Below, piece by piece: positions 1 to 30,433 of a stretch of DNA of 30,433 nucleotides (position 1 is its first letter; every line of letters begins with the position of its first letter). The stretch lies in IMG/VR virus record IMGVR_UViG_3300009164_000232, positions 1 through 30,433 of that record; one strand, given 5' to 3'. Both the position numbers and the translations under genes were made by a program. The DNA comes from a virus. Under the pieces are notes generated by a model, which made no database searches, was not told the origin of the DNA, and saw nothing but the letters and a program-made list of their open reading frames with translations.

Positions 1-981
1 CCCTACTTGGAAAAACTCAAGCAATTTACGCTCTGACTCTGGAGAAAGCTTTGCTCCCTTTACAGTAATAATATATCTTGGAACCGCCTTGTTTTCAAAG
101 TAATCAAGGTTGTATCTTCCAGATAATTCGTTACCTGCCAAGGAAACCTGAGCTGCAATAATATCTGCAACTCCGTAATAGTTGTTCATTGGGGTATACT
201 TCTTTAAATGAATAATTTCGTTTGGGCGATCTTCTTGTCCAGCAATCGGGTTCTCTGTTTCTGAATCCCCAAAGTTGTTAAAATATACTGCCTTTCCGTA
301 AAGCAATTGAATAAAGCCGTCTCTAAGTCTACGCACACGCATAGTCTTTGCTGGAATGTGCCCTATGTATCCGATGTTTCCCGCTGTGGTTCTACCTATT
401 TCAATGTAGCCGTTTCCAGTTGCTTCGTAGTCTGTAAACACCTTAATTAATGTTTGAGTAAATGTATCTTCATCATTTGTTGTATCAAGCCATGAGTGCA
501 GATCTTGTCTTAATTTGCTTAGCTTTCTACGTGCTCTTTCAAGAGACTTATCATCTGTAAGGGAATCAATAGCATCGTTTGTTTTCTTTGTTTCTATAAA
601 ATCATATCCTAACCCAACAATGTTTGCTACCTTAGCATTAATTGCGGCATAGTTGTATGTTGAAATCTCGTATACCTTTGAAAGATATTCTAGGTTGTAT
701 GGAGGCTCTACTAAGTCAAACATTGCATAGCCAGTGATTGCTTGTGCTAATAGGTTTTGCTGTGTTCCAGTTTCTTCTCTGCCTGTAAATGACTTAGAAA
801 ACTCTCTGTTAATTTTACGCTTAAACGAAGCCCCTAGCCCTCTTACTTTTTTTAAATCTTCTAGGCCTGCTGAAAATGGGTCGCTTGTTATCTCATTTTT
901 TTCTAGCGAAAACCAGTCCGCGTTGTTTGAAATATTAATTATGTTTTCTGAGTTATCTTCATCAAGAAATTCTGCGCTCAT
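1..981 (-). CDS. Phage portal protein, N-terminal part (runs off the left edge)
   Basis: The open frame has no stop before base 1, so 327 N-terminal residues are present and the C-terminus is missing. Portal proteins form the dodecameric ring at the capsid vertex through which DNA passes and to which the neck and tail attach. The frame starts ATG-Ser-Ala-Glu; a hydrophilic leader is followed by family-like signatures: NYAAINAKVANIVGLGYDF, TGNGYIEIGR in the middle, and HLKKYTPMNNYYGVADI near residue 265, the 'H-x-YGxxD' patch typical of the PBSX/Phage_portal family. The ATG overlaps the stop of the upstream 113-aa gene (ATGA), suggesting translational coupling. No terminase gene lies directly upstream in the window, which is unusual for a head module. 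Family assignment is confident; exact subfamily is not. Confidence 0.9.
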   Translation of the reverse strand, partial: MSAEFLDEDNSENIINISNNADWFSLEKNEITSDPFSAGLEDLKKVRGLGASFKRKINREFSKSFTGREETGTQQNLLAQAITGYAMFDLVEPPYNLEYLSKVYEISTYNYAAINAKVANIVGLGYDFIETKKTNDAIDSLTDDKSLERARRKLSKLRQDLHSWLDTTNDEDTFTQTLIKVFTDYEATGNGYIEIGRTTAGNIGYIGHIPAKTMRVRRLRDGFIQLLYGKAVYFNNFGDSETENPIAGQEDRPNEIIHLKKYTPMNNYYGVADIIAAQVSLAGNELSGRYNLDYFENKAVPRYIITVKGAKLSPESERKLLEFFQVG

Positions 982-1319
982 CTTATCCCCTTTAGCTTTT
1001 TCATTTCGTCTTTATAGTTACCAATATCAAATGGATCAGGAACTAGTCCCCAATCGAGTCTTTGTTTTTGGTGCTCAAATTCTTCATCATCAATTTTCCT
1101 TCTAGCGGAAAGAAATTTAGGCCCGCCTTCGTATATGCCGAACGTGCAAACTTCTCTAGCCAAAGCATCGATGTTGGCTCTATTTCCTTTTTTGGACGTG
1201 ATCGAAAGAAAGTTCCCATCATCATCTCCAATCCATCTGCCATCTGGCATTTCCCAGACATAGATGCCAAGTATAGACTCTTCTTCAAGAATCTTGCTAT
1301 TCGTTCTGTTGATATCCAT
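978..1319 (-). CDS. Hypothetical protein preceding the portal gene (113 aa)
   Basis: An unrecognised small acidic/basic mixed protein. It has a glycine- and aspartate-rich N-terminal half (WEMPDGRWIGDDDGNF) and a charged C-terminus (KDEMKKLKGIR). No membrane segment or signal peptide is visible. Its stop overlaps the portal start by 4 bases, so it is likely the first gene of the head operon and co-translated with the portal. No Shine-Dalgarno site is seen; a TAAAAT box lies 8 nt upstream of the ATG, compatible with a leaderless mRNA. The overlapping shorter frame at 1043-1288 on the same strand is taken as a shadow because only this frame links to the portal. Function unknown. Confidence 0.75.
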   Translation of the reverse strand: MDINRTNSKILEEESILGIYVWEMPDGRWIGDDDGNFLSITSKKGNRANIDALAREVCTFGIYEGGPKFLSARRKIDDEEFEHQKQRLDWGLVPDPFDIGNYKDEMKKLKGIR

Positions 1320-1381
1320 AGGACTTTATTTTACCATTATTGTCTACTCAAGTCCAGCTTTTTGTCACCCAATGTGACAGA
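1320..1381 (-). promoter_or_regulatory. Candidate promoter of the head operon (leaderless type)
   Basis: The 62-nt gap between the LamG adhesin stop and the 113-aa gene holds a TAAAAT box at 1333-1328 on the minus strand, 8 nt before the ATG at 1319. No ribosome site is visible in that space and no clear -35 box was found. The same gap has a small perfect hairpin at 1363-1379 (6-bp arms TGTCAC/GTGACA, 5-nt loop). It is not followed by a U-run in the direction of transcription, so it is not a classical terminator. In AT-rich DNA such boxes arise by chance; the call rests on position. Confidence 0.4.
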
Positions 1382-3670
1382 TTATTGGTTCTGAAGCACA
1401 ATCCAGTCATTATCATAAAACTCAACAGAGCTTTCTGTCAATGTCATGGACGAATCATCTGCTACTGTTGCTGATTTTCCAATATGCATGTTGTAATTAG
1501 ATAATGCCATAGGGGCCGAGAAGGCTACTGGGTAATAAGAAATATATTGGTACAGGCTAGAAGGTCCTCCTGTTGCCGAATGATTAAACAGCATTTGCCC
1601 TGTAATTGGTCCGCTTGTTACAATCACAACATGATAAAGCTCGTTTGCGGTGAATACAGAACTTACATTTGTTTGAGAAGTCCGATCTACACCGTTAACA
1701 TAAATAGCAGATATATTAGATTTAGTAATAGTTCCATTTGTTACCCATGAGTATCTTGCGGCTACAAAGTCTCCGCTTGCCGTACTTGATAAAATAGAAT
1801 TTGAGGTAAGGTCTGATAGGGTTAAAAAAAATTCTACTGTTCTAGTTGATTCTGCGGTATTGATTTTAAATCCTGATCCGCCTGCCGTTGTTAATCCATT
1901 TAGCTTTTGGCGGGATAAAATAGGATATTTAACTCTTCCCAGAGTAATGTCTTTTGAGGCAAATCCAGATGTGCCCTCTATTGTATAAATATAATCAGGG
2001 TTACTTATTGAGTAAAGAACCTGATCTTTGTAGAAGCACATAAGTAGGCTATATAGCCTTGGAATAAATTTACTTGTATCCGATGAGGCAAATGTTATCT
2101 CAAGATAAAGGGTTCTTCCAGAACTAAATGATCCTAATTTGAATTGAGGAATTGCTCTTCCATTAATACACGATTCCCATGTTGTTCCATCTGTAGAAGT
2201 TCTTACAGAGACCCCATTATCGCCGTTCCACTCTATCTTAGAGGAGTCCAAATCGAATCCTGCAGGAATTGCTATGGCATCTACTACAACCACGCTCTTA
2301 GAGGCTGCAGAGGCCGTTTTATTAATTTCAAGGCATTTCTCTTGTGTGTTATAAATTATATCTTCTGAGGCAAAAATTTCTAGGGGCTTATTGGCAGGAT
2401 AGGCAAAATTAAATTGCTTACTTACGCTATCATCATATATTTCAAACAATGTCCCACTCTGTGGGTATGAAACCTGAAAAGGTGATGTTGTGCCAGAGTA
2501 GTTGAAATGTTCTAAAGTTTTATCTAGTCCTAGGGCATATCTATATACTGCTGGAGCATCTGCAATAAACGAATCAGATGCATTTCCTGTTGGACCTAAT
2601 TTTAATGTAATTGTTGGGCTAGTAAACTTATAATTAGTTAAAGGCTTGCTTGCTGCAAATTTGCCATTTACATATAAAGACATTTCTGTAATAGAATATG
2701 TGGCTACAATATGATGGGACTGGCTTATATTAGGTAAAGTGTAATCAAGTCTTTCCGCCTCAAGTTTAAATACTATATTTCCTTTTTCATAAAAAATACC
2801 GATATTTTTTGCTGAGTCTGCAAATATGCTTGTCAGACCAGCCGTTGTAATTTTAGGATATAGCCACACTTCTAATGAAAATGCATTATCTGATGAGTTG
2901 TTATCTGCAAATCCGCCATCTGCAGTAGATCCATAATAATCTTTAGTTACGGGCAGAGTTACATAAGAAGTATTAGTTATTTTTGTACCGCTTGATCCTC
3001 CTGAAACTAAAGGTATAATGTTAGACGCAAAGCTACCACTATATATTCCATTATTTCCGCATCCAGATATATCTGCTGCTAATGGAATACTAAATGCTCT
3101 TACTGGAATTGCAACCATAACATTTCTACTTTGTGTTGGGCTGCCAGCATCAGATTGATAAACCCAAGGGCCACCTGGATTTTGATAAAATGCTACAAAA
3201 GAATTAGTTGTTGCTGTTGAAGACATTACAAGTTTATAGCTTTGCCAATTATTTGGTATGCTTGAAATTTGAGATACTCCAGAGTTAAGAACCCACCCAA
3301 GCTCTGTAGATGCAGGTAGATACCAATCGGTATAACCATTTTTTACATAATCTAAACAATATCTAAATGCATAATTGTTATCTGAAGTTATAGCAATTCC
3401 TAGATTTGTAGTATTTTGTAAACCATTTGTTGTGCTTGATGCATTTGCTGAAGGATAATTAAATCCATCTGGACCAAAATTTTTGAAGGCTGCTGCATCA
3501 AAATCTGCTTCTAAATATCTTCCCCAAGAAAGATTAGAACCTGCATCATAAACTATAATTCCTCCTGCTGGCCCAACATCTCCAACAGAGTAGCTTGACT
3601 TAATGGGGTTTTCGTCCACTGGCCAAAAGCCAATAGGATGATCATTCATTACTTTAAGTTGATAGCTCAT
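1382..3670 (-). CDS. LamG-type tail adhesin with an inserted C-type-lectin-like (DUF1566-like) module (762 aa)
   Basis: Likely a receptor-binding tail appendage. Residues 1-23 (HPIGFWPVDE) look like the opening strand of a LamG/concanavalin-type domain, which usually continues directly into 'aaDxSGnxnnGxY'. Here that continuation (AADISGCGNNGIYSGSF) appears only at about residue 198. Between them, about residues 24-194, sits a separate module with VGDVGPAGGIIVYDAGS and NGYTDWYLPASTELGWVLNS, the pattern of DUF1566/FISUMP-type C-type-lectin folds. The first LamG domain then runs to about residue 400 (FSLEVWLYP, HHIVATYS, LYVNGKFAAS). A beta-rich linker follows (400-580), then a second LamG-like domain to the C-terminus (VEFFLTLSD, AIYVNGVDR, YHVVIVTS). 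No Shine-Dalgarno site precedes the ATG; a TATAAT box lies 6 nt upstream. Adhesin role is inferred from domains and neighbours. Confidence 0.85.
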   Translation of the reverse strand: MSYQLKVMNDHPIGFWPVDENPIKSSYSVGDVGPAGGIIVYDAGSNLSWGRYLEADFDAAAFKNFGPDGFNYPSANASSTTNGLQNTTNLGIAITSDNNYAFRYCLDYVKNGYTDWYLPASTELGWVLNSGVSQISSIPNNWQSYKLVMSSTATTNSFVAFYQNPGGPWVYQSDAGSPTQSRNVMVAIPVRAFSIPLAADISGCGNNGIYSGSFASNIIPLVSGGSSGTKITNTSYVTLPVTKDYYGSTADGGFADNNSSDNAFSLEVWLYPKITTAGLTSIFADSAKNIGIFYEKGNIVFKLEAERLDYTLPNISQSHHIVATYSITEMSLYVNGKFAASKPLTNYKFTSPTITLKLGPTGNASDSFIADAPAVYRYALGLDKTLEHFNYSGTTSPFQVSYPQSGTLFEIYDDSVSKQFNFAYPANKPLEIFASEDIIYNTQEKCLEINKTASAASKSVVVVDAIAIPAGFDLDSSKIEWNGDNGVSVRTSTDGTTWESCINGRAIPQFKLGSFSSGRTLYLEITFASSDTSKFIPRLYSLLMCFYKDQVLYSISNPDYIYTIEGTSGFASKDITLGRVKYPILSRQKLNGLTTAGGSGFKINTAESTRTVEFFLTLSDLTSNSILSSTASGDFVAARYSWVTNGTITKSNISAIYVNGVDRTSQTNVSSVFTANELYHVVIVTSGPITGQMLFNHSATGGPSSLYQYISYYPVAFSAPMALSNYNMHIGKSATVADDSSMTLTESSVEFYDNDWIVLQNQ

Positions 3671-3726
3671 AATTCCATTATACTATATTTAAAAGCTTAC
3701 TACTTAAGCCTTTTATTGCTTAGGGA
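3671..3726 (-). promoter_or_regulatory. Gap with candidate leaderless promoter and hairpin before the LamG adhesin
   Basis: TATAAT occurs at 3682-3677 on the minus strand, 6 nt before the ATG at 3670; no ribosome site fits between. Upstream in the same gap an imperfect AT-rich hairpin spans 3691-3714 (nine paired bases with one bulge, 5-nt loop). Its descending arm ends in CTTTT. It could terminate or attenuate read-through from cassette B, with the adhesin then restarted by its own promoter. No -35 box was recognised. Confidence 0.4.
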
Positions 3727-4053
3727 TTAAACTATCTCTACCCCAGAAACCATTATGCTTACTCCGCCTGTTGTATTTGCAACAGCCCAGAGGGATTCTC
3801 CAGCATTAACAATGAGTGTAGTCTCTGTTGATCTTGATGTATTTTCTGCAAGTAGCACATCGCCAAAAATTCTATTTGCTAGCCCTGGAGTTTGTCCGAC
3901 TGGAACTAAATATAGACTGAAGGCAATTGGGCCATTGAATGTATTTGCTGTAAAGATGCTTTTGACAATGCCTTTATTAGTAAATGTTTTAAGGTTTGTA
4001 TTTGTTGTAGTTAGAAGGACTGGCCCAATAAATCTTGATGGATTATATGCCAT
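3727..4053 (-). CDS. Small beta-rich tail-associated protein (108 aa), paralogue of the 105-aa protein at 9169-9486
   Basis: The protein has no membrane segment and is rich in Thr, Asn, Val and Ala. It ends VNAGESLWAVANTTGGVSIM-VSGVEIV, closely matching the ending of the 105-aa protein of the same cassette (ISASAADSVSVF-ISGVKI) and sharing the earlier 'vtl/LxV' strand pattern. Both look like single small beta-sandwich domains of the kind found as fibre caps or decoration proteins. It begins MAYNPSRFIGPVLL behind a good AGGAG ribosome site. It is the last gene of cassette B, directly after the LamG-like 237-aa protein. The function is inferred from family resemblance and position only. Confidence 0.8.
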   Translation of the reverse strand: MAYNPSRFIGPVLLTTTNTNLKTFTNKGIVKSIFTANTFNGPIAFSLYLVPVGQTPGLANRIFGDVLLAENTSRSTETTLIVNAGESLWAVANTTGGVSIMVSGVEIV

Positions 4054-4061
4054 TTGATCTC

Positions 4062-4775
4062 CTAGCTAATTGCCCATTTAGAGATAAGGTCTCTTTCAAT
4101 TGAGAGGTATTCATTTACTGAAAGCGCTCTGTTATAAATTAGCATTTCGCCAATCTTGAATGCTCCAAATGTTGCGGAGTATCTTCCTATTACTTGTCCT
4201 GTCATACTTGTTAGCCCGCCTGAAGATGCGCCAACTGCAACATCGACTCCATTTCTTCTAACTCTACGTGAGTTATCGGCATTGCTATATACAAGTGTGT
4301 AAATTTCTGGTGTTCCTATTGTTCCTACTGTAACAATAGCATTTTGATCGTCATTACCAAAGCCAAACTTATATGTGTTTGAGGATACGTATCCTGCAAT
4401 AAGATTGTTTCTTGTTCCTGAGTTTGTTCCGCCAATTATATAAGTATTTGCATTTGCTGGTTTTGATGCTACATAAATAATTGTAAATGATGATGAAGCA
4501 ATCCAAGAAAGTGTTTGATCTGAGAATGGCAAAAAGTCATCTACTCCGTCAAAGTTAATTGCGGGTAATCCTGATATTCCTGTTAGTTGAAATGTTGGTT
4601 GAGCTGCTGCTGTTGCTTGAACGCAATGGCGGGCTCGTCCAGATTTATCATTCCATTGTGAGACCTTATTTAGTCCGTCTCTTGTTATAGTTGATGGAAG
4701 AGCCGCATCTAGCCATAGTTGTAATCCAGTCAAGCTGAATCTGTTTCTTCTAAAAATAATGTTATTACTAAGCAA
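4062..4775 (-). CDS. Concanavalin A-like (LamG-superfamily) tail adhesin, TTG start (237 aa)
   Basis: A clear phage lectin-like domain: LQLWLDAALPSTIT near residues 18-31, VSQWNDKSGRARHCVQAT, PAINFDGVDDFLPF, then the later strands FTIIYVAS, YTLVYSN and IGEMLIYNRALSVNEY at the end. This order is typical of 'LWLDAxDxxT...WxDKSG...PxxxFDGxxD' glycan-binding proteins of phage tails. The start codon is TTG: the frame has no ATG before the conserved domain, and a GGAGG site lies 9 nt upstream of the TTG. The TTG overlaps the stop of the upstream 151-aa gene by 8 bases. The pairing with that chaperone-like gene mirrors the 166-aa/308-aa pair of cassette A, so this is probably the client adhesin. Receptor unknown. 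Confidence 0.88.
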   Translation of the reverse strand: MLSNNIIFRRNRFSLTGLQLWLDAALPSTITRDGLNKVSQWNDKSGRARHCVQATAAAQPTFQLTGISGLPAINFDGVDDFLPFSDQTLSWIASSSFTIIYVASKPANANTYIIGGTNSGTRNNLIAGYVSSNTYKFGFGNDDQNAIVTVGTIGTPEIYTLVYSNADNSRRVRRNGVDVAVGASSGGLTSMTGQVIGRYSATFGAFKIGEMLIYNRALSVNEYLSIERDLISKWAIS

Positions 4776-5223
4776 TTGGGTCTTCCTCCATTATTTTTTC
4801 TAGCTCTACTAGTGGTCTCTTAGGCCATGTAACTTCAGATACATCTTTGCTATTCTTAAAAGAAGAAATCTTCTTTCTGTAATCTTTCCATTCAGCAAGA
4901 GACTTCTTGTCCATATCTGGATCTGTCTCAACCCATGCTGTAGACATTAGCTCAAAGCCAATATGTGCATTTACGTTATCTGCTTTTTCTTCATCTGACA
5001 TCTTTTGTACTTCTACTGAGTACACCTTGCCATCTTTAATAAATGGTTCACAAGGTACAATCTTTTCTTGGAAGTCATCGAACTCTGGTGTTACTACTTC
5101 TAGCAACCCGTTTTCTTTTGCAAATTCCTTTTCATCTATTGATTGAGGAATAGATACATTAGGAAAGAGTTGGGATAGTGCGCCGACAGCGACTACTTTT
5201 TTGTCTTCAACTATGGCGTACAT
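4768..5223 (-). CDS. Tail-fibre assembly chaperone-like protein (151 aa)
   Basis: The protein starts MYAIVEDKKVVAVGALSQLFPNVSIP. It has a long acidic middle and a conserved end: DEEKADNVN..., then EWKDYRKKISSF and VTWPKRPL. The 'W/YR..(I/L)......TWP' ending is typical of phage tail assembly chaperones (Phage_tail_APC/DUF4376-type), which help fold or load the adjacent fibre. The 166-aa protein at 14764-15264 is a paralogue (MYAQVINGSI at the start, ITYRQALRDITD and ITWP at the end). A strong AAGGAG site precedes the ATG, and the stop overlaps the LamG-like adhesin gene. It has no membrane segment. Chaperone role is inferred from these motifs and from conserved position before an adhesin. Confidence 0.75.
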   Translation of the reverse strand: MYAIVEDKKVVAVGALSQLFPNVSIPQSIDEKEFAKENGLLEVVTPEFDDFQEKIVPCEPFIKDGKVYSVEVQKMSDEEKADNVNAHIGFELMSTAWVETDPDMDKKSLAEWKDYRKKISSFKNSKDVSEVTWPKRPLVELEKIMEEDPIA

Positions 5224-5231
5224 TTTTCTCC

Positions 5232-5678
5232 TTAAACGTTCAGATCAGCGAATGCGTATGCACCGAATATTGTTGTGCCACCGTCTCTTGTCATAAAGTT
5301 AAGAACGGTTGTATTTGTAGATAGAAGTGGAGATACGTTAGAAGCTCCTCCGCCATCCCATTTAATTGCTGCTGGCCAAGTAATAGCGTAGCTACCACCA
5401 GCCTTAATCTCTACCTGCCAGAACTGTGCCTTTGGCTCTGTTCCTACTGCAGGAATATTGCTGAATGCAATTGTACAGTTTCCGCCAGCAACCATCTTAA
5501 ATACATTTGCTAGTGCTACGTTACATGTTGCAACTCCAGAAGCCGCAATTGTTCCAAGATCTAGCTGTGCTGAAGGCACATTAAGATATGGGCGAGCTTG
5601 ACCATTGAGCGGTGCTTGAAGATATGTATATGTCCAAAGACCTGGTGTTACCTGTTGAGGTACGCTTGTTATTGGCAT
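5232..5678 (-). CDS. Beta-sandwich tail-fibre-associated protein (148 aa)
   Basis: A single beta-rich domain that matches a widespread phage fibre module: AQLDLGTI near residue 38, NCTIAFSNIPAVG, then SYAITWPAAIKWDGG, and VLNFMTRDGGTTIFGAYAF at the end. The protein at 15264-15632 has the same strand order (LDLGSR, TFTIINTPSTG, FTITFANAKYP, VITFITYDNGTNWRG), so the two are paralogues at the same position in cassettes A and B. It begins MPITSVPQQVTPGLW behind an AGGAGG site. Likely a distal fibre or decoration domain; the exact role is unknown. Confidence 0.82.
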   Translation of the reverse strand: MPITSVPQQVTPGLWTYTYLQAPLNGQARPYLNVPSAQLDLGTIAASGVATCNVALANVFKMVAGGNCTIAFSNIPAVGTEPKAQFWQVEIKAGGSYAITWPAAIKWDGGGASNVSPLLSTNTTVLNFMTRDGGTTIFGAYAFADLNV

Positions 5679-5680
5679 TC

Positions 5681-5968
5681 TTAGTCCTCCTCTGGAACAA
5701 ATAGTGGCGGAAGATTTTCTGGTCTTGGGCCTTTAATTTTAAGCTCAGACTCATCTTCATCCCATGCTTCTTGTGCTGCTGTTACTGAAGCAACTGCTTC
5801 TGCATGCTCAATTGCCATGATCTCACGATCTGTTTTTCCTGGATACTTATCTACGCATACTCCGTCGACTAGGGTAAATCTATGAAGCAGTTGTGATTCA
5901 ACAACTTCATGCTCACCATCTACATCAATTGCGGGTACGTGTTGTGGTCCACAGAACTTTAGTTTCAT
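5681..5968 (-). CDS. Hypothetical acidic protein in cassette B (95 aa)
   Basis: Not recognised. The N-terminus is MKLKFCGPQHVPAIDVDGEH, the centre is alanine/glutamate-rich and probably helical (EHAEAVASVTAAQEAWDEDE), and the C-terminus is proline-rich (GPRPENLPPLFVPEED). No signal peptide or membrane segment is visible. It has a strong AAGGAG ribosome site and sits tightly between the second large adhesin and the 148-aa beta protein. The corresponding slot in cassette A has no such gene. It might be an assembly factor for the adhesins, but that is only a guess from position. Confidence 0.75.
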   Translation of the reverse strand: MKLKFCGPQHVPAIDVDGEHEVVESQLLHRFTLVDGVCVDKYPGKTDREIMAIEHAEAVASVTAAQEAWDEDESELKIKGPRPENLPPLFVPEED

Positions 5969-5984
5969 TTTTTTCTCCTTTTTC

Positions 5985-7568
5985 TTACGGGTTATTCCAA
6001 TGAGGCATACTTACAATATGCGGATATTGGGTTGTGTTTGAGTGTGTATCAAATTGATAATTATGTGTAATATTGTATGGCTGAAGATCTCCACCAAATG
6101 ATAGAGTTGTTCCATCAGTTCTTCTTAAATTCTTTCCTGCTGATCCTGGATCTACAACGTAAAGGTGTGGCCCTGGTGTATCTCCATTTTGAACAGAATA
6201 GAGTGAAATAAATTTGTCTTCTTTAAAAGGAACAATTGCTGTTCCTGCAGATCCATCTGTATTTCTAAAGTAGAACAATTTTGTAGGATCATAAGTATTA
6301 ATTGTATGGCAATTAATTCCATTTGTATAGTAGTGGTATACGGAATAAATTGCAAGCCATTCATTATCCCATGTGATATTGTGCTTTTGTCCGTACCATG
6401 TTTCAGACTGATCAATTCCATAAGATGTTGTATTACCTAGGTTTATTTCAGTATCTGTAAATGCTCCAATTCCTGAGTTACCCGCTGTTCCTTGAGAAGA
6501 TGGGTTCCAGTATCCGTATCTTTGTGCATAACCGTCGTGGTTAAATCTTCCAAATCCGACTACTCCAGTATCTCCCATTACAAGCTTCATATGATATGCA
6601 GGCTCTGCTCTAGTTGATCCCGCCTGTGCCCATGTAAAGTCATAGAAAGCATAGTTCTTTGCTGTGCTTAGCTGATTACCTGTTGTAGGTCCTGCAGCCT
6701 TTGCTTCTGATAAAAACTTGTGAAGTGTTCCAGGCTTGTGTGCAAAACCATTTAAGCTAACTGATGTATTTCTCCATACGTGCAAACGAATTGCGTTTGC
6801 TGTTGTAGACTCAGCAACGGCAAGCATATTGGTTCTGTCGTTATAAGAAGACATTCCCATATTTGAACGGCCAGCCCATGTTGCATATGTTGCAGAGTTT
6901 AAATCTACTCTATCAAAGTAGCCATTAGCCATGCCTCTTGCTCTAATCTGAAATTCTGAGCTATTTGAATAATGACTTACACGCTGTCTAACTCCTTTGG
7001 CTCCGATGATTGTTCCACATCTATTTAAATATTGATTTTGATTATCTGCTCTGTTAATCCAGTTTCCAGCAAAACCTCCGTGCAAACATGGTCTATATAA
7101 AATATGTCCATCTGCAGATTGTCCTACTGTTGTTGAGCCATAATATGTTGTTACAGTGCTTGTACCGTGAGTACCGTTTGTATATGTATAACCTCTAAAG
7201 TCTTCGTACCAGTTAGGCATGTTATCTAATCCTGGGCTTTGGTAGCCACCAAACCATCCTGGCATAGCATTTGAACCAATTGATTGGAAGTCTGAGTTAA
7301 TAATATTATAACCAGCCTTTGTATCATTATTCTGATTTGTCCAAATAGCAAAAGTTGGGAATGGAGAAACTTCAGAGTTATTTCTTGATAAAGTTGGAGA
7401 AGATTCTTTGTTTGAGACTACTGCAATACTAGAAGCAATGGTTGTTGAGGTTGATGCAATTTGAGTATTATTTGCATTAACAATTGGGGTAATGATAGCT
7501 TTAACTGCATCTTCAAGACCTGGAAAGATTATTTGTGAACTTGTTGTTGCTGTTGTATTATCGGGCAT
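5985..7568 (-). CDS. Large tail adhesin, second of two tandem paralogues (527 aa)
   Basis: The protein is paralogous over its whole length with the 521-aa protein upstream. Shared blocks in order are: SPxPxFxIWTNQ near residue 70, NWYEDFRG, SGTIIGxxGVR, LNSATYATWAGR, MSSYNDRT, LAVAESTTANAIRLH, GAFTD...NLGNTTSYGIDQ, DPTK, VQNGDxPGPHLY, GGDLQP, and a common end NTTQYPHI-x-x-MPHW. Blocks of this kind, with SYNDRTxxLAVAE followed by RLHVWRN, suggest a beta-propeller-like domain rather than LamG; this is inference. The first ~65 residues are Ser/Thr/Ala/Val-rich (attachment and oligomerisation region). There is no membrane segment or signal peptide, and a strong AAGGAG site. It is probably a receptor-binding fibre. 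The two copies differ most between the shared blocks, as expected for alternative host specificities. Confidence 0.82.
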   Translation of the reverse strand: MPDNTTATTSSQIIFPGLEDAVKAIITPIVNANNTQIASTSTTIASSIAVVSNKESSPTLSRNNSEVSPFPTFAIWTNQNNDTKAGYNIINSDFQSIGSNAMPGWFGGYQSPGLDNMPNWYEDFRGYTYTNGTHGTSTVTTYYGSTTVGQSADGHILYRPCLHGGFAGNWINRADNQNQYLNRCGTIIGAKGVRQRVSHYSNSSEFQIRARGMANGYFDRVDLNSATYATWAGRSNMGMSSYNDRTNMLAVAESTTANAIRLHVWRNTSVSLNGFAHKPGTLHKFLSEAKAAGPTTGNQLSTAKNYAFYDFTWAQAGSTRAEPAYHMKLVMGDTGVVGFGRFNHDGYAQRYGYWNPSSQGTAGNSGIGAFTDTEINLGNTTSYGIDQSETWYGQKHNITWDNEWLAIYSVYHYYTNGINCHTINTYDPTKLFYFRNTDGSAGTAIVPFKEDKFISLYSVQNGDTPGPHLYVVDPGSAGKNLRRTDGTTLSFGGDLQPYNITHNYQFDTHSNTTQYPHIVSMPHWNNP

Positions 7569-7577
7569 TTTTTCTCC

Positions 7578-9143
7578 TTAGACCGTTGTCCAGTGTGGCA
7601 TTACTGTAATGTGTGGGTACTGTGTTGTATTAGACATTGTATCAAAGATATAGTTCATTGTTACGTTAAATGGTTGAAGATCTCCACCATTGGCAACAAC
7701 TGAGTTATCGTTTCTTCTACCATTTTCAAATGCTCCTTGTGGGTTTGCATAATATAGATGGGGCCCAGGGCTGTCTCCATTTTGTACCGAGTAGCACATG
7801 ATAAATGAACTTTCTCCAAACGGGACTGGGGACAAACCATTGCTTGTATCTGTATTTCTCCAGTAATAGTACTTTGTTGGATCTTGTGTATAAATACAGT
7901 GTAAATTAATTCCAGAGTGATAGTAGTAGTACGGTGCATAAGATATTACCCAGTTGTTATCCCAAGAAATATTTGTTCTAATTCCAGCACCATCTCTTTG
8001 ATCAATTCCGTAAGATGTAGTGTTTCCTAAGTTTGTTCCACTATCTGTAAATGCTCCAAGACCTGAGTTACCTGGTGTTCCAGCATTTGTTGGAATGTAC
8101 CATCCATATTGCTGAGCATTTCCTTGTTGAGAGTTTCTTGAAAAACCAATTGTTCCATTATCACCCATTATAAGTCTCATTACATAAGATGGCTCTGCTT
8201 GAGTTGAACCAGCAGATGTCCAAGTAAAGTCATAGAATGAGTAGCTTACTCCAGCTGTTAATGATGGTCCCGCTGTTTTAGCTTCTGATAAAAAGTTGTG
8301 TAAATCTCCTGCTGCATAATTCCATGAATTTAAACCTCTACCTGTAGTTGTGTTTCTCCATATATGTAGTCTAATGGCATTTGCTGTAGTTGATTCTGCA
8401 ACTGCAAGAGTCTTTGTTCTATCATTGTATGATGACATTCCACGGTTTGTTCGTCCCGCCCACGTTGCATAAGTTGCTGAGTTTAAATTAACCTGATCAA
8501 TATAACCAGTAACTGAACCTCTCAGTCTTATTTGAAAAACTGAATCGTTGCTGTAGTGATTTAAACGTTCTCTAACTCCACGTACACCGATAATTGTTCC
8601 GCTTCTTGAAGTAAACTGACCCCATTGGTCTTGTCTATTCATTTGCGTATTTCCGTAATTACCAAAAACCTGGAGGCTGTATAGCATGTTTCCTTCATGG
8701 CCATTCATGTTTGTTCCGCCACCTGAATGTGTGCTCCAGTTGTTAGAGCTTGGGTTACCGTTAGTGTATGTTTGACCTCTAAAGTCTTCGTACCAGTTAT
8801 TCAGTCCGCTTAGATCAACATCTGTCCATCCGCCTTGACGGTTATTTAATCTACTTGTTGCAACAACTTGAAAATCTGAATTGATTACTGAGTATCCTGC
8901 TTTTCTAGAGTTATCTTGATTTGTCCAAATACCAAAAAGTGGGTAAGGAGAAACTTCTGAATCATCTCTTGATGTAGCAGGGTTTGCAATTTTATTAGTC
9001 AGAGTTGAAAACTGACCTGGAATTGCATTTTGTAAAGAAGAAACAGCAGAGGTTGTTGTATAAGCAATTGGTGTAACAACGCTTGATATATTTGTTTCAA
9101 ATCCTGGGATATAAACCTGATTTGTAGTTGTATTTACTGCCAT
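7578..9143 (-). CDS. Large tail adhesin, first of two tandem paralogues (521 aa)
   Basis: Same family and domain order as the 527-aa protein that follows after 9 bases (SPYPLFGIWTNQ, NWYEDFRG, LNSATYATWAGR, LAVAESTTANAIRLH, GNSGLGAFTD, DPTKYYYWRNTD, VQNGDSPGPHLY, MPHW at the end). The N-terminus is MAVNTTTNQVYIPGFETNISS, matching the partner's PGLEDAVKAI region in layout. An insertion-rich segment around residues 95-165 (Asn/Gly/Ser-rich, GGGTNMNGHEGNM) differs strongly from the partner and may be surface loops. The ribosome site is AAAGGAG. Tandem duplication and divergence inside a fibre cassette indicates selection for receptor range. Function is inferred from composition, position and size; the receptor is unknown. 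Confidence 0.82.
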   Translation of the reverse strand: MAVNTTTNQVYIPGFETNISSVVTPIAYTTTSAVSSLQNAIPGQFSTLTNKIANPATSRDDSEVSPYPLFGIWTNQDNSRKAGYSVINSDFQVVATSRLNNRQGGWTDVDLSGLNNWYEDFRGQTYTNGNPSSNNWSTHSGGGTNMNGHEGNMLYSLQVFGNYGNTQMNRQDQWGQFTSRSGTIIGVRGVRERLNHYSNDSVFQIRLRGSVTGYIDQVNLNSATYATWAGRTNRGMSSYNDRTKTLAVAESTTANAIRLHIWRNTTTGRGLNSWNYAAGDLHNFLSEAKTAGPSLTAGVSYSFYDFTWTSAGSTQAEPSYVMRLIMGDNGTIGFSRNSQQGNAQQYGWYIPTNAGTPGNSGLGAFTDSGTNLGNTTSYGIDQRDGAGIRTNISWDNNWVISYAPYYYYHSGINLHCIYTQDPTKYYYWRNTDTSNGLSPVPFGESSFIMCYSVQNGDSPGPHLYYANPQGAFENGRRNDNSVVANGGDLQPFNVTMNYIFDTMSNTTQYPHITVMPHWTTV

Positions 9144-9168
9144 TGTAGTTCTCCTTTAAATAATAATA

Positions 9169-9486
9169 TTATACTTGTGTAATTTTTACGCCAGAGATAA
9201 ATACTGAGACTGAGTCTGCAGCACTTGCACTGATCTGAATATTTTCTGCTGTGTTAAGAACTTGCTTAACATCAAGAACAATAATAGCACGAGGTGGAAC
9301 ATCTAGGCTTTTTACAAAGAACTTTCCTGCCATTCTCATTGTTACTGTCTTTGTAGAATCTGTTAGATTGTCAAATGTTAAAGATGTAATAACGTCAATC
9401 TGTGCTGCTGGTGTTGTGTACACTGATGTTTCTGATGCAGGTAGTGTGTCTGCGTAAAATCTGCTTGGTAAGCTTACTGTTGCCAT
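9169..9486 (-). CDS. Small beta-rich tail-associated protein (105 aa)
   Basis: A single small domain: MATVSLPSRFYADTLPASE, then VITSLTFDNLTDSTKTVTMRM and a C-terminal half with PPRAIIVLDVKQVL and ISASAADSVSVFISGVKITQV. It is alike in length and ending to the 108-aa protein that closes the same cassette, so the two are paralogues flanking the cassette's large adhesins. No signal peptide or membrane segment is visible. A GGGAG site lies 9 nt before the ATG. It could be a fibre-tip or collar protein of the fibres encoded just downstream; function not established. Confidence 0.8.
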   Translation of the reverse strand: MATVSLPSRFYADTLPASETSVYTTPAAQIDVITSLTFDNLTDSTKTVTMRMAGKFFVKSLDVPPRAIIVLDVKQVLNTAENIQISASAADSVSVFISGVKITQV

Positions 9487-9487
9487 A

Positions 9488-9820
9488 TTAAATTACTCCC
9501 ATGTTTGTATAAATTGTGTAGTTATCTATCGAAGATTGGATGGTAGCAACGTTTGCTGCTCCAGCCGAATTAACTGCTACGATCTGTGTAGACCCTGCTG
9601 TGTTAACTGTTGCAACAGCTCCAGAAGAAGCTGTTTGAATTTCTGTCACCTTCGATGATGTAGCAGAAACAATATCATTTACTCCTAGGAGGTTGCCCAT
9701 TGACTCCAAAGCCTTTGCTAGAAAGACTAGGTCCTGAGAATTTAAAGTTGAACTTGACAGGGCTGTTACCTTTGTCTTAAAAAGATCGACTTGTGATGAT
9801 AAACTTGAATAATCTGGCAT
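9488..9820 (-). CDS. Helical stalk/adaptor protein opening adhesin cassette B (110 aa)
   Basis: The first 60 residues (MPDYSSLSSQVDLFKTKVTAL, then SQDLVFLAKALESMG and GVNDIV) closely match the start of the 221-aa protein that opens cassette A. They look helical. The rest is Ala/Val/Thr/Ser-rich (AVATVNTAGSTQIVAVNSAG), a low-complexity stretch typical of trimeric fibre shafts. The C-terminus is short (NYTIYTNMGVI) and lacks the beta domain present in the 221-aa relative. Likely the part that fixes the cassette B fibre to the virion. It has a GGAGA ribosome site and a candidate promoter 19 nt upstream of the start. Confidence 0.8.
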   Translation of the reverse strand: MPDYSSLSSQVDLFKTKVTALSSSTLNSQDLVFLAKALESMGNLLGVNDIVSATSSKVTEIQTASSGAVATVNTAGSTQIVAVNSAGAANVATIQSSIDNYTIYTNMGVI

Positions 9821-9899
9821 TTTGTTCTCCTATGTATGAATTATAGCATAACTGTTTTTATTGTTTAGTACCCCGCCTTGTCCATAACACTCTTAATTA
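9821..9899 (-). promoter_or_regulatory. Candidate promoter of adhesin cassette B
   Basis: TATAAT lies at 9845-9840 on the minus strand, 19 nt before the ATG at 9820, with a GGAGA ribosome site in between. A weak TAAACA, 16 nt upstream of the box, matches four of six positions of a -35 element. The short predicted leader (about 12 nt) just accommodates the ribosome site. A second TATAAT at 9901-9896 overlaps the arm of the upstream hairpin. Position directly after the four-gene auxiliary operon and its hairpin supports a new transcription start here. Confidence 0.5.
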
Positions 9900-9932
9900 T
9901 ACCCCACCGACCTTCTTGAAGCCAGTGGGGTA
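9900..9932 (-). terminator. Strong hairpin after the auxiliary operon
   Basis: Perfect 8-bp arms TACCCCAC and GTGGGGTA enclose a 17-nt loop that contains a further short stem (CTT/AAG). On the minus strand the hairpin begins 12 nt after the stop of the DUF401-like gene. The sequence after it (TAATTAAG) is not a proper U-run, so it may be an imperfect terminator, a 3'-end stabiliser or a protein-binding palindrome rather than a textbook rho-independent terminator. Confidence 0.5.
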
Positions 9933-9943
9933 CGACAATTATT

Positions 9944-10894
9944 TTAGAGGATTCCTCCGTAGTATAAAGTTATGCCCATTAGGACCACTGGAATAACCAA
10001 GGCAAAGATTGCCTTGTAGTAATCCTTAAGAGGGGTTCTAAAGTAGCTTTTACCTACAACTAAACACTTATGTGCTGGAGATAACATATATCCTGCGTAG
10101 TCAACTGCAAAGAATAGCGGCAAAGTTTCTATGCCAAATACTCCTACTGAGAGGACGACAAATCCAGCAAACTTGCTAGAACTTCCCAAGGCAAAACTTG
10201 CCAAGAATCCAGCAAAGGCAACTAGGATTAATAAATTATTTTTGTGTGCACCTTCTATCCATGCATTTATGGTATCAAAATTAGCCTTGACAATATTGCT
10301 CAAGATAATGACAATACCAGTAAAAAGAAGAACTCTGGCATAGTCAATCAGCTGCTTACGGTCACGCTTTGCTTCTGCCTCAATTTGAGCAAGCTGCATA
10401 TCTTTTTTCTTCAAAGCTTTTTCTGGAATATTAATTTCAATATCATCTTCTTTTAGAATTCTAAATATATAGAATAAAATAACAATTACGGCTGTAGCAA
10501 GCAATGGCCAAACTCTACCCATTAGCTCCCAATAACTAATACTTAGTGCCGCCATTGGAAGAAGAACTGTTGCTTCTAGCGGAGACCAGAAATAAAAATG
10601 ATGCGTAGAAAGGTAATCGATGATTCCATAATTCTTACGTTTCTTTTGATCCTCTGGGGCAATTGTATCTAGGGCTCCAGCCGAGATGGCAACACGCCCT
10701 GAAATGGGCAGAACTCCAGAGAACATTGATATTAGAGCAACTACTGCCCTCTTAGACTTAACGGTTCTAGAAATCCAACTATAAAATGGCAAAAAAACTT
10801 GAGTCTTTTTTGCAGCAAATGACAGCCCCATTACTGAAGCCAGCAATATTAGGAACTGTTGATTATTTGTAATTAAACTACTTGTTATTTCCAT
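9944..10894 (-). CDS. DUF401-like multi-pass membrane protein (316 aa)
   Basis: A polytopic inner-membrane protein with about eight hydrophobic segments. Examples are around residues 13-27, 48-65, 105-120, 128-145, 190-205, 220-240, 245-270 and 295-315. SGVLPISGRVAISAGALD near residues 58-75 resembles the 'G-LLP-x-(P/S)-GG-x-x-x-SA-x-x-x-D' signature of DUF401 proteins. LSPAHKCLVVGKSYF near residue 275 resembles their 'LSPxHxCLxxxxxYF' motif. DUF401 proteins are uncharacterised, transporter-like and usually near 400 aa, so this copy is short. A charged cytosolic loop (about 148-185, EKALKKKDMQLAQIEAEAKRD) splits it in two halves. It overlaps the U32/methyltransferase gene by 17 bases, so it belongs to that operon. 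A membrane permease is unusual in a phage tail region and may be an auxiliary metabolic gene. Substrate unknown. Confidence 0.75.
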   Translation of the reverse strand: MEITSSLITNNQQFLILLASVMGLSFAAKKTQVFLPFYSWISRTVKSKRAVVALISMFSGVLPISGRVAISAGALDTIAPEDQKKRKNYGIIDYLSTHHFYFWSPLEATVLLPMAALSISYWELMGRVWPLLATAVIVILFYIFRILKEDDIEINIPEKALKKKDMQLAQIEAEAKRDRKQLIDYARVLLFTGIVIILSNIVKANFDTINAWIEGAHKNNLLILVAFAGFLASFALGSSSKFAGFVVLSVGVFGIETLPLFFAVDYAGYMLSPAHKCLVVGKSYFRTPLKDYYKAIFALVIPVVLMGITLYYGGIL

Positions 10895-12536
10895 TGTTTT
10901 CCACTACTACTATGTAAAGTCCGTTCCACCAGTCTGTCTCGGACTCTAATGAATTTAATACTTTCTTACTATACAATATTGTTAATCCTGAGTCAACTAT
11001 TCCCTTATGAGCTCCTTGTACTACCTCTATCCAGTTTGCATCATCAAATATTAAAATAGCCTGATCTGCAAATGTTGATGTATAGTATTTTACTGCATTT
11101 TTAGTAGACTCAAAATCGTGAGGTCCATCATAAAAGAAAAGGTCTATGCCTGATATATTTTGGACATTAACCTTAAACATATCTGAGTTAGATATAAATA
11201 CCTTGTTGTCACCTTTATAAGGGTTAATATTATTTTTAAATTCTTCTAGAGAGTTTGTCTTTGGGGTTTCCCACCCTCTTCTTACGGCCTGTGGAGCCTC
11301 CTCCCATGTGTCTACAAAATATGCTTGTAAAGTATTACCGCTTAATGCTGCAGCGGCTGTAGCGCCCTGATAAGACCCAATCTCGAGGTATTTAGAAGAT
11401 GATCTAGCTAGGCCATTAATTAAAGACTGAACTCTTGTTGAAGTTAATCCTGGAATATCTATTTTAATTGGAGCATTTACGGAATCAACTAGTTCTTTTA
11501 CAACAGCAGCAACTTTTGGATTAATGTGATTTCCATACTTAACTGCCATTATTTTGTCACAATAGCCACAATCCCAACAGTCAAATTTACAGGTTTTAAT
11601 TTTATTGCGCCATACTGAAATTGGCTTATCTACCATATTAGTTTCTTCAATAAAATCATTAAAGCTATCAAAGAGTATTTCTTCATTATTGGCATATTTT
11701 TTAATTATATCCATTGTCTCTTTAAGTCTTACATGCGACTCTCTGCCGTGCATTTTAATAACATCAATTCCAAGGTCGTCAAGAAATTCTTGCCAGTCCT
11801 CACGCCATGGAGGGAAATTAGCAGTCTTTAAAGCAATTGAAAAATCTTCATGATTCCATTTTGGGCAGGAAACTCTGCTTATAGGGTCATTAAAATATTG
11901 AGGCCCATCTGTCCTTGTATTGTTAAATTGATAATGCTCATCCATCATTATGCACCCGCCAGCGCAAGACTCATTAGCCAATAGGGAAAGTTTTACACCA
12001 AATTGAGCTTTGGCTTTTTTAAATCTTCTCAACTTGTCATGATCTCTCATAAGATCTCTATCCAAGTTTATATAATCAAATCCTGCTTGGGCTAGCTTTT
12101 CTATATCTCTTGGCTCTGATACATTTCTTAATATTGTATTTTTTACAAATAGTTCTGGGAAAGCTTTTTTTATCTGCCCAGTAGCCATCCAATGGGTGTG
12201 AGGGATTGTTGCTGATCTAATTCCAGCGTTGTATACTTCTTTAAAATTTTCAATAAATAGATCTAAGTTTTGTTGTGATGGCCTAACTTCAATATTATTA
12301 AAGACAGCTGAAGCCGTTATTCCAGTTTCATTTTGTATGCTGATAGCAAGTGCAATTAAATAGTCATAATCTTCTTCTTTGCCAACAAATATGTCTCCCA
12401 TTGCATCTTGATGAAATGGTTCAATTCGGCATGTAAAATAAAAATCATATATAAAAGGTTTATATTCTTTTAAAAAAGAAATAAACTCCTTCATCTGATT
12501 TTCATTAAGCTTTGGGTTTAACGGTACGCTAAACAT
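10878..12536 (-). CDS. Fusion of a U32-like Fe-S TIM-barrel domain and a class I methyltransferase (552 aa)
   Basis: Residues 1 to about 340 form a barrel-like domain (FYFTCRIEPFHQDAMGD, repeated alpha/beta units). LLANESCAGGC with C191 and C195, then SCP with C224, resembles the 'NxxCxxxC' cluster of the peptidase U32 family, whose members bind 4Fe-4S and mostly act on RNA, quinones or unknown targets. A second group CKFDCWDCGYC (C316, C320, C323, C326) could hold another cluster. From about 375 a Rossmann methyltransferase follows: YLEIGSYQGATAAAAL (motif I, SAM loop), AYFVDTW (acidic residue D409), LFFYDGPHDFEST (about 466-478) and ILIFDDANW (about 494-502), as in Methyltransf_24-type enzymes. 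It is 5 bases downstream of the 183-aa gene and overlaps the permease. Likely an oxygen-sensitive modification enzyme; substrate unknown. Confidence 0.72.
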   Translation of the reverse strand: MFSVPLNPKLNENQMKEFISFLKEYKPFIYDFYFTCRIEPFHQDAMGDIFVGKEEDYDYLIALAISIQNETGITASAVFNNIEVRPSQQNLDLFIENFKEVYNAGIRSATIPHTHWMATGQIKKAFPELFVKNTILRNVSEPRDIEKLAQAGFDYINLDRDLMRDHDKLRRFKKAKAQFGVKLSLLANESCAGGCIMMDEHYQFNNTRTDGPQYFNDPISRVSCPKWNHEDFSIALKTANFPPWREDWQEFLDDLGIDVIKMHGRESHVRLKETMDIIKKYANNEEILFDSFNDFIEETNMVDKPISVWRNKIKTCKFDCWDCGYCDKIMAVKYGNHINPKVAAVVKELVDSVNAPIKIDIPGLTSTRVQSLINGLARSSSKYLEIGSYQGATAAAALSGNTLQAYFVDTWEEAPQAVRRGWETPKTNSLEEFKNNINPYKGDNKVFISNSDMFKVNVQNISGIDLFFYDGPHDFESTKNAVKYYTSTFADQAILIFDDANWIEVVQGAHKGIVDSGLTILYSKKVLNSLESETDWWNGLYIVVVENNGNNK

Positions 12537-12541
12537 TTTAC

Positions 12542-13093
12542 CTACAAATCTATTGGTTGAGCTGCCATATCTGGAGAATAATGGACTCCAAAACGCTTAT
12601 GTAAAAGTATACCAGTTTCATGCCAGTCTTGGCAAGTATCTATATCAGACATTACAATTTTCTTTTTTTCAATTAAAACATGTTCTGAACTCCAGTTTTC
12701 GTCTCTAAATATATTTGGAGTAGAAATAGATATGTTTATTTTATTATAATAATATTTGTTTAAAAGAAAATGCATAATCGACTTCTGGAATAGGCAGGCA
12801 TTTACTTTGTCTTCTTCTGTTAAGTAATATTTAAACTTATCTTTATATGGTTCTAATTTTTTTTCTGCCAGCTGATCATAATGCAATGTGCCAGGTCTTA
12901 CGTTTATAGTTCCTTTATATTTACCAGCAAATTTATAGGCTAGAGCTACATCTTCAGGAATCATAATCATATTTGGTAGCTTTAAATACAAAAGAAGTGT
13001 TTCATCTACGGCACCGACAAGCACACCATTCCAATCTCCAACTTCTTGAATGTATGGCTTTTTATCTTCTACGTCGTAAAGAAAATAAATCAT
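12542..13093 (-). CDS. Hypothetical protein of the auxiliary operon (183 aa)
   Basis: Not recognised. It begins MIYFLYDVEDKKPYIQEVGDW and is rich in Tyr, Lys, Asp and Ile, without signal peptide or membrane segment. The middle holds NVRPGTLHYDQL and an acidic/lysine stretch. The end has DIDTCQDWHETGILLHKRFGVHYSPDM, with several His and Asp residues that could bind a metal, though no known motif is recognised. It overlaps the upstream 243-aa gene by 4 bases (ATGA) and is followed by the U32/methyltransferase gene after 5 bases, so the three are probably co-translated. It could supply a partner or substrate for that enzyme; this is inference. Confidence 0.78.
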   Translation of the reverse strand: MIYFLYDVEDKKPYIQEVGDWNGVLVGAVDETLLLYLKLPNMIMIPEDVALAYKFAGKYKGTINVRPGTLHYDQLAEKKLEPYKDKFKYYLTEEDKVNACLFQKSIMHFLLNKYYYNKINISISTPNIFRDENWSSEHVLIEKKKIVMSDIDTCQDWHETGILLHKRFGVHYSPDMAAQPIDL

Positions 13094-13821
13094 TCAATTT
13101 CTACCCAGTCTGCCGACTCTGAGGCTGCCAGCTGGAATCTTTCTGCTGCTTGTTTTTCAAGCATATTAATTTCTCCTGTTTCAAGGATTGCTCGATTAAC
13201 GGCATTTTCAAGAGCAAGTTGTCTTACTTCTAATGGAAGTTGATCAATTGCTTCCATGTTTCCGCCATTTACTCTTCCATAAAACATCATGTCATATGCT
13301 GCTTGAGCACCTAATCTTGTTGCCCAGAGTTCTGCTTCTAATCTTTCTTCTTCATCATGATTACCAATTATGTCCATTACAAGCCTGCCATCTGGAAGCT
13401 TTCCTTCTTCTGATTCATTAAATCTTGTAATAAGCATCATAAACTTATCACGCTCTTCATATGTCAAAGACAACATAATTTTTTGATTAGCTAAAACTCT
13501 TTGCTTTTCTTGAATTGTAATATCATGGATTTTCTTTTGTGCTGGAGAAGATGTAGCTTCTTTAAATTCTAGCTCTAACTCTATTTCTAATTTAGTTTTT
13601 TCAATCTTAAGTTCTTGTTCAGATATCATATTTTCTCTTGAACCAAGTTCCAGCATAAACTGTCTTAATTTACCAAATGGGGTGTATTGTGCTCCACCAA
13701 CAAAATTTTCAAGCTTAAATACAGGAGTACCCCACTGTCTATTAACAGAGTAAAGAAGTATATCCTTTTGTTCTTTTGAGTAATTGCTGACATCCGATAT
13801 TAAATCGTTAATGTAACGCAT
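13090..13821 (-). CDS. Coiled-coil hypothetical phage protein (243 aa)
   Basis: The first ~65 residues carry KEQKDILLYSVNRQWGTPVFKLENF. About residues 68-130 are strongly helical and charged (KIEKTKLEIELELEFKEAT, later QEKQRVLANQKIMLS), which suggests a coiled coil. The C-terminal third has LGAQAAYDMMFYGRVNGGNM and QLPLEVRQLALE. The 'YGRVNGGNM' patch is reminiscent of hypothetical proteins encoded next to fibres in marine T4-like phages, but I cannot name a family. It opens the four-gene operon, 15 bases after the propeller-like adhesin, behind an AGGAAA site, and overlaps the 183-aa gene by ATGA. It could be a scaffold or assembly factor rather than an enzyme. Confidence 0.72.
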   Translation of the reverse strand: MRYINDLISDVSNYSKEQKDILLYSVNRQWGTPVFKLENFVGGAQYTPFGKLRQFMLELGSRENMISEQELKIEKTKLEIELELEFKEATSSPAQKKIHDITIQEKQRVLANQKIMLSLTYEERDKFMMLITRFNESEEGKLPDGRLVMDIIGNHDEEERLEAELWATRLGAQAAYDMMFYGRVNGGNMEAIDQLPLEVRQLALENAVNRAILETGEINMLEKQAAERFQLAASESADWVEIE

Positions 13822-13836
13822 TTTATTTCCTATCTA

Positions 13837-14763
13837 TTATGAACGCTGTGCTGAATATGCAGAGCTTCTACCACTTACGCCTTTAGATTGCATCCCTCCT
13901 CCGCCTTCGTAGCCACTATCTGTTGCGTAATTAAATCTCCAAGACCTATTATTTTGAGTGCCATTATAATTTCCAAGCATGTATTGCCAAGCTTGTCCCA
14001 TATCAAAGTTTTCTTCGCCTGTATTTCCAATAGGTTTTGAAACGTTTCCTACGTTTGTTTCTGTAGCAAAGCTATATCTACGAAGATTGTACCCGCCTGC
14101 GTAGTCTCCTTCATTTCCCATATAACCATAAGTTAATTTAGATGAAATTCCTTTTTGCTGTCCATAAGCTCCACATATTCCACTTGATGACTGAGTTTCT
14201 GTAACAAATACAAATTTAGTTCCGCCATTATTACCATCACCCCAGTTAAAACCTTTTGTTTCTGTATAAATATTAGATCCGCCTGTTCCAGCTGTTACTC
14301 CATATGATTGCGTTGCAGTTGAAAGCCACGAGCCTGTTGCAAAATCAAATCTTAGCCAGCCGTTTACTCCACCATATCCAGCACCAAAAGCTCTTTTTTG
14401 TTCTTCATGCATAAGTGTCCCAGGATTTCCAACCGTGATTGGTGATGCTGTCCAGCCTGCAGCAGTATTTGTTCTCATATTATATCTATTTACGCCAGTT
14501 CCAGTTCCACCAACTGCATTATTAGCTTTTAAGGTCCAAGCATAGGTGTCGTCTGACATTCCACCTGGATATCCACATGAGTTAGGCATAACATTACCCA
14601 TATCAATTGTTGTATCTGTTGAGTGAGTTACTTGATTAACGTTTTGCCATGGAGTTCCTGAATTATATCCGCATAGAACATAGCCAGTTGTAATGACCTG
14701 TCTTAGCAAAAAACTTACTGCGCCTCCGCTACCAGCTAAGTATCTATTTTGTGGAAATGGCAT
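13837..14763 (-). CDS. Propeller-like (Kelch-type) tail adhesin of cassette A (308 aa)
   Basis: A Gly/Ser/Asn/Tyr-rich protein with recurring blade-like units of 30-60 residues: HSTDTTIDMGN, GVNRYNMRTNTA, GWLRFDFATGSWL, NLRRYSFATETNVGN and RSWRFNYATDSGYEGGG. The pattern 'R/W-x-F-x-x-x-T-x-(T/S)' recurs, as in Kelch-type beta-propellers on virion fibres. The N-terminus MPFPQNRYLAGSGGAVSF resembles the opening of many phage propeller fibres. It has no signal peptide or membrane segment, and a GGAGG site. It follows the 166-aa chaperone-like gene directly, the place occupied by the LamG-like adhesin in cassette B, so the same chaperone family serves two unlike adhesins. The propeller fold is inferred by eye. 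Confidence 0.75.
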   Translation of the reverse strand: MPFPQNRYLAGSGGAVSFLLRQVITTGYVLCGYNSGTPWQNVNQVTHSTDTTIDMGNVMPNSCGYPGGMSDDTYAWTLKANNAVGGTGTGVNRYNMRTNTAAGWTASPITVGNPGTLMHEEQKRAFGAGYGGVNGWLRFDFATGSWLSTATQSYGVTAGTGGSNIYTETKGFNWGDGNNGGTKFVFVTETQSSSGICGAYGQQKGISSKLTYGYMGNEGDYAGGYNLRRYSFATETNVGNVSKPIGNTGEENFDMGQAWQYMLGNYNGTQNNRSWRFNYATDSGYEGGGGMQSKGVSGRSSAYSAQRS

Positions 14764-15264
14764 TTAAACCTCCACAGTATATTTTAGTTTGATTGAAGCA
14801 ATTCCTAGTGTTGGCCAAGTGATACTGAATGGGCTTGCTTGATCAGTAATATCTCTTAGTGCTTGTCTATATGTAATAATTTTTTCTTGATCTGAAGATG
14901 AAAATGATGAAAATACATCTGGCATAACCAGGTAGTCTGTTGCATTAATAGTGTTATCTCTATGGTATTTAACTAGACTCCATTGATTTGCTATAACTTC
15001 TGCTTTTTCTTCATTTGATATATCAATAAGAACATATGAGCCTTTAACTTTTTTATTCTTAAGAACTCTTTCAAAAGTAAGTTTCTTTTGAGTTGGATTA
15101 AATGCTGGGGCTTCTGTTTCATCCTCACAAACGTACCAGTTGTCGAATCCTTCTAGGTGTGCCTCTAAAATTGGTGAGGGGAAATGTGTTGATGGATACA
15201 GTTGTCTTAAAGTCTGCTCGTCTGCAGTTTGCGTAATGCTTCCATTAATAACTTGTGCGTACAT
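14764..15264 (-). CDS. Tail-fibre assembly chaperone-like protein of cassette A (166 aa)
   Basis: A paralogue of the 151-aa protein in cassette B: MYAQVINGSITQTADEQ at the start, charged middle, NEEKAEVIANQWSLVKYHRD, and a C-terminus with IITYRQALRDIT and FSITWP. The YRQALRDIT/TWP ending is the most telling feature for Phage_tail_APC-type chaperones of tail fibres. It starts at an ATG that overlaps the upstream stop (TAATG), with an AAGGAT site 9 nt before. It ends next to the propeller-like adhesin gene, its likely client. Chaperone activity is inferred. Confidence 0.75.
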   Translation of the reverse strand: MYAQVINGSITQTADEQTLRQLYPSTHFPSPILEAHLEGFDNWYVCEDETEAPAFNPTQKKLTFERVLKNKKVKGSYVLIDISNEEKAEVIANQWSLVKYHRDNTINATDYLVMPDVFSSFSSSDQEKIITYRQALRDITDQASPFSITWPTLGIASIKLKYTVEV

Positions 15265-15632
15265 TATCGTGAATCCTTCATTGAAATAGTTCCTCGCCAG
15301 TTTGTGCCATTGTCGTAAGTAATAAATGTAATAACATCAATTCCAGTTCCAGAGGTTAGCGATGGTGCGGTTGCAGCTGGATACTTTGCATTTGCAAAAG
15401 TTATTGTAAATGCTCCTCCACCTTGAAGTTGTAGTGAAAATGAAACAACTCCAGTGGATGGTGTATTTATAATAGTAAATGTTGTGTTTCCTGTAACGGT
15501 GCATGTAAAATCATTTGATGCGGATAGATCTAAATTAACTGCCCCTGACCTAGATCCTAAATCAAGTCTTCCAGTTTTATAAGTATTAAGGGACCCTACT
15601 TGATCTCCAATAACATCGCTTAGTAGTGCCAT
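15264..15632 (-). CDS. Beta-sandwich tail-fibre-associated protein of cassette A (122 aa)
   Basis: A single domain with LDLGSRSGAVNLDLS, TFTIINTPSTGVVSFSLQLQ, AFTITFANAKYP and VITFITYDNGTNWRGTISM, the same strand order as the 148-aa protein of cassette B. The start chosen is the ATG at 15632 (MALLSDVIGD). It overlaps the stop of the 221-aa gene as TAATG and has GGAGAG 7 nt upstream. An in-frame ATG five codons further upstream (15647) would put the ribosome site inside the gene, so it is less likely. It ends with TAATG overlap to the next gene. Probably a virion fibre component. Confidence 0.8.
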   Translation of the reverse strand: MALLSDVIGDQVGSLNTYKTGRLDLGSRSGAVNLDLSASNDFTCTVTGNTTFTIINTPSTGVVSFSLQLQGGGAFTITFANAKYPAATAPSLTSGTGIDVITFITYDNGTNWRGTISMKDSR

Positions 15633-16297
15633 TACATTACTCTCCATCCTTGAGCTGTATTTGAAAAGACTAGAGTTGCAGCTTTGCTTTTTACGTTAAA
15701 GACTAAGTCTTCAGCTACGCCTGCTATTAGGCTTCCGTTTCTTGCAATTGTAAAGTTAGTTGTTTGTGAAGTTCCCGCTGAATCAACAACAACTACTGTA
15801 TCTCCAATTGAGGGTGCGGCTGGTAGTGTTACTACAAGGCCTGCTGCTGGTGTTACAAGAAGTCTATCTCCTCTAACTGCTGTATATGAAGAAGTTATAT
15901 TTGTCCAAGTATTTGGAATTTTTCCAGCAACTAGTGATGATAAACCTGTAACTGTTGAAGATAAAGCAGATATCTGTCCACCTGCTGTATTAACGTAGTT
16001 TTCAGTTGCATAAATTCTTGTTTCATAACTTGCTGAAGTATTTTCAAGTGCTGTTATTCTAGCACCATTAGTTGAGTTATTAATTGTTGATATAGCAGCA
16101 TTTGTTGCTGTTGTGATTGCAGCAAGTCTTTCGGTTGTAAGTGACAAAATATCATTTACCCCCATAGACTGTGCTAGGGTATCTAGAGCAGAAGCCAGTA
16201 GTACTAGGTCATTTGCATCTAGTGTTGTAGATGCTAATGCGCTTACTTTTGTTTTAAACAATTCAACTTGCGTTGATAGTGTTGAATAATCTGGCAT
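15632..16297 (-). CDS. Fibre stalk protein opening adhesin cassette A (221 aa)
   Basis: The first 60 residues (MPDYSTLSTQVELFKTKVSAL, DLVLLASALDTLAQ, GVNDILSL) match the 110-aa protein of cassette B and look like a helical attachment domain. About residues 60-130 are Ala/Ser/Thr/Asn-rich with heptad-like spacing (coiled shaft). About 135-221 form a beta domain with YTAVRGDRLLVTPAAGLVV and DTVVVVDSAG, ending WRVM, similar to the C-terminal domain of the 511-aa fibre. Attachment helix plus shaft plus beta head suggests a trimeric fibre. The ribosome site is AGGAGA. The cassette B homologue lacks the beta domain. Confidence 0.82.
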   Translation of the reverse strand: MPDYSTLSTQVELFKTKVSALASTTLDANDLVLLASALDTLAQSMGVNDILSLTTERLAAITTATNAAISTINNSTNGARITALENTSASYETRIYATENYVNTAGGQISALSSTVTGLSSLVAGKIPNTWTNITSSYTAVRGDRLLVTPAAGLVVTLPAAPSIGDTVVVVDSAGTSQTTNFTIARNGSLIAGVAEDLVFNVKSKAATLVFSNTAQGWRVM

Positions 16298-16305
16298 TTT
16301 TTCTC

Positions 16306-19300
16306 CTAAGCCTGTGCTTCAGTCCAAGAAACTCTAGCAAGAATATTTGCGGCTCCTGAGCCAAGGTTTGTTGCTGTAATTGTTAAAATGTCTGGCCCAT
16401 TGGGGAATGATGGGTTTGTCTGAGATCCGTTTCCATTAAGAATTGAGTTTGAAAGATCTCGAACCTTTTTAGCATCAAAGTGTGTAACTGAGTAGTTTGT
16501 ACCACCAGAGTTTTCAGTGTAGAATGCAAAGATTCTATCTCCACCAGTAACTGTATTTGTAGGTGATGTAACTGGAGCTCCAGTTCCTCTAACTCCTGTA
16601 CCGTCATGGTAAATTACCTGTGCGAGGGAACCTGAACCAACTCTTACTGCTTCCCATTCTGTAGGAATAACAACACCGTTCATTGTTGCTGGATTTAGAA
16701 TTCCTTCAATAATAAACTGTCCTTGTGAAAGAACGCCAACTGAGTCAAGTTTCATCTGCATGCGGTTTGCTAATTCACGAAGACCAAAGTTTCTTGCTAG
16801 ACCATTATCTACTGATGGTGCTAGTCTAATAGAAACAAGCGGACGTGGTGTAGGTGTGCTTCCAAATGTCTGAACTGCAGTACCGTTAGGGTTAATTGCA
16901 GAAACTGCTTCATCTGCACCTGCTAAAGCATATGTAAATGATGTTGGAGCAACAGATGTAATATTAAATGTACCATTATATCTACTTGAACCTTGAGTTC
17001 TTGGTGTTCCAGTTATTGCTTGGAATCCAATATTTGCATTAACCTTGCTAAAAGAAAATGTTGTAGCACTTGGAACAAGTGAAACTGTATACGTTCCATT
17101 GAATACGGTATCTACACCAGTAATTGTAATTGATTGACCTACTGTATATAGGTGTGCTGTTCCTGTTGTAATTGTTGCAATATTATTTGTAAGCTGTTTA
17201 AATGTAGGTGTATAAATATCATTTACACCAGATATAGTTACGTTTGTTCCAGCTGCGAGTGTGTGAGTACCTGATGTTGTCATTGTTGCAACACCTGATG
17301 ATGCTTGGCGGTTTGTCAGTGTTGCTGAAATTGTTCCAGATCCACCAACTTGAAGATACTTCTGCATACCAGCAACAAAGATAAATGATTTATCATCATT
17401 AAATCCACCATCCATAATTACAGATGATCCCCAGTGTGACATAACTGGAGCACAGTTTTGAGAAATTGTTTGTACTGAAACTTGTGCTGTTCCAGATCCT
17501 CCAGGTATTGTTGAGTCTGGAACAAAGTTTGCCTGAATAGATGTTCCAAATAGATTCATTGACTGTCCACCATAAACTAGTGGTTGAGCTACTCTTCTTA
17601 CAATGTTTACAGCTGTTGCTTGAATTGTTGGATTATATGCACCAATTGATGTATACTCACAAATTTCAAAGTTAGCTCCATCTGCAATTCTTAAATATCC
17701 TCTTGATGGCCAGAAACTCACGTCATTAACATAAATTACTGTATCTTGAGGGAATAGTGTTGATCCACTTAGTCCTGATCCGCCTGAAATTAATTTTGCA
17801 GAGTTTAGTGGCTCATTAATTGTTTCATATCTTGCTGGCAAGTTACCTGATCGCATATATGCGGCGGTATTAATATTATTTTGAACCATCTTGTGGCACC
17901 ACATAATATTACCGTCAGTACCTCTTAATCCAAATCTAATTGTTCCTGCTCCATACCATGAATAATCAATGAATGTCATTTGCATCTTTGCTATGTCTAA
18001 AGTATATCCTGAAGGACCTGATCCATCTACTGTGTCAATATTCCATTGTGATTGTGGAATTTTTTGAATTTGTGTTTTAAGATAAGGTGATCCAGTAATG
18101 CTTGGTCCTCTATATGCTGGAGCAATATTTAAAGATATATCAGAGTTAATTTGAATAACTCTATATGATTGTCCTCTAATTACAATTAGATCTCCAACAA
18201 GAAGTTGCTTTCTAAATCTAGTATCTACTCCAGTTATAACATTTGAATATTGTGTTGCTGTAATCTTTCCAAATAGTTCTTTGTTTGAGAATCGTCTTAC
18301 TGCATACAATGTTGATCCATCATATTCAAAATAAAAACCATTTTGATCATCGTATAGACCTGCTCTTGTTGCAGAGCCCTTCCATTGATATGCTGTTACG
18401 AATGAGTTAACTCCACCTGGCAATTGATCAATTGCGCTAATAGCAGATGTAAATGTTTTTTGTACTGTAATTGTGTTTGAATCTGGCACTGAATTAATAG
18501 TGAACAAACCATTATAAGGATTATATGCTCCTACTACTTCAATTCCTTCAATTTTAATTGTTGCGCCTGCTTGCAAGTTGTGATCTTGCAAAACACGAAT
18601 TGTAATTGTATTTGACCCAATTGCCGTACTTGATGATGCAATATAAGATATATCAAATGAAGGAGTAAATTTTGTTCCTGTTGAGAATGTAATTGACTTA
18701 CCTGACTGATACCTAAAGTATTGACGTGTTTGTCTTAGTGTTTGTGTTCCACATACGTTGTTTCCAGTTGATAGGATAACTCCGCCATCAAATGGTCTAT
18801 GCTCTACATACCCTTCTGGCTTGCAATAAAGACCAATTCCGAGTGTGCTAATAGCTCCTACTGGAATTTGACCCTGTGTAATAAATGAAAATGAATTTGG
18901 TGTTGTAACTCTATCAATTAAAAAGCTTCCATTAATTGTGCTTCCTGAAGGAGCTGAAATTAATATTGGTGTTCCTGGATAAAGTCCGTGAGGGTTTGTA
19001 GTAACAACGTCAACTCTTGAAAGAGCTGCTCCATCTGATGTTGCAGCCCAGGTATTTAGAGCGCCTGTGATTCCACCTGGGATATGAGCATTATCAAATA
19101 TTCCTCCACCATAAAGTGTTGTTAATGTTCCATCTTGAACGTTAGTTAAGTTTGGTACACTTCCTTTAGAAACAAATGAGAATGAAGTTGAGTCAATGAC
19201 TGTAATAAGAAATGTTCCGTCTGTTAATGCATTTGTAGACTCATTAACGCTTACAACATCTCCATTATTTAATCCGTGTGAGGTTGCAGTTGTTACAATA

Positions 19301-19803
19301 ATTCTTGATCTTGGCGTTCCTCCTGCTGAAATGATGCTTGTTACATCTAATGAGTTTCCACCTGTATTTCTTGAAAAGAATGTTGGATAGTTGTTTTGTA
19401 GAGAGAGTGATTCCCACTTAGATCCTTGTACACCATATTCAAAGTCGGTGTCAATCAAAGATTGTGGATTAGAAGTCTTAAATTTTCCAACTGCATCTGT
19501 TTGATCTGGGGCTGGTGAATATGTCTCAGATGGCTCATCAACCATGATTTGAAGTTTATCTGTTGATGCCATTGATGCAGTATTATATTCAAGAACTAAT
19601 ACAGTTGATGGGTCATTTTGACTAGAGCTTAGAGAGTGGCTTACTAGACCAATTGAAGGGTCTGAAAAATTGTAGATTATTTTATTCTGGGTGACATTTG
19701 TGATCAAAAGAAGATTGTGTCTTAAGACTACTCTTGGAATTGTGATAGTAGATGTTGCTGGGGAAAATATAATCCCTTGGTCGTTAATTGCTCTTCTTGC
19801 CAT
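16306..19803 (-). CDS. Large tail-associated structural protein (1165 aa)
   Basis: The largest protein here. Near residue 117 it has LIDTDFEYGVQGSKWESLSL. Around residues 365-665 it has QYFRYQSGKSITFSTGTKF, WNIDTVDGSGPSGYTLDIAK, FIDYSWYGAGTIRFGLRGTDG and SGNLPARYE. These resemble a conserved virion protein of T4-like cyanophages and related aquatic phages, probably a tail or baseplate-associated component. Repeated beta modules of about 45-50 residues with 'VTT..HGLxxGDxVxI..G....NGTFxIxxVxxxxSFxF' occur near residues 168-212 and 264-308, a looser one at 399-450, and two or three more between about 825 and 950. No signal peptide or membrane segment is seen. AAGGGAGA precedes the start by 9 nt. 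Length and repeats suggest an extended fibrous protein; precise position in the virion is unknown. Confidence 0.78.
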   Translation of the reverse strand: MARRAINDQGIIFSPATSTITIPRVVLRHNLLLITNVTQNKIIYNFSDPSIGLVSHSLSSSQNDPSTVLVLEYNTASMASTDKLQIMVDEPSETYSPAPDQTDAVGKFKTSNPQSLIDTDFEYGVQGSKWESLSLQNNYPTFFSRNTGGNSLDVTSIISAGGTPRSRIIVTTATSHGLNNGDVVSVNESTNALTDGTFLITVIDSTSFSFVSKGSVPNLTNVQDGTLTTLYGGGIFDNAHIPGGITGALNTWAATSDGAALSRVDVVTTNPHGLYPGTPILISAPSGSTINGSFLIDRVTTPNSFSFITQGQIPVGAISTLGIGLYCKPEGYVEHRPFDGGVILSTGNNVCGTQTLRQTRQYFRYQSGKSITFSTGTKFTPSFDISYIASSSTAIGSNTITIRVLQDHNLQAGATIKIEGIEVVGAYNPYNGLFTINSVPDSNTITVQKTFTSAISAIDQLPGGVNSFVTAYQWKGSATRAGLYDDQNGFYFEYDGSTLYAVRRFSNKELFGKITATQYSNVITGVDTRFRKQLLVGDLIVIRGQSYRVIQINSDISLNIAPAYRGPSITGSPYLKTQIQKIPQSQWNIDTVDGSGPSGYTLDIAKMQMTFIDYSWYGAGTIRFGLRGTDGNIMWCHKMVQNNINTAAYMRSGNLPARYETINEPLNSAKLISGGSGLSGSTLFPQDTVIYVNDVSFWPSRGYLRIADGANFEICEYTSIGAYNPTIQATAVNIVRRVAQPLVYGGQSMNLFGTSIQANFVPDSTIPGGSGTAQVSVQTISQNCAPVMSHWGSSVIMDGGFNDDKSFIFVAGMQKYLQVGGSGTISATLTNRQASSGVATMTTSGTHTLAAGTNVTISGVNDIYTPTFKQLTNNIATITTGTAHLYTVGQSITITGVDTVFNGTYTVSLVPSATTFSFSKVNANIGFQAITGTPRTQGSSRYNGTFNITSVAPTSFTYALAGADEAVSAINPNGTAVQTFGSTPTPRPLVSIRLAPSVDNGLARNFGLRELANRMQMKLDSVGVLSQGQFIIEGILNPATMNGVVIPTEWEAVRVGSGSLAQVIYHDGTGVRGTGAPVTSPTNTVTGGDRIFAFYTENSGGTNYSVTHFDAKKVRDLSNSILNGNGSQTNPSFPNGPDILTITATNLGSGAANILARVSWTEAQA

Positions 19804-19818
19804 ATTGGTTAGTCTCCC

Positions 19819-20436
19819 TTAGAAAATAAAACTTGTTGCCATAATTGTACCATTTATCTGTGCCAAAGATGATGTTAGCGCATATTTTGGATAATAAATA
19901 CCTAGATTAAGTAGTGAATCTAATTCATAGGCTGAAACTCTTCTTTCAATATCCGCAACTACTACATCTCCAATTGGTCCCGTTGGACCGACTGGTCCCT
20001 GGACTCCTGCTGGACCTTGAATACCTTGTGGTCCTCTTACGTTACCTTGTAATACCCATGTTGTTGTTGAAGCACTGTAAATATAATAATCTCCAGTACT
20101 TAAATTTATAAAATTATCGCCTTCAATTAAATTTGTTAATCCTGCATTTTGTGGAACTGATTGTGCTGTATATGTCTTTGAACCTCTTGTGCCAGCAACA
20201 CCTGCTGGGCCTGTAACTGATGCACCCCGTGGAATTGAAAAGTTAAAAACAGCATTTGTTGCTGTACCTGAATTTGTTACTGTTGCGTTTGCACCTGATG
20301 CAACTGATGTTACTGTTCCTATGGATACGGCTGCGGCAGTTCCTGCTGGGCCTGTCGGACCAGTTGCTCCAGTTGGGCCAGGTCGTGATCCTGCAACGAC
20401 TACCCACTCAGTTCCGTTATAGCGTTTTAATGACAT
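19819..20436 (-). CDS. Collagen-like tail protein (205 aa)
   Basis: It contains two Gly-X-Y stretches: GPTGATGPTGPAG near residues 20-32 and GPQGIQGPAGVQGPVGPTGP near 136-155. A spacer with NFSIPRGASVTGPAGVAG adds a third short one. Collagen-like triple helices are common rigid shafts in phage fibres. The middle part (TYTAQSVPQNAG, INLSTGDYYIYSASTTTWVLQGNV) is beta-rich, like phage 'G-D-Y-Y-x-(Y)' connector domains. The N-terminus MSLKRYNGTEWVVVAGS matches short fibre-connector motifs. The C-terminal ~45 residues carry a helix and YYPKYALTSSLAQINGTI. The start has GGAGAGG 9 nt upstream. Trimeric by analogy; receptor role not shown. Confidence 0.85.
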   Translation of the reverse strand: MSLKRYNGTEWVVVAGSRPGPTGATGPTGPAGTAAAVSIGTVTSVASGANATVTNSGTATNAVFNFSIPRGASVTGPAGVAGTRGSKTYTAQSVPQNAGLTNLIEGDNFINLSTGDYYIYSASTTTWVLQGNVRGPQGIQGPAGVQGPVGPTGPIGDVVVADIERRVSAYELDSLLNLGIYYPKYALTSSLAQINGTIMATSFIF

Positions 20437-20475
20437 ATTTGATTACCTCTCCACTATTATACAACATATCTTTTA
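20437..20475 (-). promoter_or_regulatory. Candidate promoter of the collagen-like / 1165-aa / cassette A block
   Basis: TATAAT at 20461-20456 on the minus strand is 19 nt before the ATG at 20436, with the ribosome site GGAGAGG within the predicted leader. This is the same geometry as before the cassette B stalk gene. No good -35 box was found. Chance occurrence in an AT-rich gap is possible. Confidence 0.4.
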
Positions 20476-22743
20476 TTAAACCCCAGCCCAAATCAGCGCT
20501 TCTGCATCAAAGGTTGGGAATATCTTTATCCATTGTCCTGCTGCTGCAACATATAAAGAGGCTTCTGAGGATATGTATGCTATCATTCCGCCGTGCAAAG
20601 CCGCTGATGGCAGGCTATCAAAATTTGTTATTTGTGCAGCATTATTTTTAAACAAATCAGAATAAGTTATTTCGCCTTCTTCTGTTGTTAAATCTAACCA
20701 AAATTCTGTTTGCAAAGGATTTGGCGGTGTTGTTGAAGATAAAATAGATTGACCACTTGTATCATCTAAATCTACCCAAAAATCTCCCTCTATTGCTGAA
20801 TAAGATGGGGGCTCGTTATCTGAATAAATTAAAGGAAGATCGGGATCATCTGTATCTATCCATAAAGTATCAGAACCATAAGTTCCTTCAGCTGGAGGAT
20901 TAGGTCCTGCAAATATAAATTCAGTGGAGCCTGCATCATCGTCAACATCTATCCACAAATCTCCTGCAGATGTAGCACCACCTGGTGGAGCAATTAAACC
21001 AACAAAAAATGTACTTGGTGGAACAGATGTATCAGTTGGGACTAGCGTTAGTCCTCCGCCTCCGCCAGATCCCTGTATGTCTTGCCACAAAAGGCCATCC
21101 CAAACTTTTAATTTATCTAAAATAGTATTGTAATAAATTTGACCATGTACTGGTGTTAATGGAGCGGCATTAAGACCAATAATAATACCATTAGTAAAAG
21201 TATTTTTAGATGTCCAAGTATTGGTTGTAGACAAAGATAAGTCTGTTGCTACATACTCCCAAGTTGAGCTTAAAGCATTCCAAACCTTTAAAGATCTTGT
21301 ATTTCCACTTCTGTACTCGTCTGTATCAAACCAAAATTGGCCATCTATTGGGCTTGTAGGGGCAGTAGAAGACATTTTAGCTGTAGATGGAGGAATGTAT
21401 GCCTCTAGGATCATTTTATTTGCTACATCGTCATAGGTTACAGAAATATTAGGGTTTGTTCCATGTGCAAATAATGGTCCAATGGCATCTTGAACTTGTT
21501 CTTGAGTTAATTGAGCAACCGCTGTAAAATTAATTTTTCCTGTAGCATCATCATATGTTGCAGTTAAATTTGTATGAGTTCCAGATGTTATGAGTCCTGC
21601 TGCTACATCTTGAATTTTTTCATCTATATCCAACTGAGTTAATGGGACTTTTCCACTTTCATCCAGTGTTGCAATTCCATCTGGTTGACCTACTTCTGAT
21701 ACGGGAACATATTTAGTATCACTTGTATTACCTAGAGCTGCAATTGCTCCATCTGTATATGATTTTGAAGCTTGTGTGGCACCTGTTTTTGCTGTTTGAA
21801 CAAAAGCGGTGGTAGCAATTGTTGTTGAGTTATCTGTTGAAGATTGAGTTGGAGCTGTTGGAAGTCCAGTAAAAACTGGTGAGGCTAAAGGAGCTTTTAA
21901 AGAAAGAGCAGTTGTTATTGTTGAAGCAAAGTTAGAATCATTTCCTAAAGCTAATGCAATCTCATTAAGTGTATTTAAAACTTCTGGGGCTGAAGCAACC
22001 AAATTAGATACTGCTGTATTGACATAAGATTGGGTAGCTATTGAATTAGTATCAACAGAAATTGTTATTGTATTTAACTCATCGTTGTAAGCTTTAGTTA
22101 TTCCCGTTCCTGCCGTCAAAGCGGTAGCAACTGCGTCAACTGCTTCTTCATCGGCATATGTAGCAGTAAGATTTAGCGTATTAGCTGTATCATTATATGA
22201 GACAGATATTCTAGTATGTGTTCCATCTGTTATTAGTTTTGCAGCCTGATCTTGAATTCTTTCATCTATATCAAGTTGGGATTGCGGAACAAATCCATTT
22301 ACCAGTGTAGCAATAACTGTTGTATCTACTGATAAAGTTATGGTATTTGCAACATCATTATAAACTTTTGTAATACCTGTGCCCGCCGTTAAAGATGTGG
22401 CAATTGCATCCATGACTTCTTCATCATCATATGTAGCGGTTAAGCTCAATGAGTTAGCGACATCATCATAGGCAACAGTTATATTCCCGTGGGTTCCTGC
22501 GGCCAATGCGGCGGCAATTGTATCTTGCGCCATCTCGTTGGTATAAATTTTAGATATTAAATCTCGAACTTTATAATCTATGGTTGCTGTATTTGTAGAA
22601 TTATCAACACCAAGTTTAGCCTCTAGGGCTTCAATTGCATCATTAGCATTTGAATGTTGAGCGGCATGAGATACAAGCTGAACCGAATCAGTGCCTGTTG
22701 GATTTAGCAGTTGATCTAGTGTCGTAGGGAATGTAGTTGCCAT
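20476..22743 (-). CDS. Long repeat-rich tail fibre (755 aa)
   Basis: The N-terminus (LDQLLNPTGTDSVQL, HAAQHSNANDAIEALEAKLG, residues 9-45) is the classical phage fibre attachment segment 'HA..H...NdAIeALE.k.G'. Two near-identical modules of about 90 residues follow (about 83-140 and 172-231): GTH-, YDDVANSL, DAIATSLTAGTGITK, YNDVANTITLSVD; weaker copies occur near 387 and 427. PTAPTQSSTDNSTTIATTAFV (295-315) is the lambda Stf-type fibre repeat. GQIYYNT and LKVWDG units lie around 470-555. From about 575 a Gly-rich hinge (GSGGGGG) is followed by four acidic 'DLWIDVDD/DTLWIDTDD/DFWVDLDD' units. The C-terminus is a small beta domain. The ATG lacks a ribosome site, but TATAAT lies 7 nt upstream. 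Strong fibre assignment; receptor unknown. Confidence 0.88.
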   Translation of the reverse strand: MATTFPTTLDQLLNPTGTDSVQLVSHAAQHSNANDAIEALEAKLGVDNSTNTATIDYKVRDLISKIYTNEMAQDTIAAALAAGTHGNITVAYDDVANSLSLTATYDDEEVMDAIATSLTAGTGITKVYNDVANTITLSVDTTVIATLVNGFVPQSQLDIDERIQDQAAKLITDGTHTRISVSYNDTANTLNLTATYADEEAVDAVATALTAGTGITKAYNDELNTITISVDTNSIATQSYVNTAVSNLVASAPEVLNTLNEIALALGNDSNFASTITTALSLKAPLASPVFTGLPTAPTQSSTDNSTTIATTAFVQTAKTGATQASKSYTDGAIAALGNTSDTKYVPVSEVGQPDGIATLDESGKVPLTQLDIDEKIQDVAAGLITSGTHTNLTATYDDATGKINFTAVAQLTQEQVQDAIGPLFAHGTNPNISVTYDDVANKMILEAYIPPSTAKMSSTAPTSPIDGQFWFDTDEYRSGNTRSLKVWNALSSTWEYVATDLSLSTTNTWTSKNTFTNGIIIGLNAAPLTPVHGQIYYNTILDKLKVWDGLLWQDIQGSGGGGGLTLVPTDTSVPPSTFFVGLIAPPGGATSAGDLWIDVDDDAGSTEFIFAGPNPPAEGTYGSDTLWIDTDDPDLPLIYSDNEPPSYSAIEGDFWVDLDDTSGQSILSSTTPPNPLQTEFWLDLTTEEGEITYSDLFKNNAAQITNFDSLPSAALHGGMIAYISSEASLYVAAAGQWIKIFPTFDAEALIWAGV

Positions 22744-22789
22744 ATGTTATATTATACCCCTTGGTGGATTATTATCCTTTTATTTTTAG
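22744..22789 (-). promoter_or_regulatory. Candidate leaderless promoter of the 755-aa fibre
   Basis: GGGGTATAAT with the box at 22756-22751 on the minus strand; the ATG at 22743 follows after 7 nt, and no ribosome site lies in the predicted leader. The gap also contains a small GGAT/ATCC hairpin at 22766-22777. No convincing -35 element was found. The same GGGGTATAAT core occurs at the hairpin end near 9905-9896. Confidence 0.45.
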
Positions 22790-23020
22790 TTACTCAGAAA
22801 CCACTTCAATAGCGTCCCATTTGCCAATTGGGCATGAAGCATGTGGAAGCTTTGTTTTTGCTGCCATAAAACATCCACATTTTTTGCAGGTTTTTGTTGT
22901 TTGAATAAGTTCTGGACAGGCTTTACAAATATCATATCTTTCAAGAGCAATTTCAATTGGAACTCTAGTCTTTGTAAGAAACATATCCCATGGTCTTGCT
23001 TTCTTTGGTTCTTCAGACAT
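22790..23020 (-). CDS. Small Cys-rich zinc-binding-type phage protein (76 aa)
   Basis: Six cysteines in a compact pattern: C32-x2-C35, C45-x2-C48-x-C50 and C63, within ICKACPELIQ, CKKCGCFMAAKTKLP and SCPIGKW. This 'CxxC...CxxCGCfM..KtKl...CPxGKW' signature is common in short proteins of aquatic T4-like phages and is probably a zinc ribbon. A folding, scaffold or nucleic-acid role is possible; none is established. The start codon overlaps the stop of the 222-aa gene (TAATG). It closes the duplicated gene-pair block. Confidence 0.82.
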   Translation of the reverse strand: MSEEPKKARPWDMFLTKTRVPIEIALERYDICKACPELIQTTKTCKKCGCFMAAKTKLPHASCPIGKWDAIEVVSE

Positions 23021-23688
23021 TATTCATAATCCTTTCTTTGCCAAAATTTTCTTTTATACATAGCTCCTGGTTGAGAGTCCCATCTCCAAAAATCTTTATA
23101 AAAATATGTATTTTGATCATCAACGGATAGTTTCCAAGGCTCTCTTTTAATTGGAATAATTTGAACCAAGGGGGTGCCTGCTGGGATTAAACCGCTAAAA
23201 TCTTTTTTCATAAAAAACGGAAAATTAATAATTACTGGATGAACATCTGCATCTACTATTCCAGTTAGGCTGTAGAAAGGTAGATCTGTTCTATTTAAAG
23301 GATGTGTTATTAAAAGACTGTATCCTTTTGGTGCTTTTAAATGCCATTGATTTGTCCATTTAAATGGATGAGGAATTAAATTTTTATCAATTTGCATTTC
23401 TTCTGTTTGAAAATCCATGTGCTGACTTATGGCGTTATCATAGTTTGCATTTTCTAAAAATCTTCCTGATTTCTCATCAAACATAAAATCAACATCCGTT
23501 ACAATAACATATCCTGCCGTAAAAGCATCTAAAATTGGGATACATCTTTTTATAGACATTTCTCCCTCAACAAGAGCAGGAATTGTTTTAAACCAACTTG
23601 GAATTAAAGACTTTGCTGTTTTAGGTGGAGTAAAATCAATATACCTATTCGCTGTCTGAGCTTTGAGAATCTTCTTCTTGGGTCTCAT
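23020..23688 (-). CDS. Conserved phage protein, second duplicate, with dUTPase-like sequence pattern (222 aa)
   Basis: Paralogue of the 232-aa protein just upstream. Shared features are SLIPSW/QWxK near residue 28, CIPILDAFTAGYVIVTDVD, the block GYSLLITHPLNRTDLPFYSLTGIVDAD (about residues 120-146), INFPFFMKKDFSG and GTPLVQIIPIKREPW. The order 'G-I-V-D-x-D...GTP-x-V-Q-I-x-P' recalls dUTPase/dCTP deaminase motifs, so a related jelly-roll fold is possible. The catalytic set is not clearly complete, and the family may be one of the DUFs of unknown function (DUF6065 comes to mind, unconfirmed). No membrane segment is seen. The start overlaps the 99-aa gene by 44 bases, behind an AGGAGAG site; the first 15 residues are Lys-rich and may be a start artefact, but no later Met fits. 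Confidence 0.75.
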   Translation of the reverse strand: MRPKKKILKAQTANRYIDFTPPKTAKSLIPSWFKTIPALVEGEMSIKRCIPILDAFTAGYVIVTDVDFMFDEKSGRFLENANYDNAISQHMDFQTEEMQIDKNLIPHPFKWTNQWHLKAPKGYSLLITHPLNRTDLPFYSLTGIVDADVHPVIINFPFFMKKDFSGLIPAGTPLVQIIPIKREPWKLSVDDQNTYFYKDFWRWDSQPGAMYKRKFWQRKDYE

Positions 23689-23944
23689 TAGTTATAAACT
23701 CTCCTGTTTCTTCTATGTAGTTCCAGCCAATTTTAACAAAGTAATCTTTTTCTGTTAAGTCTATAATCTTGGGCTCACTTGTTAAAATAGCCATTAATCT
23801 TTCTTCTGTTCTCATAATGTCCACAACTTCGTCGTCAATAACTAGGGCAAGAGTAAATATTTTATTACCTTCATGGTATTCCTTGGGTTGCTTAAAAGCA
23901 TTGCCTTTAGGACTTCTTTTATTAATTTTTTTTCTTTTAAACAT
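23645..23944 (-). CDS. Hypothetical protein, second duplicate of a small partner gene (99 aa)
   Basis: A Lys-rich N-terminus (MFKRKKINKRSPKGNAFKQP), then LALVIDDEVVDIMRTEERLMAIL and SEPKIIDL. The latter matches FAIVVDGVVQQIMDVN...AALWILNPEVVRCNDL of the 70-aa protein upstream of the other duplicate. It ends in an acidic/serine tail (TQEEDSQSSDSE). The order small protein then ~225-aa protein is repeated twice (70/232, 99/222), so the pair probably works together. It starts one base upstream of the 232-aa stop; the ribosome site is weak. Function unknown. Confidence 0.75.
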   Translation of the reverse strand: MFKRKKINKRSPKGNAFKQPKEYHEGNKIFTLALVIDDEVVDIMRTEERLMAILTSEPKIIDLTEKDYFVKIGWNYIEETGEFITNETQEEDSQSSDSE

Positions 23945-24643
23945 TTAAAACTCTTTCTTCTTCCAAAATCTTTTTTTATAAGACCATGGGTATAGTCCAT
24001 TTTCGTCAGGAGTGCGTAATTTTGTGTTTTGATCTATTAATATTCTATCATTAAAAGAGTCGTCTGTCCACATCTTCCATTTAGTTCTTTTATATGGGAA
24101 TATTTGAACAAAGGGAGTTCCTTCTGGTATTGTTCCGCTAAAATCTTCTTTAATAAAAAAAGGAATATTCCCATTTCCCTGAAAACCATCGCTATCAATA
24201 ATTCCATTTAATGTTGTAAATGGCAAATCAAATCTGTTAAAAGGGTGTGTTACAAATGTGCTATATCCCCTTGGCGTTTTCCATGACCATTTGCATGACC
24301 AAATAAATCCCATTGGTAGATGTCCAGCTGGTCTAGGTATTGTTGAACCTAATTCTTTTGCACGTTCGCCAACAAAATCTTCCCAACCTTCTGGGCCTTG
24401 CCATTTAACTTGAGTGTTTCCTTCTTCATCTTTAAATATGTGAATGTCAAATGGAGTAAGTATTTCATATCCACTTGACATAATTTCCATAAACGGGATG
24501 CAAGATTTCATTCCATTGCCTTGCTTTACGCCATCAATTATGACTTCAATTTCACCTTTTTTCCACCACTGTGGAATCAAAGACCTAACTGGCTTAATTA
24601 ATGGATAATGTTCAACCCATGGAATAAACTTTATTAATTTCAT
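23945..24643 (-). CDS. Conserved phage protein, first duplicate, with dUTPase-like sequence pattern (232 aa)
   Basis: Starts MKLIKFIPWVEHYPLIKP and continues with SLIPQWWKKGEIEV, CIPFMEIMSSGYEILTPFDI, then TPRGYSTFVTHPFNRFDLPF and TLNGIIDSDGF (about residues 130-160), PFFIKEDFSGTIPEGTPFVQI and FPYKRTKWKMW. The motif GIIDSD followed by GTPFVQI-x-P resembles dUTPase motif III and the adjacent 'G-x-R-I-A-Q' strand; conserved His, Asn, Arg and Asp residues are shared with the duplicate. The start overlaps the stop of the 70-aa gene (TAATG). It is the more complete member of the pair. Enzyme activity is not established. Confidence 0.75.
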   Translation of the reverse strand: MKLIKFIPWVEHYPLIKPVRSLIPQWWKKGEIEVIIDGVKQGNGMKSCIPFMEIMSSGYEILTPFDIHIFKDEEGNTQVKWQGPEGWEDFVGERAKELGSTIPRPAGHLPMGFIWSCKWSWKTPRGYSTFVTHPFNRFDLPFTTLNGIIDSDGFQGNGNIPFFIKEDFSGTIPEGTPFVQIFPYKRTKWKMWTDDSFNDRILIDQNTKLRTPDENGLYPWSYKKRFWKKKEF

Positions 24644-24855
24644 TAAACACCTGCGATAGCGTCGGCTTTAGAGTCTCCTGGAACAGCTAAGTCATTGCAT
24701 CTTACTACTTCTGGATTTAATATCCATAGTGCTGCTTGTGCTAGATTGACGTCCATAATTTGTTGGACTACTCCATCTACAACTATTGCAAATTTAACTA
24801 ATGTGGCCTCTTGTTCTTTTGTTACAAAAGTCCATTGTGGGATTTCTATTGTCAT
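24643..24855 (-). CDS. Small conserved partner protein, first duplicate (70 aa)
   Basis: A 70-residue protein with VKFAIVVDGVVQQIMDVNL and ALWILNPEVVRCNDLAVPG, related to the middle of the 99-aa protein of the second duplicate. A strong AAGGAGG site precedes the ATG. It begins the duplicated block 12 bases after the Cys-repeat adhesin and is translationally coupled to the 232-aa gene (TAATG). Likely beta-strand/helix fold; function unknown. Confidence 0.75.
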   Translation of the reverse strand: MTIEIPQWTFVTKEQEATLVKFAIVVDGVVQQIMDVNLAQAALWILNPEVVRCNDLAVPGDSKADAIAGV

Positions 24856-24867
24856 TTTTTCCTCCTT

Positions 24868-26346
24868 TTAAGATATAGATACACTTTGTGCTGATATGCC
24901 TTGATTATAAACGCTTGGATTAGCAATTATACCGTAATTGGTGTTAATCTTCAATCCCGTTGCTTGATGTATTAAATCAGAGCCTATTTGACTAACAAAT
25001 AAAGCATCTGAATATGTTTTTGTTGTTATGGTAGCAGTTGAGCCACCTTTTGTGGCATTTGTAATTATTACCCTTAAAGATCTTATTATCGGATAAGATG
25101 TCAATGAGTCTAAAGTTTGAGATGTAATTTCAGTTAATACGTTTGATACATATTTAAAAATTTTAATTTTTCTAGGATATGTGTCCTGGTAGCTGGTACA
25201 GTTACCACCAGTTTGTATACAATTTTGTCCCGCACCGCATGGGTTATAACTATCTCCAGAATAATAATAGTAACCACTTGCAGCAGGGGATCCATTTAAA
25301 CAATTATTCCAATATGACGGAGTTCCATTTAAACAATTATTCCAGGTCGCTGGATTTCCATTTAAACAATTATTCCAATATCCAGGGGATCCGTATCGGC
25401 AATCATCATAATATGACGGAGTTCCATTTAAACAATTATTCCAAGATGCGGGGGATCCAGTTAAACAATTATTCCAATTTCCATTTACTACACCTGCTTT
25501 GCAACAAGAATTCATATCTTGTGTTGTCCAATAAATATATCCACCTACGCAGGGGTTTAAGTATGCACAAGAATTATAAGCATTATAAGCTTTACAACAA
25601 GAAACATAGTAGCTGCCATAAACTAAACAGTTTCCGAAGGTTCTACAGTTTCCTCCTGTTGCTACACAGTTTCCTCCAGTTTTACAATTATCATAATATT
25701 GATGAGGAGTTGTTGTGTATCCACAAATAGCTTGAGGTTCTATATTTGCACAATTAGAGTAGAAACTGGCATTAACTCCAGGAGAGCAGTTATTTGTATT
25801 GGATCCGCCAGAGCAATTGTCTGTATACCATCCACCAGAACAATAATTTCCGTTTGTTCCGCCAGAGCAGTTATCTGTATTGGATCCGCCAGAGCAATAA
25901 CTTGTATTTGCTCCAGCACCGCAATTATCTCCGTATGCCCAAAAATTAGTACCAGAGTAAGGTCCGCCAGTAGCTACGCAACCATTTCTTGCTCCGCAAT
26001 TATCAACAGCAGAATATGTTCCACAATTTCCTGTTCCGCTTGAAATTTCTTGAGATGTTACAACTGCATACCAATTTCCAGAATCAGTTACCCACAATGC
26101 TGCGCCTGTTCCAATTCCTGGATTAACAATATCTATTGTAACATTTGGACTTGACATTGTTGTAGATAACAAAGGATATTGAGCTGGGTTAGATGCAGAT
26201 ACAGAGTTTGTTCCTGCGGTCCATCCTGATCTAACAACCTTCCAACCATTTCTTAAAGTATTTTGAAATAGATCTTGAAAAGATAAGAATCCTTTTAGTC
26301 TTGATGAAGACACAACCGCTCTTCTTGCTCTAATTCTAGATGCCAT
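24868..26346 (-). CDS. Cysteine-repeat tail adhesin (492 aa)
   Basis: Residues 1-106 and about 390-492 look like beta-sandwich halves (GAALWVTDSGNWYAVVTSQE before the repeats; KIKIFKYVSNVL, SLRVIITNATKGG and YSDALFVSQIGSDL after). Between them, residues 108-383 contain 30 cysteines. About 142-187 are five 9-residue units (CSGG-x-x-x-x-x, e.g. CSGGSNTDN). About 291-356 are six 11-residue units (WNNCLNGTPSY type), plus GNCVATGGNC units near 225-235 and CIQTGGNC near 376-383. Regular Cys spacing suggests a disulfide-stabilised solenoid inserted in a loop of one lectin-like domain. The first 20 residues are Arg-rich, as in other virion adapter ends; no signal peptide. The start overlaps the preceding fibre's stop (TAATG) with AGGAGA 12 nt upstream. 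Adhesin role inferred. Confidence 0.85.
   Translation of the reverse strand: MASRIRARRAVVSSSRLKGFLSFQDLFQNTLRNGWKVVRSGWTAGTNSVSASNPAQYPLLSTTMSSPNVTIDIVNPGIGTGAALWVTDSGNWYAVVTSQEISSGTGNCGTYSAVDNCGARNGCVATGGPYSGTNFWAYGDNCGAGANTSYCSGGSNTDNCSGGTNGNYCSGGWYTDNCSGGSNTNNCSPGVNASFYSNCANIEPQAICGYTTTPHQYYDNCKTGGNCVATGGNCRTFGNCLVYGSYYVSCCKAYNAYNSCAYLNPCVGGYIYWTTQDMNSCCKAGVVNGNWNNCLTGSPASWNNCLNGTPSYYDDCRYGSPGYWNNCLNGNPATWNNCLNGTPSYWNNCLNGSPAASGYYYYSGDSYNPCGAGQNCIQTGGNCTSYQDTYPRKIKIFKYVSNVLTEITSQTLDSLTSYPIIRSLRVIITNATKGGSTATITTKTYSDALFVSQIGSDLIHQATGLKINTNYGIIANPSVYNQGISAQSVSIS
25279..25476 (-). repeat. Six tandem 33-bp repeats coding for Cys units of 11 residues
   Basis: Six in-frame copies lie inside the Cys-repeat adhesin. 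Several share a long near-identical core; on the plus strand it reads CCATTTAAACAATTATTCCA in most copies. The units code for W-N-N-C-L-N-G-x-P-x-x, with one variant copy (YDDCRYGSPGY). The DNA-level similarity points to recent copy-number change. Confidence 0.9.
25786..25923 (-). repeat. Five tandem 27-bp repeats coding for Cys units of 9 residues
   Basis: In-frame copies lie upstream in the same gene, coding for C-S-G-G-x-x-x-x-x (e.g. CSGGSNTDN, CSGGTNGNY, CSGGWYTDN, CSGGSNTNN), preceded by the looser CGAGANTSY. Three copies share the plus-strand core GATCCGCCAGAGCA or a close variant. The period differs from the 33-bp array downstream, so two separate expansions occurred. Confidence 0.88.
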
Positions 26347-27881
26347 TATGCGTCAATGTCTCCTGTTAGAATCCAGGCGTTGGATGCTCGTTTTTCTAAA
26401 AATGCTGATGAATATTGTGTTCTTGTTTTTAAATATCCGTCTGTTGAAACTATTGTAGCAGGGGAAGTAACAGAAAATATAAGTCTTCCCGCACCCATCT
26501 GTCTTAATTCTAAATTTGACCCAATTGGCCAAGTAACATTTGTTGGGTCGGTTGGTATTGTAATTGTTACATCTGTTGCTGAAGTAAACTCTGTCATCTT
26601 TCCAGAATTAGCAGATGAGATTGTATATGATGTTGCGGCAGATGAAGTTGCATACTCTACAACATCTACTAAATAAGAATTTATTGATCCCCGCATTGAA
26701 GAATGATATTGACACACATAGTATAAATTATCTGGTGCTGATTGAGGTAGTTCTACTAAAATAGATCCACTATCTGTTCCCGCATTTGTTATTCCTGTAG
26801 AATAAATATTACCTACAGAATATGCACCACTTACTGTTTGTATCCAAAATGGGTGGCCTGAAGCGTTTACAATGATTCTATATTTTTTGCCTTTTTTAAA
26901 ATCAATTGTTCCATTTAAAACTCCGTTTACAAGGTATCCACCTGATCCAGAATTAGTTATGTAGACATCAATTGCTGGTTCTGATATAGCAAGCTTAGAG
27001 TCTAATGCTGCTTGTGTTGCAAAATCTGCATCCGTTAAAGATGCATTAAATTGTGCTAGTGTTCCAGTAAGGGTGTTTCCGCCTATTTCAATTAATATTC
27101 TAGTTCCGCCACCAATAATAGCTATTCCAGATGTATATCCAAGTCCAGATGATGCAACAGTAATAATTCCTAAACTTGATATGTTTATTTTTCCGCCTTT
27201 ATCTAAACCATCTTGAAATATAGCAATATTATTTTGTCCAAAAAATCCTTCGATGTTGTCATATCCAGAAACAGAAGTAATTCCATTTGATATTGATATA
27301 GTTTTATTTTTAAGGGTGTCCTGGCTTGTTGCAGTTATTTTAGTGCCTAAAGCTGTTGTAATAGTTGCAGCATAAGATGAATCATCATTTATTGCAGCTG
27401 CTAATTCATTTAAAGTATCTAATGCTGTTGGCGCCCCATCAATTAAATTTCCTAATTCTGATAAAGGAATTTTACCGTTTGAATCTAAGGAGGCAACTCC
27501 ATCTGCATTCCCTACAACACTGAGTGGAACATAAGTTATTGCGGATGTACTACCTAGGCCAGAGACGGCGGAATCAACATAAGTCTTATTAGCAATAGTG
27601 CTATCAACTGCTAATGTGATTGTATTTGCGGCATCATTATAAACTTTAGTAATTCCTGTGCCTGCTGTTAATGCTGATTCAACTGCATCTTGTGCTAATT
27701 CTGTAAATTCACTTGGAAGAACATTTAAATATGGTAAAGAAGACCATAAAGATGATCCGTTACCAACTTTTAGTTTATTTAATGTTGTATCTAATCCAAG
27801 TTCTCCTATGGATAAAATCTTAGAAGAAACATTCCATTGTGCAGTTGTTGCTCTTCTTATTTTTATTGTTACAAATGACAT
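26346..27881 (-). CDS. Tail fibre with Mtd-like N-terminus and a cupredoxin-like domain (511 aa)
   Basis: Residues 1-52 (KIRRATTAQWNVSSKILSIGELGLDTTLNKLKVG) match the 'IRRGT...W...NPvLa.GE.G...dt..lKiGDG' N-terminal domain of phage fibres such as Mtd. Residues 71-94 have the ALTAGTGITK-YNDAANTITL module shared with the 755-aa fibre. About residues 316-410 form a cupredoxin-like domain: YRIIVNASGHPFWIQT with H343, STGITNAGTDSGSILVELP, and YYVCQYHSSMRGSI with C390, H393 and M396, a full set of type 1 copper ligands by position. The last 100 residues are a beta domain like that of the 221-aa stalk, ending WILTGDID. The start overlaps the 84-aa gene's stop (TAATG). Fibre call firm, copper binding inferred. 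Confidence 0.85.
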   Translation of the reverse strand: MSFVTIKIRRATTAQWNVSSKILSIGELGLDTTLNKLKVGNGSSLWSSLPYLNVLPSEFTELAQDAVESALTAGTGITKVYNDAANTITLAVDSTIANKTYVDSAVSGLGSTSAITYVPLSVVGNADGVASLDSNGKIPLSELGNLIDGAPTALDTLNELAAAINDDSSYAATITTALGTKITATSQDTLKNKTISISNGITSVSGYDNIEGFFGQNNIAIFQDGLDKGGKINISSLGIITVASSGLGYTSGIAIIGGGTRILIEIGGNTLTGTLAQFNASLTDADFATQAALDSKLAISEPAIDVYITNSGSGGYLVNGVLNGTIDFKKGKKYRIIVNASGHPFWIQTVSGAYSVGNIYSTGITNAGTDSGSILVELPQSAPDNLYYVCQYHSSMRGSINSYLVDVVEYATSSAATSYTISSANSGKMTEFTSATDVTITIPTDPTNVTWPIGSNLELRQMGAGRLIFSVTSPATIVSTDGYLKTRTQYSSAFLEKRASNAWILTGDIDA

Positions 27882-28135
27882 TATGAATTACCGCCATCTA
27901 ATGTTCCAGCATTTGGTACCTGGTAACTTTCTACTGAATAAATTGCTCCATCATATGTATGAATGTGGTCAAGTAGTCCTGTTATTGTTCCAGCACCAAC
28001 AGGGTTCCAAGCGGCACCATCATAATATTTTAATGATGAGTCTGTTGTGTTAAAGTATATGTCACCAATTCTTGGGTTGGCTGGATCTATTGCTAAGGCT
28101 ACTGCATGTAAAGGGACTAATCTTTGTACTGACAT
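27881..28135 (-). CDS. Small tail-fibre connector protein (84 aa)
   Basis: Consists mostly of a single fibre connector motif: NPRIGDIYFNTTDSSLKYYDGAAWNPVG near residues 20-47, the 'GDIYFnt..ssLkyYdGaaW' unit found repeatedly in phage fibres and also in the 755-aa and 469-aa proteins here. It ends with a short tail (SYQVPNAGTLDGGNS). A GGGAG site lies near the ATG; the stop overlaps the next gene's start (TAATG). Probably a small adapter or a detached fragment of a fibre; function not established. Confidence 0.8.
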   Translation of the reverse strand: MSVQRLVPLHAVALAIDPANPRIGDIYFNTTDSSLKYYDGAAWNPVGAGTITGLLDHIHTYDGAIYSVESYQVPNAGTLDGGNS

Positions 28136-28146
28136 TTAAAGCTCCC

Positions 28147-29556
28147 TTATCCAGTAATTACGACTCTATATGCTCCACTTGCAGGTGCTGTTGCAAATCT
28201 TAATGTAATTGTATTTGCTGATGTACGTTCAACATCTGTTTCAACAAGTGCTTTTGATCCTGCTGTTTCAAAAACATTAACTGTTACATCATCTGTTCCT
28301 AAATTGTGAGTTACAACTAATGCGGTTAGTGTATTTGGATTAGCAAGATTTTCTGCGTACTTTCTTGCAATTGCATGATAGTTTGTTCCATTATTTGTTA
28401 ATGTCCAGCGATCATCTGTTTCATTCCAAAGAACTTCTACATCTGCTGATGCTCCACGCTCTACACGGATTCCAGCATCTGCTGTTGGGGTTCCAGTAAA
28501 GTCGGTATTAAGGTTAATCTTATTATCAACAATATTTACCTGAGTAGTATTTACTGAGTTAATTGTTCCAGTTACATTTAAGTTTCCGCCAACGTTTAAA
28601 TTATTAGTAATTGTTACATCATCTGGTAAACCAATTGTTACTGTGGTTCCTTCTCCAGATGTAGGGCTGACAGTTACTTCATTTGCTGTTCCTTGAATAT
28701 TTTGTACATAATCTCCAGTTGTGTCTGTTCCAAGTGCTACAGAATTTGGCTGAATTGTTGTTGTGATTGTTACATCACCAAGATTTGTCATTGTTACAGA
28801 ACCATTTACATCTCCAGAGAGTGTAATTGTAGGATCATTGACATCAAAGTTTAATTTTCCAGCTGTATCATCGTAGGTTACGCTAATACCATTTTCGGTA
28901 TTTGGAGTAGTAACCATTCCGCCAACAATATCCTCAACTCTTTCAGAGTTAAGAGTTACTGCACCTGATGTTACTGTAAAGTCTGTTGAATTAAATGAAG
29001 CAACACCCTTTTGAGATGAGGTTGCGTCTTTTGCAGTAATTGTAATTGTATTATCTGTTACTGCTGTATCAATTGTTCCATCGCCAGTTACTGTTAATGT
29101 ATCTGTAAGAAGATTTACTGTATCTGTTCCAGTTTCTCCAGCAATGCTAAGAACTGTTGCAACATTTGCTTCACCTGCTGCTGTTAAACGACCTTGTTGA
29201 TCTACTGTAAATGTTGGGATCTTTGTTGTTGAACCGTATGCGCCCGCTGTAACTGCAGTATCATTTAATTTAATTGATAGCGTTCCTGCTGGGTCATTAT
29301 ATGTTGCTGTTAAACCTGTTCCGCCAGATATTAATGCGCCAACTACATCTTGAATAACTTCTGTGGAGCCAGACATTGGCATCCATGGACCATTTGGAGA
29401 AGCAAGTCCATTGTAGTAGTACATTGTGTTATTTGAAGTGTCATAGTAAATTTGGCCTACTACTGGGCTGGATGGTGCAGCACTTAAATTTTGAATTCGG
29501 GCATTGAGCAGCTCATTCTTGTTGAGGTCAATGTTGGTTACAAATAATCTTGCCAT
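28147..29556 (-). CDS. Repeat-rich tail fibre (469 aa)
   Basis: N-terminus MARLFVTNIDLNKNELLNARIQNL, followed by the connector GQIYYDTSNNTMYYYNG (residues 34-50). Two modules with 'GGTGLTATYNDPAGTLSIKL' (73-97) and 'NGISVTYDDTAGKLNFDV' (about 225-243) relate it to the 755-aa and 511-aa fibres. A Thr/Val-rich shaft with 'VGGNLNVTGTINSVNT' follows (phage fibre 'nlnVtGtin' strands). The end, VTHNLGTDDVTVNVFE...ANTITLRFATAPASGAYRVVI, is a beta domain also found at the C-terminus of the 146-aa protein next door. The ribosome site is AAAGGAG. Trimeric fibre by analogy. Confidence 0.85.
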   Translation of the reverse strand: MARLFVTNIDLNKNELLNARIQNLSAAPSSPVVGQIYYDTSNNTMYYYNGLASPNGPWMPMSGSTEVIQDVVGALISGGTGLTATYNDPAGTLSIKLNDTAVTAGAYGSTTKIPTFTVDQQGRLTAAGEANVATVLSIAGETGTDTVNLLTDTLTVTGDGTIDTAVTDNTITITAKDATSSQKGVASFNSTDFTVTSGAVTLNSERVEDIVGGMVTTPNTENGISVTYDDTAGKLNFDVNDPTITLSGDVNGSVTMTNLGDVTITTTIQPNSVALGTDTTGDYVQNIQGTANEVTVSPTSGEGTTVTIGLPDDVTITNNLNVGGNLNVTGTINSVNTTQVNIVDNKINLNTDFTGTPTADAGIRVERGASADVEVLWNETDDRWTLTNNGTNYHAIARKYAENLANPNTLTALVVTHNLGTDDVTVNVFETAGSKALVETDVERTSANTITLRFATAPASGAYRVVITG

Positions 29557-29568
29557 TTTTTATCTCCT

Positions 29569-30009
29569 TTAGGACAGATATGCTGTCCCTGAAAATGGTT
29601 GTGCCATCGTCAGTGTAATTTGGTTAATACTATTATAGTCTATTCCTGTTTCTAATATGTCGCCTGCAGAATTTTTTACAGTAACATTTGGATTGTATCC
29701 CAGATTGTGTGTTATTTGAAGTCTATATACTCCAGATACTGGTCCAGTTACTTGAGTTAACATCCATGGATATGTCAGCGTTCCTGCTGTTAGAAGGTAA
29801 TTTACTGCTCCAACCCAAGTAAAATCTGAAGGTTTTGGGCCATAGAATCTTGTTGTATTTTTATCGTAATAAAAATCTCCTTCAAGACCAAGCCCTTCGG
29901 CAGGTGCTCCTGATCCATTTAATATAGTTTTTCCTCTTGGTCCTTGAGGGCCAGGAGTAGAAATAACTACATCATTTACAATTTCCGTTACTATTACTTT
30001 ATCTGTCAT
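29569..30009 (-). CDS. Short collagen-like tail protein with fibre C-terminal domain (146 aa)
   Basis: A short collagen-like start (STPGPQGPRGKT near residues 17-28) is followed by GLGLEGDFYYDKNTTRFYGPK, the 'GDFYYd..t.rfYGPK' fibre connector motif. The end THNLGYNPNVTV...QITLTMAQPFSGTAYLS matches the C-terminal beta domain of the 469-aa fibre. It overlaps the upstream 117-aa gene by 4 bases (ATGA). Probably an attachment or capping piece of the fibre complex; exact position unknown. Confidence 0.82.
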   Translation of the reverse strand: MTDKVIVTEIVNDVVISTPGPQGPRGKTILNGSGAPAEGLGLEGDFYYDKNTTRFYGPKPSDFTWVGAVNYLLTAGTLTYPWMLTQVTGPVSGVYRLQITHNLGYNPNVTVKNSAGDILETGIDYNSINQITLTMAQPFSGTAYLS

Positions 30010-30359
30010 ATTGTAACCGATCTACTTAGGGCTAAAAAGCCTTCAAGTAATTTTGTTTTGTTTCCGTTGCTATCTGTTATCATAATGTCATAGGCTGATT
30101 TTGGATAGAACAGTTTATTTGTCTGTGCCGCCGTCATTTTAATTGTTAGTTTTCCAGCAGTAGGGTCTATTGAAATTCCATCTGATAAATTAGGGGTTGA
30201 TAGGGTAAAAGCTAACTTTGTACCACCCTTTGTATCACGAACCTGCATTTTTGCAGAAGCCCCAACTAGACTTATTGGCAAGTCTTGGTTGTCTTTATAT
30301 TCTACAACAAAAGAAAATGTTGCATTTTGGTCTACTTCAAAATTTTTAACCGCTGACAT
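30006..30359 (-). CDS. BppU-N-like baseplate/fibre adapter protein (117 aa)
   Basis: A single beta-sandwich domain with DQNATFSFVVEYKDNQDLPISL (strand, then 'pisL-x-GasakMqvRd'), KLAFTLSTPNLSDGISID, KLTIKMTAAQTNKL and AYDIMITDSNGNKTKLLEGFLAL. This follows the pattern of BppU-N-type domains that link baseplate or tail proteins to receptor-binding proteins. No signal peptide or membrane segment is visible. The ribosome site is AGGAG. It is the first gene of the fibre block and overlaps the collagen-like gene. It follows a candidate terminator, so it may be the start of a new transcript. Confidence 0.82.
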   Translation of the reverse strand: MSAVKNFEVDQNATFSFVVEYKDNQDLPISLVGASAKMQVRDTKGGTKLAFTLSTPNLSDGISIDPTAGKLTIKMTAAQTNKLFYPKSAYDIMITDSNGNKTKLLEGFLALSRSVTI

Positions 30360-30381
30360 TTTTACTCCTAGAATAGGAAAA

Positions 30382-30407
30382 CTCCTGTACTCATTTTAGC
30401 ACAGGAG
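30382..30407 (-). terminator. Candidate rho-independent terminator upstream of the fibre block
   Basis: Perfect 7-bp arms CTCCTGT and ACAGGAG with a 12-nt loop, followed on the minus strand by TTTT. It lies between the right window edge and the BppU-N-like gene. A TAA at 30427-30425 could end an upstream gene outside the window. The loop contains TAAAAT, which might be a -10 element for the next gene, but no -35 box was seen. Confidence 0.5.
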
Positions 30408-30433
30408 CGATCCTAATAATGAAATTACTTTGA

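Follow-up and report, generated by a model that had tools for sequence, protein, structure and literature searches.

The window, by which we mean the whole stretch of DNA analysed (30,433 nucleotides), is a 30.4-kb IMG/VR virus contig whose minus strand is full of tail-fibre genes. Within it lies a 492-aa ORF, a candidate adhesin gene, which is flanked by a fibre gene and by small genes. The features discussed below were located as follows.

23945–24643, minus strand: phrog_7084 gene, the neighbour used as an anchor
24643–24855, minus strand: conserved gene of 70 aa, next downstream of the adhesin; most relatives have a gene of 68–94 aa in this position
24868–26346, minus strand: adhesin gene, predicted ConA-like lectin with a Cys-rich insert, 492-aa ORF
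24871–25197, minus strand: second half of the predicted lectin sandwich, residues 384–492 (AF2 pLDDT up to 84; VIA)
25198–25599, minus strand: C-terminal arm, residues 250–383, 15 Cys (mirror analysis)
25285–25476, minus strand: 11-residue array (WNNCLNGTPSY type), residues 291–354, 6 Cys, rungs 9–4
25600–25626, minus strand: tip loop LVYGSYYVS, residues 241–249, at the mirror axis, with Cys240 and Cys250 on either side
25627–26025, minus strand: N-terminal arm, residues 108–240, 15 Cys (mirror analysis)
25762–25923, minus strand: 9-residue array (CSGGSNTDN type), residues 142–195, 6 Cys, rungs 4–9
26026–26346, minus strand: basic N-terminus and first half of the predicted lectin sandwich, residues 1–107 (conserved in all relatives; AF2 strands; VIA alignment)
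26346–27881, minus strand: tail-fibre gene with an Mtd N-terminal domain, upstream of the adhesin (PF18454, E 5e-11; PHROG tail families)

The adhesin contains 30 Cys, all of them within the 276 residues from 108 to 383, as an earlier reading made from the DNA letters (the sequence-only reading) had noticed, and the flanks contain none. With the Cys content of the other large ORFs of the window at 0.5%, the binomial probability of 30 Cys in 276 residues is 3e-30. The first array carries Cys at positions 142, 151, 160, 169, 178 and 187 (9-residue period) and the second at positions 294, 305, 316, 327, 338 and 349 (11-residue period). Both arrays reported in the sequence-only reading are therefore real, but its count of five 9-residue and six 11-residue units has to be amended to six Cys, that is five full periods, in each. 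Self-identity at periods 9 and 11 was 0.47–0.55 compared with a shuffled maximum of 0.35–0.36 (5000 shuffles). At the DNA level TRF detected a 27-bp unit in 5.5 copies and a 33-bp unit in 5.7 copies, with two 33-bp units being exact copies of one another. The 9-residue units GGSNTDNCS (window 25846–25923, minus strand) resemble the RTX pattern GGxGxDxUx with Cys at the buried position; such RTX-like GGxNxDxCx units are confined to the window and its relative L002.

The fibre gene with the Mtd_N domain lies directly upstream of the adhesin slot in most relatives, and we infer that its product carries the adhesin. As regards a diversity-generating retroelement of the Mtd type, Mtd_N was found only in this upstream fibre, and no RT was noticed among the ORFs of the window, which is a fragment. 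At about residues 308–400 the upstream fibre has a cupredoxin-like GHPF...C..YH..M motif, a possible type-1 copper site, in a region with no Pfam match; fibre proteins of cyanophage P-SSM2 share the motif, as does the fibre adjoining several Cys-rich relatives. The 70-aa gene downstream of the adhesin had no family match. In many relatives small six-Cys DUF6171-like and DUF6065-like genes (window 22790–23020 and 23020–23688) are found alongside the adhesin slot, and the fibre cluster also encloses a DUF401 membrane protein (window 9944–10894) and a Methyltransf_24 protein that has a long unassigned N-terminal domain besides (window 10878–12536). A dedicated oxidoreductase partner was considered and rejected as inconsistent, with thioredoxin present in 3 of 10 contigs and glutaredoxin over the cut-off in 3 of 10. 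The kind of phage was approached through an 82-kb relative, G001, whose MCP is 57–60% and whose protease is 42–43% identical to those of Streptomyces phages. Its gene order is that of Streptomyces phage Mildred21 (Stanwilliamsviridae), namely glycosyltransferase, ribonucleotide reductase, (fibres), portal, protease and capsid, and its fibre cassette sits between the reductase and the portal. The phage thus appears Stanwilliamsviridae-like by the gene content of G001, the window itself holding no capsid gene, and its host may reasonably be supposed to be an actinobacterium.

The family was assembled from IMG/VR and comprises 34 full-length Cys-bearing members and 7 Cys-free members from the same gene slot. 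Close relatives were collected first; another clade, whose arrays are of the GGNC (7-residue) and NPYNPC (9-residue) types, was reached through the motif GNCxxTGGNC, although the NPYNPC DNA pattern also matched many unrelated proline/cysteine low-complexity frames. With the neighbouring phrog_7084 gene as anchor the gene slot was gathered from 43 loci, and further members were added by a last search. Profile comparison united the clades (A3–A5, E 8e-47; A5–A7, E 1e-75) and joined the Cys-free members through the C-terminal half (E 3e-20). The window protein had no match in Pfam, PHROG or PDB sequences, and flank-only versions gave none that was convincing, Laminin_G_3 and other annotated lectin families included. 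No cultured-phage relative was found by tblastn against INPHARED at E up to 10, no bacterial or archaeal relative in GTDB genome contigs, and no description of such a Cys-laddered adhesin in the literature. Foldseek matched three BFVD entries from uncultured Caudovirales phage (A0A6J7WYT9, A0A6J7WRS3 and A0A6J5RDN1; E 2e-15 to 1e-7), all named 'uncharacterized protein', and these very likely belong to the family. The family is new and unannotated, and its predicted membership of the ConA-like fold comes by model only.

In the AF2 model of the window protein strands appeared only in the two flanks, where pLDDT was mostly 50–85 (63–84 in the better blocks), and none was placed with confidence in the insert (pLDDT about 23); the model of L017 also failed in the insert. 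Foldseek with the window model found nothing significant in the PDB (E ≥ 0.9). VIA-align fitted both flanks jointly to ConA-like folds, with an alignment covering model residues 5–492, and its top match was the tip domain of mycobacteriophage Douge gp20 (Z 10.8, rmsd 3.5, 151 residues). The L017 model reached Z 10.1, ConA-like folds filled the match lists of both models, and the receptor-binding domain of TM4 gp23 (9n6a) was also listed for the relative's model (Z 9.1). Because both flanks fit such folds together, the earlier suggestion that they make up a single beta-sandwich, one loop of which harbours the arrays, is supported by a model of moderate confidence. Carbohydrate binding is putative. 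The lectin fold prediction and the neighbouring tail genes likewise bear out the adhesin context. The Douge gp20 tip domain binds mycobacterial cell-wall glycans (PMC13033339).

We then considered how the Cys might be arranged. All 34 full-length Cys-bearing members have an even number of Cys (14, 16, 20, 22, 24, 26, 28, 30, 32, 38 or 42). Clustering at 95, 80 and 60% identity sorts these members into 31, 20 and 11 clusters, respectively; on the tree of members the number of Cys must have changed 13 times or more, and the probability of 11 independent even results by chance is 2^-11. The gaps between successive Cys were moreover mirrored about the middle of the insert, with a mean r of 0.63, 0.59 and 0.77 in the three cluster sets, and none of 3000 permutations was as high. 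When the three outermost gaps were left out r was still 0.49, 0.46 and 0.70. Alternative registers gave an r of −0.25 to −0.34 for parallel pairing and of about 0 for a mirror offset by one rung. Read inward, the gaps in the window are 9 6 19 9 9 9 9 9 12 9 13 6 7 6 in the N-terminal arm and 7 6 21 11 11 11 11 11 12 1 15 6 9 1 in the C-terminal arm (r 0.82, p 0.0004). In the window, L017 and L032 clades most rungs have a C-arm gap that is longer by 2 than the N-arm gap, and this applies to irregular gaps too (for example 19/21); in L032 the irregular N-arm gaps 12 and 10 lie opposite C-arm gaps of 14 and 12 at the same rungs. The gaps of L166 are 2 3 3 9 11 41 16 and 3 2 8 9 10 42 16 (r 0.99). 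A simple mirror failed in four relatives, L003, L004, L034 and L070 (r −0.25 to 0.17), and some of the Cys in these must therefore be paired in another way. Repeat processes acting on DNA do not yield proteins with the same pattern in both directions, and the mirror is therefore naturally explained by a structural constraint, whereby the kth Cys from the start of the insert would pair with the kth Cys from its end. Parity was first noticed on 29 sequences, and the five later ones (L164–L174) agreed; for the most part the sequences that revealed parity and mirror also served to test them, and the independent part consists of L164–L174 and the split genes described below.

The even parity and the mirrored spacing argue that the Cys are structural and paired, as the sequence-only reading had supposed, and they bear on two other uses of Cys. 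Binding of metal ions or clusters instead of disulfide formation would suit a reducing cytoplasm, and very weak Fer4_2 matches occurred in 3 members (best E 0.057). Many of the counts (14, 22, 26, 30, 38 and 42), however, are not multiples of four, which disfavours four-Cys metal sites; the main arrays lack a CxxC...CxxC layout, and Tyr, Phe, Ser and Thr occupy the same region in the Cys-free relatives, so that we regard metal binding as very unlikely. Bonds to other chains of a fibre trimer or to other virion proteins, with the two arrays as independent low-complexity spacers, would agree with the frequent trimeric state of tail fibres and with inserts that usually change faster than the flanks. 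Even parity in every member together with an in-register mirror spacing would be unexpected in that case, and interchain bonding seems to us quite improbable.

The mirror axis falls on a conserved Cys-flanked loop in the window clade, in L017-type members and in L032 (CLVYGSYYVSCC in the window; CGIPFAASYWCC). The numbers of Cys on either side of this loop are 15/15 in the window, 14/14 in L002, 16/16 in L017 and 19/19 in L032. The distant members L164 and L165 share FIYGSYYIAYGCC or FVYGGYYIAYSCC at the axis, with 11/11 Cys and a YG(S/G)YYIA..CC motif. The units of the two arrays vary in step, with 6+6 in the window and 5+5 in its nearest relative, L002, and other paired changes per arm were seen between L017 (16/16) and L013 (15/15) and between L117 (12/12) and L120 (13/13). 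The sequence-only reading had proposed a disulfide-locked solenoid with regular Cys at every turn and had likened it, as analogy only, to insect antifreeze proteins; in the form weighed here it would be a one-chain beta-solenoid with each turn bonded to the next. Regular periods of 9 and 11 residues and the gain and loss of repeat units are what such a one-chain solenoid would show. Turn-to-turn bonds, however, predict neither a mirror symmetry across the insert nor equal counts around the tip, and they would not lead one to expect that two unlike arrays change their copy number together or that the gene can be split exactly at the apex and stay viable. Where the number of Cys per arm is odd (15/15, 19/19), pairing inside the arms alone cannot use all Cys, and at least one in each arm would be left without an in-arm partner. 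Structure prediction of the repeat region, which had been proposed as a check, yielded no solenoid in AF2, but at a pLDDT of about 23 this is evidence neither way. We consider the solenoid improbable; the data favour two antiparallel arms with array 1 bonded to array 2.

A natural break of the gene was encountered in two diverged phages from different metagenomes, L167:3001-3986 and L168:3001-3986, after the two-armed model had been formed. Here the adhesin gene consists of two ORFs with 10 Cys each, laid out as the N-terminal half and N-terminal arm, a stop, the ribosome-site-like sequence GGGAAAGG, an ATG, and then the C-terminal arm and C-terminal half. The break sits at the apex that the model would predict. 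The gaps of the two arms, 2 3 21 3 5 3 6 3 17 and 3 2 24 2 7 2 8 2 12, are correlated (r 0.94, p 4.5e-4). The codon differences between L167 and L168 comprise 51 synonymous and 5 nonsynonymous ones, which indicates that both halves are kept by purifying selection.

Taking together the Cys pattern, parity, mirror symmetry, coupled copy number, split gene and predicted lectin fold computed here, we think it probable that the protein is a tail-fibre adhesin in which an antiparallel two-armed disulfide finger projects from a receptor-binding ConA-like lectin; metal binding, a single solenoid and interchain bonds all rank below this. The gene would belong to a lytic siphovirus-like phage related to Stanwilliamsviridae. 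The 276-residue insert would occupy one loop between two lectin strands and consist of an outward arm, a tip turn (C-LVYGSYYVS-C) and an antiparallel return arm. Mirror-partner Cys would be bonded as C108–C383, C117–C376, C123–C370, C142–C349 and so on to C240–C250. The 9-residue array would then lie opposite the 11-residue array rung by rung, and for this reason the two would gain and lose units together. Because the rungs are 7–11 residues apart, a plain flat beta-ladder is excluded and the arms must be coiled or bulged. We infer that the protein resides on the virion and binds a receptor, that the insert has the shape of a finger, and that the disulfides form by oxidation after the virion leaves the reducing cytoplasm. 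With up to about twenty bonds, the finger may serve as a variable disulfide-stiffened element that reaches the lectin toward the host surface.

The function of such a finger was weighed against the way in which the inserts evolve. Nearly every close pair shows more rapid divergence in the insert than in the flanks, with L053/L091 as an exception, and 300 of 302 aligned Cys are kept in close pairs. The rapid length change foreseen from the DNA copy numbers was supported by the 6+6 units of the window and the 5+5 units of an 89% identical relative, and in relatives of 67–74% identity both arrays are wholly replaced by other Cys-rich stretches, with the tip and the ends retained. The two-armed finger could be real and yet be a stiff spacer or stability element, with the lectin face binding the host, and conservation of the tip loop in the clade of the window and purifying selection on the inserts (w about 0.02–0.6 in close pairs) accord with such a role. 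We hold it to be rather unlikely, as the arms of related phages are very different in sequence and entire arrays have been swapped, as in recognition loops. That the two-armed finger represents a new architecture and a new mode of diversification, a zipper of 7 to 21 rungs formed by two unlike arrays in step and even by two polypeptides, is a tentative proposal, to which we give slightly less than even weight.

Several known systems offer partial likenesses. Insect antifreeze beta-solenoids have 12-residue turns running in one direction, and they share with the phage protein the regular Cys in short repeats. The phage units CSGGxNTDN (9) and WNNCLNGTPSY (11) differ from 12-residue TCT-type repeats, the periods are mirrored 7/9 or 9/11, and no PDB sequence match was obtained; with unit lengths of 7, 9 and 11 and a mirror symmetry, the antifreeze analogy drawn earlier is weak. 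Theta-defensins have antiparallel strands with stacked disulfides in an 18-residue cyclic peptide with 3 rungs, whereas the phage finger would have 7–21 proposed rungs, 7–11 residues apart, inside a lectin, and mirror spacing and parity fit this proposal. The term 'cystine ladder' is in use for theta-defensins (PMC13408038). Bovine ultralong CDR H3 is a long beta-sandwich loop with a two-strand stalk and a variable Cys number and disulfide pattern that serves recognition (PMC5994613), and by analogy the long loop of a beta-sandwich may in both cases have grown a two-strand, Cys-variable element. The two are not homologous: CDR H3 belongs to an immunoglobulin fold, has 40–70 residues and knob disulfides and is diversified somatically, while the phage adhesin would have a ConA-like sandwich and a ladder all along two arms. 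The S16/T2-type gp38 is a tip adhesin (polyglycine sandwich) with a repetitive loop-extension domain and hypervariable segments that is hard to predict (PMC6851490), but it consists of Gly-rich PGII helices on a beta-helix base and lacks a Cys ladder. When the window adhesin was compared with this type it gave no PHROG match and no confident AF2 model of the insert. In the Douge gp20 tip (8zdp/8zdq) and TM4 gp23 (9n6a) a ConA-like sandwich, such as is predicted here, ends an actinophage tail fibre, at about 11% identity to the window adhesin, and no Cys-laddered insert is reported for either.

The feature itself is real and unusual, and a two-armed disulfide-zippered finger is a better description of it than a solenoid. 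Should the proposal be true, evolution has given phages a binding element that consists of a long loop on a lectin scaffold and is diversified through disulfides; its principle can be compared with that of bovine ultralong CDR H3, and a single such protein, made in a reducing cytoplasm, has as many as 42 Cys. The parity and mirror rule would read the pairing from sequence alone and so provide exact disulfide maps for a fold missed by current predictors, and the coupled copy-number evolution of two unlike repeats would be demonstrated in a family without an annotated member.

A comparable arrangement was seen among the Cys-free proteins of the slot (L133:3564-4988, L129, L131, L132 and L135–L137), in which Tyr/Phe-Thr/Ser repeats replace the Cys arrays. 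In L133 the period of the Tyr-led units shortens from 7 to 6 in one arm and lengthens from 6 to 7 in the opposite arm, and the two switches lie at roughly corresponding rungs.
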